The translations under genes were made by a program, and so were the position numbers. Positions 1 to 64,000 of a stretch of 64,000 nucleotides of DNA are shown piece by piece. Below the pieces are notes generated by a model. It saw only the letters and a program-made list of their open reading frames with translations. It made no database searches and was not told the DNA's origin. Source of the DNA: Candidatus Sulfotelmatobacter sp. (lineage in GTDB: Bacteria > Acidobacteriota > Terriglobia > Terriglobales > Acidobacteriaceae); NCBI GenBank assembly GCA_030041215.1, contig JASHOH010000136.1, forward strand, positions 124,001 to 188,000, written 5' to 3'. How positions within the stretch are numbered: position 1 is the stretch's first letter; each line of letters starts with the position of its first letter.

Positions 1-243
1 CCCGAGGAAGATAATCAGTTTGCGGGAGTAGCGGTCGGCCAGCGGCCCCACAAACGGAGCGGCCACCATATAGAAGCCCAGAAAGGCGCTGGTGAGGTAG
101 CCGATCTGGGCTTTGGTGAGATGGAATTCGTCCTGTACCAGCGGCTGCACGGCAAAGAGGACGTTGCGATCGATGTAATTCAGTAGGTTCAGGGCAGTGA
201 GAAGGATCAGCGCAGTGCGAGGATGGAAGTTTGTCTGGGACAC
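1..243 (-). CDS. MFS transporter, N-terminal part (gene cut by left edge)
   Basis: The 81 visible residues are the N-terminus of a major facilitator superfamily permease, an inner-membrane secondary transporter. Two hydrophobic helices can be seen, with NYIDRN at residues 22-27 inside the first and the family loop motif G66-x-L-A-D-R-x-x-R-K75 after the second. The NYIDR context resembles spinster-like or hexuronate-type permeases, but the substrate cannot be told because the rest of the gene lies outside. The start is a GTG at 243; it lacks a clear ribosome binding site, so the start is less certain than the family call. Confidence 0.75.
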   Translation of the reverse strand, partial: MSQTNFHPRTALILLTALNLLNYIDRNVLFAVQPLVQDEFHLTKAQIGYLTSAFLGFYMVAAPFVGPLADRYSRKLIIFLG

Positions 244-388
244 GGGTCGAGCGAATATAGCATGAGGAGGTGGGGGCGGACCGATTGGTTTGAGCGCTAT
301 TGGTGGCCCACGATTGTCGAAAATCTTAGACCGCAAAGACCGCCGGGAACTTCCGCGAAAGGTCGCTAGGAAAAGCGTCAGTCAACAT

Positions 389-417
389 TTGACGTACGCG
401 ACAATTGTCGCTATTAT
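389..417 (+). promoter_or_regulatory. Promoter with built-in operator palindrome for the RES/Xre module
   Basis: A -35 TTGACG (389-394) and a -10 TATTAT (412-417) are separated by exactly 17 bases. The perfect 14-base palindrome GCGACAATTGTCGC (398-411) fills most of the spacer and touches the -10. A repressor bound there would block RNA polymerase, which fits autoregulation by the antitoxin encoded immediately downstream. Predicted transcription starts only about 2-4 bases before the antitoxin ATG at 427, so the message should be leaderless or nearly so. Confidence 0.65.
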
Positions 418-426
418 AGACGCCAA

Positions 427-864
427 ATGGTAAAAGAACTTCGTGCGGTAGTCAAAGAACTCGGTGGTCGCAAATTGCTCGGAAAGAGAGTGGCTACTCA
501 GCGCGATCTCTGCCAGGCTATTCGCAAGGGATTTCCGCCCGCAGTGGTCGAAGAACTGATGCGCGCTTCCGGCCTCACACTCAAGGAACTGGCTGAGGCC
601 CTTGATCTCTCGCCGCGCAGCCTTCAACGGCGCCGCCGCACCGGGCGATTGGCGCGCTTTGAATCCGATCGGCTCTATCGTCTAGCACGCATTGTGGCTC
701 TGGCGGAGGAGAGCCTCGGAAGCCGGCAAAGTGTCACGCACTGGCTGAAAAATTCCAATCGCGCTCTGGGCGGCATTGCCCCCATCAATGCTATCGATAC
801 GGAACCGGGCGCTCGCGAAGTGGAAAATGTGCTCGGGCGCATCGCCTACGGCGGCATCAGTTGA
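427..864 (+). CDS. Xre/MbcA/ParS-type antitoxin (DUF2384) of a RES toxin-antitoxin system
   Basis: 145 residues matching the antitoxin partner of RES-domain toxins. The N-terminal half has an Xre-like helix-turn-helix region (around residues 35-80, with the LTLKELAEALDLSPRSLQRR stretch) and the C-terminal half has the DUF2384 signature (LYRLARIVALAEESLGS and the final LGRIAYGG), which in known members inserts into the toxin active site. The stop overlaps the toxin start by 4 bases, so the two are translationally coupled. The promoter-operator directly upstream suggests the protein represses its own transcription. No ribosome binding site precedes the ATG, in keeping with a leaderless message. 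Confidence 0.88.
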   Translation: MVKELRAVVKELGGRKLLGKRVATQRDLCQAIRKGFPPAVVEELMRASGLTLKELAEALDLSPRSLQRRRRTGRLARFESDRLYRLARIVALAEESLGSRQSVTHWLKNSNRALGGIAPINAIDTEPGAREVENVLGRIAYGGIS

Positions 865-1355
865 CGCGCGTTTATCGCGTGTTGCGCAAGGCCTACGCGC
901 GTTCTCCCTTTGACGGTCAGGGAGCTTATCTCTACGCTGGACGCTGGTCGAGCCCCGGAACTCGTCTGGCATACACTTCCGAACATCAATCGCTGGCCAT
1001 GCTTGAATATTTTGTTCATCTTGAAACTGCGGATGCGCCCCGCGACCTAGTGCTGGTCGTGGCAGAGGTTCCGGACGACGTGCCAAGAAAAAGAATCACG
1101 GAGGAGAATCTTCCATCAAAGTGGCGCGAGTTCCCGGCGCCGTCAGAACTCGCCCGCATCGGAGACGATTTCGCCCGCCTGGGCAAGCAATGCATTCTGA
1201 TTGTTCCTTCAACGCTGGCGCCACACGAGAACAACTGGCTGCTCAACCCGCGACATGCAGCTTTTGAGAAAGTTGTAGTTTATGATTCCGAGCCACTTAC
1301 TTATGACTCGCGAATGTTTGCAGCTCGGCGAAGTCGAACGAGTAGGAAATTCTAA
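861..1355 (+). CDS. RES-domain toxin (NAD+-degrading family)
   Basis: 164 residues with a full RES domain: the early Arg of VYRVLRKAYA, the glycine-rich YLYAGRWSSPG segment, and the SLAMLEYFVH helix carrying the conserved Glu. Characterised RES toxins (for example Mycobacterium MbcT and Pseudomonas Res) hydrolyse or phosphorolyse NAD+ and stop growth; this activity is inferred from family. Translation begins at TTG 861 inside the antitoxin stop (TTGA overlap), an arrangement that keeps toxin output tied to antitoxin translation. Gene order antitoxin then toxin is the usual one for this type. Confidence 0.9.
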   Translation: MTRVYRVLRKAYARSPFDGQGAYLYAGRWSSPGTRLAYTSEHQSLAMLEYFVHLETADAPRDLVLVVAEVPDDVPRKRITEENLPSKWREFPAPSELARIGDDFARLGKQCILIVPSTLAPHENNWLLNPRHAAFEKVVVYDSEPLTYDSRMFAARRSRTSRKF

Positions 1356-1360
1356 GCGCG

Positions 1361-1771
1361 TTATTTTCGCGGTTTCGCTGGTTTCCTCGGCCAAGTGGCG
1401 ATGATTGTCGTAGAAATTCCACCACGTGGATGGAAATCGCCTTTCACTTCGGCCCACACCGGCTTTGCCCAGCGAACCACGTCTTCGAGCACCCGGTTGA
1501 CAACATTCTCCTGAAAAATGCCGAGGTTGCGGTAAGACTGCAAGTATTCTTTGTATGATTTAAGTTCGAGGCACAGCTTGTCGGGTTGATAGCGCAGCGT
1601 AATGACGCCGAAATCGGGCAGGCCGGTTTTGGGGCAAACGGAGGTAAACTCAGGGTCGTCGATTACGATCTCGTATCCCGGGAACTGGTTCGGCCAGGTT
1701 TCGATTTCAGGAAAGTTGGCGTTTAGTCCCGCGGCTGCGTGTTCGGGCGTGTAGCGTGGATTCTTGGGCAT
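1361..1771 (-). CDS. queF: NADPH-dependent 7-cyano-7-deazaguanine reductase (preQ0 reductase)
   Basis: 136 residues, the length of the short unimodular (type I) QueF enzymes. It reduces preQ0 to preQ1 in queuosine tRNA modification. The catalytic Cys46 lies in FTSVCPKTGLPDFG with the proton-donating Asp53, and the QueF signature ELKSYKEYLQSYR follows. The gene is convergent with the RES toxin, only 5 bases between stops. No other queuosine gene is adjacent, so it is probably a single-gene unit. Confidence 0.96.
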   Translation of the reverse strand: MPKNPRYTPEHAAAGLNANFPEIETWPNQFPGYEIVIDDPEFTSVCPKTGLPDFGVITLRYQPDKLCLELKSYKEYLQSYRNLGIFQENVVNRVLEDVVRWAKPVWAEVKGDFHPRGGISTTIIATWPRKPAKPRK

Positions 1772-1831
1772 CGGAGTATTGTAGCGGGTGCGCGGCCCGC
1801 GCTAATGGCTGCAGCTGCCAAAATCAAAATC

Positions 1832-1876
1832 TCAAACCGCGAAGGTCGCAGAGGACCCCGCAAAGTCCGCCGAGAG
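1832..1876. repeat. Interspersed CGCAAAGGTCGC-type repeat in the queF/HlyD gap
   Basis: The 270-base gap between queF and the HlyD gene holds a degenerate tandem of CGCGAAGGTCGC / CGCAAAGTCCGC units. Related stretches occur at about 331-367 and 2.59 kb into the 50-kb region at 52590-52632. No gene is recognisable in this gap. Confidence 0.5.
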
Positions 1877-2041
1877 ATGATGGTCTAGGCTGATCTCGCG
1901 GACTTTTGCATTCCGTAGCCGCTGGTTCTGGCGTCGCATCTAACAAAGTAACAGAACAGGCGAACGGCGTTTCTCGGAGTCTAACCACGGTGGTAAATTA
2001 AAGCTTGCAGTTGTTCTCGCGTCGCCCTGAAAGATAAGCTT

Positions 2042-3304
2042 TTGGCAGCCAGCAACAATTCGAACGGACGCCCTGCGATCCGAAGACCCCGCACGTGGGT
2101 GATGATCGGAATATTAGCGTCGGTCGCCATAATTCCGATTTTCACGCGTCCCGGACCAATCAAAATTCGAACGACCATGGTGCAGCGGGGACTGATCCGC
2201 AGTGTGATTTCCACCAACGGCAAGCTGGAACCGATCCAGAATTTTGAAGCCCACTCGCCGGCCGCCACGACGGTCAAACGTTTGTTCGTGAAAGAAGGCG
2301 ATCACGTGCGGCAGGGGCAGCTTTTGTTGCAGCTCGATGATGCCGATCTGCGCAGCCAGGCGGCGCGGGCGCAGAGGCTGATCAAGGCGGCGCAAGCCGA
2401 GCAGGCGGAACTGAAAACCGGCGGCACGCACGAGGAGACGCTTACATTGGAGGCGCAGCTCATTAAAGCGCGCAGCGCGCGTGACACTGCCAAGCGCAAC
2501 CTGGAGGCATTGCGCAGCCTGCAACAGCAGGGTGCGGCGTCACAGGGCGAAGTTAAGCAGGCGGAAAACGAGTTGCAACGCGCTGAAGCGGATCTCAATC
2601 TGCTGGAGCAGAAAAAGAAAGACCGGTATTCACAACCGGAAGTGGAAAGAGTGATGGCTGAGGCGGCCGAGGCGCAGGCCGCATACGATGCCGTGGAAGA
2701 TGCACTGGGTAAATCCAACGTGCGCGCGCCGTTTGACGGCATCGTTTATGCGCTGCCGGTCAAACAAGGCGCCTTCGTACAGACGGGAGATCTGCTGTTG
2801 CAGGAGGGTGATCTCTCAAAGATGGTCGTACGAACTTTCGTCGATGAGCCCGATATTGGCCGTCTCGCCATCGGGCAGAAAATCGAAGTTGCGTGGGATG
2901 CCCTGCCCTCGCGCATATGGAATGGCACAGTTAGTACAGTTCCTTCCACCGTCAAGCTGCGAAGCTCGCGCAACGTGGGCGAAGTTACCTGCACTGTGGA
3001 CAATCACGACCTGCGCCTCCTGCCTAACGTCAACGTCAGCGTGACCATCATCACGGCTGAAGACACAGGGGTCCTGACGGTGCAGCGTGACGCCATTCGC
3101 ATGGATGACACCAAGCCTTACGTTTATCAGGTTGTGGATGGCAGGTTGGAACGCCGCTTTGTTGAAATCTCTCTGCAGAACCTGACCCAAGTTGAAATTA
3201 CCTCCGGGCTTCCAGAGAACGCCGTAGTGGCCCTCGCCTCGGCAGAAGTCAGGCCAGAATCCAGGCCGTTGAGCGATGGTGCTCGCGTTCACGTGGTTCC
3301 CTAG
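2042..3304 (+). CDS. HlyD/MacA-type efflux periplasmic adaptor subunit
   Basis: 420 residues. One N-terminal membrane anchor (about 19-34), a biotinyl-lipoyl half (VKRLFVKEGDHVRQGQLLLQ), a long alpha-helical coiled-coil hairpin (about 105-215, rich in Ala, Glu, Arg, Gln), the second lipoyl half (NVRAPFDGIVYALPVKQG) and a C-terminal beta-barrel. Such adaptors join an inner-membrane pump to TolC. No ABC or RND pump gene is next to it; a TolC-family gene lies about 5 kb away at 8488. The start at TTG 2042 is chosen because it is the only candidate leaving a short cytoplasmic segment before the anchor; the ribosome binding site is weak. Confidence 0.85.
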   Translation: MAASNNSNGRPAIRRPRTWVMIGILASVAIIPIFTRPGPIKIRTTMVQRGLIRSVISTNGKLEPIQNFEAHSPAATTVKRLFVKEGDHVRQGQLLLQLDDADLRSQAARAQRLIKAAQAEQAELKTGGTHEETLTLEAQLIKARSARDTAKRNLEALRSLQQQGAASQGEVKQAENELQRAEADLNLLEQKKKDRYSQPEVERVMAEAAEAQAAYDAVEDALGKSNVRAPFDGIVYALPVKQGAFVQTGDLLLQEGDLSKMVVRTFVDEPDIGRLAIGQKIEVAWDALPSRIWNGTVSTVPSTVKLRSSRNVGEVTCTVDNHDLRLLPNVNVSVTIITAEDTGVLTVQRDAIRMDDTKPYVYQVVDGRLERRFVEISLQNLTQVEITSGLPENAVVALASAEVRPESRPLSDGARVHVVP

Positions 3305-3307
3305 CCT

Positions 3308-4273
3308 ATGAAGCGGATGATTGCATTTGTTTGCTTTCTGCTCGTCTTTTCGCTCGCTGTCTTGTCGCGAGGGTGGGCAGCTGATGGATCCGAAGGCCTG
3401 CTGGCTGCGGGCAAGGTTGACGAGGCGGTGGAATCGCTGCAACGCCAGATACAAAATTTTCCGAGTGCGCGAGCCTACAATCTGCTGTGCCGCGCTCATT
3501 TCGAAATGGGGGCGTGGGACGCGGGAATTGCGGCCTGCGAAAAAGCTGTCGGTATCGAACCGACGAATGGTGTCTATCATCTTTGGCTCGCCCGTATTTA
3601 TGGCGAGAAGGCAGATCATGCGGGATTTTTCAGCGCGGCGGGCCTGGCGAAAAAAGTCAGGATAGAGTTCGAGCGCGCGGTTGAACTCAACCCCGACAAC
3701 TGGGAGGCGCGCACCGATCTCGCCGAGTTCTACCTTGAGGCGCCTGGCATTGTCGGAGGAGGCAAAGACAAGGCTCGCGCGCAAGCAGAGGAGATTGCGC
3801 GGCTTAACCGGGCCATGGCGCACTGGGTCCGCGCACGCCTTGCCGAAAAGAACAAAGACCTTACCGGCGCGGAGCGCGAATATCGGGCTGCTGTCGACGC
3901 CAGTCAGGGTGGAGCACGAGCCTGGCTGAATCTGGCGGGCTTCTACCGGCGCGCCCAGCGCCTGGATGAAATGGAAGAGGCGTTGCGCACGTTGGAGACG
4001 CGTCCGCTGGATCATCCCGCCGCGCTGGTGGATGGCGCGAGCTTAGTGCTGCGTACGGGGCGGAATTATCTGCTGGGAGTTCGCCTGGTGCGGCGATATC
4101 TTGCTTCCAAGACGGTCGAAGAAGCGCCGGTGTTTAAGGCTCGATGCATGCTCGGCGAGTTGCTGGAGAGACAGGGAGATCGCGCCGGGGCAGCCGAACA
4201 ATATCGCGCCGCGCTTGCCATTGCCCACAGCTTCCGGCCTGCGCAGGAGGGGTTAAGGAGAGTTGCGGGGTGA
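3308..4273 (+). CDS. Exported tetratricopeptide-repeat protein
   Basis: 321 residues with a clear signal peptide (MKRMIAFVCFLLVF to about residue 24) followed by several TPR units, for example AYNLLCRAHFEMGAWDAGIA, the unit ending NPDNWEARTDLAEFYLEAPG and the last AEQYRAALAIAHSFRPAQEG. TPRs are protein-binding scaffolds. It begins 3 bases after the adaptor stop, so both are probably one transcript and it may assist the same envelope function. No catalytic residues are visible and the specific partner is unknown. Confidence 0.8.
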   Translation: MKRMIAFVCFLLVFSLAVLSRGWAADGSEGLLAAGKVDEAVESLQRQIQNFPSARAYNLLCRAHFEMGAWDAGIAACEKAVGIEPTNGVYHLWLARIYGEKADHAGFFSAAGLAKKVRIEFERAVELNPDNWEARTDLAEFYLEAPGIVGGGKDKARAQAEEIARLNRAMAHWVRARLAEKNKDLTGAEREYRAAVDASQGGARAWLNLAGFYRRAQRLDEMEEALRTLETRPLDHPAALVDGASLVLRTGRNYLLGVRLVRRYLASKTVEEAPVFKARCMLGELLERQGDRAGAAEQYRAALAIAHSFRPAQEGLRRVAG

Positions 4274-4317
4274 ATACGGAGTTTCGCCGGTTCGAGGTTT
4301 CAAACGTTTCGTCACGC

Positions 4318-5541
4318 TCAAAATTGATAGATCAAATTCACCGCTGCGGTGAGTTGTTGGTCTGTCCAGCTATTGCCAACTGTGTGGAACGTTGCGTGGT
4401 CGGAGAAATCGCCGCGGAAGTCGGCCCGAATGACAAACGTACCATCCGCCCTCTTAAGGTGCGGATTAAGCCTGGAGAACTTTGCCGGCAGGTCATAACT
4501 GGGAGTAAGTGTGTATTCTCGTAGCGTTTGATCGGTGCCCGTTCTTACCCCGCCGCCGTCTCGAAAAACCTCGCCACGAAACGCCAAAGAGAACCGGTGG
4601 GTGAAATAGAACCGGACATAGCCAGCGAGGTCGCGCCAAATGGCCTCCTGTCCGGGAGCGACACCATTGTCCTGGTGCCCGTAGAGCCCATCAAGCGCAA
4701 ACGACAGATGGAAGCCAGGGGTCCACGTAGCGATGATCTCCCAATCGTTAGTCTGGTCGGAATTGTCGTGCGGGCGTTCCGGCCCATGGAGGAAGTTGAA
4801 CACGAGGTGGGTGGTTTGGCTGGTCGCCACCGACAACTGGCCGCCCACGGTGTAGCCGTCGTTAACCCTTTCGAAGTCGTCCCAACCATTGTTGACGGTG
4901 AAGATCGCTGATATCCGATTGCTGAAGGGGTAGGTCATCCTGAGGCCGGTGTGGGTAAACGGCATGCCATAGCCAAACAAGAAGCTCTGACTGAAGTTGT
5001 TGTTATATCCGTCATAGCCGGGAATGCTTTCGTAGCCCATGTGGGTCACAAACTTCCCAAAATCGAAGCGCAGCCCCTTTTCCAATGGCGCGATGTAGCT
5101 CACGTACATTTGCGGAATGTCTATGTGCCCGCCCGTTCCGGTGTAGGTATCGCGGAATAGTCCGTAGGCGGCCGTTACCGGCGGTTGTCCGGATCCAGCC
5201 GTCAGATCGAATAAAAAGCCAAACTGATTAGGTTTGTTAATGAGCCGCTGAATAACCAGCTGAGCAACGTCGAGTTGAGGTTTCTCGTCATTGAAGTCAA
5301 ACACCCGAAACTGATTGAGGCGCGGTTTCGGATCGTTGGTGTTGTAGGTGTAAGAGAGCGATACATATCCGTTAGTAGTGATTCCTTTTAGCCAGGACTT
5401 GTTCTCGACCGGATCTTTGGACGAAGCAGCCGAAGCGTCAGCCGAGTTGCTACTCTGGGCAAATAATAACGGGGATGATGTAAGCATCATCCCCGTCAGA
5501 ACTACATGCCAAAGCCAAGAACTCCGTTGACGGCTCCGCAC
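4318..5541 (-). CDS. Outer-membrane beta-barrel porin (OmpL/BBP2-like)
   Basis: About 407 residues: a signal peptide ending near LLFAQS, a short linker, then alternating aromatic and polar strands (YVSLSYTYNTND, LSFALDGLYGHQDNG, RFSLAFRGEVFRDGGG) and a C-terminal QF, typical of outer-membrane barrels. It resembles the putative beta-barrel porin-2 family. It follows amtB by about 20 bases on the same strand, suggesting a route for small nitrogen compounds across the outer membrane; this is inference. Start uncertain: GTG 5541 is used, TTG 5547 and TTG 5559 are in frame, with GGAAGG just upstream. Confidence 0.78.
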   Translation of the reverse strand: MRSRQRSSWLWHVVLTGMMLTSSPLLFAQSSNSADASAASSKDPVENKSWLKGITTNGYVSLSYTYNTNDPKPRLNQFRVFDFNDEKPQLDVAQLVIQRLINKPNQFGFLFDLTAGSGQPPVTAAYGLFRDTYTGTGGHIDIPQMYVSYIAPLEKGLRFDFGKFVTHMGYESIPGYDGYNNNFSQSFLFGYGMPFTHTGLRMTYPFSNRISAIFTVNNGWDDFERVNDGYTVGGQLSVATSQTTHLVFNFLHGPERPHDNSDQTNDWEIIATWTPGFHLSFALDGLYGHQDNGVAPGQEAIWRDLAGYVRFYFTHRFSLAFRGEVFRDGGGVRTGTDQTLREYTLTPSYDLPAKFSRLNPHLKRADGTFVIRADFRGDFSDHATFHTVGNSWTDQQLTAAVNLIYQF

Positions 5542-5561
5542 GGTCAATGTACCTTCCAACG

Positions 5562-6821
5562 TCAGCGGCCGGCCTGGGTCAGATGGTGAATCACGTCCTT
5601 CTCGCCAAACTCCTCGTAGGCGTGCTCGCCGTGGAGCGATTCATCGAGGCCAATCTCCTCCGACATCTCGTCAACTTTTACCTTGGTGAAGGCATCAATG
5701 ATGCGCAACATGGCGTAGGTGAAGATGAACGCCCAGACTGATGAGAAAATCACAGCCGTAACTTGTTTCAGCAGGAAAGCCGGATCGCCATACAGCAGGC
5801 CATTCGCGCCTGCTGGATTCCACGACTTGGTGGCAAAAATTCCCAGCATGATGATGCCCACGGCTCCGCCGATTCCGTGAACGCCCCATACGTCAAGCGC
5901 GTCGTCCCATTGCAGCTTGTTCTTCATTTCCACGGCGTAGTAGCAAATCACGCCGGAAACGATACCGATGATCACGGCTGTCGTCGGCGAGACGAAACCG
6001 GCTGCAGGAGTCACAGCGACCAGTCCAGCCACAGCGCCGGTCAGCAGGCCAAGGAACTTCGGTTTCTTCTCAGTGAGCCAGGCAACCAGCATCCAGGCGA
6101 TTGCAGCAAGAGAAGCGGCCACAGAGGTGTTGAGGAATGCGGTCGCAGTCACGGAATCGACATTCATTTCACTGCCGGCGTTGAAGCCGTACCATCCAAA
6201 CCAGAGCAAGGCTGTGCCCAGGGCGACCATGGGAACGCTGTGCGGGCCGCGATCCAGCACGCGACGTTTGCCGACGTACAAGACCGACGCCAGGGCCGCG
6301 AAGCCGGCAATATTGTGCACCACGATGCCGCCGGCGAAATCCTTCACGCCCCACTGCTGCAGGAACCCTCCGCCCCAGAGCATGTGTGCGAAGGGGAAGT
6401 AGACGAAGGTCAGCCAAGCCGTCAGGAAGAACATGTACGCCTTGAATGTGACCCGGTTGGTGAATGCGCCGGAGATGAGCGCCGGGGTAATGATGGCGAA
6501 CATCAGTTGGTACGCAACAAAAACCAGCGCCGGAATGGTAACGTTTGACGACGGGGTGCTGAGGTTGATGCCCCGCAGGAAAGCGTTGTTGAGGTTGCCG
6601 ATTACTCCATGCCAATCCCCGCTGAAGCAAAGGGAGTAGCCATAGATGTACCAGATTACGGTTGTCCAGCCCATCGAAACAAAACTCTGGATCATGATCG
6701 CCAGGACGTTCTTGCGTCCTACGAGGCCGCCATAAAAGCAGGCCAGGCCCGGAGTCATGATCATGACTAGGGCGGAGCACAAGATCATGAAGCCGGTGTT
6801 GCCGGTGTCGAGATGCAGCAT
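5562..6821 (-). CDS. amtB: Ammonium transporter
   Basis: About 419 residues with eleven hydrophobic helices. Family landmarks: the KDFAGGIVVHNIAG segment with the ammonium-site Asp and first pore His, and VWGVHGIGGAVG with the second pore His. The ATG at 6821 is chosen because a GGAGG lies 7 bases upstream; an in-frame TTG ten codons earlier would put that ribosome binding site inside the gene. The acidic C-terminal tail (EEIGLDESLHGEHAYEEF) is the cytoplasmic regulatory tail. No glnB/glnK gene is adjacent, which is unusual. The porin gene follows immediately. Confidence 0.95.
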   Translation of the reverse strand: MLHLDTGNTGFMILCSALVMIMTPGLACFYGGLVGRKNVLAIMIQSFVSMGWTTVIWYIYGYSLCFSGDWHGVIGNLNNAFLRGINLSTPSSNVTIPALVFVAYQLMFAIITPALISGAFTNRVTFKAYMFFLTAWLTFVYFPFAHMLWGGGFLQQWGVKDFAGGIVVHNIAGFAALASVLYVGKRRVLDRGPHSVPMVALGTALLWFGWYGFNAGSEMNVDSVTATAFLNTSVAASLAAIAWMLVAWLTEKKPKFLGLLTGAVAGLVAVTPAAGFVSPTTAVIIGIVSGVICYYAVEMKNKLQWDDALDVWGVHGIGGAVGIIMLGIFATKSWNPAGANGLLYGDPAFLLKQVTAVIFSSVWAFIFTYAMLRIIDAFTKVKVDEMSEEIGLDESLHGEHAYEEFGEKDVIHHLTQAGR

Positions 6822-6992
6822 AGGAAATCCTCCGCGGAGATGTGATATCAAGGCTCGCGAATTTGCGAGCGGGGTCCCAAACTCAGAAGTCGCGCAGGTG
6901 GAGGGCCTCAGACCCAGATGCGTGGAAAACTGCTCTGATGTTCCTAGGTTGGACTCATCGTGCGAGATATTCAGTGCGGCACGTCACGGGGC

Positions 6993-7178
6993 GGGGTGAT
7001 ACTGAAAGGCCAAGAAATACCGCTCGGGGCCAGGATTGTCGCTGTTGCGAACACTTTGGATTCGATTACGTCCGGCCTATCCTATCGTTGGGCTCACTCT
7101 CTTGAAGCTGCTCGCAGCAAAATCGAGAGCTGGTCGGGACGCCATTTCGATCCTGAAGTCGTGCAGGTTTTTTCTTAG
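6993..7178 (+). pseudogene. C-terminal remnant of an HD-GYP domain protein
   Basis: One frame reads LKGQEIPLGARIVAVANTLD, then SITSGLSYRWAHSLEAARS and SGRHFDPEVVQVF before a stop. This is the C-terminal third of an HD-GYP cyclic-di-GMP phosphodiesterase (consensus: GLKGEEIPLGARI, then VADTLDAITS, then SGxQFDPEVV). The HD and GYP catalytic motifs that should precede it are missing and no start with a ribosome binding site exists, so it is a dead fragment in the amtB/cytochrome gap (6822-7591). Confidence 0.7.
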
Positions 7179-7591
7179 GATGCCAGACAAGATGTGGCCT
7201 GACTTGAGAGACCCGCTTACAGGCCATGGCAAACGTGCTGATTGACGCTATCAGGCGTGGGGTTGAGAAACTCAGTTCGCGGAAAATGCTAGAAAAAACT
7301 TTGCGCTAGGATGCCCTACAAACGACTCTCTCAGTTTTCTAGACATTTTATTTCCCCCGGATTTTGACTGTTTGGGGTGAAAACTGGACTTTTCAACTGC
7401 CACAGGCGATTCACTCAACATCCCTCGCCGAAGGGTTTGTCTAACGGTATTGACCGTGTCCGGCAGCGCGATGTGTGAGTTTAAGTTCTTGGCTGTGGCG
7501 CTTCGCGTCAACCCGGAAATCTGAAGCTTTAAACCACGTGAAAGCTTGCAAATATCACAAAACCTTGAAACTTTTCAAACTCGCCTTCAAC
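7179..7591. other. Gene-free stretch after the HD-GYP remnant
   Basis: No open frame here has a convincing start or family pattern. Near 7563-7580 there is a copy of the CTTGAAACTTTTC-type repeat that recurs around 35040-35193. Confidence 0.4.
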
Positions 7592-8173
7592 TCACTTGGC
7601 CGCGGGGTTCAACGACTTCAGATACGCCACCACAGCTTCCGCATCATCAGTCGTCATGCGGAATTGGGGCATTGGCGAGCGCAGGTGGCGTCCATCCTTC
7701 CATATGCCGGTGGTCAGCAGCATGACCATTTCGGCGTCCGTTCCCGGCGGGGTACCAGCCAACCGCGGTGCCTGCGAGGGCCAGTCCTCAGTTGATTCGG
7801 CTGATTTGAGCCAGACAGGAGCGCCTTCAAGCAGATGGCTGCGGTCCGGATTGCCGGCAGCATCGCGCGGGGTGTGGCATTGTCCACATCGGGCCACGCC
7901 CTCGACGATGTATTTGCCGCGGGCGACACGGCTGTCTTCCTTTTGACCGATCTTCTGATTTGCAGCGCTGGCTCTGCTCTGCGCTGTTGCCTGCGTCGAA
8001 ACAAACGGAGATATGGCGACAGCTGAAAGTACACCAATCAGGGCAGATCTCGTCACCAGACCGCGCAGCCCGCTCGGAAATTGCACATTTACCTGCTGGC
8101 AGCACGATCTGCCCACTTGCTCATTCAGAACAAAGACGTTCTTTGAAAGGGATGAATTACGGGTAAAGAGCAT
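7592..8173 (-). CDS. Exported c-type cytochrome with one heme
   Basis: 193 residues. The single heme site CGQCH is followed about 70 residues later by the probable axial Met in SPMPQF, and the C-terminal helix AEAVVAYLKSLNP is typical of class I cytochrome c domains. This kind of domain is common as an electron carrier or as the cytochrome subunit of periplasmic dehydrogenases. The ATG at 8173 has GGAGG 6 bases upstream, so the hydrophobic export segment (about 42-60) is preceded by an unusually long 40-residue N-terminus containing two adjacent Cys. No oxidoreductase gene is adjacent. Confidence 0.85.
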   Translation of the reverse strand: MLFTRNSSLSKNVFVLNEQVGRSCCQQVNVQFPSGLRGLVTRSALIGVLSAVAISPFVSTQATAQSRASAANQKIGQKEDSRVARGKYIVEGVARCGQCHTPRDAAGNPDRSHLLEGAPVWLKSAESTEDWPSQAPRLAGTPPGTDAEMVMLLTTGIWKDGRHLRSPMPQFRMTTDDAEAVVAYLKSLNPAAK

Positions 8174-8487
8174 GTTGCCCTCCAGTGAAACTCGTATATG
8201 TACGACTAGTCTGGCAGACGAGAATCTTCACAGGCTGTGGTCGTGCAGATGCCTAAATTATTTTACAGGCATCAGCGATCGGGCCGAGCACTCCCTTCGA
8301 GTCGAAACTGAATCCGAGGTGCGCATGCAGGCTGAAACGCAGGCTGTGAAGGAACAGTCAAAAGTCTAAATTTCCGGACTCATCCGGACTGTTGCCAAAG
8401 CGGGGCAGCCCGTACTCATCGTTGTCATTTTCCTGCTTGCCGGATTCTCCGTAGAATCTTTCCAGATCAATTTTCCGAGGAAACGCG
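8174..8487. other. Divergent intergenic region, cytochrome / TolC-like gene
   Basis: 314 bases between two divergent genes must hold both promoters. A GGAGG belonging to the cytochrome gene is at about 8180-8184. I see no gene, no clear terminator hairpin and no repeat in the rest. Confidence 0.4.
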
Positions 8488-9807
8488 ATGAGACAAAAAT
8501 CGTGGTGTGGTAAGTGTGCGCCGGCGGCGGTGGTTCTGGTCTTGCTCGGCCTTCTGCTGTTTTCGGCGGCTTCTGCGCTGGCTGAGCCCGTCCCGCTTCG
8601 GCGGATGGTCGATCTCGCACTGAAACATGCCACGGCCGCGGCGATTGCTGCCGCAGATGAGGATCATGCGGCCGCCGCATATCGCGAGCTGCGCGACAGC
8701 TTTATTCCCCAGCTGTCCACAGGCGCCTCGCTGGGCTGGTCGTATGGTTTTCCGCTGAGCCTGGAAGGAGCTGCGCCCTCCCTGTTCAATCTGAACGCGC
8801 AGTCTCCGCTGTGGCATTTCGAGTTGCGCGATTTTCTGAGTGCAGCGCGTGCAGAGAATGCCGCTGCTTCTCTGCGGAAAAAAGATCAGCGCGAGCAAGT
8901 GATTCAGGACACGGTTTTGAACTATGTGGAACTGCACAAATGGGAGCAGCGGCTGGCGCGCCTGAAAGAAGCGGAGCTAGATGCGCAGAAATATCAGCAA
9001 GACGTTGGCGATCGTATTAAAGAAGGAATCGACAGTGAGCTGGAAGGCACAAAAGCGCGCCTTTCCGCCGCGCGGATCTATCTTCACATAACTGAGGCCG
9101 AAGGCGCCGCTGACGTGCTGCGCGAGCATCTTGCCAAACTGACAGGATTGTCTGCTTCTGACATACAAACGGAAGACTCCATTCCCGCTCTTCCTGAAGT
9201 TGCAGCGGAAGAGAACGATGCTTCGGTTGATTCCAATCCTGCGATTCAGGCCTCCGTGGAACACGCGCGTGCGCAATATCTGATTGCCAAGGGCGATCAC
9301 AAATCGTGGCGGCCCAGCATTGATTTCGGCATGCAATACGCCGTGCTCTCGAAATTCAATCACTACCAGAACTACTTTCAGCCGGGAAGTTTCAAGCGAA
9401 ACAATGCGACCATCGGCGGCGTGATTCGCTTTCCATTCCTCAGCGCTCCGCAAAGAGCTCGCGCTCAGGCGGCAGATGCCGACGCGCTCAAGGCCAAGAA
9501 GCAGGCGGAGGCGGCGCGGGATCAGCTTTCGGAACAGGTCTTGCGCCTGAGGCGCTCCGTGACGCAGATGCAGGCGGCACGGGATGTGGCCGAACTCGAA
9601 TACGAAATTGCACAGAAGAACATTGCCGCGATGCGCACGCGCATGGAGAATTCCACCGCCAATCTGCATGATCTGGAGGACGCTGAGACTCAGGCGAGCG
9701 AAAAGTTTATTGCGCTACAGGATGTAAACTTCGAAGTGCAACGGAGCCAGGTCGCGCTCATGCGTGCCACGGGAGGACTGGAAAGCTGGGCGTTGGAGAC
9801 AAAATAG
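8488..9807 (+). CDS. TolC-family outer-membrane efflux protein
   Basis: 439 residues with a signal peptide cleaved after SALA (about 32). The body has the two long alpha-helical repeats of the outer membrane efflux protein family: each with amphipathic Ala/Glu/Gln-rich helices (LRKKDQREQVIQDTVLNYVE; AEAARDQLSEQVLRLRRSVT) and short barrel strands between. Proteins of this family form trimeric exit ducts across the periplasm and outer membrane. Its pump is not adjacent; the orphan HlyD-type adaptor at 2042 is a possible partner. The start has GAGG 7-8 bases upstream. Confidence 0.88.
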   Translation: MRQKSWCGKCAPAAVVLVLLGLLLFSAASALAEPVPLRRMVDLALKHATAAAIAAADEDHAAAAYRELRDSFIPQLSTGASLGWSYGFPLSLEGAAPSLFNLNAQSPLWHFELRDFLSAARAENAAASLRKKDQREQVIQDTVLNYVELHKWEQRLARLKEAELDAQKYQQDVGDRIKEGIDSELEGTKARLSAARIYLHITEAEGAADVLREHLAKLTGLSASDIQTEDSIPALPEVAAEENDASVDSNPAIQASVEHARAQYLIAKGDHKSWRPSIDFGMQYAVLSKFNHYQNYFQPGSFKRNNATIGGVIRFPFLSAPQRARAQAADADALKAKKQAEAARDQLSEQVLRLRRSVTQMQAARDVAELEYEIAQKNIAAMRTRMENSTANLHDLEDAETQASEKFIALQDVNFEVQRSQVALMRATGGLESWALETK

Positions 9808-9969
9808 GACAAGGGAGATCACTCAGCCAGTTTGTCACCGGATTCCCTTGGATAGAGTCTGGGCGAAACTGCATAAATACTGGGTAGTGGGCTGTTTTAC
9901 AGCCCGCTACCAGATAGTGCTTTGAGTCACATCCAGTGGGCTTAATGCTAGAATTAATACATATCAACT

Positions 9970-11439
9970 ATGCCTCTAAAAACACTGTTCTTGAACCCGC
10001 CCTCTTTTGAGAATTTCGATGGGGGCGCCGGCTCCCGCTGGCCGGCTACGCGCGAAATCGAGTCGTATTGGTATCCAGTCTGGCTGGCGTATCCCGCGGG
10101 AATGCTGGAGGGTGCGCGGCTTTTGGATGCACCTCCTCACTACATTTCGGCCCAGCAAACCATCGAAATCGCCAATGATTACGAGTTCCTGGTGCTTTTT
10201 ACGAGCACTCCCGGATTCCCGGGTGATATTGGCCTGGCACGGGCCATCAAAGCCGCCAATCCTAAGATCAAAATCGCTTTCGTGGGACCTCATGTCAGCG
10301 TGCTGCCGGAGAAATCCCTGCGTGAGTGTCCCGCCATCGACTTTGTGGTTCGCAGAGAATTCGACTATGCCGTCGTCGATTACGCCAAAGGCAAGCCGCT
10401 CGAGGAAGTTCCCGGCGTTTCATATTTGAAAGATGGGCAGATCGTGCACAATCCCGACGCTCCGCCGGTTCAGGATCTCGACGCTCTGCCTCACGTTACC
10501 GACGTCTACAAGCGCGATCTCGATGTGAGGCGGTATAACGTGCCGTTCCTGCTGCACCCTTATGTCTCGCTCTATACCACCCGCGGCTGTCCAGCGCAGT
10601 GCACATTCTGTCTGTGGCCGCAAACTTTGAGCGGACATCCCTGGCGCAAGCGCTCCACCGATGATGTGGCCGCCGAAATGTCGAAGGTCAAACAGTATTG
10701 GCCGGACGTAAAAGAATTTTTCTTCGATGACGATACCTTTAATATTCAGAAGGCGCGGACGATCGAGCTGTGCACCAAGCTCAAGCCGCTCGGACTCACG
10801 TGGTCGTGCACGTCGCGCGTGACCACAGACTATGAAACGCTGAAGGCGATGAAAGAAGCGGGATGCCGCCTGCTCATTGTGGGTTATGAATCGGGTGACC
10901 CTCAGATTCTGAAGAACATCAAGAAGGGCGCAAGCATTGAGCGTGCCCGGCAGTTCACTAAGGACTGCCACAAGCTCGGCCTGGTCGTTCATGGCGACTT
11001 CATCATGGGCTTGCCCGGAGAAACCCGCGAGACAATCAACACTACGATCAGGTTCGCCAAAGAACTCGACGTCGAAACCATTCAGGTCTCCGTCGCCCAC
11101 GCGTATCCCGGGACTGAGCTATACGAATATGCGGTAAAGAACGGCTTCATCGTTGGCAACAACAAGATGGTGGACGAAGGCGGACACCAGCTCGCGCACA
11201 TTCAATATCCTGGCTTGCCCGCCGAGGAAATTCTAGCTTCAGTGCACCGCTTCTATGACGAGTATTACTTCCGTCCGAAGGCCATCTTCCGCATTCTGAA
11301 GAAGGCCGCCTTCAACAGCAACGATCGCAAGCGCCTATGTCGCGAGGCTAAGACGTTCATGAAGCTCCGAGCCCAGCGAAACAAAATGGTGAAGAAGTAC
11401 GACGGCGAGACGGTTGCGGTGGAGCCTGCGAAGGCGTAA
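9970..11439 (+). CDS. hpnJ: Hopanoid biosynthesis B12-binding-type radical SAM protein HpnJ
   Basis: 489 residues. An N-terminal cobalamin-binding-like Rossmann domain (about 1-165) precedes the radical SAM core with C207-x3-C211-x2-C214 in TTRGCPAQCTFCLW. The overall layout and signatures (LNPPSFENFDGGAGSRWPA; FIMGLPGETRETINTTIRFA) match HpnJ, the enzyme linked to formation of the cyclitol ether head group of bacteriohopanepolyols from the glucosaminyl form. It lies beside, but on the opposite strand to, the hopanoid cluster. HpnI and HpnK, which act before it, are not in the window. Confidence 0.9.
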   Translation: MPLKTLFLNPPSFENFDGGAGSRWPATREIESYWYPVWLAYPAGMLEGARLLDAPPHYISAQQTIEIANDYEFLVLFTSTPGFPGDIGLARAIKAANPKIKIAFVGPHVSVLPEKSLRECPAIDFVVRREFDYAVVDYAKGKPLEEVPGVSYLKDGQIVHNPDAPPVQDLDALPHVTDVYKRDLDVRRYNVPFLLHPYVSLYTTRGCPAQCTFCLWPQTLSGHPWRKRSTDDVAAEMSKVKQYWPDVKEFFFDDDTFNIQKARTIELCTKLKPLGLTWSCTSRVTTDYETLKAMKEAGCRLLIVGYESGDPQILKNIKKGASIERARQFTKDCHKLGLVVHGDFIMGLPGETRETINTTIRFAKELDVETIQVSVAHAYPGTELYEYAVKNGFIVGNNKMVDEGGHQLAHIQYPGLPAEEILASVHRFYDEYYFRPKAIFRILKKAAFNSNDRKRLCREAKTFMKLRAQRNKMVKKYDGETVAVEPAKA

Positions 11440-11501
11440 TCAGTGGAGGTAGGAAGAAAGTCCCAAGAGCTCTTCACTGTGCCTCTAGTTGAACGGTACC
11501 T

Positions 11502-11948
11502 GTGACCTTCCGCAAATACCTCATCCTCGCCGGTGTCACCATCTTCGCCTCCACCGGCGACGCCATGCTCTCGCACGGCATGAAGCAGACCGGCAGCATC
11601 TCAATTCATCAACTGCCCAGTGTTATTTTTGCTGTGCTTAATCCGTGGGTTGCGTTCGGGATTCTTCTGCTGCTGGCATTTTTCGCGACGTACACAACCG
11701 CGCTTTCCTGGGCCGATCTTACGTATGTTTTGCCGGCGACGTCATTAGGATACGTTCTGCTTGCCCTGGTTGCGCGATTTATCCTGCACGAGCACGTCAG
11801 CCCGCTGCGCTGGCTGGGAATCGCCTTGATCACAGGCGGAGTCGGATTCGTCGCTGGCGGGCCGGCCCTGACAACTCATCCACCCGCTGTGCCGATAGGC
11901 CACAAGCCGGAGGCCAGCAACGCCGCTGTCAGCGGGGCGCGGTTATGA
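11502..11948 (+). CDS. EamA/SMR-like small membrane transporter, first half-size subunit
   Basis: 148 residues with four hydrophobic helices and the motif pattern of half-size EamA/DMT transporters (ALSWADLTYVLPATSLGYVL, then RFILHEHVSPLRWLGIALI). Begins at GTG 11502 and ends in a 4-base overlap (ATGA) with a second protein of the same type, implying a heterodimer like paired SMR proteins. Paired ArnE/ArnF-like proteins flip lipid-linked sugars; next to hpnJ a role in moving a hopanoid or its head-group donor is a reasonable guess only. Confidence 0.8.
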   Translation: MTFRKYLILAGVTIFASTGDAMLSHGMKQTGSISIHQLPSVIFAVLNPWVAFGILLLLAFFATYTTALSWADLTYVLPATSLGYVLLALVARFILHEHVSPLRWLGIALITGGVGFVAGGPALTTHPPAVPIGHKPEASNAAVSGARL

Positions 11949-12325
11949 AAACTCTCTACACCTGGAGCGCGATCTTAGCCATCGTCTTCGCGTCGGTGGT
12001 GGGCGATGTCTTGCTTTCCCGCGCCATGAAACAGGTCGGCGACGTTCACGCGTTGTGGAAAGAACTTGGGACTTTTGCTGTCATCCGGCGCACGCTGGCC
12101 AACCCCAACTTTCTGCTTGGCGTAACAGCTATGGCGGTGGCCTTCTTCAGCCTGCTGTTTGCGCTTTCCTGGGGAGACGTGAGTCTGGTCGCTCCCGCTG
12201 CCGCTTCCCTGACCTTCATCGGCAACGCTGTCGCTGCGAAAGTTTTTCTGCACGAAAAAGTCGACCAGCGGCGCTGGATTGCGGCGATTCTGGTGGCTGG
12301 CGGCGTGGCGCTGCTGGCGGGATGA
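11945..12325 (+). CDS. EamA/SMR-like small membrane transporter, second half-size subunit
   Basis: 126 residues, four hydrophobic helices, related to the preceding protein (both have VxGDxxLSxxMKQxG near the start and a HEKV/HEHV turn before the last helix: KVFLHEKVDQRRWIAAILVA). The ATG at 11945 overlaps the upstream stop, so the pair is translated together. A longer in-frame reading exists upstream but lies within the first gene and is not needed. Likely partner of the first subunit in one membrane transporter. Confidence 0.8.
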   Translation: MKTLYTWSAILAIVFASVVGDVLLSRAMKQVGDVHALWKELGTFAVIRRTLANPNFLLGVTAMAVAFFSLLFALSWGDVSLVAPAAASLTFIGNAVAAKVFLHEKVDQRRWIAAILVAGGVALLAG

Positions 12326-12427
12326 GTGTACGATTTGAAAGATTTTAACTGGTTCCATTTCCACACGCAGGCGAGACCCTTCGACTTCGCTCAGGACAAG
12401 CGCCCGCGCGACAACCAGCCAGGGACG

Positions 12428-13858
12428 CTACCGCGATACGGCGCCATCGTTGGAATGAAATAGGCGCATCAAGCCGCTGGGAGCCATGTCGGGCAAAGCC
12501 AAGTGAAGGGACTTCCCTACCGCGCGGGCCAGCGCTCCTGCCGCAAGATATCCGCTCCGCACGGCGCCTTCCATGGTGGCAGGCCAGCCGGTGGCGGTAA
12601 AGTCTCCAGCGAGAAATACGCGAGGCCAGCGTGTGCGCTGTTGCGGACGATAAATATCGATTCCCGGACGCGGGGAATACGTGGCGTGAAGTTCCTTGAT
12701 GACTGTTGACTTGACCAGGGTGGCGGCGCGCGCAGCTGGGAAGAACTCGCGAACTTCCTTCAGAGCAAGCTCGACAATTTCAGCGCGCGATTCGTCGATG
12801 AGGCTCTTCGAAGAGCTAACGACGAGCTCGATGTAGCTTCCCGCAGAATCATTGGTAGCACTTGCGCGCGACGTCAAGAGACGCGATTTGTGGAACATCC
12901 ATTGAATAGTGCGGTCGAGCAGGACGGCGTGGTCGAGATCGCTGATCTGGCGGTCGAACCAGAGGTGAATTCCGGTGATGGGCGAGGTTTCGAAGTGGCT
13001 GAGTTGTTCCCGCAATGGCTCGGCCTCTGGACTATGGGGAAGCACGCGCGCCAGACCATCGAAGGGCAGAGCCAGAATCAGATAATCGAAGGTTTCATCT
13101 TTTTCGCCCGCGCGAATGCGGACGTTTGACCCGCACGGCAAGAACGATTCCAGCGAAGTGCGGAAGAAAATTTCTCCTCGGCGGGCACGGATGTAATCCC
13201 CCGCACGATTGTAGAGATCAGTCAATGGAATGCTTGGAACGCCCATGTGCCGGGCCTCGGGCGTCTTCATCGATTCGCGAACTACCTGGGCGGCATAGGC
13301 AACCGAGATGAGATCGAGGTCCTCGCTCAAGGCGCTGACCAGGATCGGTTTCCAGAATCGCTGAATTGCGTTTTCGGTTTGTCGGTGCTGATGGCACCAT
13401 TGCAAAAACGATTCGCCTGTATCCGGCTGCCGCCTGAGTGTGAGTGCTGCAATCGCCCGTGCGATCGCCAGCTTGTCGGCTGCAGTGAGAAACGGAAATC
13501 GTAGAAATGAGGGCGCGGTGTGTAGCGGCGCGGGCAGCGGAGAAGCGCGGAGAACGCTCATGCGTCCGCCAGGCTCGATGAAGGTCATTTCGTTGTACCA
13601 GCGAATTTTGTCTTGCACGCCGATACGGCGGTAGAACTCAACGAGGTTCGTGCAAACGCGAAACAGCACGTGCTGGCAGTTGTCGACAACTTCGCCAGTG
13701 CTGGGATGTTCGTAAGAAGAGGCACGGCCGCCGAGATAGGGACGACGCTCATAGAGGGTCACGCGAAAGCCTGAGTCAGCAAGAACGCAGGCGGCGGCGA
13801 GGCCGGCGAGACCTCCGCCGGCGATGGCCACGCTGGGCTGGCTGGAAGATTCTGTCAT
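12428..13858 (-). CDS. hpnE: Hydroxysqualene dehydroxylase HpnE
   Basis: 476 residues. FAD-dependent amine-oxidase fold: dinucleotide-binding G14-G-G-L-A-G19, the FAD-ribose Glu37 in LYERR and GGR at 43-45; C-terminal FAD segment VFLAGDFTATGWPATMEGAV. HpnE reduces hydroxysqualene to squalene, the last step of the HpnC/D/E route. It is the final gene of the minus-strand hopanoid cluster, 121 bases after hpnD. Confidence 0.94.
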   Translation of the reverse strand: MTESSSQPSVAIAGGGLAGLAAACVLADSGFRVTLYERRPYLGGRASSYEHPSTGEVVDNCQHVLFRVCTNLVEFYRRIGVQDKIRWYNEMTFIEPGGRMSVLRASPLPAPLHTAPSFLRFPFLTAADKLAIARAIAALTLRRQPDTGESFLQWCHQHRQTENAIQRFWKPILVSALSEDLDLISVAYAAQVVRESMKTPEARHMGVPSIPLTDLYNRAGDYIRARRGEIFFRTSLESFLPCGSNVRIRAGEKDETFDYLILALPFDGLARVLPHSPEAEPLREQLSHFETSPITGIHLWFDRQISDLDHAVLLDRTIQWMFHKSRLLTSRASATNDSAGSYIELVVSSSKSLIDESRAEIVELALKEVREFFPAARAATLVKSTVIKELHATYSPRPGIDIYRPQQRTRWPRVFLAGDFTATGWPATMEGAVRSGYLAAGALARAVGKSLHLALPDMAPSGLMRLFHSNDGAVSR

Positions 13859-13979
13859 TCAAAGTTGTGGATCGCCCGCAGATGTTTGCAGCCGCAAGCG
13901 AACAGCAGGTTCCTCGCCCGTGCTTCGCTCGGGTTCGGAATGACATCAATTATGGAGTACTTGGTGAATCGGTGGATCA

Positions 13980-14927
13980 TCAGGTAAGCCGTTGGAAAAA
14001 GCCCTTCCCGAAAATGCGCAGCTTTTCAGTGACGGTAAGCGTTACTTTTCCGCTGAAGACGTCGTATTGGCGCTGGGCAATTTTGTCGAGCAGCTTGCGG
14101 TAGACATTTACCAGCACCCAGAGTGCAGGTTGGCTGTCTTCCGAAATGTAAGGAATCAACTCGTCGCCAGCCTGATAGAACTCGCGGGCGCGCGAGGCTT
14201 CGAGCTCGAGCAGTGGCCGAAAGCGGGCGGGATCGGGCGTGGAAAGAAGATCTGCGGCGGTGAGTCCAAATTGCGCGAGATCCTCCTGCGGAATGTAAAC
14301 ACGGCCCATGGCAGCATCTTCTTTCACGTCGCGGATGATGTTCGTGAGCTGAAAAGCCAAGCCGCATTGTTCGGCGAGAGATTCAGCCGCGGGATCGCGA
14401 TATCCAAAGACGTGAATGCAGACCAGTCCGACTACTGAAGCGACGTGATAGCAGTAGCTCTCGAGATCTTCGAAAGTTGCGTATTGAACAGTCAGGCCAG
14501 ATTCTGAAGGCGGAATGCTGGCTTCAGAAAGAGGCTCTGCCACATCCATGGCCGTGCCTAGAGCAAGATCGTCAAGCAGACCCGCAGGAATGTTGTACCG
14601 GCGTTGCACGTCGGTGAGCGCCATCAGAATCGCATCGTCATTCGGCTGGCCTTGCTGCGCGCGATGCAATGCGTCGAGCCAGTTATCGAGCCTCTGGCGG
14701 CGTTCGGGAAGGCTCAGGCTGGCGTCGTCGGCTATATCGTCGCAGCGGCGCATAAACGCATACACGGCACACAGGGCTTCACGCTTGCGCTTGGGTAAGA
14801 CCAGAAAAGCGTAGTAGAAATTTTTGGCGTTGGCGCGGGTGATGCCGCGGCAGACAGAATATGCCATGGCCAACTGCGCGGGAGCGGGAGTCCATGGGAC
14901 TAAGACCTGTTGTGCTCCCACGCTCAT
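13980..14927 (-). CDS. hpnD: Presqualene diphosphate synthase HpnD
   Basis: 315 residues of the squalene/phytoene synthase family. First Asp-rich motif D63-D-I-A-D-D68 and the second in NIIRDVKEDAAMGR bind the diphosphates through magnesium. HpnD condenses two farnesyl diphosphates to presqualene diphosphate. The order with hpnC upstream (4-base ATGA overlap) and hpnE downstream matches the standard bacterial squalene route and separates it from phytoene synthases. Confidence 0.94.
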   Translation of the reverse strand: MSVGAQQVLVPWTPAPAQLAMAYSVCRGITRANAKNFYYAFLVLPKRKREALCAVYAFMRRCDDIADDASLSLPERRQRLDNWLDALHRAQQGQPNDDAILMALTDVQRRYNIPAGLLDDLALGTAMDVAEPLSEASIPPSESGLTVQYATFEDLESYCYHVASVVGLVCIHVFGYRDPAAESLAEQCGLAFQLTNIIRDVKEDAAMGRVYIPQEDLAQFGLTAADLLSTPDPARFRPLLELEASRAREFYQAGDELIPYISEDSQPALWVLVNVYRKLLDKIAQRQYDVFSGKVTLTVTEKLRIFGKGFFQRLT

Positions 14928-15868
14928 AGCAGTTTTCCCACAGCGGCTTGGGCAACCAGTGCAAGTTTGCGCGGCTTAGAGATGACTGGACGGCGGCCAA
15001 GAACGGTAAAGTCCTGCCGCTCGATCGCGTTCAGGATTTCCTGGCCGCCGCGCGAGAAAAGCTCGATGTCGATCGCCAGTTCTTTGGCGACTTTGCCGGC
15101 TAGAGGCAATCCGCGCTCGAACCACTCGCGCGCACGAGCGACTTCAAATCTCATCAGAGCGCAGAACGCAGGGGTATTCCGGCTGCATAGGATGTCATCT
15201 TCGCCGACATTGAAGCGCCGCATATCTTCGAGCGGGAGATAGATTCGGCCCTTGGCATAATCGCGAGTCACGTCCTGCCAGAAGTTCGCGAGTTGCAGCG
15301 CCGTGCACGTGTAATCGGAAAGCTGCTGGCGCTCGGCATCGCGGTAGCCACAGAGATAGAGAACGAGATGGCCGACAGGATTAGCTGAGTACTGGCAATA
15401 AGCCAGCACGTCGGCAAAGCTTTCGAAGCGGGTGACAGTTTGGTCCTGCCGGAAGGCAATCAGCAGGTCAGAGAACTCGTGCTGGGGAATGTCGAACTTA
15501 CGCACGGTTTCGGCCAGCGCCACGAAAACTGGATGCCGCGGTGTGCCTTGATAGCAGGCCTGTAATTCGGATTGCCATTCGTCGAGAAGGGCGAGTGCGG
15601 CGGCGGGATCTCCGACTTCGTCGCCGAGATCATCGGAAATGCGACAGTAGGCGTAAACGTTGAAAAAATCCTGACGCAATCTTTTTGGCAAGAACCACGT
15701 GGCGACCGAGAAATTTTCGTAATGAGTGCGGGCAAGGCGGCGGCAATATTGTTGGGCTTCCTCCAGCGACGGAGCAATTTTCGGAATTAAGTAAGAAACA
15801 GGTAGGCGAGACCATCCATTTGTGATGGCAGTTTCGGCCTGACGGGTTTGGATCGCAGTGTTAGTCAC
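14924..15868 (-). CDS. hpnC: Hydroxysqualene synthase HpnC
   Basis: 314 residues of the same fold as HpnD, with the first Asp-rich motif D79-D-L-G-D-E84 in YAYCRISDDLGDEVGD and a second in NFWQDVTRDYAKGRIY; the THYENFSVATWFLPKRLR start is characteristic of HpnC. It converts presqualene diphosphate to hydroxysqualene. It is 100 bases downstream of a zinc dehydrogenase gene in the same direction and overlaps hpnD. Confidence 0.94.
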   Translation of the reverse strand: MTNTAIQTRQAETAITNGWSRLPVSYLIPKIAPSLEEAQQYCRRLARTHYENFSVATWFLPKRLRQDFFNVYAYCRISDDLGDEVGDPAAALALLDEWQSELQACYQGTPRHPVFVALAETVRKFDIPQHEFSDLLIAFRQDQTVTRFESFADVLAYCQYSANPVGHLVLYLCGYRDAERQQLSDYTCTALQLANFWQDVTRDYAKGRIYLPLEDMRRFNVGEDDILCSRNTPAFCALMRFEVARAREWFERGLPLAGKVAKELAIDIELFSRGGQEILNAIERQDFTVLGRRPVISKPRKLALVAQAAVGKLL

Positions 15869-15968
15869 GACTTATTTGGCGCCTAGGCTTCCGAGAGCGA
15901 GACGCCCTCGGGACAACCAGCAAAAACCTTCAACTCGCTCTGGGCAAGTGACGGCGCTACTTTCTACG

Positions 15969-17018
15969 CTAGTGCCCGGGAATGATGGCGGTTTTGATGT
16001 CGCCTCCGCGGTTGAGCATGTGACGCAAGACCTTCTGTAAGCTGGAAAGTGGAGCTTCTCCCGTAATGTAGTCGGTCGGACGAATTTTTTTTGCGGCGAT
16101 CAGGTCAAAGGCGCGGCGCACGGTTTCCGGAGTGTGATGGAAAGTGGCCTTGAGAGTGATCTCCGAGTAGTGCAGGCGATCGGTGTCGAGCTGCACCTGG
16201 GAGCCGCTGACGCATCCGCCGAAGAAATTTACCGTGCCGCCTTTGCGCACCATGTCGATGGCCCATTCCCAGGCATCTGGGCGTCCGACCGCTTCGATTA
16301 CCACATCACAACCGCGCTTTTGTGGAGTAAGGTTGCGAACGGCCCCTATCACATGCTGCGTCTTCGTGATCTGCACGATTTCATGCGCGCCCATCTGCTT
16401 GGCCGCGACAACCTGTTCATCGCGCTTGACGATCGAAATGACGTTGCAACCGATGGCACGGGCGACCTGAACAAACATTAGCCCAATTGGGCCACCGCCT
16501 ATGATAGCGACAGTGTCGCCGATTTCGACTCCGGTTTCGTGCAGTCCGCGAAGCACGCAGGCGAGAGGCTCGGTCATGGCTGCGTCTTCAAAGCTGATGT
16601 TCTGCGGAATCACCAGCATATTGGCTTCGACGATGCGCCGAGGCACGCGGATGTATTCGGCATACGCACCGTTGTTGAAGAGCAAGTCCTCGCACAGGTT
16701 TTCCTGGTGCTTGGAGCAGTAAAAACACATCTGGCAGGGCGCAGAGTTCAGCGCGACGACGCGTTGGCCTTTTCGAAAGCCGAGGACGCCTTCGCCGACT
16801 TCTTCGATCACTCCGGCGAGTTCGTGACCGAACAACGCGGGAGGCACAATCATGCGGGCGTGATAGCCGCGCTGGTAGACCTTGAGATCGGTGCCGCAGG
16901 TCAGCGCGACCTGCACCTTCACCAGCACCTCCCCCTTCTCCACGCGGGGGATAGGCACCTTTTCAATCTTAAGATCTTCTTTGCCGTAAAGAACGGCAGC
17001 GGTCATTTTTCCATTCAC
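15969..17018 (-). CDS. Zinc-dependent medium-chain alcohol dehydrogenase (second of pair)
   Basis: 349 residues, MDR superfamily, threonine/sorbitol dehydrogenase-like branch. Catalytic zinc ligands Cys41 (CGTDLK), His65-Glu66 (FGHELAG); four-cysteine structural zinc lobe in CQMCFYCSKHQENLC; NAD-binding GGGPIGLMFVQVA. Starts inside the stop of the preceding dehydrogenase (4-base overlap). Its place between hpnG and hpnC suggests oxidation or reduction of a hopanoid side-chain alcohol or aldehyde, but no such role is established for this protein. Confidence 0.85.
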   Translation of the reverse strand: MNGKMTAAVLYGKEDLKIEKVPIPRVEKGEVLVKVQVALTCGTDLKVYQRGYHARMIVPPALFGHELAGVIEEVGEGVLGFRKGQRVVALNSAPCQMCFYCSKHQENLCEDLLFNNGAYAEYIRVPRRIVEANMLVIPQNISFEDAAMTEPLACVLRGLHETGVEIGDTVAIIGGGPIGLMFVQVARAIGCNVISIVKRDEQVVAAKQMGAHEIVQITKTQHVIGAVRNLTPQKRGCDVVIEAVGRPDAWEWAIDMVRKGGTVNFFGGCVSGSQVQLDTDRLHYSEITLKATFHHTPETVRRAFDLIAAKKIRPTDYITGEAPLSSLQKVLRHMLNRGGDIKTAIIPGH

Positions 17019-18148
17019 TGCTGGGTTCCTTCCCGGGACTTCCAGTTCATGCCCGGCTGAATCACAATCTTCATGGACGAGGGCTGCGGATGGGCCGCCA
17101 GATCCAAAGCCCGCGGACTTTCTTCCAGCGAAAAACGATGGCTGATCAGCCGCTCCAGATCCAATTCGCGGTTCATCACAAAACGGACGGAATCCTCCTG
17201 CAAATCTACGGACGCGCTATATGAGCCTACGAGCGTCTTCTCATCGACGCAAATCACCGCCGGATCGATCACCACTTCGCCGCGCTGCGTTTGCGCAAAT
17301 AACAAGACTCTTCCGCCCGCTCGGGCGGCGTCCATAGCAGGCCGAATCAGGGCATTGCTGCCGACCGCCAAGATTATCGCGTCGGCACCTCGCCCGTCCG
17401 TCTGCTGACGCACAGCCTCGACGGTATCTCGCCGCGATGCGTCAATCCTTTGTTCAAATCCGAGGCTTTGGGTTATTTTAAGCCTCTCGGGGTATAAATC
17501 GGAAGTAATAACCGTGACCCCCGCCCGCCTTGCCAAGACACTCAAAATAATGCCGATAGGGCCTTGTCCGATGGTGAGAACAGTCTCGCCCGGTTCCAGA
17601 CGCAGCGCCTCGATGCCTTTCATGCAGGTGTTCACCGGCTCGACAAAGCAAGCCTGCTCGAATGAGACGTTATCGGGAATCTTAACGGTTCCCTGCTCGA
17701 CGACCCAATCCATGACGCGGACATATTCGGCGAACCCGCCGCCGGAAGGGTCGAATCCGGCCGTGCAACCGACCTTCTTGTAAGTGGCGCATTGGGCGAA
17801 GGTCTTGTGACGGCAGTAGTAGCACTGGCGGCACGGAATGTGATGGAAGACGACTACGCGATCCCCGGGAGCGAACTTGCGAACCCCTGCGCCAACCGTG
17901 GCTACCACGCCGGACGTTTCGTGTCCAAAAATGCGCGGAGCGGAGTGCGAGCCGGTAGCAATTTTCTTAAGATCAGTGCCGCAGACGCCGCAAGTATGCA
18001 CCCGCACCAGAAGTTCGCCCGGGCCGATTTGCGGCACGGGAACGGTCTCCAAGCGGACATCGTTAATCCCGCGATACACTGCTGCCCGCATCGTTGCAGA
18101 GATGGTCTGAGTTTGATCTTCTATGACGGCTTGTCGGGCAATACTCAT
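17015..18148 (-). CDS. Zinc-dependent medium-chain alcohol dehydrogenase (first of pair)
   Basis: About 377 residues, MDR superfamily. Zinc ligands in CGVCGTDLKK and FGHETSG, four-cysteine structural zinc site in CRQCYYCRHKTFAQC, nucleotide-binding GQGPIGIILSVLA. The start is placed at ATG 18148, one codon after an in-frame TTG; a later Met (MRAAVYRG, 18091) would also give a normal family N-terminus. It sits 18 bases after hpnG and overlaps the second dehydrogenase by 4 bases, so both belong to the hopanoid transcript. Substrate unknown. Confidence 0.85.
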   Translation of the reverse strand: MSIARQAVIEDQTQTISATMRAAVYRGINDVRLETVPVPQIGPGELLVRVHTCGVCGTDLKKIATGSHSAPRIFGHETSGVVATVGAGVRKFAPGDRVVVFHHIPCRQCYYCRHKTFAQCATYKKVGCTAGFDPSGGGFAEYVRVMDWVVEQGTVKIPDNVSFEQACFVEPVNTCMKGIEALRLEPGETVLTIGQGPIGIILSVLARRAGVTVITSDLYPERLKITQSLGFEQRIDASRRDTVEAVRQQTDGRGADAIILAVGSNALIRPAMDAARAGGRVLLFAQTQRGEVVIDPAVICVDEKTLVGSYSASVDLQEDSVRFVMNRELDLERLISHRFSLEESPRALDLAAHPQPSSMKIVIQPGMNWKSREGTQQ

Positions 18149-18166
18149 CAAAAGGATATCGATAGT

Positions 18167-18874
18167 TTATAACGTCTTAGCTTCAGCGACAGTACCCGGT
18201 TGGTACCTGTGCTTGCTCAGGTAGGCTGTCAGCGCTTTCGCCGCCTTGTTGCTGTTGCGTGCCAGCGTGATTACGCGGACCCAAAGCCAGGGACGGAGCG
18301 CGATGAAAATAACAAAGCTGGACGTCTTGAATCGTCCTTGTGCGTCGATGAAGCGATCCATCTCACACATTTCAAAGTTAAACCCATCAGAGATGACTTT
18401 TGTTGCGCGGAATTTGAGTCCCCGGGCACACGCTGCCGCGGCAACGGCAGTTGCCTCCATATCGACTGCGTGGGCGCCATAAGCCCGCGCGAGACTTGCC
18501 TTCTGCTTGGCGCCAGCGATGCTGCCAAAAGTAAGAAGCACGCGATTGCCAGGTTCAACTTCGATGCGGCTCCCGTCTCGCCCATCGATCACCGTGGAAG
18601 GCACAAGTATATCGCCGACGTGAAGGTCCGGCACAAGTGCTCCCGCAAAGCCAACCGAATGCAGCACCTCAGGATGGTACAGCGCAATAAGGGCTTCAGC
18701 TGCCCGGCGCGCTGGTTCGGCGCCGATTCCGCCACACACGATCACAAGATCGCCCTGCTCGTAGAAAGTGAACGTACGTCCTGCGTATTCTTTTTTCACC
18801 GCCCTGGCGTTCTTGAGGAGCGGCGTGACTTCGCGTTCGAGCGCGGCGATGATGGCGGTTTCAGGCATAGTCAT
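18167..18874 (-). CDS. hpnG: Adenosylhopane nucleosidase/phosphorylase HpnG
   Basis: About 235 residues of the purine nucleoside phosphorylase (MTA/SAH nucleosidase-like) fold. Hallmarks: IIAALEREVTPLLK at the N-terminus, HSVGFAGAL, and AVDMEATAVAAAA with the nucleoside-binding Glu, followed by the Asp of KVISDGFN. HpnG removes adenine from adenosylhopane, leading to ribosylhopane. The start at ATG 18874 overlaps the hpnA stop by 14 bases; ATG 18868 is equally possible. A longer reading from 18913 would overlap hpnA by 53 bases and is less likely. Confidence 0.9.
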   Translation of the reverse strand: MTMPETAIIAALEREVTPLLKNARAVKKEYAGRTFTFYEQGDLVIVCGGIGAEPARRAAEALIALYHPEVLHSVGFAGALVPDLHVGDILVPSTVIDGRDGSRIEVEPGNRVLLTFGSIAGAKQKASLARAYGAHAVDMEATAVAAAACARGLKFRATKVISDGFNFEMCEMDRFIDAQGRFKTSSFVIFIALRPWLWVRVITLARNSNKAAKALTAYLSKHRYQPGTVAEAKTL

Positions 18875-19847
18875 TTGCCCGGAACCATTCGACGGCGCGG
18901 CGCAGCGCGTCATCGACGGGGATTGTTTTCCAGCCCAGTTCGCGCTCGGCCTTGGCGGAACTAGCCCACATTTTCTTTTTGCCCATGCGCACAGTTTCGA
19001 TGGTAGCGCGCGGCTCGTGGCCGAGAATGCGTCCGGAAACGGTTTCGTCTACGGCAGCGGCGGCGTAGGCGACGAAGTACGGCAGCTTGATGGCGGGCGA
19101 GGGCAGGCCGGAGATCGCGGCCAGCTTGTCGAGAATTTGTTTGAGCGTGAGGTTTTCGCCGCCAAGAATGTATCGCTCGCCTGATCTTCCCTTCTCCAGC
19201 GCGGCAACGTGGCCGCGGGCACATTCGCGGACATCTACCAGATTCAGCCCTGTTTCAACATACGCCGGAAATTTTCGCTTCAGGAAATCGACCACGATGC
19301 GGCCGGTCGGAGTTGGCTTGATGTCGTACTCGCCGATGGGCGTCGTGGGATTGACGGTCACCACGCGCATTCCGCTGCGGCCGGCTTCGAGTGCAATCTG
19401 TTCGGCCATGAATTTCGAGCGCTTGTAGTGGCCGATCATGTCGGAGAGAGAAACGGGAGAATCTTCGTCGCCAGGTTGGCCGTTGCCGGTGAATCCGATG
19501 GTTGCGACGCTGGAGGTATAGACGACGTTCTTGATTCTGTTCTTGCGCGCGGCCGCGAGAATGGCGCGTGTGCCATCGATGTTCGAGCGGTACATTTCGT
19601 TTGGGTCGGTGACCCAGAGGCGGTAATCAGCAGCAACATGGAAAACTGTGTCGCAACCCGACATTGCTTTTTCAAGAGAAGCAGGATCGCGGAGGTCGCC
19701 GGTGGCGGTTTCGGCCTTGAGACCTTCGAGATTTTTCAAGTTGCTCGTCGGGCGGACCAGAAGGCGCAGGTTGGCGCCTTGGTCCGCGAGGGCGCGGGCT
19801 ACGTGGGAACCGAGGAACCCGGTGGCGCCAGTGAGGAAGATGGGCAT
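18861..19847 (-). CDS. hpnA: Hopanoid-associated NAD-dependent sugar epimerase HpnA
   Basis: 328 residues, extended short-chain dehydrogenase. N-terminal GATGFLGSHVARAL binds NAD(P); catalytic Ser near YTSSVATIG, and HYKRSKFMAE carries the YxxxK pair. The HpnA family accompanies hopanoid genes and is thought to act on the side chain or its sugar. An AGGGA lies 5-6 bases before the ATG. It directly follows the toxin-antitoxin genes and precedes hpnG with overlap. Confidence 0.92.
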   Translation of the reverse strand: MPIFLTGATGFLGSHVARALADQGANLRLLVRPTSNLKNLEGLKAETATGDLRDPASLEKAMSGCDTVFHVAADYRLWVTDPNEMYRSNIDGTRAILAAARKNRIKNVVYTSSVATIGFTGNGQPGDEDSPVSLSDMIGHYKRSKFMAEQIALEAGRSGMRVVTVNPTTPIGEYDIKPTPTGRIVVDFLKRKFPAYVETGLNLVDVRECARGHVAALEKGRSGERYILGGENLTLKQILDKLAAISGLPSPAIKLPYFVAYAAAAVDETVSGRILGHEPRATIETVRMGKKKMWASSAKAERELGWKTIPVDDALRRAVEWFRANDYA

Positions 19848-19853
19848 TGTTCC

Positions 19854-20216
19854 CTATGCGCCCGACCGAGCAGCAAAAGCTCTTTCCAGGCGGTCAAGAA
19901 CCGTCCGCCGTTTTCGCGGGTCTCGGGGCATGATTAGCGGGACAAAGTCGGCATCGATGGCATTTGCAATGCTTTGAACCCGCGATAGGGTTGCATTCCT
20001 GATGCGCCGATTGGAAAGATCGCGGGTGACGTTCCCACGAGGCATTCCCAGGGTGCGTGCCAAGTCGGCCAATTTCATATTGTTGCTTTCAAGCAGGTTA
20101 AGAACCTGCACCTCCAGCGCGAACTTCTTCCGCTCTGCCTCGTATGCCTGTCGAAATGATGGTCTCTCCATTTCCCGTTCAAACAGCGATGCAGCCTTAC
20201 TTCTGCTCTGACCCAT
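19854..20216 (-). CDS. HigA-like Xre-family antitoxin
   Basis: About 120 residues with a helix-turn-helix near the middle (MKLADLARTLGMPRGNVTRD, then LSNRRIRNATLSRVQSIAN), the DNA-binding fold of HigA antitoxins. ATG 20216 is chosen because AGGAA lies 7 bases upstream; this gives a 20-base overlap with the toxin stop. A longer in-frame start at 20300 lies inside the toxin gene. Toxin-first order is the HigBA arrangement, and the antitoxin usually represses the pair. Six bases separate it from hpnA, so hpnA may be read from the same transcript. Confidence 0.8.
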   Translation of the reverse strand: MGQSRSKAASLFEREMERPSFRQAYEAERKKFALEVQVLNLLESNNMKLADLARTLGMPRGNVTRDLSNRRIRNATLSRVQSIANAIDADFVPLIMPRDPRKRRTVLDRLERAFAARSGA

Positions 20217-20634
20217 AGTACGTTCCTGCCTTAATTCTCGTGAGGTAGTCTTTCTTCTTCGCAATTGTTGCCTTGATGTGCCGCTTTTCGCGCCGTCCAA
20301 CTTTCTGCGTCTGTTTCAAATATGTGTCACAGACAATGAACTTTTTGTTGGGCGCAAAGAACCCGAGATAACGGCCGTTAAATGGTTTGATCGCGTAAAT
20401 GCCCTCCGCTGCATCCTCTTCGTTGAACATCGTCTTTGGCAGCGGCTTACCCGGCGGATTGTCCGTCAGGTGCTCGACAATGTGGAACAGTCTCCGTTTT
20501 TCATCGTCCGAACGCTCGTTGTAAAAGTTCGCGGCGGGAATTTCTCCATCCGCGCTGAAGTAGAACTCGACCGTCAAATGCGATCCGGTCTTAACGACAT
20601 ACCGTGATGGATGGGGCGCGTGACCCAAAATCAT
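20197..20634 (-). CDS. RelE/HigB-like (phage Gp49-like) toxin
   Basis: 145 residues with a Gp49/HigB-type RelE fold: an early strand (LTVEFYFSADGE), a helix with EKRRLFHIVEHLTD, the strand pair EGIYAIKPFNGRYLGFFA and a basic C-terminus (QTQKVGRREKRHIKATIAKK) that in relatives cleaves mRNA on the ribosome. Its position with a HigA-like gene supports the call. It interrupts the otherwise hopanoid-only run between shc and hpnA. Confidence 0.78.
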   Translation of the reverse strand: MILGHAPHPSRYVVKTGSHLTVEFYFSADGEIPAANFYNERSDDEKRRLFHIVEHLTDNPPGKPLPKTMFNEEDAAEGIYAIKPFNGRYLGFFAPNKKFIVCDTYLKQTQKVGRREKRHIKATIAKKKDYLTRIKAGTYYGSEQK

Positions 20635-20749
20635 GTTATCACAAACGATAGCAGCGTCAAAGCCAAAGCGGAGCTTCGCCCCGGACAGCCGAGGGCGGCT
20701 GTCGCCACATGCTTATACTTGAAGGAAGCTAGCAGATCAGGTATCCGAT

Positions 20750-22717
20750 TTAGCCGCTCCCTTTTTCCATCACCTTCTGATACGTCGTCAGCGCCAGCAG
20801 CGGGAAGTACTGCCGATAGAGGTGATACTTCAGATAGAACACGCGGGGAAATCCGGTGCCGGTGAAGAATGGCTCGTCCCAGGAGCCGTCTTCTTTTTGT
20901 GTGCGCAACAGGTAGGCGATGCCGCGGGCCACGGAATCACTGCGCGTGTCACCGACGGCGAGCAGTCCCAGAATCGCCCATGCTGTTTGCGAGGGTGTGC
21001 TGTCGCCCACGCCGCGGAGGGTTGGGTCGTCATAGGAGCCGACGGTTTCGCCCCAGCCTCCATCGGAGTTCTGCACCATGCGCAGCCACTCGGCGGCCTG
21101 CTGGACCATCGGCTCGTGGCTGTCGACGCCGATTGCTTCGAGGCCGCGCAATACCAGCGCCGTGCCGTAGACGTAGTTCACGCCCCAGCGGCCGAACCAG
21201 CTGCCGTCGGGCTCCTGCTCGTCGCGAATAAATTGAATAGCGCGCTTTACGGCTGGATGATTCTGGTCGTATCCATAAGTCGCGAGCATCTCCAGAATGC
21301 GGCCCGTAATGTCGACCGTGGGCGGGTCGAGCATGGCGTTGTGGTCAGCGAACGGGATGTACTGAAAGACCATCTTGTCATTGTTCTTGTCGAACGACGC
21401 CCAGCCGCCGTTTTTGCACTGCATGGAGAAAATCCAGTCCATGGCCCGCTGCACGGATTCGCGCTGGTAGCGGCCATTGGGATGCTCGACGCGGCTCAGC
21501 GCCAGGCAAACCATCGCGCTGTCATCGACATCGGGATAAAACTCGTTGTTGAACTCAAAGTACCAGCCGCCCGGTTTACCCTTCTTGTTCTTGATCTGCC
21601 AGTCACCGGGATTGCGCACCTGTTTCTGCAAGATCCAGTCGGCACACTTGATCATGCGCGGATCGTTGGCGGACACTCCCGACTCAGCTAGCGCGAACAA
21701 GGCATAAGCAGTGTCCCACACCGGCGACATGCACGGCTGCATGCGGAACGTGTCTTTTTCTTCGATGCCCAGCTTTTCAAACTCATCCATCGCCCGAATG
21801 ACCTGCGGATCGTCGAGCGAATATCCCTGACAGCGCAGGGCGATAATGGCGTTCATCATCGAGGGATAAATTGCGCCCAAGCCATCGGACATCTCGAAGC
21901 GCTCCAGCATCCACTTCTCCGCCTTCTTCAGCGCGATCGAACGCAGCGGCCGGATGTGAACCCGCTCAAACCAGTGCGTCAGGCGATCGAAAACTAAAAA
22001 GAAGTTGCGCCAGGAAATCCGCTCTTTCGACCAGCGCAGATGCATGCGCGACTTCTGCATGCCGCCGACGAAGAGTTCTTCCACACCCATTTCGCGGGGA
22101 ATTTTCTTGAACGGCTTCTTGGCATAGCAAATCGAAAGCGGCACGAGGATTGCGCGCGACCACGAAGAAATTTCGTAGATGTTGAACCAGAACCAGTTGG
22201 GAAAGAGCACGATCTCGGGCGGGATGGCAGGAACGGCGTCGTAATCGTACTGGCCGAAGAAGCAGAGATAGATTTTGGTGAACGTGTTGACTTGGGTGAC
22301 TCCGCCCAGCTCAAGGATTTTCTTGCGAGCGCGCTGAAGAACCGGGTGATCGGCTTTATAGCCGGCAAGCTTAAGCCCGAAGTAGGCCTTTACCGAGGCG
22401 CTGATGTTCGAAGGTCCTGAGGCGTAAATGCTCCAGCCACCGTCTTCGTTCTGGTGACGGATGATCCAATTGGAGGCTTTCTGGAAGCGCTCCTGATTGC
22501 CTGTTCCCAAGAGCGAATGAAGGAGAATGTAATCAGATTCAAGCGTGGTGTCGGCCTCGAGTTCACCGCACCAGTAACCTTCTTCGTGCTGAAGTGACAA
22601 AAGGAATTTGCAGGCGGCATCGACCGCCGCGCCCGCACGGGTGCTTAGTTCGTCAATTTTGCCGAAACGAAGTTGAGGTTCGGATGTTATGTGGGAGTCG
22701 GGGGAGTTGGTGTCCAT
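20750..22717 (-). CDS. shc: Squalene-hopene cyclase
   Basis: About 655 residues, the usual length. The catalytic acid motif is D396-V-D-D399 in YPDVDDSAM; several QW repeats are present (NEDGGWS, KNGGWASF, EPDGSWFGRWG, NSDGGWGE, KEDGSWDEPFF). It cyclises squalene to hopene/hopanol at the inner membrane. ATG 22717 is chosen; an in-frame TTG at 22738 overlaps the ispH stop (TTGA) and would couple translation of the two. It is the core gene of the hopanoid cluster. Confidence 0.97.
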   Translation of the reverse strand: MDTNSPDSHITSEPQLRFGKIDELSTRAGAAVDAACKFLLSLQHEEGYWCGELEADTTLESDYILLHSLLGTGNQERFQKASNWIIRHQNEDGGWSIYASGPSNISASVKAYFGLKLAGYKADHPVLQRARKKILELGGVTQVNTFTKIYLCFFGQYDYDAVPAIPPEIVLFPNWFWFNIYEISSWSRAILVPLSICYAKKPFKKIPREMGVEELFVGGMQKSRMHLRWSKERISWRNFFLVFDRLTHWFERVHIRPLRSIALKKAEKWMLERFEMSDGLGAIYPSMMNAIIALRCQGYSLDDPQVIRAMDEFEKLGIEEKDTFRMQPCMSPVWDTAYALFALAESGVSANDPRMIKCADWILQKQVRNPGDWQIKNKKGKPGGWYFEFNNEFYPDVDDSAMVCLALSRVEHPNGRYQRESVQRAMDWIFSMQCKNGGWASFDKNNDKMVFQYIPFADHNAMLDPPTVDITGRILEMLATYGYDQNHPAVKRAIQFIRDEQEPDGSWFGRWGVNYVYGTALVLRGLEAIGVDSHEPMVQQAAEWLRMVQNSDGGWGETVGSYDDPTLRGVGDSTPSQTAWAILGLLAVGDTRSDSVARGIAYLLRTQKEDGSWDEPFFTGTGFPRVFYLKYHLYRQYFPLLALTTYQKVMEKGSG

Positions 22718-22734
22718 GAAATTTGGCGGCTCCG

Positions 22735-23715
22735 TCAATCTGCAGTCGCGCTGGCCGGAGCGGCGGCAATGGCCTCGACAATCTCCGGCGGCAGCCCGAA
22801 GCGCACGTTTTCCGGCATCACTTCGAGTTCCTGCACATTGTCAAAACCTTCTGTCGACAAAAACTTTATGGTCTCTTCTACCAGGCATTCGGGGGCGGAC
22901 GCGCCGGCGGTAAGCGCGATCGTGTTTACATTTTCCAGCCACGCGGAGTCGATGTCGTTGTAGCTGTCGATGAGATGCGCGTTCGTGCCCAGGTTGCGCG
23001 CCACTTCCACAAGACGGTTCGAATTCGAGCTGTTTTCTGAGCCGACAACCAGCAGCAGGTCGGATTCGGAAGCTACTTCCTTGACGGCAACCTGGCGGTT
23101 TTCGGTGGCGTAGCAGATATCCTGTGCGGCCGGTCCTTTGATGTTGGGAAACTTTTTCTTCAGCGCCGCGATGACATCTTTCGTTTCGTCGAGACTGAGC
23201 GTGGTTTGCGTGAGATAAGCGACGCGGTCGGGATCAGGCACCGTCAGGTCTCTTACCTGTTCGGGGTTGCCGACGACCTGGGTCACGAGCGGGGCCTCGC
23301 CGAGGGTTCCGATGACTTCATCGTGATCGTGGTGACCGATGAGAATGAGCGAATATCCTTCCTTGGCAAACTTCACCGCTTCGACGTGGACCTTAGTGAC
23401 CAGCGGGCAGGTCGCATCGATGACTCGCAGGCCGCGCCGCGCGCTATGCTCGCGCACTTCCGGAGAAACTCCGTGAGCGCTGTAGATGATGCGTTCGCCG
23501 TTGGGAACTTCGTCTTCGCTGTCAACAAAGATGGCGCCCTTGCGGCGCAGCTCATCAACGACAAAGCTGTTGTGAACGATCTCCTTGCGGACATAAATTG
23601 GCGGGCCAAAAGCTTCGAGTGCGATGCGAACCACGTCGATTGCCCGTACTACGCCTGCGCAAAAGCCGCGCGGTTTGAGCAAAAGCAGCTTCTTCGGCTG
23701 ATCCTTTGGTGACAC
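22735..23715 (-). CDS. ispH: 4-hydroxy-3-methylbut-2-enyl diphosphate reductase
   Basis: 326 residues with the three iron-sulfur Cys in PRGFCAGVVRA, DATCPLVTKVH and the later GASAPECLVEE region, plus the diphosphate-binding CYATENRQ and GSENSSNSNRL motifs. IspH makes IPP and DMAPP in the last MEP-pathway step. As first gene of the hopanoid cluster it likely boosts isoprenoid precursors for squalene; a second ispH elsewhere in the genome cannot be excluded. Confidence 0.96.
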   Translation of the reverse strand: MSPKDQPKKLLLLKPRGFCAGVVRAIDVVRIALEAFGPPIYVRKEIVHNSFVVDELRRKGAIFVDSEDEVPNGERIIYSAHGVSPEVREHSARRGLRVIDATCPLVTKVHVEAVKFAKEGYSLILIGHHDHDEVIGTLGEAPLVTQVVGNPEQVRDLTVPDPDRVAYLTQTTLSLDETKDVIAALKKKFPNIKGPAAQDICYATENRQVAVKEVASESDLLLVVGSENSSNSNRLVEVARNLGTNAHLIDSYNDIDSAWLENVNTIALTAGASAPECLVEETIKFLSTEGFDNVQELEVMPENVRFGLPPEIVEAIAAAPASATAD

Positions 23716-24031
23716 TCAATCTCCTGTTTTTACGGTCGCCCCAGTCCCATCTTAGGATGCACAATCCGGCAGGAAATGTGCACTTTTACCCTACATGAAT
23801 CCCACGGATCTGGTTATTAATAAGCTAACCCAAAGAATCTCGATGGTCAATGTAAGCGGCTGAGAGGGCGAGGATTAGCATGGAAAGGCAGGTTCTGGGC
23901 AGCGAACGGAAATCGAGCCCACAGCTCACTACGGCTACCCCGGAGCCACAAGAGGTGGTTGCCGCACCCACGCGGTGAGTCGTACCATAGCGCCGTCCGC
24001 GCCGCTTTCACTCGCGACGCAGGAGGGCCCG
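23716..24031. other. Divergent intergenic region, ispH / aminotransferase
   Basis: 316 bases that must contain the promoter of the hopanoid cluster (minus strand) and of the aminotransferase (plus strand). No gene is convincing; a 32-codon frame (23880-23978) with AGGA upstream is noted but not called. An AGGAGG at 24021-24026 belongs to the aminotransferase. Confidence 0.4.
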
Positions 24032-25339
24032 ATGCTCGACCGCCGTCATTTCTTATCGACTACCGCAACTGGACTTGGCGCGTCTCTTTCGCTGCAACAA
24101 AGCCTTTTCTCCCGCAAAAATTTTCTCGCGCAGTTAGAAACAATTCCGCCTTTGCCCGATCGCTCGCTCTACGACAAGAACGAAGACGCGTATTGGGCGG
24201 AGATGCGCAAGCAGTTTCTGATCCCGGAAGATGAGGTTTATCTGAATAACGGAACTGTGGGATCGAGTCCTGCGCCCGTGCTGCGCGCGGTGTTTGAGGG
24301 ATACGAGACGACTGAAAAGATGGACCAGCAGGATCCGGAAGATTATCCGATTTGGGGCTATGCGGCGTGGAACGAGTTTCGCGATCCCCTAGCCGAGTTT
24401 GTTGGCTGCACGCGCGACGAGCTGGCGCTCGTGCGCAACGCGACTGAGGCTAACAGCTACATTGCCAACGGGCTCGACATGAAGCCGGGTGATGAAGTGC
24501 TGATGACGGACCAGGAGCATCCGGGAGGCGAGCATCCGTGGAACCTGAAGGCCAAGCGCTATGGGATTGTGGTGAAGAAGATCACGCTGCCGCGTCCGGT
24601 GAAAGATGCAGGGCAGGTGCTGAACCTGTTTAACGACGGGATTGGGCCGAGGACAAAGGTGCTGTTCTTCAGCCACATCACAACGTTTTCTGGCGTGGTT
24701 TTGCCAGTGAAGGAGTTGTGCGCGCTGGCGCGGACGAAGGGGATTCTGTCGGCGGTGGACGGCGCGCACGTGCCCGGCATGATGCGGCTGAACGTGCGGG
24801 AGATTGGGTGCGATATGTATTCATCCAGTCCGCACAAGTGGCTGATGGCACCCAAAGGTTCGGGATTTCTGTATGTGCGTGACGAGGTGATCGACCGCGT
24901 GTGGAACACGATTGCGACCGAAGGCTGGGAAGAAACGAAGATTCGCGCGGAGAGATTTCAGCGCATCGGCAGCTCGAATGTGCCGGCTCTGTGGGGATTG
25001 CGAGCTTCGATCAAGCTGGCGAACGATATCGGGCTGGAGCGGATTGAGCGGCGCCATCGTGCGATGGCTGATTACATGTTGGCGGAGATGGCGAAGCGAG
25101 GAGCCGAGTCGTGGACGTCCCCTGATCCGGCCATGCGTTGTGCGATTGTGACCGTGAACGTGCCGGGCGTGCCGAGGATGGAGTTGGAGAACTGGCTGTG
25201 GAAGACGCATAAGATTCGGATTCGTGGCGGCGATCCGAATAAGCTACGGTTGTCGACACCGTATTATTTGCAGAGGAAGGATATTGAGAGGTTTTTGGCA
25301 GGGTTCGAGGAGTATAGGAAACTGCACAATTCGGCGTAA
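24032..25339 (+). CDS. Exported class V aminotransferase (isopenicillin N epimerase-like)
   Basis: 435 residues. The PLP Lys is K269 in SSSPHKWLMAPKGSG, and the cofactor-binding ATEANSY and DGAHVPG segments are present. The start at ATG 24032 follows AGGAGG closely and gives a twin-arginine-like leader, LDRRHFLSTTATGLGASLS, so folded export through Tat is likely. Isopenicillin N epimerase-like members act as epimerases, cysteine desulfurases or aminotransferases; the true substrate is unknown. Single gene, not coupled to a neighbour. Confidence 0.82.
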   Translation: MLDRRHFLSTTATGLGASLSLQQSLFSRKNFLAQLETIPPLPDRSLYDKNEDAYWAEMRKQFLIPEDEVYLNNGTVGSSPAPVLRAVFEGYETTEKMDQQDPEDYPIWGYAAWNEFRDPLAEFVGCTRDELALVRNATEANSYIANGLDMKPGDEVLMTDQEHPGGEHPWNLKAKRYGIVVKKITLPRPVKDAGQVLNLFNDGIGPRTKVLFFSHITTFSGVVLPVKELCALARTKGILSAVDGAHVPGMMRLNVREIGCDMYSSSPHKWLMAPKGSGFLYVRDEVIDRVWNTIATEGWEETKIRAERFQRIGSSNVPALWGLRASIKLANDIGLERIERRHRAMADYMLAEMAKRGAESWTSPDPAMRCAIVTVNVPGVPRMELENWLWKTHKIRIRGGDPNKLRLSTPYYLQRKDIERFLAGFEEYRKLHNSA

Positions 25340-25402
25340 AGCTGATCTAACGAAGACGCGGACAGGAGTGCCCGCGCCACACATGCATTGCTTCGCCAAC
25401 CG

Positions 25403-26923
25403 CTAGTCGTAGTATTCCAATCCCAAGTGGGTAATCAGTTCCTCGCCCTTCAAGTGCCGCAGGGTGTTCTTCAGCTTCATCAGTTGAATGAAGAGATCGT
25501 GCTCGGGATAGAGGCCGGGCGCAGTCATTGGCGACTTGAAGTAGAAGCTGAGCCACTCTTGAATCCCGATTCCTTTCAGTTCCGAGCAGCGCTGCGCGAG
25601 GTCCAACAGCAGAACGAGATCAAGAACGATCGGGGCGGCGAGTATGGAGTCGCGGCAGAGGAAGTCGACTTTAATCTGCATGGGATAGCCGAGCCAGCCG
25701 AAGATGTCGATGTTGTCCCACCCCTCTTTGTTGTCGCCGCGCGGCGGGTAATAGTTGATGCGGACCTTGTGGAACATTTTGCCGTAGAGGTCGGGATAGA
25801 GACTGGGCTGCAAGATGTGCTCGAGCACGCCTAGTTTTGACTCCTCCTTGGTTTTAAACGAGCCGGGATCGTCGAGGACTTCGCCGTCACGGTTGCCGAG
25901 GATGTTGGTGGAGTACCATCCGCTGAGGCCGAGCAGGCGCGCTTTGAACGCCGGGGCGAGAACGGTTTTCATGAGTGTTTGGCCAGTCTTAAAGTCCTTG
26001 CCGCAGATGGGGGCATCATTTTGCCGTGAGAGTTCGAGCATGGCGGGAATGTCAACTGTGAGATTTGGCGCGCCGTTGGCGAAGGGAATGCCTTCCTTTA
26101 GAGAGGCATAGGCGTAGATCATCGAGGGCGCGATCATTTCGTCGTTTTCGCGCAGCGCCTTCTCGAAGGACTTGACTGACTGGTGAGCCTCCGTGGGCTC
26201 GATGTAGGACTCCGTCGATGCGCACCACATCGTGATGAGGCGAGCGGCGCCAGTGGATTTCTTGAAGCTGCGAATATCGTCGCGGAGTTGCTCGGCGAGA
26301 TCCATTTTGTTTTTGCCCTTCTTCACATTGGGGCCGTCGATTTTCTTGACATAGTTGTGATCGAAGACGGCGGGGCGCGGAGTGATCTTCGACAGGAAGG
26401 GCTTGAGTTGATCGAGAAGGTACTGATCGAGGACGCCGGCGTTGGAAGCGGCCTCATACATGTTGTCTTCGAAGATATCCCACCCGGTGAAGACGAGATC
26501 ATCGAGAGCAGCAAGGGGGACAAATTCCTTGATTTTCGGCGAACGGCCGTCGGTGCGCTTGCCGAGCCGGACGGTGCCCATTTGCGTGAGCGAGCCGATC
26601 GGCTTAGCCAGGCCTTTGCGGATGGCTTCGACGCCGGCGACAAAGGTGGTGGCGACGGCACCCATGCCGGGAATCATGACCCCGAGTTTCCCCTTAGCCG
26701 GTTCAATTTGTGCTTTGGTGGCAGATTCTGTCACTCCTGTTGAGGCAGTTCTGCCACCTCCAGCCAGCTTGAGCACGCGGCTGGCCCGGACAGCATGCGT
26801 CATTGCGGTTTCGCGCTGCTCGTGCTGAAGTGCCGCCTTAGCGCTTGAAAACTGCTTGCGATGGCGGCGGCCGTCGGCGTCAGACCAATCAGCCATGTAG
26901 GCTCCGGGACGTTTCTGGTACAT
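25403..26923 (-). CDS. ino1: Inositol-3-phosphate synthase with integrase-like N-terminal extension
   Basis: 506 residues. The core (from about residue 80) has the NAD-binding GVMIPGMGAVATTF, the WCASTESYIEPTE motif, GKDFKTGQTLMKTVLAPAF with active-site Lys, and NILGNRDGEVL of myo-inositol-1-phosphate synthases (glucose-6-P to inositol-1-P). The first 40 residues (MYQKRPGAYMADWSDADGRR onward, then KQFSSAKAALQHEQRE) instead resemble the small beta-sheet arm-binding domain at the N-terminus of tyrosine recombinases. GGAAGG lies 6 bases before ATG 26923, so the extension is translated. Inositol supply for phospholipids or solutes is the likely role. Confidence 0.92.
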   Translation of the reverse strand: MYQKRPGAYMADWSDADGRRHRKQFSSAKAALQHEQRETAMTHAVRASRVLKLAGGGRTASTGVTESATKAQIEPAKGKLGVMIPGMGAVATTFVAGVEAIRKGLAKPIGSLTQMGTVRLGKRTDGRSPKIKEFVPLAALDDLVFTGWDIFEDNMYEAASNAGVLDQYLLDQLKPFLSKITPRPAVFDHNYVKKIDGPNVKKGKNKMDLAEQLRDDIRSFKKSTGAARLITMWCASTESYIEPTEAHQSVKSFEKALRENDEMIAPSMIYAYASLKEGIPFANGAPNLTVDIPAMLELSRQNDAPICGKDFKTGQTLMKTVLAPAFKARLLGLSGWYSTNILGNRDGEVLDDPGSFKTKEESKLGVLEHILQPSLYPDLYGKMFHKVRINYYPPRGDNKEGWDNIDIFGWLGYPMQIKVDFLCRDSILAAPIVLDLVLLLDLAQRCSELKGIGIQEWLSFYFKSPMTAPGLYPEHDLFIQLMKLKNTLRHLKGEELITHLGLEYYD

Positions 26924-27083
26924 AAGCAACCTTCCTTGGTGACAATCTTTGCTACCAAATTAGCCACCTGTATTGTCTCGCGAATAAGCCGCCGGCAGCA
27001 ACTAAAAGCAGCGGAACGCCCTTCGCGTGGAGATCCCCAGGAAATCGAGAGGGCCCCGCAAACGTTCGTTCAGGAGGACATGC

Positions 27084-27530
27084 TCATTTCTCATCGAGAT
27101 CAACTAGTTTGATGGGCAAGTCCCAGTGGGCGTCGAGAATTTCGAAGCGGCGTTGCTCTTCGCGGTGGAAGGTTTCCTGGTCTGGATAGAGTTCTTTTTG
27201 CAGGGCGGCTTCGTCAAAGAGCTCGTTGGCGACGGTAGCGTTCTTGAAGACGATAGTGACGCGGTAGTCCCAGCGGCCGTCTTCGGTGGTGTGGTAGCGG
27301 GGCTGGTCCATCCAGACCTTGGAGATGCGGCCAAGTTCGATCTCCTTCTTCAGAACGGGATAATGGTTTTTCTTGAAGAGCTTCAAGAATTCGTCGGCAT
27401 GTCCCCACTTGGTTTTGTAGTAGTACTCGACGACGAAGGGGCGGTCGGCATTGGCGGGGGCAGATTGAGCATGGCTGATGGATGGGAGCAGAATTGCGAG
27501 AAGCAGGACGGCGATCTGATAAATTCGCAT
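27084..27530 (-). CDS. Exported protein of unknown function
   Basis: 148 residues. Signal peptide MRIYQIAVLLLAILLPSISH with cleavage near HAQS, then a small domain (FVVEYYYKTKWGHADEFLKL; VTIVFKNATVANELFDE) whose strand-helix pattern is like the dimeric alpha/beta-barrel (NIPSNAP/monooxygenase-like) fold; this is only a pattern impression. AGGAGG sits 6 bases before ATG 27530, so a longer upstream reading is rejected. It lies upstream of the inositol-phosphate synthase on the same strand, with about 160 bases between. Confidence 0.65.
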   Translation of the reverse strand: MRIYQIAVLLLAILLPSISHAQSAPANADRPFVVEYYYKTKWGHADEFLKLFKKNHYPVLKKEIELGRISKVWMDQPRYHTTEDGRWDYRVTIVFKNATVANELFDEAALQKELYPDQETFHREEQRRFEILDAHWDLPIKLVDLDEK

Positions 27531-27788
27531 AGGTTCCTCCTGTGAAGTACGCTTGTACACGATTTCGGACAAGAAGAAAAGCTTAGACCACCGAAAGCAC
27601 GGGGTTCATGGGGCATGCCTTACCAACTTGGCGGGAGTGGCAGATTGTGGCGTCGCAGTTGGTACGGGTGTAGAGGAACGCGGTGATTTTTCAGCGGCCG
27701 TGCTGATAGAGACACTTCGTAAGGTAACTCCAAGAGCTGGCGCTTGTTGGGATGACCTCCCCGTGGGTTATTAGTTCAGGAGTATCGA

Positions 27789-27989
27789 TTATTTGCGAAG
27801 GGACCAGCCCGTGCCAACGAGCCAGCCCAGGACGATTGACGCGATCACAAACTCAACCATGCCCCGCCAAACGAAGCCAATTCCCGTGGCTTTTTGTTTC
27901 AAAAGTTGCAGCGCAGCGATAGCAAGACGAACAATCAGGGCCATGCCGCAAAGACCAATTGAAATAGCGACAGTCTTCGAGGACGACAT
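27789..27989 (-). CDS. Small two-helix membrane protein, unknown
   Basis: 66 residues with two hydrophobic helices (TVAISIGLCGMALIVRLAI and MVEFVIASIVLGWLVGTGW) joined by a short basic loop. A GGAG 5 bases before ATG 27989 supports translation. It begins 26 bases after the dedA stop on the same strand and may be co-transcribed with it. No family is recognised. Confidence 0.5.
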   Translation of the reverse strand: MSSSKTVAISIGLCGMALIVRLAIAALQLLKQKATGIGFVWRGMVEFVIASIVLGWLVGTGWSLRK

Positions 27990-28014
27990 GGCGACTCCAG
28001 CATGATCGGACTTT

Positions 28015-28656
28015 CTAACGCCCGGGGGCTGACGCCTGACGTCCAACCCGGTTTTGCCAGTGACTCCAGATGAACCACGCGACACCGGCGATCAGCGCCG
28101 CCATAATCACGGCATCGAATTTGTGGAAGTACCTCGCGAGCGAGCGCCAGTTTTCGCCGAGCTTCATGCCGAGCCAGGCCAAGCCGAGGCACCAGGGCCA
28201 CGAGCCAAGAAAGGTATAAATGTGAAAGCGGCCGCGAGGCATGCGGGCAATGCCTGCAGGCAGAGCGATGAAGGTGCGGATGACGGGAAGCAGGCGACCG
28301 AGGAAGACTGCGAGGTATCCCCAGCGCTGAAAAAAACGGTCGGCGGCGTCGAGTTCGCGGCGACCCATGAGAATCCAGCGGCCGTAACGCTCGACCAGAG
28401 GTCGTCCGCCGTAGCAGCCGATTTCGTACGCCACGAGCGAGCCCAGATTGCAGCCCAGCGCGCCCGCTGTTGCGGCCCAGAGCAGCTTGAATGTGCCGGT
28501 GTAAACCAGGTATCCGGCGAAGGGCATGATGAGCTCGGAAGGCAGCGGGATGCAGGCCGATTCAATCGCCATAAGCACCACGATTCCGATATAGCCGGTC
28601 GTCGCGATGACGGAGTTGATAAAAACGAAGATAACAGCGAGAAGTTTTTCAGTCAT
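28015..28656 (-). CDS. DedA family membrane protein (VTT domain)
   Basis: 213 residues with the DedA hallmarks: the amphipathic EsACIPLPSELIMPFAG entry segment with its conserved Glu and Pro, and the FLGRLLPVIRTFIALPAGIARM segment with the paired Arg. DedA proteins are inner-membrane scramblase/transport proteins, members of which recycle undecaprenyl phosphate or move phosphatidylethanolamine. A 17-base inverted repeat ends 6 bases before the ATG. Confidence 0.88.
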   Translation of the reverse strand: MTEKLLAVIFVFINSVIATTGYIGIVVLMAIESACIPLPSELIMPFAGYLVYTGTFKLLWAATAGALGCNLGSLVAYEIGCYGGRPLVERYGRWILMGRRELDAADRFFQRWGYLAVFLGRLLPVIRTFIALPAGIARMPRGRFHIYTFLGSWPWCLGLAWLGMKLGENWRSLARYFHKFDAVIMAALIAGVAWFIWSHWQNRVGRQASAPGR

Positions 28657-28662
28657 GAAAGC

Positions 28663-28735
28663 AGTTGCCAGTTCTCAGTTCTCGGTTGTTAGTTATCAGG
28701 AAAAAAGCGCACCTTAGGACTGAGAACTGGCAACT
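28663..28735. repeat. Perfect 17-bp inverted repeat in front of dedA
   Basis: AGTTGCCAGTTCTCAGT (28663-28679) and its exact complement (28719-28735) are separated by 39 bases. In the dedA message the stem would end 6 bases before the start codon, covering any ribosome binding site. Extra partial copies of the unit lie in the loop and on to 28745, so it looks repeat-derived. Confidence 0.7.
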
Positions 28736-28784
28736 GAGAACTCGTTAGTACAGTCTAGCGGAATTTCAGAATCGATGCGTGGAA

Positions 28785-29189
28785 TTAGAATGATCCCTCT
28801 TGCGTGAAGGTATAGCCGGGTAGAGCGGCGCCGTCGGGGCCTTTCGATACTTTTATTCGCACAGTGGGCGCATCGGGGGCGGTGATTCCGGCCGGGCGGA
28901 GCATGGCGTATTGCGTGAAAACTTCGTTGTAGACCTTGGTGACGAGGTAATCTTGGCCGTCGGCGTCACTGCGCCAGACTTGCCCGAGCTGGATGGAGGA
29001 AACCGCCATTGATTTGCGTGTGGCTTCAGAGTACCGAGGCAACTCATTCTCGTCAATTGTGAGAGAGGTTACGGAGGGACGAGTTGGGTGGGAACTGTCG
29101 GGTGTTGCAGAGGTGTCTCGCTGCGCTCGAGGGCGGATCCATTCGCTCGCGTGCGCTCGCTCAGGGCAGGCTGCTGCGTCCCCCTTCAT
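28785..29189 (-). CDS. Conserved-looking hypothetical protein
   Basis: Up to 134 residues; only the second half looks protein-like (SIQLGQVWRSDADGQDYLV then TKVYNEVFTQYAMLRPAG), and a start at ATG 29006 would give 73 residues. Neither start has a clear ribosome binding site. The C-terminal segment has a beta-rich pattern of a small barrel-like domain. Function not recognised. The first half is low in hydrophobic residues and may be untranslated. Confidence 0.4.
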   Translation of the reverse strand: MKGDAAACPERAHASEWIRPRAQRDTSATPDSSHPTRPSVTSLTIDENELPRYSEATRKSMAVSSIQLGQVWRSDADGQDYLVTKVYNEVFTQYAMLRPAGITAPDAPTVRIKVSKGPDGAALPGYTFTQEGSF

Positions 29190-29411
29190 GGTTCGTTTGC
29201 CCCTTTGTCCACATAAGGTCTGCTAAGATGTTGCGTCATGCCTCGTGGAATCACACCTCGCAGACCGGCGCGCAGCGGACGGCAGGACCGCGTAGCTCGG
29301 ACACCGCTCCCTCGAGAAAAGCGTGGAAGAATAGAAACCCGCGCGCGGCGAGTTGATGGCGGACCGCGAGCCGTTGCGGCCCGACCCGGCACTACAGGCG
29401 GGAAAGGAAAA

Positions 29412-30104
29412 ATGCGAAAGCCAGCGGCCTATGATCCGCTGGCACCGGAGCGCATTGCTGAGATCCTCAAACGGCTGGACCGGACGTATCCGGACGTGAC
29501 TTGCGCCTTGATCCATCGCAACGCATGGGAACTGCTGGTGGCGACGATTCTGTCGGCGCAGTCGACAGACGTGAATGTCAACCGGGTCACGCCAGAGCTG
29601 TTCCGGAAATATCCGACGGTTCAGGATTTCGCGGCGCTGACGCCGGAGCAGCTTGAGCCGGATATCCGCTCGACGGGATTCTTCCGGAATAAATCGAAGT
29701 CAGTGGTTGGAGCGGCAAAGAAGATCGTTGCTGATTTTGACGGCCATGTCCCGGCGAACATGAACGACCTGCTAACCCTGCCGGGAGTCGCGCGCAAGAC
29801 GGCGAACGTGGTGCTGGGCACGTGGTTCAAGATCGCCGATGGAGTGGTCGTTGACACGCACGTGCAGCGGATTTCGCGGCGGTTGGAGCTGACAAAAGAG
29901 AACGATCCGAAAAAGATTGAGCAGGATTTGATGCGGGTGATTCCGCGGGAGAAGTGGATACTGTTTTCACACCAGCTTATCTGGCATGGACGGAAGCTTT
30001 GCTACGCGCGGAACCCGAGGTGCGTGGAGTGTCCCCTGGAAAATCTCTGTCATGCAGCGGACAAGACGTGGAGCACCGTGGAAGTACATAAGGATGCGAA
30101 GTAA
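29412..30104 (+). CDS. nth: Endonuclease III (DNA glycosylase/AP lyase)
   Basis: About 230 residues from ATG 29412. Helix-hairpin-helix LPGVARKTANVVL with the catalytic Lys, catalytic Asp in VVDTHVQRIS, and the C-terminal 4Fe-4S loop C-x6-C-x2-C-x5-C in CYARNPRCVECPLENLC. It removes oxidised pyrimidines. AAAGGA before ATG 29412 supports this start; an in-frame ATG at 29238 would add 58 Arg-rich, disordered residues without a ribosome binding site. Confidence 0.95.
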   Translation: MRKPAAYDPLAPERIAEILKRLDRTYPDVTCALIHRNAWELLVATILSAQSTDVNVNRVTPELFRKYPTVQDFAALTPEQLEPDIRSTGFFRNKSKSVVGAAKKIVADFDGHVPANMNDLLTLPGVARKTANVVLGTWFKIADGVVVDTHVQRISRRLELTKENDPKKIEQDLMRVIPREKWILFSHQLIWHGRKLCYARNPRCVECPLENLCHAADKTWSTVEVHKDAK

Positions 30105-30166
30105 TAGCAGGGGTATTGCCGGCCGTAGGGTGCCCGTCAGCGCATTCCCGTTGTGGGGCTGCGCGG

Positions 30167-30286
30167 ATGGAATCGCTTCTTGAAAATACGAATCTGCGTG
30201 CCGAACTCGAGTCTACGCGCGAAATTGCCGACCTGCGCGAACGCGTGACCCGGCTTGAGGTTGAGCGCGGAAGTCCGCGGCAGTAA
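30167..30286 (+). CDS. Possible 39-residue coiled-coil microprotein
   Basis: A short frame encoding MESLLENTNLRAELESTREI, then ADLRERVTRLEVERGSPRQ. Leu/Ile spacing follows heptads almost throughout, as in a leucine zipper, and the charge pattern is protein-like. There is no strong ribosome binding site and no known family. It fills most of the 200-base gap between nth and the convergent CHAD-HD gene. Confidence 0.3.
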   Translation: MESLLENTNLRAELESTREIADLRERVTRLEVERGSPRQ

Positions 30287-30307
30287 TCTTCGACAAAACC
30301 CACTGAA

Positions 30308-31951
30308 CTATTTTCTAGCCGACGGCTTGGTCGCTCTGATCAGCACGGGGCGATGCAGGACTGTCTCAAGGAGGTGACGTTCGCCGGCGATAGTGCGGGC
30401 TGACTGCGATGTTGGAGAGTAGCCCTCGGCAGCGATGACTAAGGCATGATGCGCTGGCCGGGGGTGCACAAAACCATTGTTGCTCACCCGGCGAGCCATC
30501 CGGCCGATTTCGGAGCCGTTTTTCACAACATGACTGCGACGAATATGGCCATCGTGCGTGGCGTCGAAGGCGTTGGCTAGGCGCAGGACGGCGGCAAGCT
30601 GAATTGCGGCTTTTTGCTCGTTGGGGAGAAGATCGCGCAGGTATTTGTGTTTTCTGGTGGGGAGCGCTCCGCGGTGAAAACGGGCGATGACGGCCGCGAG
30701 TTGCAGGTCGGTGGAATTCCAGCCGAGCGGAGTGCCGTGGGAACGAATCAGATCGAAGGAAGCTTTGTGGTGACCTTTCTGGCCTTTGGACTTTCCGACA
30801 TCGTGCAGCAGGGCGGCGGCAAGCAGGCTGGAGCGGGCGGAAGCGGGGTCCATGGAAGGCTTCCACCCCGAAGAAAGCAAGCCATCGTACAGTTGCAGGG
30901 CGAGGCTCGCGACGCGTTCAGAGTGCGCGAAATCAGGATCGAGGCCGCTGGCCCAGAGTTTCATGCGACGGGTGGCGAGAGCCTGAATCTGCTTGCCATG
31001 TGGAAGCGCGGCGCGCCAGATGTTCCAGAGAGAATGCGCACCTATAGCAATGACACGGTAACGATCGATGCGCTTGGTACGCTCGGCGAGAATTCGTTCA
31101 TGCCAGCGGCGGCGGGATTCGGCGTCAGGAAACACGCGGCAGGAAACTGCGGTGGCCCAGAGTACGTCAAGATCGTGCACTTCGCCGAGCAAATCCTGCA
31201 TTTCTTTGAGTCCGGCGGCCCAGGCTTTGTGCTCGGCAGGCAAGAAATTTTCTACGATATAACGAAAGCGCTTAATGCCGATGCGCAGTTGGTGAAAGGC
31301 CAATTGCGAGCGGTTGCGCAGGGCGCGGCGGTGAAGCTGGCGGGCCGCCGTCCAACGCTCAAGCGCGAGATGTTTGAACAGAACACTGCCGAGCCGAAAA
31401 CGGGCGGCACGAGCGGGAAGCAACTTGCTCCAATGGCGCCATTGCTTGCGGTCGAAGTCTTTCAGAGCGGACTGAGCCTCCATTTTTTGCTCCTGCTCGC
31501 GGGCACCAAGAATCTTGAGCAGGGCTGAGGCGACTCGATCGGATACGGCCGGGGAGACATGATCGGGGCTGGGCTCCTGAGATTGAGCTGACACGGGCAC
31601 AAATGGCTGCGCCGGGTGGTGTTGATGCGCTTGCACTGGCGAGGGCGCCCGCGCCACATGGGGAGCCAGCTTGTGGATCCATTCCATCATGATTTGGGTG
31701 TCACGAAGGGCGCCGAGGCGCTGAAAAAGGTTCTTCCCGGCCTTTTTCATAGCCTTCCAATGAGGATCAGGGTCGAGCGCCATCAGCCCGTCGGCCATGG
31801 AACGGCAGCGGCGAAGGGCAACGCGAAGATCGTGAACCGGATCAGGTTCGAAGCCCGCGGAGACGCGATCGCACTCGTCGAGTACCCGCAGCATCCAGTA
31901 ACGGAGGCCGGTAGTCTTCTGGGCGCCATTCGTGTGGTTGCCGGAAACCAT
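30308..31951 (-). CDS. CHAD domain - HD domain fusion protein
   Basis: 547 residues. The N-terminal part is a CHAD domain (conserved-histidine alpha-helical): VHDLRVALRRCRSMADGL near residue 40 and the second half QLAFHQLRIGIKRFRYIVEN followed by LQDLLGEVHDLDVLW, with basic and His residues that bind polyphosphate in relatives. A Pro/Ala/Gln-rich linker (about 100-130) splits the domain. The C-terminal part holds an HD phosphohydrolase-like domain with H383-D384 in LLHDVGKSKGQKGHHKAS and IARFHRGALP, similar to the C-terminal region of Ppx/GppA exopolyphosphatases. A polyphosphate-binding and -acting protein is inferred. Confidence 0.82.
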   Translation of the reverse strand: MVSGNHTNGAQKTTGLRYWMLRVLDECDRVSAGFEPDPVHDLRVALRRCRSMADGLMALDPDPHWKAMKKAGKNLFQRLGALRDTQIMMEWIHKLAPHVARAPSPVQAHQHHPAQPFVPVSAQSQEPSPDHVSPAVSDRVASALLKILGAREQEQKMEAQSALKDFDRKQWRHWSKLLPARAARFRLGSVLFKHLALERWTAARQLHRRALRNRSQLAFHQLRIGIKRFRYIVENFLPAEHKAWAAGLKEMQDLLGEVHDLDVLWATAVSCRVFPDAESRRRWHERILAERTKRIDRYRVIAIGAHSLWNIWRAALPHGKQIQALATRRMKLWASGLDPDFAHSERVASLALQLYDGLLSSGWKPSMDPASARSSLLAAALLHDVGKSKGQKGHHKASFDLIRSHGTPLGWNSTDLQLAAVIARFHRGALPTRKHKYLRDLLPNEQKAAIQLAAVLRLANAFDATHDGHIRRSHVVKNGSEIGRMARRVSNNGFVHPRPAHHALVIAAEGYSPTSQSARTIAGERHLLETVLHRPVLIRATKPSARK

Positions 31952-32274
31952 AAGAAACTATTGATCCGTGATCGTGTACTTCTATTCTCCCTGGAGATGG
32001 GTGGGATTACCAGTTTTCGGCAATCCTCGTATCGTTTCCTCGCTGCCGTTCCTGCAAAAGAAGACCGCGACGGTCTCAAAGCAGAAAGATTGCGTTGCAA
32101 GGCCCCTATAATTGTCCGTTCCCTAGCAAAGCTTACAGAATTGGCACAAACGCGAGAACCGGTGTCGGAGCCTTCGTTCTTGTCGCTCAACATTATGCGT
32201 TACCATCGTAATCTGCCGCCACTTACGTCCAGCATATAACCTGCTAATGCCTACCGCACTATGGCAGAGCTGCG
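31952..32274. other. Divergent intergenic region upstream of the PilZ-domain gene
   Basis: 323 bases between divergent genes. A TATAAT at 32107-32112 on the plus strand is the best -10-like sequence; its -35 is not clear. A short palindrome GACCG-CGA-CGGTC is at 32063-32075. No gene is recognised. Confidence 0.35.
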
Positions 32275-35031
32275 GTGGAGAGGTGTTCTATCAGCGACGC
32301 GAAGACATTCCACGCGAACCGGACCGCGTCCGCACGCGCATTCGTACACAGCCTGAACATCCTCATCAAGTACGCGCGCATGTACGGTTACGACCACAAA
32401 CGCACAGAAGCGCAGTTTGAGGTCTGCTGGAACGAACTGCAACAGGGATTGCCCAGCGCTGGGGAAGGCGGCTTTCTGCTGGGAGTTTCCGATGGCAAGC
32501 TGCTGCTGGATGGCATTCCGCTTGAAACCGGGCAAGTGGAAAAAAGTTTCGGACAATTATTGACGGCCGCCGGTCTGGCCAGCCTGCATTTTTCCAAAGA
32601 CGTAACCATCGAAGATTTCACGCGGCTGGTACGAGCTTTCACGCTGGCGGGATCGAAAGCGCAGGATGTAGCGAAGCAGATCAAAGAAGCGCTCACCAAC
32701 GGAACTAAGCAGAGCACGATCAAGATCAATGAAGTGAAGTTTGTCGCTGCTGATCCCCTCACCGGAGACATCAGCGTGGCGGCGCAGATCGCGGCACAGA
32801 CTCTGGGGCCGGAGTTTAAGGAGTGGTTGAACGATCCTCAGAAACTGCTCCAGCTAATTGCTGCCGCCGAAGGTGCTAATAGCGCAGGTGGAGGAGGTCA
32901 AGCGGGCGCTGCGGTTCCGTTTGGAAGCGTTCCGAATGCTCCTGGACACTGGGTTGCAGGGCCAGTAGAGACAGGTTCGGGGACAGTGACGGGGGCTGCG
33001 ACAGGGGCTGCGCCAGCATGGCAAGGAGTGGTGCCGCTGCAAGAATCGGAGGTCATCCAGGCCATCCGTCTTCTTACCAGATTTGGCGAGGTACAGGGCA
33101 ATCCGAACATCGGTCCCGAGGATTTGCAGAAGGAACTCGGGGAAACCGATCCGAACACGCGCCTCAACCTGCAGCAGTTGCTCTCCGGCCTTGCCGCCAA
33201 GACGACCCCAAGCGAAGAGGAAGACACGCCCCTGCTCATGAAGGCAGCCGAGCATATGGCGATCCGCTTTGCGCTGGAGCGCTATCAAAAGGGCGAAGTC
33301 AAAGTGAACGCCGTGCACCAGATGATGGAGCACATGAGCCGGCAGATGGAATCTCTGCGCCAGATTCTCAAGATTCAAGAAGAGAAAATGAGCAAGGCGG
33401 GCATTCTGGTCGAGTCGCATGCCGACATTCTCGATCGCATGTTCTGGGCGGAGGTGCCGGAGGCGGGCAAGAAGACGGTGCTGCTCTCGAATGAAGCGCC
33501 CTGCGTGCCACCGCGAAATCTGCGCCAATTTGTAGAGGTGCTGTTGGAACGGGATGACAAGCAGACCTCCGAGGAGATTCTGAATAACTACTCCAGTTGC
33601 GTATCGAGCAAGGACCAGGAACCACGGCGCAAAACGGCAATTGGACTCAGCCAACTGGCGGATCTTTATGCGCGGCTGGGCGGTGACGCGATGGGCAAGG
33701 CGATCCGCGGGGTGAGCGAGCAACTCTGCGTAGAAAAAGATCCTGAGCTGCAAAGCCTGATGAGCGCCGCGTTCGTCCGCCTGAGCCAGGAGGCGAGCGA
33801 AGCGAAAAATTATCAGGCGGTCAACGAAGTTTGCAGCGGCATGGACTTGCTGATGCAACAGCGTCCAGTGCTGGTAAACGATCTGCGGGCACGGGTGGGA
33901 GTGGAAAACCGCATTCCGGAATTTATTGAAGAAGCGCTGCACAGCGATCCCATTCCCGCAGACCTGTTGACGATCTTGCGTCGCACCAGCCAGGCCGGGG
34001 CCGAACATCTGGCGGACCGCTTCTTCCGCTGCATGCGGCGGGAAGAATGTGACCGTATGGTGGAGCTAGTGAAGGAGATGGGCAGTTCTCCGCTGGCACA
34101 ACTACGGGAGATTCTGCGCACAGGGCAAGCACGGCAGGCGTCGGCAGTGGTCGGATTGTTGAGCCGGTTGGATGTGGGCACACTGCTTGAATTGCTGCCG
34201 GTGCGCCTGCCCGAATGGAATCGTTTTTATCACGATATTGTGGTTCGCCAGGTCGCCTATGGAGCGGCGCCGGATCGGGGGAGAACGCTGCTGGAGCTGG
34301 CGGAGGTGCTCGATGCTTCGATACTGCCGCAGGCCATTGACGAAATCGGCATGAGCGGCGACCTCACGGCAGCGCCACCGCTGCAAGCGATGGCGCGTCC
34401 GGGAGAAGCGGCTTCGCGGTCGCCGTTTGTGCAATTGAAGGCAATCGAGTCGCTGGGACGCCTGCGGGATACGGAGTCTGTCTCATTGCTGCGCGAGATT
34501 GTGGAGGCGAAGAAAACGTTCGGGTGGGTTCATCATCGCGAGCTGCGGGTTGCCGCAGCCCAGTCGTTGTCGAAAACTGATCCACGTTACAGCGCCCAGA
34601 TACTGGCGAATGGAGGCATTGAGTCGGCAGAGTTGGCCATTGCGCCACTGGACACAGCGCCTGCATGCCCATGGGTTCGACAACGGCGCTACGAGAGAAT
34701 GGTGTTGGCGCGGACGATTACCGCAAGCATCGGCAGCTCTTGGGGAAAATCGAAGATTCTGATCCGCGAGCTGAGCCTGGGCGGAGGCATGGGCACAAAA
34801 GAAGACAACCTGCGAATTGGCAGCGAAGCTGACCTGGAAATTTCCGTGGGTCTGAGATCGAAGATACGAGCGCACGTGCTGCTGCGGCGAGCACGAGTGA
34901 ACGAAGTCGGGTTCGAGATCGTCAATACTGATCTGGACAGCCGTTACAAGCTGCGCCGACTGCTGGTGGAGGCGATGAATCAGGCATCACCCTCCAGAAT
35001 CCAGGAGTGGAGCGGGGAGAGAAGGGGTTAG
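32275..35031 (+). CDS. Large helical-repeat protein with C-terminal PilZ domain
   Basis: 918 residues, no signal peptide, starting at GTG 32275. The N-terminal 200 residues form a helical region not recognised as a family; residues about 200-260 are a Gly/Ala/Pro-rich linker; the middle is helical with HEAT-like repeats near 690-790 (VQLKAIESLGRLRDTESVSL; RVAAAQSLSKTDP). The end is a PilZ domain: R804-x3-R808 and E832-L-S834-L-G-G-G, then AHVLLRRARVNEVGFEIV. PilZ domains bind cyclic di-GMP; here the [D/N]xSxxG motif has Glu in place of Asp/Asn, so binding is uncertain. A terminator follows. Confidence 0.78.
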   Translation: MERCSISDAKTFHANRTASARAFVHSLNILIKYARMYGYDHKRTEAQFEVCWNELQQGLPSAGEGGFLLGVSDGKLLLDGIPLETGQVEKSFGQLLTAAGLASLHFSKDVTIEDFTRLVRAFTLAGSKAQDVAKQIKEALTNGTKQSTIKINEVKFVAADPLTGDISVAAQIAAQTLGPEFKEWLNDPQKLLQLIAAAEGANSAGGGGQAGAAVPFGSVPNAPGHWVAGPVETGSGTVTGAATGAAPAWQGVVPLQESEVIQAIRLLTRFGEVQGNPNIGPEDLQKELGETDPNTRLNLQQLLSGLAAKTTPSEEEDTPLLMKAAEHMAIRFALERYQKGEVKVNAVHQMMEHMSRQMESLRQILKIQEEKMSKAGILVESHADILDRMFWAEVPEAGKKTVLLSNEAPCVPPRNLRQFVEVLLERDDKQTSEEILNNYSSCVSSKDQEPRRKTAIGLSQLADLYARLGGDAMGKAIRGVSEQLCVEKDPELQSLMSAAFVRLSQEASEAKNYQAVNEVCSGMDLLMQQRPVLVNDLRARVGVENRIPEFIEEALHSDPIPADLLTILRRTSQAGAEHLADRFFRCMRREECDRMVELVKEMGSSPLAQLREILRTGQARQASAVVGLLSRLDVGTLLELLPVRLPEWNRFYHDIVVRQVAYGAAPDRGRTLLELAEVLDASILPQAIDEIGMSGDLTAAPPLQAMARPGEAASRSPFVQLKAIESLGRLRDTESVSLLREIVEAKKTFGWVHHRELRVAAAQSLSKTDPRYSAQILANGGIESAELAIAPLDTAPACPWVRQRRYERMVLARTITASIGSSWGKSKILIRELSLGGGMGTKEDNLRIGSEADLEISVGLRSKIRAHVLLRRARVNEVGFEIVNTDLDSRYKLRRLLVEAMNQASPSRIQEWSGERRG

Positions 35032-35035
35032 TAGA

Positions 35036-35193
35036 AGTTTCGAGGTCTCAAAGTTTCAAAGTCTTCACAGGTTTCGAGGCTAAGGGAACAAACGGATTTA
35101 GTGCAAAAGCCTCCGCAGTTGCGGAGGCTTTTTTTTCTAAACCTCGAAACTTTGAAACCCTAAGCCTGTGAAACTTTTTGAAACCTTGGAAAC
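35036..35193. repeat. CTTTGAAACCTCGAAAC-type repeat flanking a terminator
   Basis: Copies of TTTCGAGG(T)...CAAAGTTTC on the left (35036-35085) and of the inverted form on the right (35140-35193, for example CCTCGAAACTTTGAAACC) surround the terminator in the convergent gap between the PilZ-protein gene and atpE. Similar units occur at 4293-4312 and 7563-7580. Confidence 0.55.
35105..35136 (+). terminator. Rho-independent terminator
   Basis: AAAAGCCTCCGC, a 4-base loop AGTT, then GCGGAGGCTTTT followed by further T residues to 35136. The 12-bp stem is flanked by A and T runs and so can work in both directions, ending the PilZ-protein gene and atpE. Confidence 0.92.
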
Positions 35194-35199
35194 CTGCCT

Positions 35200-35502
35200 C
35201 TACTTCACCTTGGCGAAGATGATGACCAAGGTATAGAGCGCCAGCGATTCGATCAGCGCCAGACCCAGAATCAGCGCCAACTGAATTCCGGGACGAGCGG
35301 CAGGATTGCGGGCCAGGCTTTCGGCGGCGGATGCTGTCGCTTTGCCCTGCGCCAGCGCGCAGATTCCGGAGGCAAAGGCCATCGAAAATCCCGATGCGAT
35401 GGCGACCCAATTGACCTCGCTCGCAGTCCCTCCCTGCGCGAACGCAGGCACTGCGAAGCAAAGCGCGGACAAAACCATAAACAACTTGCTTAACTTACCC
35501 AT
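35200..35502 (-). CDS. atpE: ATP synthase F0 subunit c
   Basis: 100 residues. Two membrane hairpin helices joined by the polar loop ESLARNPAARPG; ion-binding Glu85 in LALIESLALY. Compared with sodium-dependent rings (Ilyobacter Q32, E65, S66, Y70), Q52, E85, S86 and Y90 all match in spacing, though the residue after Ser is Leu. An additional hydrophobic N-terminal segment ending in PAFAQGG looks like a cleavable signal, which some c subunits have. AGGAGG 6-7 bases before ATG 35502 fixes the start. Last gene of the nuo-atp cluster. Confidence 0.94.
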   Translation of the reverse strand: MGKLSKLFMVLSALCFAVPAFAQGGTASEVNWVAIASGFSMAFASGICALAQGKATASAAESLARNPAARPGIQLALILGLALIESLALYTLVIIFAKVK

Positions 35503-35737
35503 TGTGTTCCTCCTCTTATGAATTACCGCCAGTGGGTGGTTGACGCCATACCGTGCGGGCGTCCTCACGCTGGTGGTCAAATTCGGGCTTGCCTTGAAAG
35601 GGCGCAGCTTCAGCCGCGCCCCATGTTCGCCAGCTGATCTAGCCTTCGGGCCCTGTGTACAAGTCCCTCAGCGGCTAAAGCCGACTCCGCTACACTTGCT
35701 TCGCAGCACGCCTGAAGGCGTCCCCTTTCAAACATTT

Positions 35738-36469
35738 CTAATACTCTTCCGATACTGCCCCCTGCAAGTAGACCGTTGTCAGCAGAACGAAAATGTAAGT
35801 CTGAAGCAAAGACACGCCGATGTGGAGGCCGATAAAAATAATGGGCACTCCCAAAGGCACGAGCGAAAAGAAAACCAGTGTCACCATGTCGCCGGCGAAC
35901 ATGTTGGCGAACAGACGAATGGTGAGCGAGAGCACGCGCGCGAGGTGGCTGATGATTTCGATCGGCAGCATCAGCCAGGCCAACCACCAGATAGGCCCGG
36001 CAAAGTGCTTCAGATAGCCGATACCAGCGTGCTTGAATCCCTGTCCCTGGTAATAGATGAAAGCGCAAAGCGCACAGCCCAAGGGTACGATTGGCACGGC
36101 GGTGGGAGATTCAAAGCCGGGGATCAATCCGATCAGGTTACAAGACAAAATGAAGCAACCGAGCGCCACCAGAAATGATGTGTAAGCCTCGCTGTGACGA
36201 CCGATAATCTCATTGCTCTGATTCTGTACGAATCCTTCCACACCCTCAAACATATGTTGCAACGCCCCTGGACGATCGACGGAGAGACGTGAACGCACTG
36301 CAAAAAACAGGATGAGAAGGAAAATAAAGACCAGAATCTCCATTGCCAGAGAGTTGGGAATGGGAGCTGCGGGATGGTGCGGTTCGATATGAATAGCGCG
36401 CAGGAAGGCCGTGACCGGCCCTGCAAATAAGCGATTCAATAATGCGGTGAACCAGAGTTGCTCGGGCAT
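35738..36469 (-). CDS. atpB: ATP synthase F0 subunit a
   Basis: 243 residues, five to six helices. The essential Arg of the proton path is in LARVLSLTIRLFANMFAGD, and the C-terminal helix LHIGVSLLQTYIFVLLTTVY carries the conserved Gln. Subunit a works against the c ring. Upstream of the gene is a partial copy (36478-36504) of the TTAGCTCTTAGC-type repeat found before nuoM and nuoL. Confidence 0.95.
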   Translation of the reverse strand: MPEQLWFTALLNRLFAGPVTAFLRAIHIEPHHPAAPIPNSLAMEILVFIFLLILFFAVRSRLSVDRPGALQHMFEGVEGFVQNQSNEIIGRHSEAYTSFLVALGCFILSCNLIGLIPGFESPTAVPIVPLGCALCAFIYYQGQGFKHAGIGYLKHFAGPIWWLAWLMLPIEIISHLARVLSLTIRLFANMFAGDMVTLVFFSLVPLGVPIIFIGLHIGVSLLQTYIFVLLTTVYLQGAVSEEY

Positions 36470-36529
36470 AGACCGCTTTGGCTCTTGGCCTTTAGCTCTT
36501 AACTGGCCGAGACTGCATCGGCCGATTTG

Positions 36530-36967
36530 TCACACCCCGCGCGTGAGGGCCGCATAAAATTCGTAGGCCGCTTCGCACAAAATTGCGGCCACGGGCACAA
36601 ATAAGCCCGCTAGAAGCCCATTCAGGCTCGCGGGTAAAACAGCCAATATAACATAGGCTCCGAGGGCCATCAAAACGTAACGAAACAAAAAACGAAAGAC
36701 GATTCCCTTCCCCGATTGGCGCGTCGCAGCGCCGGTGGCGCGGTCGACAAACGCGCCGATTACTCGCTTGAGCCAGTGGAAGTTTATGTACGCGATGGCG
36801 CACCCGCAGGCGAATCCGACGGCGATGCGCAGGCCGAATTTCCACCAGGCGGCAGCCGTCAGCGTAACGGCGAGAATGGGCATTGCGCGTCCGATTCGGC
36901 GCAGAGCGCCGGAGTAGAACTGGTCGGCTGGCGCGGAGGCTAATTCGGTTTGCTCGATTTCAGGCAT
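36530..36967 (-). CDS. atpI: ATP synthase subunit I-like protein
   Basis: 145 residues with four hydrophobic helices (PILAVTLTAAAWWKFGLRIA; GFACGCAIAYINFHWLKRVI; LMALGAYVILAVLPASL; LFVPVAAILCEAAYEFY). Length, helix layout and its place between an AtpZ-like gene and atpB fit AtpI/subunit I, which helps assemble or supply ions to the c ring. The sequence itself is weakly conserved, so the call leans on context. Confidence 0.75.
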   Translation of the reverse strand: MPEIEQTELASAPADQFYSGALRRIGRAMPILAVTLTAAAWWKFGLRIAVGFACGCAIAYINFHWLKRVIGAFVDRATGAATRQSGKGIVFRFLFRYVLMALGAYVILAVLPASLNGLLAGLFVPVAAILCEAAYEFYAALTRGV

Positions 36968-37079
36968 TGCGCAAAAAACATTTTAAACGCAGGGCACACG
37001 GGGTTACACAGGGGTAGTTAGTCCAGAGTCCCGAGTGCGCTTTTTGCGCCGTACCCGCAACCGAGCGTGAGGGTTCAAT

Positions 37080-37322
37080 TCACCTCGAATTGCGCATGGT
37101 GGCGCGGATCAGTTCGACGAAACCCGCCGCTATGCCGAACAGGATACCGACCAGATAAATCCACGTTGTATGCAGCCAATGATCGAGAGCGAGGCCGATC
37201 AGCCATCCCGCGACAACGGCCGCGGGAAAGATGAAAGCCAGTTGACTGTAACGTGCGACCTGGACCCAGAAGTTTTCTTTGCGGTCTGGGTCGCGGTTGT
37301 TCGGGTCAGGAGTCGGGGACAT
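37080..37322 (-). CDS. atpZ: AtpZ/AtpI-like two-helix protein
   Basis: 80 residues. Two helices (YSQLAFIFPAAVVAGWLIG and TTWIYLVGILFGIAAGFVEL) with the G-x-LD-x-x-LHT signature of the AtpZ family. It precedes atpI and atpB on the same strand. ATG 37322 is used; an in-frame TTG five codons earlier (37337) is an alternative. AtpZ forms an ion channel with AtpI in relatives. Confidence 0.8.
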   Translation of the reverse strand: MSPTPDPNNRDPDRKENFWVQVARYSQLAFIFPAAVVAGWLIGLALDHWLHTTWIYLVGILFGIAAGFVELIRATMRNSR

Positions 37323-37385
37323 AGGAGAAGTGGACAACTAGTTTATAGGTTCAATCGAAGCAGTCGGAGGACGTGGACAGGCGAG

Positions 37386-37402
37386 GGGGCTGTCCCTACA
37401 TG
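37386..37402. repeat. GGCTGTCCCTACATG repeat, copy 1 (after nuoN)
   Basis: GGGGCTGTCCCTACATG lies 10 bases beyond the nuoN stop. Near-identical copies sit at 49661-49679 directly behind nuoA and at 52693-52711 behind the sulfite-dehydrogenase cytochrome gene, always in the same orientation relative to the stop. Confidence 0.6.
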
Positions 37403-37411
37403 AAAATTTTT

Positions 37412-38935
37412 CTATCGAACGAACAGCCGGGCCGTGGTCGCGCCTTGGGGCATGCCGAGGGTCCAGTTAACTATGTCGATGAATTTTTCGGGCATGATTC
37501 CAATAAAGACGGTGGCGAAGCCGGTGACGGCAAGGGCAATGCGCATCGACCAGCTTACCGGCAGTCTGCCTCCTTCGGGCTGGCTCATGAACATGGCGTT
37601 CGCCATTTTTAAATAGTAGTAGAGGCCGAAGACGGAATACAGCACGCCCAGAGCTGCCAACGCATAATGTCCGCTTTCGATCAGGCTGAAGAAGATGAAG
37701 TACTTGCCCCAGAAGCCGGCGAGCGGAGGAATTCCGGCAAGCGATAAGAGGAAGATCAGCATGAGCACCGCTTCGACGGGGGCGCGGGCGTAGAGGCCGT
37801 TGAGGTCGTCGAGTTCATCGCCGATCACGTTGCGATGGCGCAAGGACGTGATCACACCAAACGCGCCGAGGTTCATGAAGGTGTAGACGAGCAGATAAAC
37901 GAGAATCCCTTTAAGGCCATCGATGCTAAATTCGGTGGCCGAACCGGCGACCATGCCGAGCAGCATGTATCCGACGTGGGCGATCGACGAGTATGCCAGC
38001 AGGCGCTTGGTATTCGTTTGCGTGAGGGCCGCGAAGTTCGCTCCGGTCATGGTCGCGATGGAGACGAACACCAGCATGGGAACCCAGATGGTGCGCATGG
38101 GGTAGAGTCCCCAGAGCAGGATGCGCAGGAGCATGGCCCATCCAGCGGCTTTCACCGCGACCGACATGAATCCGGTGATTGAAGTGGGCGCGCCTTCGTA
38201 GGCGTCGGGCGCCCACTGATGAAAAGGAATCGCGGCGATTTTGAACAGCAAGCCGGTGATGGTGGTGAGCAAGGCGATAATCGCGACGGGATTGTGGGGT
38301 TCGTGAGCGAGGATGCGTGTGAGTTCGCGGTTGATGTCTATCAGGTTGGTGTGGCCAGTCAGGCCGTAAAAAAGGGACAGGCCGTAGGCGAAAATGCCAG
38401 AGGAGAAGGCTCCGAGCAGAAGATACTTGAGGGCGGCTTCGTTGGAGCGGCGGTCGCGGCGCAGGAAGCCCACGAGAACGTAGGTCGAGATAGCCATCAG
38501 CTCGAGGCCGATGAAGATGAGAACGATGTCACCGCCGGCGGCCATGCACATCATGCCGATCACGGAGAGCAGCATGAGGGCGTAGTATTCGCCGTGATTT
38601 TCGTGCTCATCCTTCATATAGCGAATGGACATGAGAATGGCGACCGCTGTGCCCGCAAGAAACAGATAAAAAAAATAGAGGGCGAAACGGTCCATGATGA
38701 CGGTGCGCATCATTCCGATGGTGCCGGCCGAATGGCGCTGATCGAGCATGAGCTGAATTTTGTAGACGCCCGCAGCTGAAAAGACGACACCGATGAGCGC
38801 GGTGACGGCGTTGGCCCATTTGGTCTCGGGCGGGATCATCAGATCAATGAGGAGGATGCCAATCGAGAACAGAGCGAGCAGGGTGATGGGCAGTGCCAGC
38901 ACATAGTCGTTCCAGTTATATGCCAGCCCGCCCAC
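37412..38935 (-). CDS. nuoN: NADH-quinone oxidoreductase subunit N
   Basis: 507 residues, about 14 helices, an antiporter-like proton-pumping subunit of complex I. The conserved Glu is in IFIGLELMAISTYVLVG and the pumping Lys in LLFKIAAIPFHQWAPDAYEG. Starts at GTG 38935, adjoining the nuoM stop. Last nuo gene of the cluster; atpZ follows. Confidence 0.96.
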   Translation of the reverse strand: MGGLAYNWNDYVLALPITLLALFSIGILLIDLMIPPETKWANAVTALIGVVFSAAGVYKIQLMLDQRHSAGTIGMMRTVIMDRFALYFFYLFLAGTAVAILMSIRYMKDEHENHGEYYALMLLSVIGMMCMAAGGDIVLIFIGLELMAISTYVLVGFLRRDRRSNEAALKYLLLGAFSSGIFAYGLSLFYGLTGHTNLIDINRELTRILAHEPHNPVAIIALLTTITGLLFKIAAIPFHQWAPDAYEGAPTSITGFMSVAVKAAGWAMLLRILLWGLYPMRTIWVPMLVFVSIATMTGANFAALTQTNTKRLLAYSSIAHVGYMLLGMVAGSATEFSIDGLKGILVYLLVYTFMNLGAFGVITSLRHRNVIGDELDDLNGLYARAPVEAVLMLIFLLSLAGIPPLAGFWGKYFIFFSLIESGHYALAALGVLYSVFGLYYYLKMANAMFMSQPEGGRLPVSWSMRIALAVTGFATVFIGIMPEKFIDIVNWTLGMPQGATTARLFVR

Positions 38936-40564
38936 TTAGTTCTTCTCCTTTGTCGCTCGCAGATTTTCGGTTGAGGTTGTAGACACTTCTTCGCTTCCCG
39001 GTGCTTGCAGCACGGCATTGACCGCGCTCCCCGCTTGCGGATTGCGTACGTTCTGAACAAGTTGATTTACCGGTTGCTCAAGTATCTGGAAGAACGGCTT
39101 GGGGGCCAAGCCAATCCAGAAGGCCATGATGAGCAACGGCACGAAGGTGAACACCTCACGAGGTGTCAGATCGTGCAGCTTTTCGTTCTTCGGATTCGTG
39201 ACTGTTCCGAAGAAGACGCGCTGATAAAGCCAGAGCAGATACGCCGCGGCGAGAACGACGCCTGGCACGGCCCATGCGCCCCAGCGCCAGTTCTCCATGA
39301 ACGTTCCCTGCAAAATGGTGAACTCGCCGATGAAGCCGTTGAGCAGGGGCAAGCCCATCGAGGAAAGGAACATGATCATCGTAATCGTGGCGTAGATGGG
39401 CATGACGTTGGAGATGCCGCCGTATTCGGCAATCTCGCGCGTGTGGCGGCGTTCGTAGAGAATGCCGACGATCAGGAACAGCGCGCCGGTGGAGATGCCG
39501 TGATTAAACTGCTGCAAAACCGACCCGGCCAGTGCAAGGGGAGTAAGCGCGAAGATGCCCAGCGTGCAGAAGCCGAGGTGGCTGACCGAAGAGTACGCCA
39601 CCAGCTTCTTCATGTCTTTCTGCATGAGCGAGACCAGCGCACCGTAGATGATGGCTATGATCGAGAGCACGATCATCCAAATGCGAACTTTAGTGTGAGT
39701 GATTACGTCAGGGAAAAACGGCAGCGAGAAGCGGATGAAGCCGTAAGTTCCCATCTTCAGCAGAATGCCTGCCAGGATGACAGAGCCGGCGGTGGGCGCT
39801 TCGACGTGGGCGTCAGGAAGCCACGTGTGGAAGGGGAACATCGGGACTTTGATCGCAAAAGCGAAGAAGAAACTGAGGAAAAGAAGAGTGGCGATCGTCG
39901 GGCCGTAAGCCGGATCGGAGTAAATCTTCGGGGCCGTCTCGTAAAGCGCAGGGATGCTGAATGTATAAACGCCGGTGACGGTGTGATGATGGAAATACAG
40001 GAACAGAATGCCCAGCAACATCAGCACTGAACCGGCCAGCGTGTAGAGGAAGAATTTGATGGCAGCATAGAGTTTGCGCGGGCCGCCCCAGATGCCGATC
40101 AGCAGATACATGGGCACGAGCATGGCTTCCCAGAAAACGAAGAAGAGGAAGAAGTCGAGCCCCATGAAGACGCCCAACATGCCGGTCTGGAGGATCAGGA
40201 ACCAGACGTAGTATTCCTTGACGCGGTTCTCGATGGCGGTCCACGAGGACAGGATCGAGACCCAGCCCAGAAGCGTGGTCAGCATGATAAGCAAGAACGA
40301 GATGCCGTCGATGCCTAGGTAATAGCCTGCGCCGATCGTCGGGATCCAGTTGTTGGCCGCGCCCTCGACAAACTTGAAGCGCTCGGGACTCGAGGCCTGC
40401 GCCCAAAACCACGGTACCAGCGGCAGCGAGACCAGGAAGCCGGCGAGCGCGAAAATGTTGGCGATCCAGCGGATGGCGTCTTCGTTCTCCTTGGGAACGA
40501 ACAGAAGAATGATGGCGCCGACCAGCGGCGTGAAGAGAATGATGGAAAGGATGTGGTTGTACAT
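38936..40564 (-). CDS. nuoM: NADH-quinone oxidoreductase subunit M
   Basis: 542 residues, antiporter-like subunit of complex I. Glu in FFVFWEAMLVPMYLLIG and Lys in FAIKVPMFPFHTWLPDAH mark the proton channel. The C-terminus has a Gln/Ala/Thr-rich tail of about 45 residues beyond the usual end. A repeat-derived hairpin lies directly upstream of the start. Confidence 0.96.
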   Translation of the reverse strand: MYNHILSIILFTPLVGAIILLFVPKENEDAIRWIANIFALAGFLVSLPLVPWFWAQASSPERFKFVEGAANNWIPTIGAGYYLGIDGISFLLIMLTTLLGWVSILSSWTAIENRVKEYYVWFLILQTGMLGVFMGLDFFLFFVFWEAMLVPMYLLIGIWGGPRKLYAAIKFFLYTLAGSVLMLLGILFLYFHHHTVTGVYTFSIPALYETAPKIYSDPAYGPTIATLLFLSFFFAFAIKVPMFPFHTWLPDAHVEAPTAGSVILAGILLKMGTYGFIRFSLPFFPDVITHTKVRIWMIVLSIIAIIYGALVSLMQKDMKKLVAYSSVSHLGFCTLGIFALTPLALAGSVLQQFNHGISTGALFLIVGILYERRHTREIAEYGGISNVMPIYATITMIMFLSSMGLPLLNGFIGEFTILQGTFMENWRWGAWAVPGVVLAAAYLLWLYQRVFFGTVTNPKNEKLHDLTPREVFTFVPLLIMAFWIGLAPKPFFQILEQPVNQLVQNVRNPQAGSAVNAVLQAPGSEEVSTTSTENLRATKEKN

Positions 40565-40565
40565 T

Positions 40566-40660
40566 TCTAGCTCTTAGCTATTAGCTCTTAGCTTTTAGCT
40601 TGGAGCCCTTAGCTGATTCTGTCTGGCTAAAGGCGAAAAGCTAAGAGCTAAAGGCTCTAG
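40566..40660. repeat. TTAGCTCTTAGC repeat forming a hairpin before nuoM
   Basis: AGCTCTTAGCTTTT (40583-40596) and its exact complement (40636-40649) form a 14-bp stem with a 39-base loop; further units of the same word flank both arms. The array fills the whole gap between nuoL and nuoM and ends 2 bases from the nuoM start. Confidence 0.75.
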
Positions 40661-42792
40661 TGATACACGTAATACACAACAAACCCTACCAGCCCGGCGG
40701 TCATGACCAGCGCGTACCATTGCACCAGGCCCCATTCCAGCAGGCGCGCGGGGTATGACAGCATGCGGGCGAGAATCGCGGGACCGTTGACGCCGATACC
40801 GTCGATGATCCAGGTGTCCCACCACTTGGAAACTGTTGCTGCCAGGCGGGTGATCCATCCGGCGAAGTTAACCAGGCCATCGATAACATACGTGTCGAAC
40901 CAGGTTGATCCTTCGCCGAGCCCCATTGCGCCGAGCCGGACCTTGCCGACCTTACGGCGGCCGGTGAAGACGTAGTCGTAGGCTTCATCGACGTAGTATT
41001 TGTGCAGCAGCACGTCGTAAACCGGCGGAGAGGCGGCGGCGATCGGCTCGATGTAATTCTTATCGGCGTTGTGATAGGAGCGCCAAGCCAAGGCCCAGCC
41101 TACGCCCGCGGCGGCCAGCGACAGGCCCATCAGCAGCCATTCCGTGCTTGTGTTCTTCTCCTCTTCTTTTTCTCCGGCTGCAAGTTGAGCGGCCTGGCCT
41201 TCCTCTTGCAGAACCGGCGCTTCGCCCGCGAACACCGGCTCCAGATACGCGGTGAAACGATCGGAGCCGCCCAGGCTGTGAGGCCAGCCAAGCCACCCCG
41301 CAACTATTGCGAAGAATGCGAGCACGACTAGCGGCCCGGTCATCGACGGCGGCGATTCGTGAATGTGATGCTCGATGTCGTGGCTCATTCGCGGACGGCC
41401 GCTGAACGTGAGATACATCAGACGGAACATGTAGAAGGCGGTCATCAGGGCGGTCGCGTAGCCGACATACCAGAGGAGGCGATAGGCCCCGCCTTCGCGC
41501 GACCAGGTTTCCCAGAGGATAGCGTCTTTGGAGAAGAATCCGGCGAACGGAAAAATGCCCGTGATGGCGAGCGTAGCAATGAACATCGTGCGGTACGTGA
41601 TGGGAATGCGATGGCCGAGGTCGCCCATGTTGCGCATGTCCTGCTCGCCCGACATGGCATGAATGGCGGAGCCGGCGCCAAGGAACAGCAGGGCCTTGAA
41701 GAATGAATGCGTGAAGACGTGGAAGACGCCTGCAGCGAAGGCTCCGACGCCCAGCGCGAGGAACATGTAGCCGAGTTGCGAAACGGTCGAGTAGGCGAGT
41801 ACGCGCTTGATGTCGTTTTGCACGAGGCCGATGGAGGCGGCGAAGATGGCCGTGAGTGCGCCGACGATGGCGACCGTCTTCATTGAAGTCGGCGCGAGGA
41901 CGAACAGCGCATTCGATCGCGCGACCATGTACACGCCCGCTGTGACCATGGTTGCGGCATGGATCAGAGCGGAAACAGGCGTGGGGCCTTCCATGGCGTC
42001 AGGCAACCAGACGTAGAGCGGAATCTGCGCGGATTTGCCGCAGGCACCCACGAAAAGAAGCAGCGTGGCGGCGGTGATGATCGGGTCCCCTATGGCGAAT
42101 TTGCCGCTATGCGCAAGATGGGTGACCTCGGTGAAGCGGAACGAGCCGAAGTACCAGGCGATGAAAAACATGCCGAGGATGAATCCGGCGTCGCCGATGC
42201 GGTTCACGATGAAAGCTTTGTTTCCCGCATCAGTGGCGGATTTGCGGTGGAAGTAAAAACCGATCAGCAGATAGGAGCACAGACCCACGCCCTCCCAGCC
42301 GACGAACAACAGCGCATAGTTGTTAGCTAGGACGAGCGTCAGCATGGAGAACATGAAGAGGTTGAGATATCCGAAAAAGCGGTAGTAGCCGCCTTCATGC
42401 CCCATGTATCCGATGGAATAAATGTGGATCAGCATGCCCACGCCGGTGACGAACAGCAGCCAGATGCTGGAGAGCGGGTCGAGGAGAAAGCCGGCGTCGG
42501 CGTTGAAGGCCGCTTGGGTGCCGTCGTGAAGCGTGAAAGTCAGGTTCCCGGTGCCGCTGCCGAGCCAGGTGTAGAGGATAGTCTGATAGGGCTTATGCAG
42601 ATTTTCCGGCTGTGAGGACCATGCGGAGTATTGCCAGACAGCGCCGCAGGCGAAGAGAAAAGAGAGGACGACCACGCCGACACAGACAGCGCTGACCGTG
42701 GCCTTCTGCACCTTGCGCCCGAAGAAGAACATGATCGCCGCACCAAAGGCGGGGAGGAGCGGGATCAGATAGATGTGGGATAGGAAAAACAT
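40657..42792 (-). CDS. nuoL: NADH-quinone oxidoreductase subunit L
   Basis: 711 residues, the largest antiporter-like subunit, with the long lateral helix at the C-terminus. Glu in FVGWEGVGLCSYLLIGFY and Lys in GACGKSAQIPLYVWLPDAME. A Glu-rich loop (VLQEEGQAAQLAAGEKEEEK) precedes the last helices. The start codon touches the base of a 20-bp inverted repeat. Confidence 0.96.
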   Translation of the reverse strand: MFFLSHIYLIPLLPAFGAAIMFFFGRKVQKATVSAVCVGVVVLSFLFACGAVWQYSAWSSQPENLHKPYQTILYTWLGSGTGNLTFTLHDGTQAAFNADAGFLLDPLSSIWLLFVTGVGMLIHIYSIGYMGHEGGYYRFFGYLNLFMFSMLTLVLANNYALLFVGWEGVGLCSYLLIGFYFHRKSATDAGNKAFIVNRIGDAGFILGMFFIAWYFGSFRFTEVTHLAHSGKFAIGDPIITAATLLLFVGACGKSAQIPLYVWLPDAMEGPTPVSALIHAATMVTAGVYMVARSNALFVLAPTSMKTVAIVGALTAIFAASIGLVQNDIKRVLAYSTVSQLGYMFLALGVGAFAAGVFHVFTHSFFKALLFLGAGSAIHAMSGEQDMRNMGDLGHRIPITYRTMFIATLAITGIFPFAGFFSKDAILWETWSREGGAYRLLWYVGYATALMTAFYMFRLMYLTFSGRPRMSHDIEHHIHESPPSMTGPLVVLAFFAIVAGWLGWPHSLGGSDRFTAYLEPVFAGEAPVLQEEGQAAQLAAGEKEEEKNTSTEWLLMGLSLAAAGVGWALAWRSYHNADKNYIEPIAAASPPVYDVLLHKYYVDEAYDYVFTGRRKVGKVRLGAMGLGEGSTWFDTYVIDGLVNFAGWITRLAATVSKWWDTWIIDGIGVNGPAILARMLSYPARLLEWGLVQWYALVMTAGLVGFVVYYVYH

Positions 42793-42871
42793 TAGCTTTT
42801 AGCTCTTAGCCGTTAGCTCTTAGCTCAAAGACCTATTCGGTTTGGCTGAGAGCTAAGAGCTAAAGGCTAAT
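42791..42871. repeat. 20-bp inverted repeat at the nuoL start codon
   Basis: ATTAGCTTTTAGCTCTTAGC (42791-42810) pairs with 42852-42871 with one mismatch over 20 bases, 41-base loop. On the nuoL message the 3' arm runs straight into the ATG (42790-42792). Same word as the nuoM-side array. Confidence 0.8.
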
Positions 42872-42879
42872 AGCCATGC

Positions 42880-43197
42880 TCACCACTTCAACAAATTCAC
42901 TTCATCGATGTTGACCGTCTCTTTATTACGGAAGAAGGCGATCAAGATTCCAAGGCCAACCGCGGCTTCGGCGGCAGCGTCGGTGATGACGAAAATGGCA
43001 AAAACCTGGCCGTGCAGTCCTCCCCACATGCGAGAGAACGCAATCAGGTTCAGGTTCACCGCATTCAAAATCAGCTCGATCGACATGAGGACGATGACCA
43101 CGTTACGGCGGGTGAGCACGCCGATGACACCGAGCAGAAACAGCGCGGCGCCCAGGACCAGGTAGTGCAGCGTCGTGATGTGGAGCATGGATTCCAT
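42880..43197 (-). CDS. nuoK: NADH-quinone oxidoreductase subunit K
   Basis: 105 residues, three helices, with the two buried Glu of the proton path in [18 protein letters not shown] and [19 protein letters not shown] second Met (three codons in, 43188) could be the true start; neither has a clear ribosome binding site. Between nuoJ and nuoL as usual. Confidence 0.95.
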
Positions 43198-43206
43198 ATA
43201 GTCGTC

Positions 43207-43318
43207 TTGTCATTCTGAGCGAAGCGAAGAATCTATGCATTCCTCAGACGCTACGACAAGCTCAACAGCCGGCAAACTGCATAGATCCTTCGCGGATCGA
43301 GCGCGCTCAGGATGACAA
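43207..43318. repeat. Inverted TTGTCATTCTGAGCGAAGCG repeat between nuoJ and nuoK
   Basis: The unit TTGTCATTCTGAGC...GAAGAATCT (43207-43234) and an inverted partner AGATCCTTCGC...GCTCAGGATGACAA (43283-43318) enclose about 48 bases. The same family occurs at 63738-63821, and degenerate halves at about 13908-13945, 50131-50156 and 59893-59935. Confidence 0.75.
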
Positions 43319-43348
43319 ATATGTATGACCACGTTCTTCCTTATGCGA

Positions 43349-43858
43349 CTAAATCCTCTTCTTCGCCATCACCACCGCCCCGATGATCGCCACTAACAGA
43401 AGCAGCGACGCGATCTCGAAGGCGAACATGTATTGTCCGTACAAAAGTGAAGCCACGCGTTGCGTGTTGTCGGCTTCGGCGACTGACGCGATGCGTTCGG
43501 GGAAGATGCTCTTCCCTTTTGTGTAGACTGCAATGAACAGTCCGCCTAAAGTTGTGGCGGCTATGATTCCTACCCACCACTGGCTGTTGAATTGGCGCTC
43601 TTTCAGAGCGCGATCAATGTTGACCAGCATGATTACGAACAGGAAGAGCACCATGATTCCGCCGGCATAAAGAATGATTTGCACGCCGGCGACGAACGGG
43701 GCATAAAGCATCAGGTAGATTGCAGACTGTGCCAGAAGCGTAACGATCAACGCCAGCGCCGAGTGCACGGCGTTCCTGCACATGATCACCAGGATGCCGC
43801 CGATCAGCATGATCGCCGCCAGCAGATAAAAGAAAAATGGTGTCGCTATGGGCGCCAT
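43349..43858 (-). CDS. nuoJ: NADH-quinone oxidoreductase subunit J
   Basis: 169 residues with five helices; the MVLFLFVIMLVNID segment after QIILYAGGI is the pi-bulge helix region typical of NuoJ. ATG 43858 is used, overlapping the nuoH stop by 13 bases; a longer reading inside nuoH is rejected. nuoI, which normally lies between nuoH and nuoJ, is absent here. Confidence 0.93.
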   Translation of the reverse strand: MAPIATPFFFYLLAAIMLIGGILVIMCRNAVHSALALIVTLLAQSAIYLMLYAPFVAGVQIILYAGGIMVLFLFVIMLVNIDRALKERQFNSQWWVGIIAATTLGGLFIAVYTKGKSIFPERIASVAEADNTQRVASLLYGQYMFAFEIASLLLLVAIIGAVVMAKKRI

Positions 43859-45123
43859 AAGTTTTGCTGAATCAAAGCCACACCGGCCGTCAGGATCAGC
43901 GTTCCCAATCCTATCGGCAAGAGAACTTTCCACCCCATTCGCATGAGCTGATCAAAGCGATAACGGGGGAACGTGCCACGATACCAGATATAGAGGTACA
44001 TGAAACCGGCAACTTTCGCCGTAAACCAGAAAATGTCCTGAATGCGCACGCTGACGGCGGGGACAAATAAGAGCAAGCCGATCAAAGCGAGAAGCGCGCC
44101 GAAGACGGCAAGACCGATGGTTTGAATGCGAAAGTAAGGATGTTTCGGCATGCGCGCGGTTTCATAGAAACAGAGTGTTGCGAGAAAGAGGAATGTCGCA
44201 CCGGGGAAGTAGGAAAAAATCGAGTCCCAGGTCGAGCCACTCAGCCAGTTGGGGAACGGGCGCAGCCATCCGCCGAGCCACAGCGTGACGGCGATGGACG
44301 ACACAGCCATCATGGCGCCGTACTCTGCCAGAAAAAATAACGACCAGCGGAAGCCGCTGTATTCAGTGTGGAATCCGGCAGTGAGTTCGGACTCAGCTTC
44401 CGCGAGATCGAACGGTGCGCGATTGGTTTCCGCGACCATGGCAACTGTGAAGATAAAGAAGGCGATCAGCCCCAGCGGAAAAAATTTAAAGATGAACCAT
44501 TCGGCTTGCGCTTTCTGCGCTTCCACGATGCCGATCATGCTGAGCGTGCCGGTGCCGGTAGCATTGAGGCTAGTCATCAGGATCGCGGAAACGACAGCGA
44601 AGCCCATGGCGACTTCGTACGAGACCATCTGTGCGCTGGAGCGCAGCGCACCAATCAGCGGGTAGTGCGAGTTCGACGCCCAACCGGCCATCACGATGCC
44701 CAGCACGCTCAACGAAGAAACGCCGAGCATGAAGAGAATTCCGATGTTCATGTCGGTAATGGCGTGCTGCGGGCCGAAGGGAACGACCACAAAAACGGTG
44801 AAGGCTGCCAAGTCAACGATGAAGGGAGCCGACCAGAAAATGACGCTATCCGCTCTGGCGGGAATGATGTCTTCTTTCAGCAGGAGCTTGAGCGCGTCGG
44901 CGAATGGCTGGAGCAAGCCATGTGGGCCGACGCGCATCGGGCCAAGCCGCACCTGCATGTGAGCGAGAACCTTGCGCTCCAGCCAGTTCATGCAGATCAC
45001 ACCGACCGAAACTCCGGTAAACACAATCAGGATGTAGATAGAGGCCCAGAACATGTTGCCAGCCGCGCCGGGGGTGACGTTGCTGGTGAGATAGGACTCG
45101 ATGTACTGGACGAATGCGTTCAT
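43846..45123 (-). CDS. nuoH: NADH-quinone oxidoreductase subunit H
   Basis: 425 residues, eight helices, the subunit holding the quinone chamber. Signatures: ERKVLAHMQVRLGPMRVGPH, ETNRAPFDLAEAESELTAG and FHTEYSGFRWSLFFLAEY with the conserved acidic residues. The start shares one base with the nuoD stop (TGATG), so the two are coupled. Confidence 0.96.
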   Translation of the reverse strand: MNAFVQYIESYLTSNVTPGAAGNMFWASIYILIVFTGVSVGVICMNWLERKVLAHMQVRLGPMRVGPHGLLQPFADALKLLLKEDIIPARADSVIFWSAPFIVDLAAFTVFVVVPFGPQHAITDMNIGILFMLGVSSLSVLGIVMAGWASNSHYPLIGALRSSAQMVSYEVAMGFAVVSAILMTSLNATGTGTLSMIGIVEAQKAQAEWFIFKFFPLGLIAFFIFTVAMVAETNRAPFDLAEAESELTAGFHTEYSGFRWSLFFLAEYGAMMAVSSIAVTLWLGGWLRPFPNWLSGSTWDSIFSYFPGATFLFLATLCFYETARMPKHPYFRIQTIGLAVFGALLALIGLLLFVPAVSVRIQDIFWFTAKVAGFMYLYIWYRGTFPRYRFDQLMRMGWKVLLPIGLGTLILTAGVALIQQNLWRP

Positions 45124-46274
45124 CAGCGGTCGACCTCGCCGAGAACGATGTCGAGCGTGCCAATGACGGCAATGACATCAGCCACGAGCTGGCCGCGGCA
45201 CATGGTGTCGAGAGCTTGCAGATTCACGAACGACGGCGGCCGGACTCGCACGCGATAGGGCTGTGTGGACCCGTCGCTGACGATGAAATATCCGAGCTCG
45301 CCTTTGGGAGCCTCGATGGAGTGATAGACTTCGCCGACCGGCGGCTTCATGACCTTGGGCACTTTCGCCATGATCGGCCCTTCGGGCAGCGAATCCACCG
45401 CCTGCTCGATGATGCGCACGGCCTGGCGCATCTCGATCATGCGCACGATATATCGGTCGTAAGTGTCGCCGTTCTGGCCAGTGGGGATTTCGAAATCGAA
45501 ATTCTTGTAGTTGGCGTAGGGCTGGGCCTTACGAATGTCCCACTTGACGCCGCTGGCGCGCAGCACCGGACCGGTCACGCCGAGAGCGATGCAATCTTCG
45601 GCGGAAATCTTTCCGATGCCCTTAGTGCGCTCGAGCCAGATGCGGTTGGTGGTGAGCAGCTCTTCGTATTCATCGATCTTCGGGCGGAAGAAGTTGAGGA
45701 AGTTTTTCACTTCCTTTTCGAAACCATTGTAGGTTTCGTACTGCAGGCCGCCGATACGGAAGGCATGTGTGGTCAGGCGCGCGCCACAGTATTTCTCGAA
45801 AATCTTGAGAATCTCTTCGCGATCACGGAATGTGTAGAACAAAGGAGTGATGGCGCCGATATCGAGCGCGTGCGTGCCGAGCCAGAGCTGGTGGCTGGCA
45901 ATACGGTTGAGTTCCGTCAGAATCACGCGCACGTGCTGGGCGCGGGACGGAGCTTCGATGGCCAGCAGCTTTTCGACCGCTTCGCAATAGCCCAGCCCGT
46001 TCGACACCGCGGCGACGTAATCCATGCGGTCGACGTAAGGATTGAACATTGCGTAAGTTCGGTTCTCGCCGATTTTTTCTACGCCGCGATGCAGGTAGCC
46101 AATAACGCATTCGAGCCCGAGAACCTTTTCGCCGTCGAGCCGCAGGATGACGCGCAGCACGCCGTGCGTCGCGGGATGCTGCGGTCCCATGTTGATGACG
46201 AGTTCGTTCGCGTCAAGAAAAGTCTTGTCGGGAGTGTCGAGATCGAGCGGCGAGAGCGTTCTCTGGTCGGCCAT
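45123..46274 (-). CDS. nuoD: NADH-quinone oxidoreductase subunit D
   Basis: 383 residues. Quinone-site HPATHG in [18 protein letters not shown], the [18 protein letters not shown] segment with the quinone Tyr, and the C-terminal [12 protein letters not shown]. Peripheral-arm subunit next to the quinone cavity, partner of NuoB and NuoC. Separate from NuoC here, not fused. Confidence 0.96.
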
Positions 46275-46279
46275 CGGTT

Positions 46280-46939
46280 CTACTGCCCGCTTTCAATTCC
46301 GAGGTTGATCTGTACCCACTCGTTGTCTTGTTGCAGGATACTGTAGTCCTTGCGCAGGGGATAACCTTTCCAGCCGTCGGGCAGAAGAATGCGTTTCAAA
46401 TCGGGATGCCCGTCAAATTTAATGCCGAACATGTCGTAGACTTCGCGCTCCAGCCAGTTGGCGGTCGGCCAAATCGGCACGGAACTCGGCAAGGTCTCGC
46501 CATCCTTAATCTGCGTCTTCACGCGAATGCGCTCGTTGCGCGGAAAGGAATAAAGAACCCAGATGATGTCGAACTGCTTTTCCCGCTGCGGATAATGCAC
46601 GGCGGTGATGTCGACGCAGTAATCGAATTGTTCTTCGTTGCGCAGGACCTGAAGAATCTCGGGAATCAGCGAGCGGTCGACCACCATGTAGTTCTGCCCG
46701 ACATAGGTCAGCGGCTCGATGCCCGAGCCGTAGGAAGCTTTCAGCTTTGCGATCATGGGCGAATCCCATGGAGTTGGCGCCGGAACGGCCGGTTTGGCGG
46801 GTGCGGCGGGTTTGGCGGCGGGCGCGGCTGGAGCAGCTGCCGCAGGCTTGGCTGGAGTTGCTGGAGCGGGTTTCTCAGCCGTGGGCTTGGCCTCGCCTTC
46901 CGGCGAGGGTTGTGAGGGCGGCTTGGTTTCCTCCGGCAT
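46280..46939 (-). CDS. nuoC: NADH-quinone oxidoreductase subunit C with Ala/Pro-rich N-terminus
   Basis: 219 residues. The core signature [20 protein letters not shown] is near the C-terminus, with VDITAVHYP before it. Residues 1-60 are an Ala/Pro/Lys tract (for example [20 protein letters not shown]) not found in standard NuoC, probably a disordered tether. nuoC is the first gene after the accessory insert; nuoB should stand upstream and does not. Confidence 0.94.
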
Positions 46940-47104
46940 GTCAGGCGAACAGACCGCTACGAGAAAACTTCGGGAGAACGTCCACTTTTATCAGCTTGAG
47001 AGTGCGCTGTCAACGATGGTCAGAGGAAGGTAGTGGCTGAATTTGAATCGTAGGTAGTTTTCCACAGAAGTAAATCCCAAACACACAAAAAGGAGGAAAT
47101 GAGA

Positions 47105-47629
47105 ATGAAAGCCGAAGTAAGCAATAGCGAGTCAACAAATTGCTTGACAGAAGTTGAGTCGAAGTGTATTGTAAATTCCGTGATCAGTTTTGCCAATCTC
47201 AAGGCGCGATTGAATCAGCAATACGATGTCGATTACGACTACTTGGTAAAGAACTATGCAGAGCAGGACAGACTTCGCGCATCGGTTCTTCGGTACCAAG
47301 ACTTGGAGCGAGAGGCCAAGGTTAGGCGCGAACGGGCTGCTAGCATCATCGTCGTACTTGGCGAGGAAAAATTTAAGGAACGAGAACCTTCCAGCAGGGG
47401 GGATGCGAAGGGAATATTCTTCGACACCGAAAATATGCCCCTCTGGACTCTCATGCGTGCCATCGTTGAGCAGATGGATGAAATTCAGGTGTCCGACTTG
47501 CAAGACGCATTGGAGTATTTCAAGAGGAAGGCTTCACGACAGGCGATAGAGTCTGCTCTAGCGTCTCACAAGGACGTGTTTGAAACTAAGACACGGAATC
47601 GGAACAAGTTTGTTTCGCTTAAGCGGTAA
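47105..47629 (+). CDS. Unknown protein with probable C-terminal winged-helix
   Basis: 174 residues from ATG 47105, which has GGAGG 8 bases upstream; an ATG two codons earlier is too close. A charged helical middle (YQDLEREAKVRRERAA) precedes LWTLMRAIVEQMDEIQVSDL, then a helix-turn-helix-like region (ALEYFKRKASRQAIESALAS) and a basic strand-rich end. The pattern suggests a winged-helix, but no family is recognised. Lower GC than the nuo genes and opposite strand; part of the insert between nuoA and nuoC. GTG 47180 could be a leaderless internal start from the promoter inside this gene. Confidence 0.55.
   Translation: MKAEVSNSESTNCLTEVESKCIVNSVISFANLKARLNQQYDVDYDYLVKNYAEQDRLRASVLRYQDLEREAKVRRERAASIIVVLGEEKFKEREPSSRGDAKGIFFDTENMPLWTLMRAIVEQMDEIQVSDLQDALEYFKRKASRQAIESALASHKDVFETKTRNRNKFVSLKR
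47144..47172 (+). promoter_or_regulatory. Near-consensus promoter inside the unknown gene
   Basis: TTGACA (47144-47149), a 17-base spacer, then TATTGT (47167-47172). Transcription would begin close to an in-frame GTG at 47180. Confidence 0.5.
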
Positions 47630-47677
47630 ACAGGAAAGGAGAGTATGCAACCTCCATGAGAATTGATCGCCAATAGC

Positions 47678-47712
47678 GAGAGCCGCTGAGAGTGGAATCT
47701 CAAGCGGCTCTC
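47678..47712 (+). other. Hairpin upstream of the transposase gene
   Basis: GAGAGCCGCT (47678-47687) pairs exactly with 47703-47712; four more pairs (GAGA/TCTC) extend the stem past a bulged A. No T run follows, so it is not a normal terminator. It lies 82 bases before the transposase ATG and may be an element end or a translation-controlling structure. Confidence 0.5.
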
Positions 47713-47793
47713 AAGACCAACAATTCGGCAAGCCGAAGTGCTGACCTTCCAATCGTCATTTTGGCTTGCCTTCACTCGAAAGGCAAGGACAAA

Positions 47794-48615
47794 ATGAACT
47801 CACTCCCGCTCGAAAAGAAACTTGCTGTAATCTCCGCCCTAGTCGAAGGCAATTCCATCCGTTCCGTATCGCGTATGACTGGCGTTGACCGGAACACAAT
47901 CAATTCCCTTTTGCTGCGTACTGGCGAACGTTGCCAGCAGATCATGAATGAGAGAATGCGGAATCTCGAATGCCGCTACATCCAAGTCGATGAAATCTGG
48001 ACATACGTACAAAAGAAACGACGCAATGTTCGCGCTGGTGACCCGCCGGAGGTAGGCGACCAATGGGTTTACGTAGCGATTGACGCGGAATCAAAACTCA
48101 TTCCGTCGTTCTATATCGGCAAGCGCGTGCGTCCCGATACGTGGCAATTCCTGTGGGACTTGCAACAACGGCTTGCTGGTGCTGTGCAGCTCACGACAGA
48201 TGGGTTAAATCACTACACTATCGCCGTACCCGAATGCTTCGGCCCGGAGCATTCGTTCGCGCAGTTGCAGAAGATGTTCGGCAGTTGGTGGCTAGAGGAT
48301 GGTACCCCGGAGGGAAAATACTCCCCATCAGGCCTCACGGGGGTTATATCCAAAGTCCGACAGGGTGACCCTGACCCGGACTTTATCAGCACCAGTTTTG
48401 TAGAGCGTCAGAACCTCACGATGAGGATGGCAATGCGCCGATTCACGCGCCTGACGAACGCTTTCTCGAAGAAGCTGGCGAACCTAAAGGCCGCTTGTGC
48501 TTTGCATTTCGCACACTATAATTTCGTGCGCGTCCATTCTTCCCTCCGCGTGACACCTGCAATGGCCGCTGGTATCACTCCCCACATTTGGGAACTAGGA
48601 GAATTGATCGCATGA
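47794..48615 (+). mobile_element. IS1-like DDE transposase
   Basis: 273 residues. N-terminal helix-turn-helix (LEKKLAVISALVEGNSIRSV, then SRMTGVDRNTINSLLLRTGE) followed by a DDE core: D in YIQVDEIWTYVQKK, D in VQLTTDGLNHYTIA and E in STSFVERQNLTMRM. This is the widespread single-frame IS1-related group. ATG 47794 has AGGA just upstream and matches the usual N-terminus; in-frame GTG 47692 would add an unrelated 34 residues. Terminal inverted repeats and target duplications were not found by eye. Overlaps the next small gene by 4 bases. Confidence 0.88.
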
Positions 48616-48824
48616 AAGCAAATCAAGATGAAATACTGACAACGCTTGACGCCATCAACGAAAACCTGAAAGCAGGAGTGCTTGCCCTTGTCGCCATAAC
48701 AATGCAGATTCGTGACAATAAACATGGCGAGGCTATCACTTCTGCGCAGCTTGAGTCCGCCGCTGAAGTTCTCCGACTGTCAGCCAAGGTTCTGAAACCG
48801 ATGTTCGGTTTCCTCGACGAGTAG
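48612..48824 (+). CDS. Small protein coupled to the transposase
   Basis: 70 residues from ATG 48612, which overlaps the transposase stop (ATGA) and has GGAGAA upstream. Two helices are predicted by pattern (EILTTLDAINENLKAGVLAL; SAQLESAAEVLRLSAKVLKP). Not recognised. The overlap argues that it is part of the mobile unit or of its expression control. A terminator lies 120 bases downstream. Confidence 0.5.
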   Translation: MKANQDEILTTLDAINENLKAGVLALVAITMQIRDNKHGEAITSAQLESAAEVLRLSAKVLKPMFGFLDE

Positions 48825-48944
48825 GCTGTCGCCGGAATATCGAAACTGCTAGTGCTATTACACTAATCGCAAGAGAGACATACGTGAGGAATTGCATTCG
48901 ACACACTCCTGTGTTAACTTGAGTTTGCCGACAAGTTTCGAGAG

Positions 48945-48968
48945 GCCCGGACTGGCATCCGGGCTTTT
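48945..48968 (+). terminator. Rho-independent terminator after the transposase unit
   Basis: GCCCGGA, loop CTGGCA, TCCGGGC, then TTTT. It ends the plus-strand transposase unit; the stop codon of the minus-strand HhH gene adjoins it. Confidence 0.75.
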
Positions 48969-49157
48969 CTATTTAAGAGCCTCTTTAACCTTGAGCGCAA
49001 TATCCATACGCATGTATGGCACAGACGCGAGGTCTTCTACTGGTGCTCGCTTTAATTCTTCTACCGAATCGAAATGGGTGATGAGCGCCTGAAACCGTTT
49101 CCGACCGACCCATTTGATTCCGAATATCTGCTTTTGATCTTCCCGCGTCATCGTCAT
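48969..49157 (-). CDS. Orphan helix-hairpin-helix protein, like the UvrC C-terminus
   Basis: 62 residues, essentially one (HhH)2 unit: IFGIKWVGRKRFQALITHF, DSVEELKRAPVEDLASVPYM, then a final helix ALKVKEALK. This matches the last 55 residues of UvrC (consensus IPGVGPKRRKALLKHFGS then VEELAAVPG). Either a free-standing DNA-binding protein or the detached tail of a lost uvrC. ATG 49157 gives the compact form; a TTG at 49199 is also in frame. The first hairpin Gly-x-Gly is altered (GIKWVG). Confidence 0.5.
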   Translation of the reverse strand: MTMTREDQKQIFGIKWVGRKRFQALITHFDSVEELKRAPVEDLASVPYMRMDIALKVKEALK

Positions 49158-49546
49158 GCACGCAATTCTCTCGCCACTCGCTGCGCGACGCAAGCTCAAA
49201 TTCAGCCACTACCCAGAGGAAAATTAAAGTGATCACACAGGCGCAAATGGCGCTAGGCACGCGTCATCCGTGGGAGTGCGCTTGACAATGCTCGATCAGA
49301 TCGCGGATGCGCCGGGCATCCGCTTTGCGATGGGCGTGGCTGGTGATGGGGTCCGCGCCGCCGCTCGATTCAATCACAAATGTTCGACCAGATCATCCCT
49401 GTAACCGTGCGTACCGATGCCACCTTCGACATGGCGATGGTTTCTTCGTTGCTGCCAAAGAGGCGCGATTTGATGCGGCTTATGCGATTGGAGTGACAAT
49501 GATTTTTGTGGGAAAGAAAACATTGCTTCGGGTCTAGCGGCTGGCC

Positions 49547-49620
49547 TTGAAAACTGTTTCCGGAGGAACGTCTGGGATTGGGTTGGCGGTCATGAAATCT
49601 TGCAGGAGGTGCGGAGCTTC
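49547..49620 (+). pseudogene. Fragment of a short-chain dehydrogenase N-terminus
   Basis: The frame reads KTVSGGTSGIGLAVMKSC then RRCGASLL, close to the SDR cofactor motif (VTGGTSGIGLA followed by GAxV). It breaks off at a repeat and has no start signal. Probably a relic brought in with the insert; short enough that chance cannot be excluded. Confidence 0.35.
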
Positions 49621-49660
49621 ACTCCTGGAGCCTTCGGCTTCGCTCAGGGCAGGCAGCCGG

Positions 49661-49679
49661 GGCGGCTGTCCCTACATGG
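49661..49679. repeat. GGCTGTCCCTACATGG repeat, copy 2 (abuts nuoA stop)
   Basis: Directly adjoins the nuoA stop codon at 49680. A degenerate CTTCGGCTTCGCTCAGGGCAG unit precedes it (about 49632-49652). Confidence 0.6.
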
Positions 49680-50036
49680 CTATACCCACTCCAGCGCGCC
49701 TTTTTTCCAGACCCAGATGTAGCCGGCGATCAGGATCGCCAGGAAAATCAGGATCTCGACGAAGCCGAATAATCCCAGCGCTTTGAATTTCACCGCCCAG
49801 GGAAACAGAAAAATTGTTTCCACGTCGAAAACGACGAACAGAATGGCGATGATGTAATAGCGCACAGTGTAGCGGCCTCGCGAGTCGGAGACGGGATCGA
49901 TGCCGCACTCATAAGGCATCAGCTTGGTTTTGTTGGGATTCTCCGGCCGCACCAGCTTGAACAGCAGCAACGTGAGCGGAAGAAGAATGAGAATGATGGC
50001 GATGAAAATGAAGATGGGAACGTAGTTTTGGGGCAT
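49680..50036 (-). CDS. nuoA: NADH-quinone oxidoreductase subunit A
   Basis: 118 residues, three helices. The quinone-channel loop YECGIDPVSDSRGRYTVRYY and the FDVETIFLFPWAV helix with conserved Asp/Glu are intact. It is the first nuo gene in transcription order, but 2.7 kb of insert separates it from nuoC, so the downstream genes must have their own promoter or read-through. Confidence 0.96.
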   Translation of the reverse strand: MPQNYVPIFIFIAIILILLPLTLLLFKLVRPENPNKTKLMPYECGIDPVSDSRGRYTVRYYIIAILFVVFDVETIFLFPWAVKFKALGLFGFVEILIFLAILIAGYIWVWKKGALEWV

Positions 50037-50196
50037 GTTCGCTCTGCGTTTTTCCGAAGAGACACTCGATACTAACGGTCTGAACGGCGCGGTTCAATAG
50101 CAATTGTAGATGATCGTGCAAGCGCGAAAGCAGATTCCTCACTTTCCTCGAAATGACAAACTTATCCGGGAATCAAGAAAATACCCTGGATGGCTG

Positions 50197-50718
50197 TTAT
50201 TTCTGGCTTTTCAGATACGCGGCAATCCAGCGCTGCCAGTTCTGCATTTTCTCGGCGTAGGCTTCTGCCGAGAAATTTTCCAGCAATGACCTGGCGTGCT
50301 CTCCGAACGCCGTGACCGTGTAGGTCACCGTCACGCTGCTGCTTTCCTGCCCGAGGGGCTCGACTTTCACGACGATGTGCGCCGCGTGCGACGCCGGAGC
50401 CAGGCGGATGTATTCGGCTCTGTGCGTCTGGCAATCGGCATCGACGATCGTCCATGTGGCTTCCTGATCGCCCTTGCCTTCTCGGAAGACAGTGTCCCGA
50501 GCGAACGCGATCGTAGCGGGAAAAACTGGTTGAGGGTCCCAACCAGGAACCCAGCCGCGCTCGCCTTCTGGACTGAAAAGAGGAAAAGCGTCTTCGGGGC
50601 TACACGGCAGCTCAAAGCTGCCGATGCGACTGATCTGCTGCGCAGCTTCGATTTCTTTTGTGGATGCAAGGACAATTACGGCAGCGCAGAATACCGAGAT
50701 GCAATTAACGAAAACCAT
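50197..50718 (-). CDS. Exported SRPBCC/START-like protein
   Basis: 173 residues. A hydrophobic N-terminus (CISVFCAAVIVLAST) acts as signal or anchor. The rest fits the SRPBCC lipid-binding fold: SFELPCSPEDAFPLFSPEGE, WVPGWDPQPVFP, and the long C-terminal helix AEKMQNWQRWIAAYLKS. AGGAG is 9 bases before ATG 50718. Ligand unknown; divergent from lysS. Confidence 0.7.
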   Translation of the reverse strand: MVFVNCISVFCAAVIVLASTKEIEAAQQISRIGSFELPCSPEDAFPLFSPEGERGWVPGWDPQPVFPATIAFARDTVFREGKGDQEATWTIVDADCQTHRAEYIRLAPASHAAHIVVKVEPLGQESSSVTVTYTVTAFGEHARSLLENFSAEAYAEKMQNWQRWIAAYLKSQK

Positions 50719-50767
50719 GGATCAGTCACTCCTGTAGTTGGCGGCCGCGACGAACGGTAGCATTGTT

Positions 50768-50773
50768 TATAAT
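50768..50773 (+). promoter_or_regulatory. -10 element of lysS
   Basis: A perfect TATAAT. No -35 at standard spacing is obvious. It places the transcript start at about 50780 and supports the lysS start at TTG 50808 rather than further upstream. Confidence 0.4.
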
Positions 50774-50807
50774 CGCAGTTCCCTATTCTCTATCACGAAA
50801 GGCCCTC

Positions 50808-52349
50808 TTGGCGCTTGACGAAAACATTTACGAGCAGCGGCTGGCGAAGCTGAAGCAGATTGAAGCGCTGGGCCAGCCTGCCTACCGCACGAAATACGAG
50901 TTCACGCATACGATCCCGCAAATTCTGGCGGAGTATTCAGACAAAACTGCCGAACAACTCGAAAATCCGCGCGTGAATGTGCGCGTTGCTGGTCGCATTA
51001 TGGCGATCCGGCTGATGGGCAAAGCCGGATTCTGTCATTTGCAGCAAGGCGGGCAGCGGCTTCAGATCTATGTGAAGAAAGATGCCGTCGGAGACAAAGG
51101 ATTCGAACTCTACAAGCTGCTTGATCTGGGCGATCACATCGGCGTGAGCGGGTATCTGTTTCGCACACGCACGGGCGAACTCACTGTCCACGTGGAAGAG
51201 ATCACGTTCCTCAGCAAGGACCTGCTGCCGCTGCCGGAGAAATGGCATGGGCTGACCGATGTCGAGTTGAGATATCGAGAGAGATATGTCGATCTGGTGG
51301 TGAACCCGGAGGTGCGCGAAGTTTTTATCAAGCGAGCCAAGCTTGTATCTTCGCTGCGGCGCACCATGGAGGCGCATGGGTTTGTCGAAGTGGAAACGCC
51401 CATGATGCAGCCCATCGCCGGCGGCGCCGTGGCGCGGCCGTTTGTGACGCACCACAACACGCTCGACATGGACTTGTATCTGCGGATCGCGCCTGAGCTT
51501 TATCTGAAGCGGCTGGTCGTGGGAGGGTTTGATCGCGTGTATGAGATCAATCGCAATTTCCGCAACGAAGGTCTGGGTTGGCGCTGGAATCCTGAGTTCA
51601 CCATGCTTGAGTACTACCAGGCCTACGCCGACTTCCGCGACATGATGGATTTGACGCAGGAGTTGATTACGAATGCTGCAAAAGATGTGAACGGCAGTCT
51701 TAAATCAAAATGGGGCGATACAGAAATTGACTGGTCGAACTGGAAGCGGATGACGATGCGGGAGGCGATCATTCAGCTCTGGCCGGAGGCGGCCGGAGGG
51801 AAGCCGGAGATGAGTGATTTTTCCTCCCACGACGGAGTCAAGAAGCTGGTCGAGCGCTTTAACCGCGCTCATGCCCACATGGCTTACGATCCCGCTGAAT
51901 TGACAGGCAAGACAGTTGCGGCGTTGTTCGAGGCCGTGGCTGAAGAGCATCTGACGCAGCCGATGATCATTTATGAATTCCCTACTGCTGTCTCGCCTTT
52001 ATCGAAACAGAAGCCAGACGAGCCGGAGTGGACCGAGCGGTTTGAAATCTTCGCGGGGCAGATGGAGATTGCCAACGGATTCAGCGAACTCAACGATCCC
52101 GAAGATCAGCGTCGGCGTTTTGAGTCGCAGTTGAAGGAACGCGAGCGCGGCGATGAGGAAGCGCACCGGATGGATGAGGATTACATTCGCGCGCTCTCGT
52201 ATGGCATGCCACCGGCAGGAGGAGTGGGAGTGGGCGTGGACCGCTTGGCCATGCTGCTGACCGATTCGCACACGATTCGGGACGTGATTTTGTTCCCGTT
52301 GCTCAGGCCGGAGAAAAGCTTAAACGCGCGGGACACTGGGGGTACATAG
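50808..52349 (+). CDS. lysS: Lysyl-tRNA synthetase, class II
   Basis: 513 residues. Anticodon-binding OB fold first (VNVRVAGRIMAIRLMGKAGF), then the class II core: motif 2 FRNEGLGWRWNPEFTMLE and motif 3 GVGVGVDRLAMLLTDSHTIR. In motif 2 the usual SxRH (as in EGISVRHNPEF) is replaced by GWRW. The start is TTG 50808 with AAAGG 5 bases upstream; an upstream TTG at 50763 lies before the -10 element's likely transcript start. Charges tRNA-Lys. Confidence 0.95.
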   Translation: MALDENIYEQRLAKLKQIEALGQPAYRTKYEFTHTIPQILAEYSDKTAEQLENPRVNVRVAGRIMAIRLMGKAGFCHLQQGGQRLQIYVKKDAVGDKGFELYKLLDLGDHIGVSGYLFRTRTGELTVHVEEITFLSKDLLPLPEKWHGLTDVELRYRERYVDLVVNPEVREVFIKRAKLVSSLRRTMEAHGFVEVETPMMQPIAGGAVARPFVTHHNTLDMDLYLRIAPELYLKRLVVGGFDRVYEINRNFRNEGLGWRWNPEFTMLEYYQAYADFRDMMDLTQELITNAAKDVNGSLKSKWGDTEIDWSNWKRMTMREAIIQLWPEAAGGKPEMSDFSSHDGVKKLVERFNRAHAHMAYDPAELTGKTVAALFEAVAEEHLTQPMIIYEFPTAVSPLSKQKPDEPEWTERFEIFAGQMEIANGFSELNDPEDQRRRFESQLKERERGDEEAHRMDEDYIRALSYGMPPAGGVGVGVDRLAMLLTDSHTIRDVILFPLLRPEKSLNARDTGGT

Positions 52350-52713
52350 GGTAAGGCTTAGCTATCAAGAAAATCGGCTGAGTGATTAACCTTTTGTCGG
52401 GTATTTCCGACTAAGAACCCGGGAATCTCAGCGGTTACTAGGAAAGGTCCGCTTCCGTTTCTATAGTTTCCACAGGTGTTTGGGCTCAGTATTGGCAGCG
52501 CTGCCGTAACGTCCCGCAACTTTGTGGACGTTGGGTCGGCAGCGCTATGCTGTGTCTGCTGAAAACTTTCAACCCCTGCCAAAAAGCCCTTAACCGCAAA
52601 GGTCGCGAAGAGCATCCGCAAAGATCGCAAAGAAATCCGATCCAATGCGCTGGCAGCTCTCGCAGTCGACTTGTGCTCGACTGGAAGCCAAGGGCGGCTG
52701 TCCTTACATGGCC
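52350..52713. other. Convergent intergenic region with repeats
   Basis: 364 bases between lysS and the convergent cytochrome gene. It holds a CGCAAAGGTCGCGAAGAGC / CGCAAAGATCGCAAAG repeat (52590-52632, same family as at 331-367 and 1832-1876) and a GGCGGCTGTCCTTACATGG copy (52693-52711). No gene seen. Confidence 0.5.
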
Positions 52714-53124
52714 CTACTTCGCTGTTTTTCCACCCAATGTTCGTTGTGGCTCGTACGGCGGTTTGTCGGGGCTGAAGTTCGTGCTTAGATAATCGATCAG
52801 GGGATCGCGGTCGGCGGGGCCGACAACGGCGCCCCACTTGATCATTTTGTCGACTTCTTTGGTCCATGCGGCTTTGCTAAGGCGCTGCTGAAGGATGATG
52901 CGAGCTTCGTGGCACTCCAGGCAGGCGGTGGTGGCCTTGGCTTGCATCGCGCCGGTCGGGAGATCGGCAGTGAGGTTGGCGGATGCGGATTTCTGGGCGA
53001 TGGCCTTCAATGGAAGAATCAGGAAAAGTGCCGCAGTGGCTAAAGCCACGGATACGGCGATGATGTTAGTAGCAGCGCTGAAGCGCTGCGCCACCCAAAC
53101 GGGCACCAACACTTTACGCCACAT
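52714..53124 (-). CDS. Cytochrome c subunit of sulfite dehydrogenase
   Basis: 136 residues. N-terminal signal/anchor helix (ATAALFLILPLKAIAQ), then one heme site CLECH. The short distal half (VVGPADRDPLIDYLSTNF) matches the small cytochromes that follow sulfite dehydrogenase Mo-subunits (SorB-like). Start ATG 53124 lies 11 bases inside the end of the Mo-subunit gene. It would take electrons from sulfite oxidation to the respiratory chain. A Met ligand is not obvious. Confidence 0.85.
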   Translation of the reverse strand: MWRKVLVPVWVAQRFSAATNIIAVSVALATAALFLILPLKAIAQKSASANLTADLPTGAMQAKATTACLECHEARIILQQRLSKAAWTKEVDKMIKWGAVVGPADRDPLIDYLSTNFSPDKPPYEPQRTLGGKTAK

Positions 53125-54310
53125 GAATCTTCACCTGATCGATAGCGTTATTTAAGTAGCCGCTGGGATTCCATTCGCCGGTGGCTGGCTGAACTCGGCC
53201 CTGCGTGTCGGTGGCGCGCGACATGATCGAGTAGTCGCCGCGCTGTGGCGGCTTCCAGTCGTAGCTCCACAAGCGCCAGGCGTAGTGCTCCTGCTCATGA
53301 CCCAGCTTTGCTGGATTCCAGGAAGATCCGCCATCGATTGAGATCTCGACTTTGACGATATCAGCTTCGCCGGCCCATGCTGCGCCCTGCACCGTCAGCT
53401 TGTCCGCTTTCACGGTTGAGCCGTCGGCAGGGCCTGAGATCACCGACTTCACATTCAGGGCAGTGAGCACGTGCGTATCTTCCGGCTTCACGGCTTCACC
53501 GGGCTGCACGGGATGGTTGGGGAAACGATATGCCGGACTCATGAAGTTGCCGACGAATTCCGATTCGAGCACTTTCACTTCTGTGAGCCACTTGCAGGAG
53601 GCGGCACCGATCCAACCGGGCACAAGCGCGCGGGCGGGAAAACCGTGATGCTTGGTGAGCGGCAAACCGTTCATGTGAGTCGCGACCAGAGTGTCGGAAT
53701 CGAGAGCTTTCTCGACTGGGATGCTGCGAATGAATGGCGGCACTTTACCGGGGACTTCATCGAGTCCGCGAAACATGACGTGCTTGCCACTGGGTCTCAC
53801 TCCCGCACGCTGCAAGACATCTCGCAGACGAACACCAGAAAAACGCGCCGTGCTGACTGCACCTTTGCCCCATTGAATTCCCGGGACCTGTGGACGATAC
53901 AATCCACGGCCATTGCCGGCGCATTCGAGCGTATTCACGACGGAATGCGTTTCGAATTTGGACAGGTCGGACAGGCTGAGAGTGAGTGGCTTTTCGACTT
54001 CTCCAGCAATGGAAAGGCGCCACTGATGGGCATCGAACTCAATCGGCTCGTGCATATGGTTGCGCACAAAAAAGTGGGGCACGGGCGTGAGCCAAGTATT
54101 GAAGTACTCAACGGGAGTTTCGAGATCGACGAAGCGGAAGGAGCGCAAAAGCATTCCATCTTCGCCGGGAAGCGGCACCGACTGCGCTTGGAGGACGAGC
54201 GGACGGCCCGATGGGGGGAGAGCCCAGCTCAATGCAGCTGGTGTCGCAGCTGTGATCAGAGCGGCTGCGGAAATCTGTTGCAGGAAATTGCGTCTTGAGC
54301 TAGCAGCCAT
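53114..54310 (-). CDS. Sulfite oxidase/dehydrogenase molybdenum subunit
   Basis: 398 residues. Leader SSRRNFLQQISAAALITAA is a twin-arginine signal for Tat export. The molybdopterin-domain Cys is C130 in VNTLECAGNGRGLY, with KHGFPARALVPGWIGA downstream; the C-terminal dimerisation domain has VQGAAWAGEADIVKVEISI. Oxidises sulfite to sulfate in the periplasm (SorA-like), although several related enzymes act on other oxyanions. Coupled to the cytochrome gene. Confidence 0.9.
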   Translation of the reverse strand: MAASSRRNFLQQISAAALITAATPAALSWALPPSGRPLVLQAQSVPLPGEDGMLLRSFRFVDLETPVEYFNTWLTPVPHFFVRNHMHEPIEFDAHQWRLSIAGEVEKPLTLSLSDLSKFETHSVVNTLECAGNGRGLYRPQVPGIQWGKGAVSTARFSGVRLRDVLQRAGVRPSGKHVMFRGLDEVPGKVPPFIRSIPVEKALDSDTLVATHMNGLPLTKHHGFPARALVPGWIGAASCKWLTEVKVLESEFVGNFMSPAYRFPNHPVQPGEAVKPEDTHVLTALNVKSVISGPADGSTVKADKLTVQGAAWAGEADIVKVEISIDGGSSWNPAKLGHEQEHYAWRLWSYDWKPPQRGDYSIMSRATDTQGRVQPATGEWNPSGYLNNAIDQVKIHVA

Positions 54311-54371
54311 AAAGCAGATAAATTTAATTCAATAAGTAGACTTGTGTCGACAACGAAAATTGTTGTGCGCC

Positions 54372-54411
54372 GCCGGCCCGGAAAAGGAGAGTGAGCCAAA
54401 ACCGGGCCGGC
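54372..54411. other. Perfect 10-bp GC-rich inverted repeat
   Basis: GCCGGCCCGG (54372-54381) and CCGGGCCGGC (54402-54411) enclose 20 bases in the gap between the porin and sulfite dehydrogenase genes. No T run adjoins it; may halt or protect transcript ends. Confidence 0.55.
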
Positions 54412-54439
54412 AGCGATTCCGAAGGGAAAAGCCCCCCTC

Positions 54440-54477
54440 GAAAAATTGAGTTGCGGCGCGGCCCGTCAGCCGCGCCG
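54440..54477 (-). terminator. Terminator of the DcaP-like porin gene
   Basis: Read on the minus strand: CGGCGCGGC, loop, GCCGCGCCG (stem 54454-54477), then 8 bases and TTTTT. It lies 18 bases after the porin stop. The distance from stem to T run is a little long. Confidence 0.6.
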
Positions 54478-54494
54478 TTGCCAGTCTCGAGCAG

Positions 54495-56447
54495 TTATGG
54501 CAAGTAGTAGCGGAACGAAGTGAAAACTTCTCCTTCAATTCCCTCAGGCGAGACTCCGGGAGCGGTCTTTCCCGCGGGGCCAATGCCCGACCACGTCTGC
54601 CGTGTGATGTAAGAGTACTGCGTGCCGAACTGGAACCTGCCTTTGGGGCCGCTGTAGAAGCGGTACCAGAAGCCGGCGGTGCCTTCGATGAGTGACCGGG
54701 TGTCGGCCGTGCAACTGGATCCGAGCGAGCCCGGGTTGAAGCCGCTAGTTAAAGCCAACGTAGGAGCAGTCTCGGTGTAGCAGGCGCTGTTCTTGAACTC
54801 TGGGGCACCGTAGCCGACGTATTCGTTGGTTGCGGTATCGAAGTTGTACGTGCGTTTGTTGTACTCGTCGCCGGTGTAGAGGTAAATATCCAGTTTCTTG
54901 CCGTGCCATTCGAGCGTGGCCAATCCCTGGAGGTTCTTGATCAGATTGGGTGTTCCGTCGGCATGAATGGACAAGTCAGACAGCTGACCTGCACCGTAGC
55001 GGCCGATTCCCTGTCCGCCGAAGGCGTGCAGTCCAAACACGATGTGCTTGTCGTAGAAGGTCCAGCGGGCGTTGGCGCCCCAGCCTCCGCCATTTTTCGA
55101 GACGTTATAAGCTCCGACCGCGCTTGGGCCGGTGACCGCCGCGTCATTCGGGCACGCCGTAAACGGGCCGGTCAGTGGGAAGTTTTCGCACGGGTACACG
55201 CGATCGCGGAAGCGGTCGTACAATCCGAAGATCTCGTAGTGTCCGAAGCCGGGATCGAAGGCAACCTTAGCGATTATGTCCGGTGACGGATTGAAGGTGT
55301 ACGTCCCCAACGGAGTGCAGGTGACGTAGTACGTGGGCGTGGTTGAGGTGGTTAGAGTGTAATTGCTGATAGTGCAGCCGCTGACCGCGCTATTGTAGGT
55401 ATTGCTGGCGCCCTCTGAGCCGAGCAGGAAGTTATCGACGTTGCCGTGAGTGGTCAGGGTTCCCTGCGGATTTTCCATGGCGACGGCGGCCGCAAAGGTC
55501 TTTCCGAAGGTCTTGGTAAGGCGGATACCGTACTGGCGGGCAAAGCTGAAGCCGACCTGGTACCCCGGATCGATGGTCATTGGCCGGGCGTCGTTGGTTC
55601 TCCCTACATCGTCACTGGGAGCAATGCTTACCTTGTTTTCGGTCACGAGACTCCACATCTGGCCGCCGAGGAAGCTCCAGCCATTGTCGAATTTGGCCTG
55701 ACCCCATGCCTGCCGCAGACGGAACACGTAGCTGTTGGTCTGGGTGGCAGTAGAGTTTGTGCCTGACGAAAGAAAGTCGCCAGACATATAGGAGGAAAGT
55801 TCAACGTTCTTCAGCCGGCCGTCAACGTAGACAGTAGGACGCGACTGACGGGCGGAGCCGAAGAACTCCGACATCGTGCTCTGCGCTGCTCCCGGCATGG
55901 TCAGCGAGTTGAAGGGCGTTGTCAGATCTGCACCAAGGGCTCGCTGACGCCGGATGAATGCAGCTTCGGCGAAGCCTCCCGGAGTGATGGTAATGCCACG
56001 GAAGTGAATCGAGACCGGGCCATGCATCGGGTTCTTGTCGGAAGCGGCCTCGGATTGTTGCAGGTTCAAGCCCCCGGATGGAGCTTCCTGCTGAACCGTA
56101 ATAGGCGGCGTTGTTACTTCAGCCACTTGCTGCGGAGCGGCAGGTTGGGGAGCAGCCGGTTGGGCCGAATCGTTGTTTACTGGAGTCACTGCCGGAGTCG
56201 CTGCAGCCGAGTGCTGCTGCTGCCATGCCTGCTGGGCCTGTAATTGTTGGGTGAGTTGTTCGATTTGTTTCTGCTGCGCGGCCAGAGCGTCTTTCAATGC
56301 CTGGACATCAGCGGCGGTGATGGGAGCGGGTGCTGCGGCGGCTGCGTTATTGGCCGCGGGCTTCGATTCTGGATTTTCCGCCCATGAGCCGGCAGACAGA
56401 GCCGCTAATACGGTGAGAACCACAAAAAACTTCTTGCTTGGTTTCAT
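54495..56447 (-). CDS. DcaP-like trimeric outer-membrane porin
   Basis: 650 residues. Signal peptide MKPSKKFFVVLTVLAALSAG ends near SWAE; residues 35-80 form a coiled coil (ADVQALKDALAAQQKQIEQL), then a Gln/Pro/Ala linker and a long beta-barrel with aromatic-ended strands (VSIHFRGITITPGGFAEAAF; NGWSFLGGQMWSLV) and final YYLP. This coiled-coil-plus-barrel layout is that of DcaP porins, which pass organic acids or other small anions. A GTG 13 codons earlier (56486) is an alternative start. Confidence 0.78.
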   Translation of the reverse strand: MKPSKKFFVVLTVLAALSAGSWAENPESKPAANNAAAAAPAPITAADVQALKDALAAQQKQIEQLTQQLQAQQAWQQQHSAAATPAVTPVNNDSAQPAAPQPAAPQQVAEVTTPPITVQQEAPSGGLNLQQSEAASDKNPMHGPVSIHFRGITITPGGFAEAAFIRRQRALGADLTTPFNSLTMPGAAQSTMSEFFGSARQSRPTVYVDGRLKNVELSSYMSGDFLSSGTNSTATQTNSYVFRLRQAWGQAKFDNGWSFLGGQMWSLVTENKVSIAPSDDVGRTNDARPMTIDPGYQVGFSFARQYGIRLTKTFGKTFAAAVAMENPQGTLTTHGNVDNFLLGSEGASNTYNSAVSGCTISNYTLTTSTTPTYYVTCTPLGTYTFNPSPDIIAKVAFDPGFGHYEIFGLYDRFRDRVYPCENFPLTGPFTACPNDAAVTGPSAVGAYNVSKNGGGWGANARWTFYDKHIVFGLHAFGGQGIGRYGAGQLSDLSIHADGTPNLIKNLQGLATLEWHGKKLDIYLYTGDEYNKRTYNFDTATNEYVGYGAPEFKNSACYTETAPTLALTSGFNPGSLGSSCTADTRSLIEGTAGFWYRFYSGPKGRFQFGTQYSYITRQTWSGIGPAGKTAPGVSPEGIEGEVFTSFRYYLP

Positions 56448-56794
56448 AGAAGTACAGTCCTCTCCTTTTTTGAGTTTGGATTTCACATCAACTTCTTGGG
56501 GAAAACGAGAATTCTTTCCTGCAACATGGTTTTAGCTTGTGGAGGAAGCGGGTCAATTTTATTTGCAGAATGTGAATAGACGATGAATATGAAGGTGCAT
56601 ATCTGTCCCGGCTGCCCCCCATTCAAAGTCTCCTGGGTATTGCGCTAGCGGTGCTAGTTCGCCGTCTTCAGGCCCTGCAAGTGGCGCGCCACGGATTTAA
56701 GAACGATGCCATCCAGGCTATAGCCGACTCAGTTGATGGTCTGCGCGCCGCCCCATACCGCTGAAACCAAAAATAGGAACCCGCGAAGAGGCGT
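56448..56794. other. Intergenic region between Rrf2 regulator and porin
   Basis: 347 bases. It includes an AAAAAAGGAGAGG tract just before the porin start. A short plus-strand frame ending at about 56764 (LQALQVARHGFKNDAIQAIA) is not recognised and not called. No clear terminator for the Rrf2 gene. Confidence 0.35.
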
Positions 56795-57292
56795 CTATTC
56801 CCTTTGCTTCCCCCCGACCACCATGGGGAGGACCGCCGTTTTTTGCTTTTCCCTTTTTCTGGCGTTGCGCTTGCCTTTAGGCGGCGTGTCAGAAACCAGA
56901 TCGGCGAGCGTAGTATTTTCGAGAATTTTCGCGGCAGCGTCGCGCACATCGAGAAATACCTGGTATAGCGCGCGATGCGGCAGATCGCGATCGATCAGCA
57001 CGCGCAGTTGCTCAGCATCGGCAAAAGGCGCGAGGGGCCCATCGATCAGGCGCATGATCTCGCTCAGCACGATGTCGGAGGGGTCTCGGCGCAACTGGTA
57101 GCCGCCTTTGGCTCCGCGTACGCTCTCGACCATGCGAGCATTCTTCAGTTCGAGCAGAATCAGCTCGAGAAACTTTTCCGGAAGATTTTCTTCATACGCG
57201 ATTTCGCGAATCTTGATGGCCCCCTGGTTGTAACGGCGGGCCAGCATCATCATGGCTTGCAGTGCGTAAAGTCCTTTTTGCGAGATTTTCAT
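56795..57292 (-). CDS. Rrf2-family transcription regulator without Fe-S cysteines
   Basis: 165 residues from ATG 57292. The winged helix-turn-helix (ISQKGLYALQAMMMLARRY; EENLPEKFLELILLELKNAR; VESVRGAKGGYQLRRDP) is typical Rrf2. There is no cysteine at all, so it cannot hold the IscR/NsrR cluster; this places it with CymR-like members that sense sulfur status through a partner protein. The basic tail (KGKRNARKREKQK) is unusual. An upstream 24-codon reading is rejected because the Rrf2 fold starts at this Met. Confidence 0.88.
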   Translation of the reverse strand: MKISQKGLYALQAMMMLARRYNQGAIKIREIAYEENLPEKFLELILLELKNARMVESVRGAKGGYQLRRDPSDIVLSEIMRLIDGPLAPFADAEQLRVLIDRDLPHRALYQVFLDVRDAAAKILENTTLADLVSDTPPKGKRNARKREKQKTAVLPMVVGGKQRE

Positions 57293-57632
57293 AGGGGCCG
57301 AATTATGCCATAAAGTCCATGGAAATAATAGAGTTTGTTCATATTCTATATATTGCAATCGCAATGCCTTTCCCTGGCCGCAACAAATTATTGAAGTGCT
57401 TGGTTTGTCAATGACTTATGTTTTTGGGGAAATAGTTGTCAAACTTCGAGATGCAATGAACTGCGCTTCGGCAGCATTTTGTGGCCTGGGACCAAAGAAG
57501 CAGCTTCCGTTCGATGCGCTGCCAGGGCAGGCTCTCGGCGCTCCTGCCCGAGCAATTCGAGATGACATCAAAGAAAGAACCGCGATGGAATGAAAGTCGT
57601 ATGTGATCAGTGAAACACAGGCGTGAAATGGA
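57293..57632. other. Intergenic region upstream of the Rrf2 gene
   Basis: 340 bases between the PP2C phosphatase stop and the Rrf2 start, holding the candidate operator, the Rrf2 promoter and, near 57540-57570, a degenerate GCTCCTGCCCGAGCAATTCG-type repeat half. No gene seen. Confidence 0.35.
57328..57349 (-). promoter_or_regulatory. Candidate operator upstream of the Rrf2 gene
   Basis: ATAGA..TTTG/CATATTCTAT, an imperfect 22-base palindrome with 8 of 10 arm bases paired, centred about 46 bases before the start. Rrf2 proteins commonly bind AT-rich palindromes at their own promoters. No other copy was found by eye in the window. Confidence 0.35.
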
Positions 57633-58415
57633 CTAAGATTCCGGGCCGATGCGCAAAACTTGCACGGTGATATTGTCAGGTCCACCGCGCTGGCGGGCCA
57701 GTTTAACGAGAGCAGCACAGCAGTCGGCGGGCGAATTTTCGCTGGCCGCCTTCGCAATTTCCTCTTCCGTAACCATACCCCAAAGCCCATCAGTACAGAG
57801 CACCAGGTCATCACCCTCGTGCAACTCGATGGCTTTTTCACTGCTGTCGACGGCGGCCGTCAGGCCTGCTCCCAAGGCTGCGGTCAGGATGTGACGCTGG
57901 GGATGGGTTTCGGCATCCTCGGCGCGCACGATGCCGCTTTCTACCAGGCGTCCAACGTAAGAATGGTCATGGGTCAAACGCGAGATGTGCCCTTCACGGA
58001 CCAGATACAGACGGCTATCTCCAACGTGCGCAAAATAAAGCTGCCGCCCCACGATGACGATAGCCGTGCAGGTTGTTCCCATGCCGTAAAAAGCGGGATT
58101 CAGATCGGCATACTTCTGAATGCGGGAATGGGCCTCCAGGAACGATTCCACCAGAGCGGCCCGGGGATCTCCGCGAAAGGTTTCGTAGTAAACTTCGCGA
58201 ACCGCCTCGACTGCGAGGTGACTGGCTTCCTGACCGCCTTCGTGACCCCCCATGCCGTCGGCAACGACAGCGATGCGTCCCTTGCGACGGAATTCTTCGC
58301 CACCAGCTGGTTCCCAATAAAGATAGGAGTCCTCGTTGTTTTCCCGCTGGCAGCCCAGGTCGGAGAGGCCGGCGACTTCAACTCCGGGTTTTACGTTCAT
58401 ACATTCGACTGACAC
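57633..58415 (-). CDS. PP2C-type serine/threonine protein phosphatase
   Basis: 260 residues. All PP2C metal and phosphate motifs are present: SDLGCQRENNEDSY, VVADGMGGHEGG, GMGTTCTAIVIV, AHVGDSRLYLV, LCTDGLWGMV and GGPDNITVQV. A compact cytosolic Stp1-like enzyme with no membrane part. GTG 58415 has AGGA 8-9 bases upstream. Its partner kinase is not in the window. Confidence 0.95.
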   Translation of the reverse strand: MSVECMNVKPGVEVAGLSDLGCQRENNEDSYLYWEPAGGEEFRRKGRIAVVADGMGGHEGGQEASHLAVEAVREVYYETFRGDPRAALVESFLEAHSRIQKYADLNPAFYGMGTTCTAIVIVGRQLYFAHVGDSRLYLVREGHISRLTHDHSYVGRLVESGIVRAEDAETHPQRHILTAALGAGLTAAVDSSEKAIELHEGDDLVLCTDGLWGMVTEEEIAKAASENSPADCCAALVKLARQRGGPDNITVQVLRIGPES

Positions 58416-58622
58416 GTTAGTTGCTTCCTGTAAGGAGGGCGCGGGAAGCCATGGCTCTGGGAGCTAAACGCGTCCTTCTACGGGCGTGGGACAGCCCGGA
58501 CATTATAGACAAGAGGCAGGGGTGGCGCGACTTTTTTCCAATAAATTCCGGGAAACGGAAACCCGCGAAGGCGAATCAGCAAACTTCGTGCTATGGTGAT
58601 CTTTTCTAATTGCGGACAAAAA

Positions 58623-58650
58623 ACAAAAAGCCGCAACCACTGGCGGCTTT
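58623..58650 (-). terminator. Terminator of the secreted Gln-rich protein gene
   Basis: On the minus strand AAAGCCGC, 8-base loop, GCGGCTTT followed by TTGTTTTTTG. It lies 36 bases after the stop at 58686. Confidence 0.8.
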
Positions 58651-58685
58651 CGTTCGAGCCTGGAAGAATTTCTCGGGTCGTCGGT

Positions 58686-59063
58686 CTAATTCGAGTGCTT
58701 GTCTTTGTAGATCTCTCTGCTGGTTTTGTTCTGCTCTTTATTCAACTGCCTCTGCTCGCTTTTGGTCAGGTGCCCATTGTGCTTGGCCATATCGGCCTTT
58801 TCCTGGTTCTCGATGTGCTGTTCCTGACGTTCGACGTGCGCAGCCTGACCCGGCGTCATGGTGCCGTTCTTCACGCCATTCGCGATGCGGTCCTGCTGGT
58901 TTTGCTCGCGCTGGTTTACTTCGTTGACGCGAGGATGACCGGGATCAACTACGCCCGGGCCTGCGCCGCTAGTGTTGCTATCTTGGGCTTGAGCAGCGGC
59001 TGCGCTGATCATCAGAGCACCCGCCACAAGGATGAGAAACGGTTTCCAGATTTTGTTTGTCAT
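58686..59063 (-). CDS. Exported Gln/Asn/Glu-rich protein of unknown function
   Basis: 125 residues. A signal peptide (WKPFLILVAGALMISAAAAQ, cleavage after AQAQ) is followed by a very polar helical protein with repeating RxxxQ/N units (QREQNQQDRIANGVKNG, HVERQEQHIENQEKADMAKH, SEQRQLNKEQNKTSREI). Proteins of this pattern are common in soil acidobacteria and proteobacteria, without known role. Single gene with its own terminator. Confidence 0.75.
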   Translation of the reverse strand: MTNKIWKPFLILVAGALMISAAAAQAQDSNTSGAGPGVVDPGHPRVNEVNQREQNQQDRIANGVKNGTMTPGQAAHVERQEQHIENQEKADMAKHNGHLTKSEQRQLNKEQNKTSREIYKDKHSN

Positions 59064-59318
59064 GCTTGACTAAACCCCCGGGGCCAAGTTTAGTTGTGGG
59101 GTCATATATCTGCCAGTTACCAACGTCAATGGGGAACCATTTTCGGCAATGGCAGCCAACTGTGTTGTGGTTACCAGAGTCACATAGCCTCCGCATCGCT
59201 CGGAGGACTCTGACCATGACTGATGGAAACGTTGTGAGGATGAGCACGCAATCGGACTGTGATTTTGCGTGGGACTGGCTACGGTAAGGCGTATAATCTT
59301 GTCCGCCCTGGAGGCGAT

Positions 59319-59774
59319 ATGAAACTAACCGATCCCGTTGCCCTGGTTTTGAAGAGCAAGGAGAGCAGCAGAGTTCTTTCGATCTCGCCAGACCAGTCTG
59401 TGTACGAAGCGATTGAGAAAATGGCCGAGTATGGGATTGGCGCCTTGCTGGTAATCTCGGAGGGCAAACTGGTTGGCATCATGTCAGAGCGGGACTATGC
59501 GCGCAAAGTAATTCTGAAGGGCCACTCGTCCAAAGAAACCGCCGTGCGAGAGATCATGACGTCTCCCGTCGTCTTCGTCACGCCGCGGCACACAGTGGAT
59601 GATTGCATGTCGATCATGACCGAGCACCATTTCCGCCATCTTCCGGTGATGGGCGATCGGGAAACGGTTGTGGGCCTGGTTTCGTTGGGCGATCTGGTGA
59701 AGTGGATCATCTCCGGCCAAGCACAGCACATTCAAGAGTTGGAAGGGTATATTACGGGGAAGTATCCGGGGTAG
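59319..59774 (+). CDS. CBS-domain pair protein
   Basis: 151 residues, two CBS motifs ([20 protein letters not shown]...[31 protein letters not shown]...[12 protein letters not shown]), a fold that binds adenosyl nucleotides. Stand-alone CBS pairs regulate partner proteins by sensing AMP, ATP or NAD(H). GGAGG lies 5 bases before ATG 59319 and a TATAAT is at 59292-59297; so a longer reading from 59259 is rejected. Confidence 0.9.
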
Positions 59775-59989
59775 TACGCCTACTTGCTGGTTGGCTTGTA
59801 TCTGAAACCCGCTACAACCGGGTGTCATTCCCAAGCCCCGCGCTTTTATCAGCTGGGCGAGGAGTCTCACTTCCAATGGTCTGTGCCTCGGAGATCCTTC
59901 GCTCCGCCTGAAAAGCGGCTCCGCCCAGGATGACGCCGGAAAGAAAATCGGCGCCCCAAATTTCCGCCGTCAGCGCGCTTGCGTAATTG

Positions 59990-60739
59990 CTAAGGCAGCG
60001 AACCTACCGGCCGCTCTTCAGTCCTGAATTCCAGCTTGTAGCCAGAGCGGGCGGCGTCATCATGGAACATGCGCACGGTTTCGAGCGAGAACTCGTGCAG
60101 ATCTTTACCGATCAGATCGATCTTCTTCAGCACGTCTGACGTGACGGTGATGATGTGGCATCCAATCTCGTCGGCTTGCATGACGTTGAGCAGTTCGCGC
60201 GGGCTGGCCCAAACAAGCTGAGTTGTGGCAGGCAGCAACTCGAGAGCCGACTTCATCAGTGGAACGGGATCGCGCCCGGTGTCGGCGACGCGTCCGGCAA
60301 AAACTGAAATGTACGACGGAGCGCCACCCTTCAGCGCCTTAGCAACATGCCGTACTTGATCGAGCGCGAGCAGCGCGGTCGCATTCACCTGAATGCCGTC
60401 GGTACTTAACCGGCGGATGAGCCGGTCCATCGGTTCGCCCCGCGTATTGGTGACAGGAATCTTGACGTAGATGTTACGCGCCCAACCGGCAATCTTGTGG
60501 GCCTGCCGCTCCATCTGATGTTCATCGTCGGCAAAAACTTCAAACGAGATTGGGCGGTCGGTGATGCGCTCTAGAATCTCGCGGGCAAAGCGCTCGTAAT
60601 CTTTCACGCCAGCTTTTCGCATCAGCGTGGGATTGGTGGTGAAGCCCTTAATGTAGGGCTGCCGGTACAGGTCCAACATGCTGGACATGTCGGCACCATC
60701 GGCGAATATCTGAACCTTAAGATCAGATACGGACTTCAT
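59990..60739 (-). CDS. Transaldolase-family protein
   Basis: 249 residues, (beta/alpha)8 barrel of the small transaldolase/fructose-6-P aldolase type. Schiff-base Lys in NIYVKIPVTNTRG, GFTTNPTLMRKAG near the start, and ISVFAGRVADTGRDP. As transaldolase it makes sedoheptulose-7-phosphate, the substrate of the isomerase domain encoded just upstream; the 17-base overlap with that gene supports a joint role. Confidence 0.88.
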   Translation of the reverse strand: MKSVSDLKVQIFADGADMSSMLDLYRQPYIKGFTTNPTLMRKAGVKDYERFAREILERITDRPISFEVFADDEHQMERQAHKIAGWARNIYVKIPVTNTRGEPMDRLIRRLSTDGIQVNATALLALDQVRHVAKALKGGAPSYISVFAGRVADTGRDPVPLMKSALELLPATTQLVWASPRELLNVMQADEIGCHIITVTSDVLKKIDLIGKDLHEFSLETVRMFHDDAARSGYKLEFRTEERPVGSLP

Positions 60740-61904
60740 CAGCAGTTCCCTTCAGACTCCTCGCGATAATCCAGTCTGCGGCCTCGCGCAATGATTTCAC
60801 AACCGCATCCGGTGGACGCTGCGGCTTCGGCTCGCGATAGCCATAGTCGATCAAAATGGTCGTGCATCCGGCGGCGTGGCCGGCATCGATATCGCGCCAG
60901 CGGTCGCCCACAACGAAGCTGCGCGCCAGATCGATATTGTGCTTGCGCTGAGCCTCGAACAACAATCCAGGCAGGGGCTTGCGGCACGCGCAATGATCTG
61001 CATCGTCATGATAGCAGACGAAAATGTCGTCGATGGGCAGGGAGCTGGCCAGCGATGCGTGCATGGCGTCAATAACGGCGCGGGTTTGATTGCCCCGGGC
61101 GACATCGGGCTGGTTAGTTACGACGAATAACGCAAAGCCGCGAGCCTTTAGATCAAGCAGAGTGACCGCAATGCCTGGAACTAACTCAAACTCGTCGAGC
61201 GATGCCGGGGTATGTGGTTTGCCGTCGCGCACCAGCGCGCGGTTCAGGACGCCGTCGCGGTCGAGAAAAACGGCCGGTCGCAGTTGAGGTTCAGCGGAAG
61301 CAGTCGATTCCCATTTGCTTAGCTGTCGCTTCACAGCGGGATGTGAGACCAGCAAATGCCAGACAACTGCCTGGAAAGCCTCCGTATGTGGGGTTAGGTG
61401 CGCGGGATTGACCGTAGGAATGATGATGCAAACATCGGCAACTTTGGCGGTGTAGCCTCCGTCGCGACCGACCACGCCGAGAATTTTCGCTCCTACGCCA
61501 GTGGCGTACTGAAGGGCGGCGACCAAATTGGGGCTGACATTTTTCTCCAAGTTGCCCCCGCCCACGGAAAAAACCATCACAAGATCGCTTGGCCGCAACC
61601 GGCTGACACGTAGCCATCCCTCAAATACGCTCGCCCAGCCTTCATCGTTTACGCGCGCAGTCAATTCCGAAACGTTGTCCGTGGGAGCATAAGCCTCGAT
61701 GCCCGCGATTTTTCTGAAATCGTTCACGGCGTGCGAAGCGTTGGCAGCGCTACCGCCAACACCAAGAATAAACAAGCGCCCGCCGGCAGCTCGCGTTTGA
61801 GCCAAGAGGGCTGCGGCCGCTTCAAGACGGTCGCGGTCCAGGCGGTCGATGACTTGTCTGGCCTCAGCTAAAAACTGCTGCGCAAATGTGTTCTCGGCCC
61901 TCAT
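60723..61904 (-). CDS. Fused sedoheptulose-7-P isomerase (SIS) and heptose bisphosphate phosphatase (HAD)
   Basis: 393 residues in two enzymes. Residues about 1-195: SIS domain of the GmhA type (GRLFILGVGGSAANASHAVN; MVFSVGGGNLEKNVS). Residues about 205-385: HAD phosphatase of the GmhB type, with nucleophile in VFLDRDGVLNRA, VVTNQPDVARG, the zinc loop CYHDDADHCACRKP and VGDRWRDIDAG. Together they make steps 1 and 3 of ADP/GDP-heptose formation. 4-base overlap with the preceding gene, 17-base overlap with the following one. Confidence 0.92.
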   Translation of the reverse strand: MRAENTFAQQFLAEARQVIDRLDRDRLEAAAALLAQTRAAGGRLFILGVGGSAANASHAVNDFRKIAGIEAYAPTDNVSELTARVNDEGWASVFEGWLRVSRLRPSDLVMVFSVGGGNLEKNVSPNLVAALQYATGVGAKILGVVGRDGGYTAKVADVCIIIPTVNPAHLTPHTEAFQAVVWHLLVSHPAVKRQLSKWESTASAEPQLRPAVFLDRDGVLNRALVRDGKPHTPASLDEFELVPGIAVTLLDLKARGFALFVVTNQPDVARGNQTRAVIDAMHASLASSLPIDDIFVCYHDDADHCACRKPLPGLLFEAQRKHNIDLARSFVVGDRWRDIDAGHAAGCTTILIDYGYREPKPQRPPDAVVKSLREAADWIIARSLKGTADEVRI

Positions 61905-62617
61905 GAACGCTGTTGGTTGGCTTCCTGCATGATGAGGAACTCCGCAGTTTCTCGCAGTCCCGCCGGCGAGCCAATTTCGTAGAAACGCTCTTTCACTTCA
62001 TACGCCGCCAGTTGCTTTTGACGCAACAGAACGGCATAAAGTTCGGCAAGATCATAAGTCTTTCCAGCAGGCACATTGTCGAATGCTTCGGCGCGAAAAA
62101 CTCCCAACCCATAATCGATGTAGCGCATACGTGGCGTGCGATTCGTTTTGCCGTACACGAGAATTTTTCCATTTGCGAATTCGACGTTGCTGGTGTCCCA
62201 CTTCCCTTCATTGCGGAAGACAGTCATCATGGCCGGCTTGTCTGAAGCCCCGAAGCTGCGTGCGACGTCCGCGTAGTCGCACAGAAGATAGGAATCGCCA
62301 TACATCACGAAAAAAGCATCGCCCAGTTGAGGCAGCGCATTCTTGATTGCGCCGGCCGTCCCCAGCAACAGCGGCCCATCGAAAGAGTAGTCTACCTGAA
62401 CGCCGAATGCCTGTCCGTTACCAATCGAGCGCTCGATCAAAGTGCCGAGATGGCCCACACAGAGTACGACGCGTGTGATTCCCTTCGAGCGCAACAGCCG
62501 CAATTGATGCACGACAAACGGCTCGCCGTTCAACTCAAGCAGAGACTTGGGGATGGCCTCAGTCATGGGCCGCAAGCGAGTGGCCTGGCCCCCGGCAAGA
62601 ATGGCAACGGTCAACAA
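61901..62617 (-). CDS. hddC: Heptose-1-phosphate nucleotidyltransferase (HddC-like)
   Basis: 238 residues, sugar nucleotidyltransferase fold: AILAGGQATRLRPMTEAIPK at the N-terminus, FFVMYGDSYLLCDY with the metal Asp, and a short C-terminal part. In this operon it should join heptose-1-P to GMP (HddC) making GDP-D-glycero-D-manno-heptose; the exact nucleotide is inferred from the HddA-type kinase beside it. Starts with GTTGACC context, 9 bases after hddA; no fused kinase domain. Confidence 0.85.
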   Translation of the reverse strand: MLTVAILAGGQATRLRPMTEAIPKSLLELNGEPFVVHQLRLLRSKGITRVVLCVGHLGTLIERSIGNGQAFGVQVDYSFDGPLLLGTAGAIKNALPQLGDAFFVMYGDSYLLCDYADVARSFGASDKPAMMTVFRNEGKWDTSNVEFANGKILVYGKTNRTPRMRYIDYGLGVFRAEAFDNVPAGKTYDLAELYAVLLRQKQLAAYEVKERFYEIGSPAGLRETAEFLIMQEANQQRS

Positions 62618-62626
62618 TCGAGGCTC

Positions 62627-63610
62627 CTAAGAATGCGCAACAACAGTGGTTCCGGCGAAGTCGAACTGCATTCGGACTTCGCGTAAGCCCGCGCCGCGCA
62701 TGGCCGCGCGCAGGCGAGCCTTTTCTTCGGCGTAGAACATGAGAAAGCCGCCTCCGCCCGCGCCAATTAGCTTGCCCCCAAGCGCGCCGTTATTGCATGC
62801 AAGTTGGTATAGCCGGTCGATCTCGCCGCTGCTCATGCCGGGAGAGCGCTTTCTTTTGTGCTCCCAGTGAACGTTCATCAGGCTGGCAAATTTCTTCAGA
62901 TCTCCTGCCAGCAACGCTTCCCTGCTCTCGACGCCCAATTGTTTGGTGAAATGCAGGTTCTCGATCATCTGCGAATTATTCTCTTTGGTTTTGGAATCCT
63001 GGTCGCGAAGAATGTCAGATGCGTTGCGTGAGCTTCCAGTAAAAAAAAGCAAAAGTCCATCTTCCAGGTTCGCTAGTGTTTCCGCGGGAAGTTTCAGCGG
63101 TTCCACGGTCACACGATCGTCGGGCAGAAATTGAAAACAGGTGATCCCCCCGAAAGCGGCGATGTATTGATCCTGCTTGCCGATCGGCTCCTTCAATAAG
63201 TCCAACTCGATGTGGCAGGCTTGCTCGGCGAGATCGTGCGGTAGCACAAAATCTCTTTTCAACGTGTGCAAGGCGCACAACAGCGCCGTGGTGAAGCTGC
63301 CAGAGGAACCCATTCCTGTACCCGCGGGAATGTCGGACAGGCTGACGATTTCGAGATAGGGTCCGGTAACGCCGGTCAGCTTCAATGCCTCACGGATGAT
63401 GGGATGCTGAATCTGGTCGACACGATCGACTTCTTCGAACTTCGAATATTTCACGAGGATGCGCGGGCGAAAGGCTTCGTTAATCGTTATGTAAACGTAG
63501 CGATTGATTGCGGCCGAGAGTACAAAGCCTGTGTGCTGCCGGTAATACGATGGAAGATCAGTGCCACCGCCGCCGAGACAGATTCGCAGGGGGCTTCGGG
63601 TTATGATCAT
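62627..63610 (-). CDS. hddA: D-glycero-D-manno-heptose 7-phosphate kinase (HddA-like)
   Basis: 327 residues of the GHMP kinase superfamily: substrate motif TRSPLRICLGGGGTDLPSYY, ATP loop PAGTGMGSSGSFTTAL, and the C-terminal GGKLIGAGGGGFLMFYAEE. The HddA type phosphorylates heptose-7-P at C1. ATG 63610 is used; the 75 codons upstream in frame come from a repeat (reading as HPERIEESR) and are not real coding sequence. First gene of the heptose operon. Confidence 0.9.
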   Translation of the reverse strand: MIITRSPLRICLGGGGTDLPSYYRQHTGFVLSAAINRYVYITINEAFRPRILVKYSKFEEVDRVDQIQHPIIREALKLTGVTGPYLEIVSLSDIPAGTGMGSSGSFTTALLCALHTLKRDFVLPHDLAEQACHIELDLLKEPIGKQDQYIAAFGGITCFQFLPDDRVTVEPLKLPAETLANLEDGLLLFFTGSSRNASDILRDQDSKTKENNSQMIENLHFTKQLGVESREALLAGDLKKFASLMNVHWEHKRKRSPGMSSGEIDRLYQLACNNGALGGKLIGAGGGGFLMFYAEEKARLRAAMRGAGLREVRMQFDFAGTTVVAHS

Positions 63611-63737
63611 CGGTTGGATCCGCGGCCGGGCGCAGGAGTCATGTCCAGATGATATGCGACACGGCGGTCGCGGGTCGAGTGGCGGCGAGGGTTGGAAGTG
63701 GGCTATTTTGTTGCTTTTGTTTGCCTTTTGCTTGCTT

Positions 63738-63821
63738 TTGTCATCGCGAACGAAGTGAGGAACCTTGGTTGTTGCCCGTGCCAACAAACACCTAGATTCC
63801 TCGATCCGCTCGGGATGACAA
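63738..63821. repeat. TTGTCAT...GAAGTGAGGAA inverted repeat upstream of hddA
   Basis: A TTGTCATCGCGAACGAAGTG unit and its inverted partner TCGATCCGCTCGGGATGACAA form the ends. Same family as 43207-43318. Confidence 0.7.
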
Positions 63822-63850
63822 AGTAGCCGAATCACTCCTTTTCAGCCCGG

Positions 63851-64000
63851 TCATTCCACCTCAAAATCTGCAGTGCGGGTCTTGGTCCCATTGTTCAGAG
63901 AGTCCACCGCCCGCAACTGAAGGTGATAAGACCCGGACGGCAATGTGGCGACTGGTAATTTCAGGCCAAGGGCAATCACCGGATTTCCTGCCTTGCCTTT
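63851..64000 (-). CDS. C-terminal end of a probable secreted protein (VWFA-related, acidobacterial type)
   Basis: Only the last 49 residues are in the window, ending VDSLNNGTKTRTADFEVE. The LPSGSYHLQLRAVDS stretch is an Ig-like strand pattern that closes many acidobacterial proteins with a VWFA-related domain. The assignment rests on this tail alone. Confidence 0.5.
   Translation of the reverse strand, partial: KGKAGNPVIALGLKLPVATLPSGSYHLQLRAVDSLNNGTKTRTADFEVE

Follow-up and report, generated by a model that had tools for sequence, protein, structure and literature searches.

Inositol-3-phosphate synthase (MIPS) is a metabolic enzyme, and in one genome of Candidatus Sulfotelmatobacter its gene opens with a segment that resembles the DNA-binding end of an integrase; where does this segment come from, and what might it do on an enzyme? 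The window analysed here is a stretch of 64,000 nucleotides (contig JASHOH010000136.1, positions 124,001 to 188,000), and the gene occupies 25403..26923 of its minus strand (506 codons plus stop), with the ATG at 26923 and the stop codon at 25403-25405. A Shine-Dalgarno-like AAGGAAGG, assigned from the sequence, lies at 26930-26937 (minus strand), its 3' end six bases upstream of the ATG. The protein begins with an arm-binding (AP2-like) module of 52 residues (residues 1-52, 26768..26923, minus strand, MYQKRPGAYMADWSDADGRRHRKQFSSAKAALQHEQRETAMTHAVRASRVLK), delimited by conservation, homology and predicted fold, which is followed by a variable linker of 25 residues (residues 53-77, 26693..26767, minus strand) and by the MIPS catalytic core of 429 residues (residues 78-506, 25406..26692, minus strand), assigned by Pfam. 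From residue 80 onward the protein matches PF07994 (3.1e-105) and PF01658 (3e-32) over positions 1-321 of 321 and 1-107 of 107 of the respective models. By Pfam both MIPS domains (NAD-binding and Inos-1-P_synth) are thus complete, as in a full metabolic enzyme, whose activity is inferred. The closest solved chain to the core is 7nwr (1.4e-161). A structure model of the full-length protein was poor (pLDDT 38, the alignment being too shallow), and so the placement of the module on the enzyme cannot be derived from it. Elsewhere in the window, the genes at 12428-23715 resemble a hopanoid and isoprenoid cluster; the names squalene-hopene cyclase, HpnA, HpnC/D/E and IspH were assigned there by eye alone.

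Genome searches with a profile of the module return N-termini of tyrosine recombinases. Matches are present in 39 of 399 genomes of the class, a count that admits E-values of 0.01 or lower and includes weak hits, and in 54 of 398 genomes of the family, MIPS fusions being counted in both, and in 7 of 396 genomes of a phylum sample, where the two that fall outside the family are both weak. The recombinase relative most similar to the window module is 61% identical to it (L043), and PF00589 was present in all ten recombinase open reading frames tested. The integrase family phrog_11531 of PHROGs was matched by 24 of 29 domain rows, the window module scoring 0.0025. Pfam gave the window module a weak AP2 signal (0.012, under the model cut-off), Arm-DNA-bind_4 was found in one of the 29 domain members, at 0.44, and viral contigs contained one weak relative. 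By sequence, then, the module is related to the arm-binding domain of Terriglobia tyrosine recombinases.

The fold of the module is a model prediction: three strands and a helix (E3-5 E8-14 E20-25 H28-55) at a mean pLDDT of 82. When Foldseek matches were re-aligned, the N-terminal DNA-binding domain of Tn916 integrase (1bb8) came fifth, at 1.6 A over 44 residues and Z 3.8, a value also attainable from a common structural arrangement; the best PDB row was a T. gondii mitoribosomal protein (Z 5.0). In the Foldseek search of the PDB the best E was 0.66 and no integrase appeared within the 50 rows shown, while among viral structures two phage proteins named integrase ranked 3 and 19 with E-values above 0.2. 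Searching PDB sequences with the domain profile returned nothing, or two short chance-like matches, none convincing. Because a fold this small yields only weak scores, the homology claim leans on sequence first, and that MIPS here carries a separate DNA-binding domain rests on homology and predicted fold only, without binding data. An earlier sequence-only reading had proposed a MIPS fused to an integrase-like N-terminal domain, which held (Pfam core, conserved module, recombinase relatives). It had also named two things to look for, a three-stranded sheet plus helix and homologues with the extension; the former was found in the predicted structure, at a Z to 1bb8 of only 3.8, and the latter in the genomes described below.

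A MIPS with the module, defined by a gap-free N-terminal match, is encoded in 19 of 45 Candidatus Sulfotelmatobacter genomes. The module profile matches in 20 of the 45, the match in G027 being on a non-MIPS protein in a genome whose own MIPS is truncated at a contig end, and G017 has the module twice. At E 0.001, 18 of the 19 module-bearing genomes contain no copy of the domain other than the MIPS module. The MIPS-type module is present in 17 of 19 named loci, 16 of which aligned as full MIPS; 11 of these 17 records are titled Candidatus Sulfotelmatobacter and the rest Acidobacteria, Acidobacteriaceae or Terriglobia. In 171 pairwise comparisons of the 19 genes, pN/pS is 0.138 in the module (first 150 nt) versus 0.072 in the core (429 residues), with pS values of 0.70 and 0.62, that is, with synonymous sites near saturation, and the module is therefore under purifying selection. 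MYQK is unchanged across 17 aligned rows, and the basic residues R20, H21 and R22 are unchanged across 20. This conservation shows that the module is translated; the ribosome-binding site, which had been claimed as proof that the N-terminal part belongs to the gene, merely makes the start likely, and that claim held only in part.

Fifteen MIPS genes without the module were examined, 13 in the genus and 2 elsewhere in the order. The 13 genus genes are readable and start with 'MAT..' followed by a lysine-rich tail; in the rest of the 45 genomes MIPS is absent, truncated at a contig end, or outside the examined set. One match in a module-free genus genome (L155) proved a false positive once its sequence was read. 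In a tree of the MIPS core the module label needs four changes, at least three of them forced by supported branches, so that losses or exchange of the 5' end must have happened, and gain cannot be distinguished from loss on this tree. In the domain tree the genus MIPS modules form a single clade (99/96); this tree is built on just 44 columns, with bootstrap values that had not converged. From these trees we infer that the genus acquired the module once and that losses or 5'-end exchange came later.

Upstream of the gene lies a candidate operator, the inverted repeat GGTAGC-N7-GTCACC (26938..26956, minus strand), which has one mismatch to GGTGRC-N7/8-GYCACC, with an additional half-site GGTGGC farther upstream (26963..26968, minus strand). 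Within the final 80 nt before the start, GGTGRC-N7/8-GYCACC is exact in 17 of the 19 module-bearing genes and present in all 19 at one mismatch or fewer, just 5' of the ribosome-binding site and with a spacing of 7-8; the L090 leader has two half-sites in each arm. The two one-mismatch leaders are those of the window and L015, and the window leader, with GGTAGC in place of GGTGRC, is among the two weakest of the set. The repeat was found in none of the 15 module-free genes, where the best match has 3-5 mismatches, and in shuffled leaders a mean of 0.08 genes had it at one mismatch. An open count of 6-mers over 75 nt put GGTGGC and GGTGAC at the top in MIPS leaders (18 of 19 each); in 200 shuffles the largest count of any 6-mer was 7 for MIPS leaders and 11 for recombinase leaders. 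Co-occurrence of the repeat with the module, 19 of 19 versus 0 of 15, is thus shown; its role as an operator is inferred, and there are no binding data. The module is the natural reader of the repeat, since 18 of the 19 genomes yielded no other copy of the domain. The suggestion of the sequence-only reading that the extension binds DNA or serves as a regulatory module is supported by this matched repeat, the binding itself being inferred.

Being orthologues, the 19 genes do not give independent leader counts, and other conserved words recur in as many as 13 of the 15 module-free leaders. Near -80, 13 of the 15 module-free genes (all 13 of the genus) match a promoter-like element, versus 8 of the 19 module-bearing ones, the window leader having no match to it; as the element matches and the two groups differ after it, the downstream stretch was exchanged in at least those 8. 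The module-free MIPS leaders of the genus (L016-L028) have a common conserved element, GTTTGCACATCCAT..GATTCTTACTGAGGAAGCGG, from about -45 to -1.

Recombinases with the domain have related half-sites in their leaders. The top 6-mer there is GGTGTC, in 27 of 32 leaders, and it occurs in one of the 19 MIPS leaders; recombinase leaders show no enrichment of GGTGRC (8 of 32, against a mean of 4.5 and a maximum of 10 in shuffles), GGTGAC being found in a few, e.g. L040, L140, L146 and L152. The recombinase half-site and the GGTGRC of genus MIPS leaders agree at only five of six positions. The 32 recombinase leaders divide into 16 with same-direction sites (15 of them spaced 10-12 bases), 7 with opposed sites, 5 with a single site and 4 with none, whereas the sites of MIPS leaders are opposed, the arrangement to be expected from joint binding by two modules of one oligomer.

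A form with three half-sites was located in 14 of the 45 genus genomes. Eleven of these bear the module and have the form only at their own MIPS leader; the other three, without a detected module, have it at one non-MIPS place each, and the form is absent from the remaining 8 module-bearing genomes, among them that of the window. A search for a regulon in a single genome by the two-half-site pattern was dropped because the pattern is too short, with 20 matches in the window's genome versus 13 for a control pattern. Inside the coding sequence, half-sites are in excess in the linker (26 versus 5.5 expected by synonymous resampling; none of 500 resamplings as high), not enriched in the core (23 versus 26 expected) and rare in the module (2 versus 10.8 expected). 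The linker coding sequence of the window gene also contains a perfect 9-bp inverted repeat, GGTGGCAGA..TCTGCCACC (26717..26758). It was considered as a common mobile repeat and rejected, its pattern matching only here in the genome.

We consider it likely that this MIPS is a trigger enzyme that regulates its own gene and took its DNA reader from an integrase. That the module is fused to MIPS, is conserved, is homologous to recombinase domains and co-occurs with the repeat is shown, and its fold is predicted by a model; binding, repression and the signal are inferred. In this reading an ancestor of part of the genus would have captured a recombinase arm-binding domain 5' of its MIPS gene, and the domain probably brought its leader sites along. 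The three-stranded sheet of integrases lies in the major groove of DNA, and the sheet and helix of the module may still read a GGTGNC half-site. MIPS is an oligomer, and so two modules could bind GGTGRC-N7/8-GYCACC together, perhaps along with weaker sites in the part of the gene that encodes the linker. The repeat would be occupied, and mips repressed, whenever the enzyme is abundant or without substrate. Such transcriptional repression of its own gene is the probable outcome by analogy with PutA, and it too is without binding data.

The main rival to autoregulation is a leader RNA hairpin that controls translation or mRNA stability, with the module kept for oligomer contacts or RNA binding. 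In its favor, two of the three leaders folded gave strong hairpins (z -5.5 and -5.0), although only 3 of the 19 leaders were folded. Against it, the L089 leader folds no better than its shuffles (z 0.97), and its arms, GGTGAC and GCCACC, would leave an A-C mismatch in a hairpin, yet they are two good half-sites; in several genes (e.g. L008, L012, L014, L080) the two arms differ at the fifth position of the half-site, one having A and the other G. Recombinase genes that encode the domain also have similar half-sites in front of them, all 19 MIPS leaders contain the DNA half-sites, and Rfam has no match in 25000-28700 of the window. We regard this explanation as unlikely. It is likewise doubtful that an inserted mobile unit left behind the module and its flanking repeats, the module persisting as a harmless or structural extension with no role at DNA. 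Half-sites do flank the module on both sides, and other integrase relics adjoin or enter host genes (L031 beside a tRNA gene, and L151), but the pN/pS of 0.138 over 19 genes with near-saturated synonymous sites, the invariance of R20, H21 and R22 in 20 rows, and the retention of the repeat in 19 of 19 genes at a spacing of 7-8 speak against it. That MIPS, through the module, regulates more widely or is bound to the nucleoid, acting beyond its own gene, is very improbable, since nothing direct supports it, two-half-site matches being common by chance (20 versus 13 for the control in the window's genome), and in the 11 module-bearing genomes that have the three-half-site form it occurs only at the mips leader.

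Autoregulation by MIPS would resemble the known trigger enzymes PutA, NadR, BirA, PepA and PyrH, which likewise combine a metabolic enzyme with DNA binding and gene control, the latter two being inferred for MIPS. PutA binds only beside its own gene (PMC8249747). PutA uses a ribbon-helix-helix for this, and BirA and NadR use a helix-turn-helix; the trigger enzymes in the sections of PMC8249747 that bear on them include no MIPS and no integrase-derived reader. The N-terminal domains of integrases bind arm-type sites (PMC3203893), and the MIPS module is like the AP2-like arm-binding domain of Tn916 Int and lambda Int in sequence family, predicted fold, size, N-terminal position and repeats beside the gene, but unlike in these integrases it stands on an enzyme without a recombinase core. 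As an Ino1/MIPS, the window protein has a complete core with both Pfam domains and departs from the usual form in its N-terminal module, where the 13 module-free genus genes have the lysine-rich tail instead. In the open-licence literature searched, a DNA-binding fusion of MIPS is not described. If the reading is true, an enzyme became a regulator by taking a DNA reader together with its sites from a mobile element, and because the module, the candidate operator and module-free sisters coexist in one genus, the origin of an autoregulatory circuit is directly testable there.

How the domain could become available for capture is suggested by its organization in recombinases. A recombinase core lies within 600 nt downstream of the domain in 37 of 47 distinct domain loci, and relative to the domain its frame is -1 in 32 of the 37 (L038-L057 except L053; L059, L110, L116, L124, L136, L137, L139-L141, L143, L144, L146 and L152), the same in 4 and +1 in 1. 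Among the in-frame loci, the domain scores of L153 and L154 are weak, and L032 is disrupted, its middle portion lying in the -1 frame. Of the 32 -1-frame loci, 27 have near the crossover, at 100-150 bases, a slippery heptamer in the correct phase (A-AAA-AAN, C-CCA-AAN or G-GGA-AAN), versus 16 of 64 in the other two phases; L040 has A-AAA-AAA, and L041 has C-CCA-AAA and A-AAA-AAG. An ATG, GTG or TTG in the new frame lies within the overlap in 10 of 32. Inferring from sequence alone, we think programmed -1 frameshifting the probable arrangement, whose product would be the domain alone or the complete recombinase; it remains possible that the two parts have starts of their own. Frameshifting in tyrosine recombinases is not described in the open-licence literature searched. 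If real, it would explain the exon-like behavior of the domain and may explain its further captures, and it points to frameshift-decoded tyrosine recombinases with a DNA reader as a separable product. The 'exon-like piece' of the sequence-only reading is nearly literal, as the domain is in a different frame from the catalytic part in 32 of 37 recombinases. At L142 a protein of about 100 residues joins the domain to an unrelated in-frame tail, and a recombinase core was not found.

The domain is fused to other proteins as well. In a one-genome genus of the same family, a second MIPS has a diverged in-frame module upstream (L148:590-2173), preceded by an 11-bp inverted repeat, AGAGGTGTCGG..CCGACACCTCT, that contains the recombinase-type GGTGTC. 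An ATG (785) is kept at the usual MIPS start with the purine-rich GGGAAAGGAAACC before it, so the module may lie in an upstream frame of its own, and the locus is possibly a fusion still forming. A MoaC (PF01967, 5.9e-49) with an in-frame module (L145; G090:C5, near 484290-484412, minus strand) was read in one genome only, of a genus in which 8 of 62 genomes have any domain match. At L031:700-1347 (minus strand) the module is fused to a protein without a Pfam match; this locus adjoins a tRNA-Val gene, and a CDP-alcohol phosphatidyltransferase-like gene, named by eye, lies downstream. No intact half-site precedes the start codon of L145 or L031. The domain tree does not reject a shared origin of the genus modules with that of the second MIPS (AU p 0.37), nor one of all fusions (p 0.15), so that independent capture cannot be demonstrated. 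A bolder joint reading, which we would neither favor nor discount, is that mobile-element integrases of Terriglobia make their arm-binding domain as a short protein of its own, the catalytic part being translated only after a programmed -1 frameshift, and that this free-standing DNA reader with its leader sites has been captured repeatedly by metabolic genes (MIPS, second MIPS, MoaC), with the Sulfotelmatobacter MIPS a single-target autoregulator that senses inositol synthesis. At L151, a recombinase remnant, the domain frame runs into a NUDIX-hydrolase-like gene, identified by eye, and this too may be a fusion in the making.
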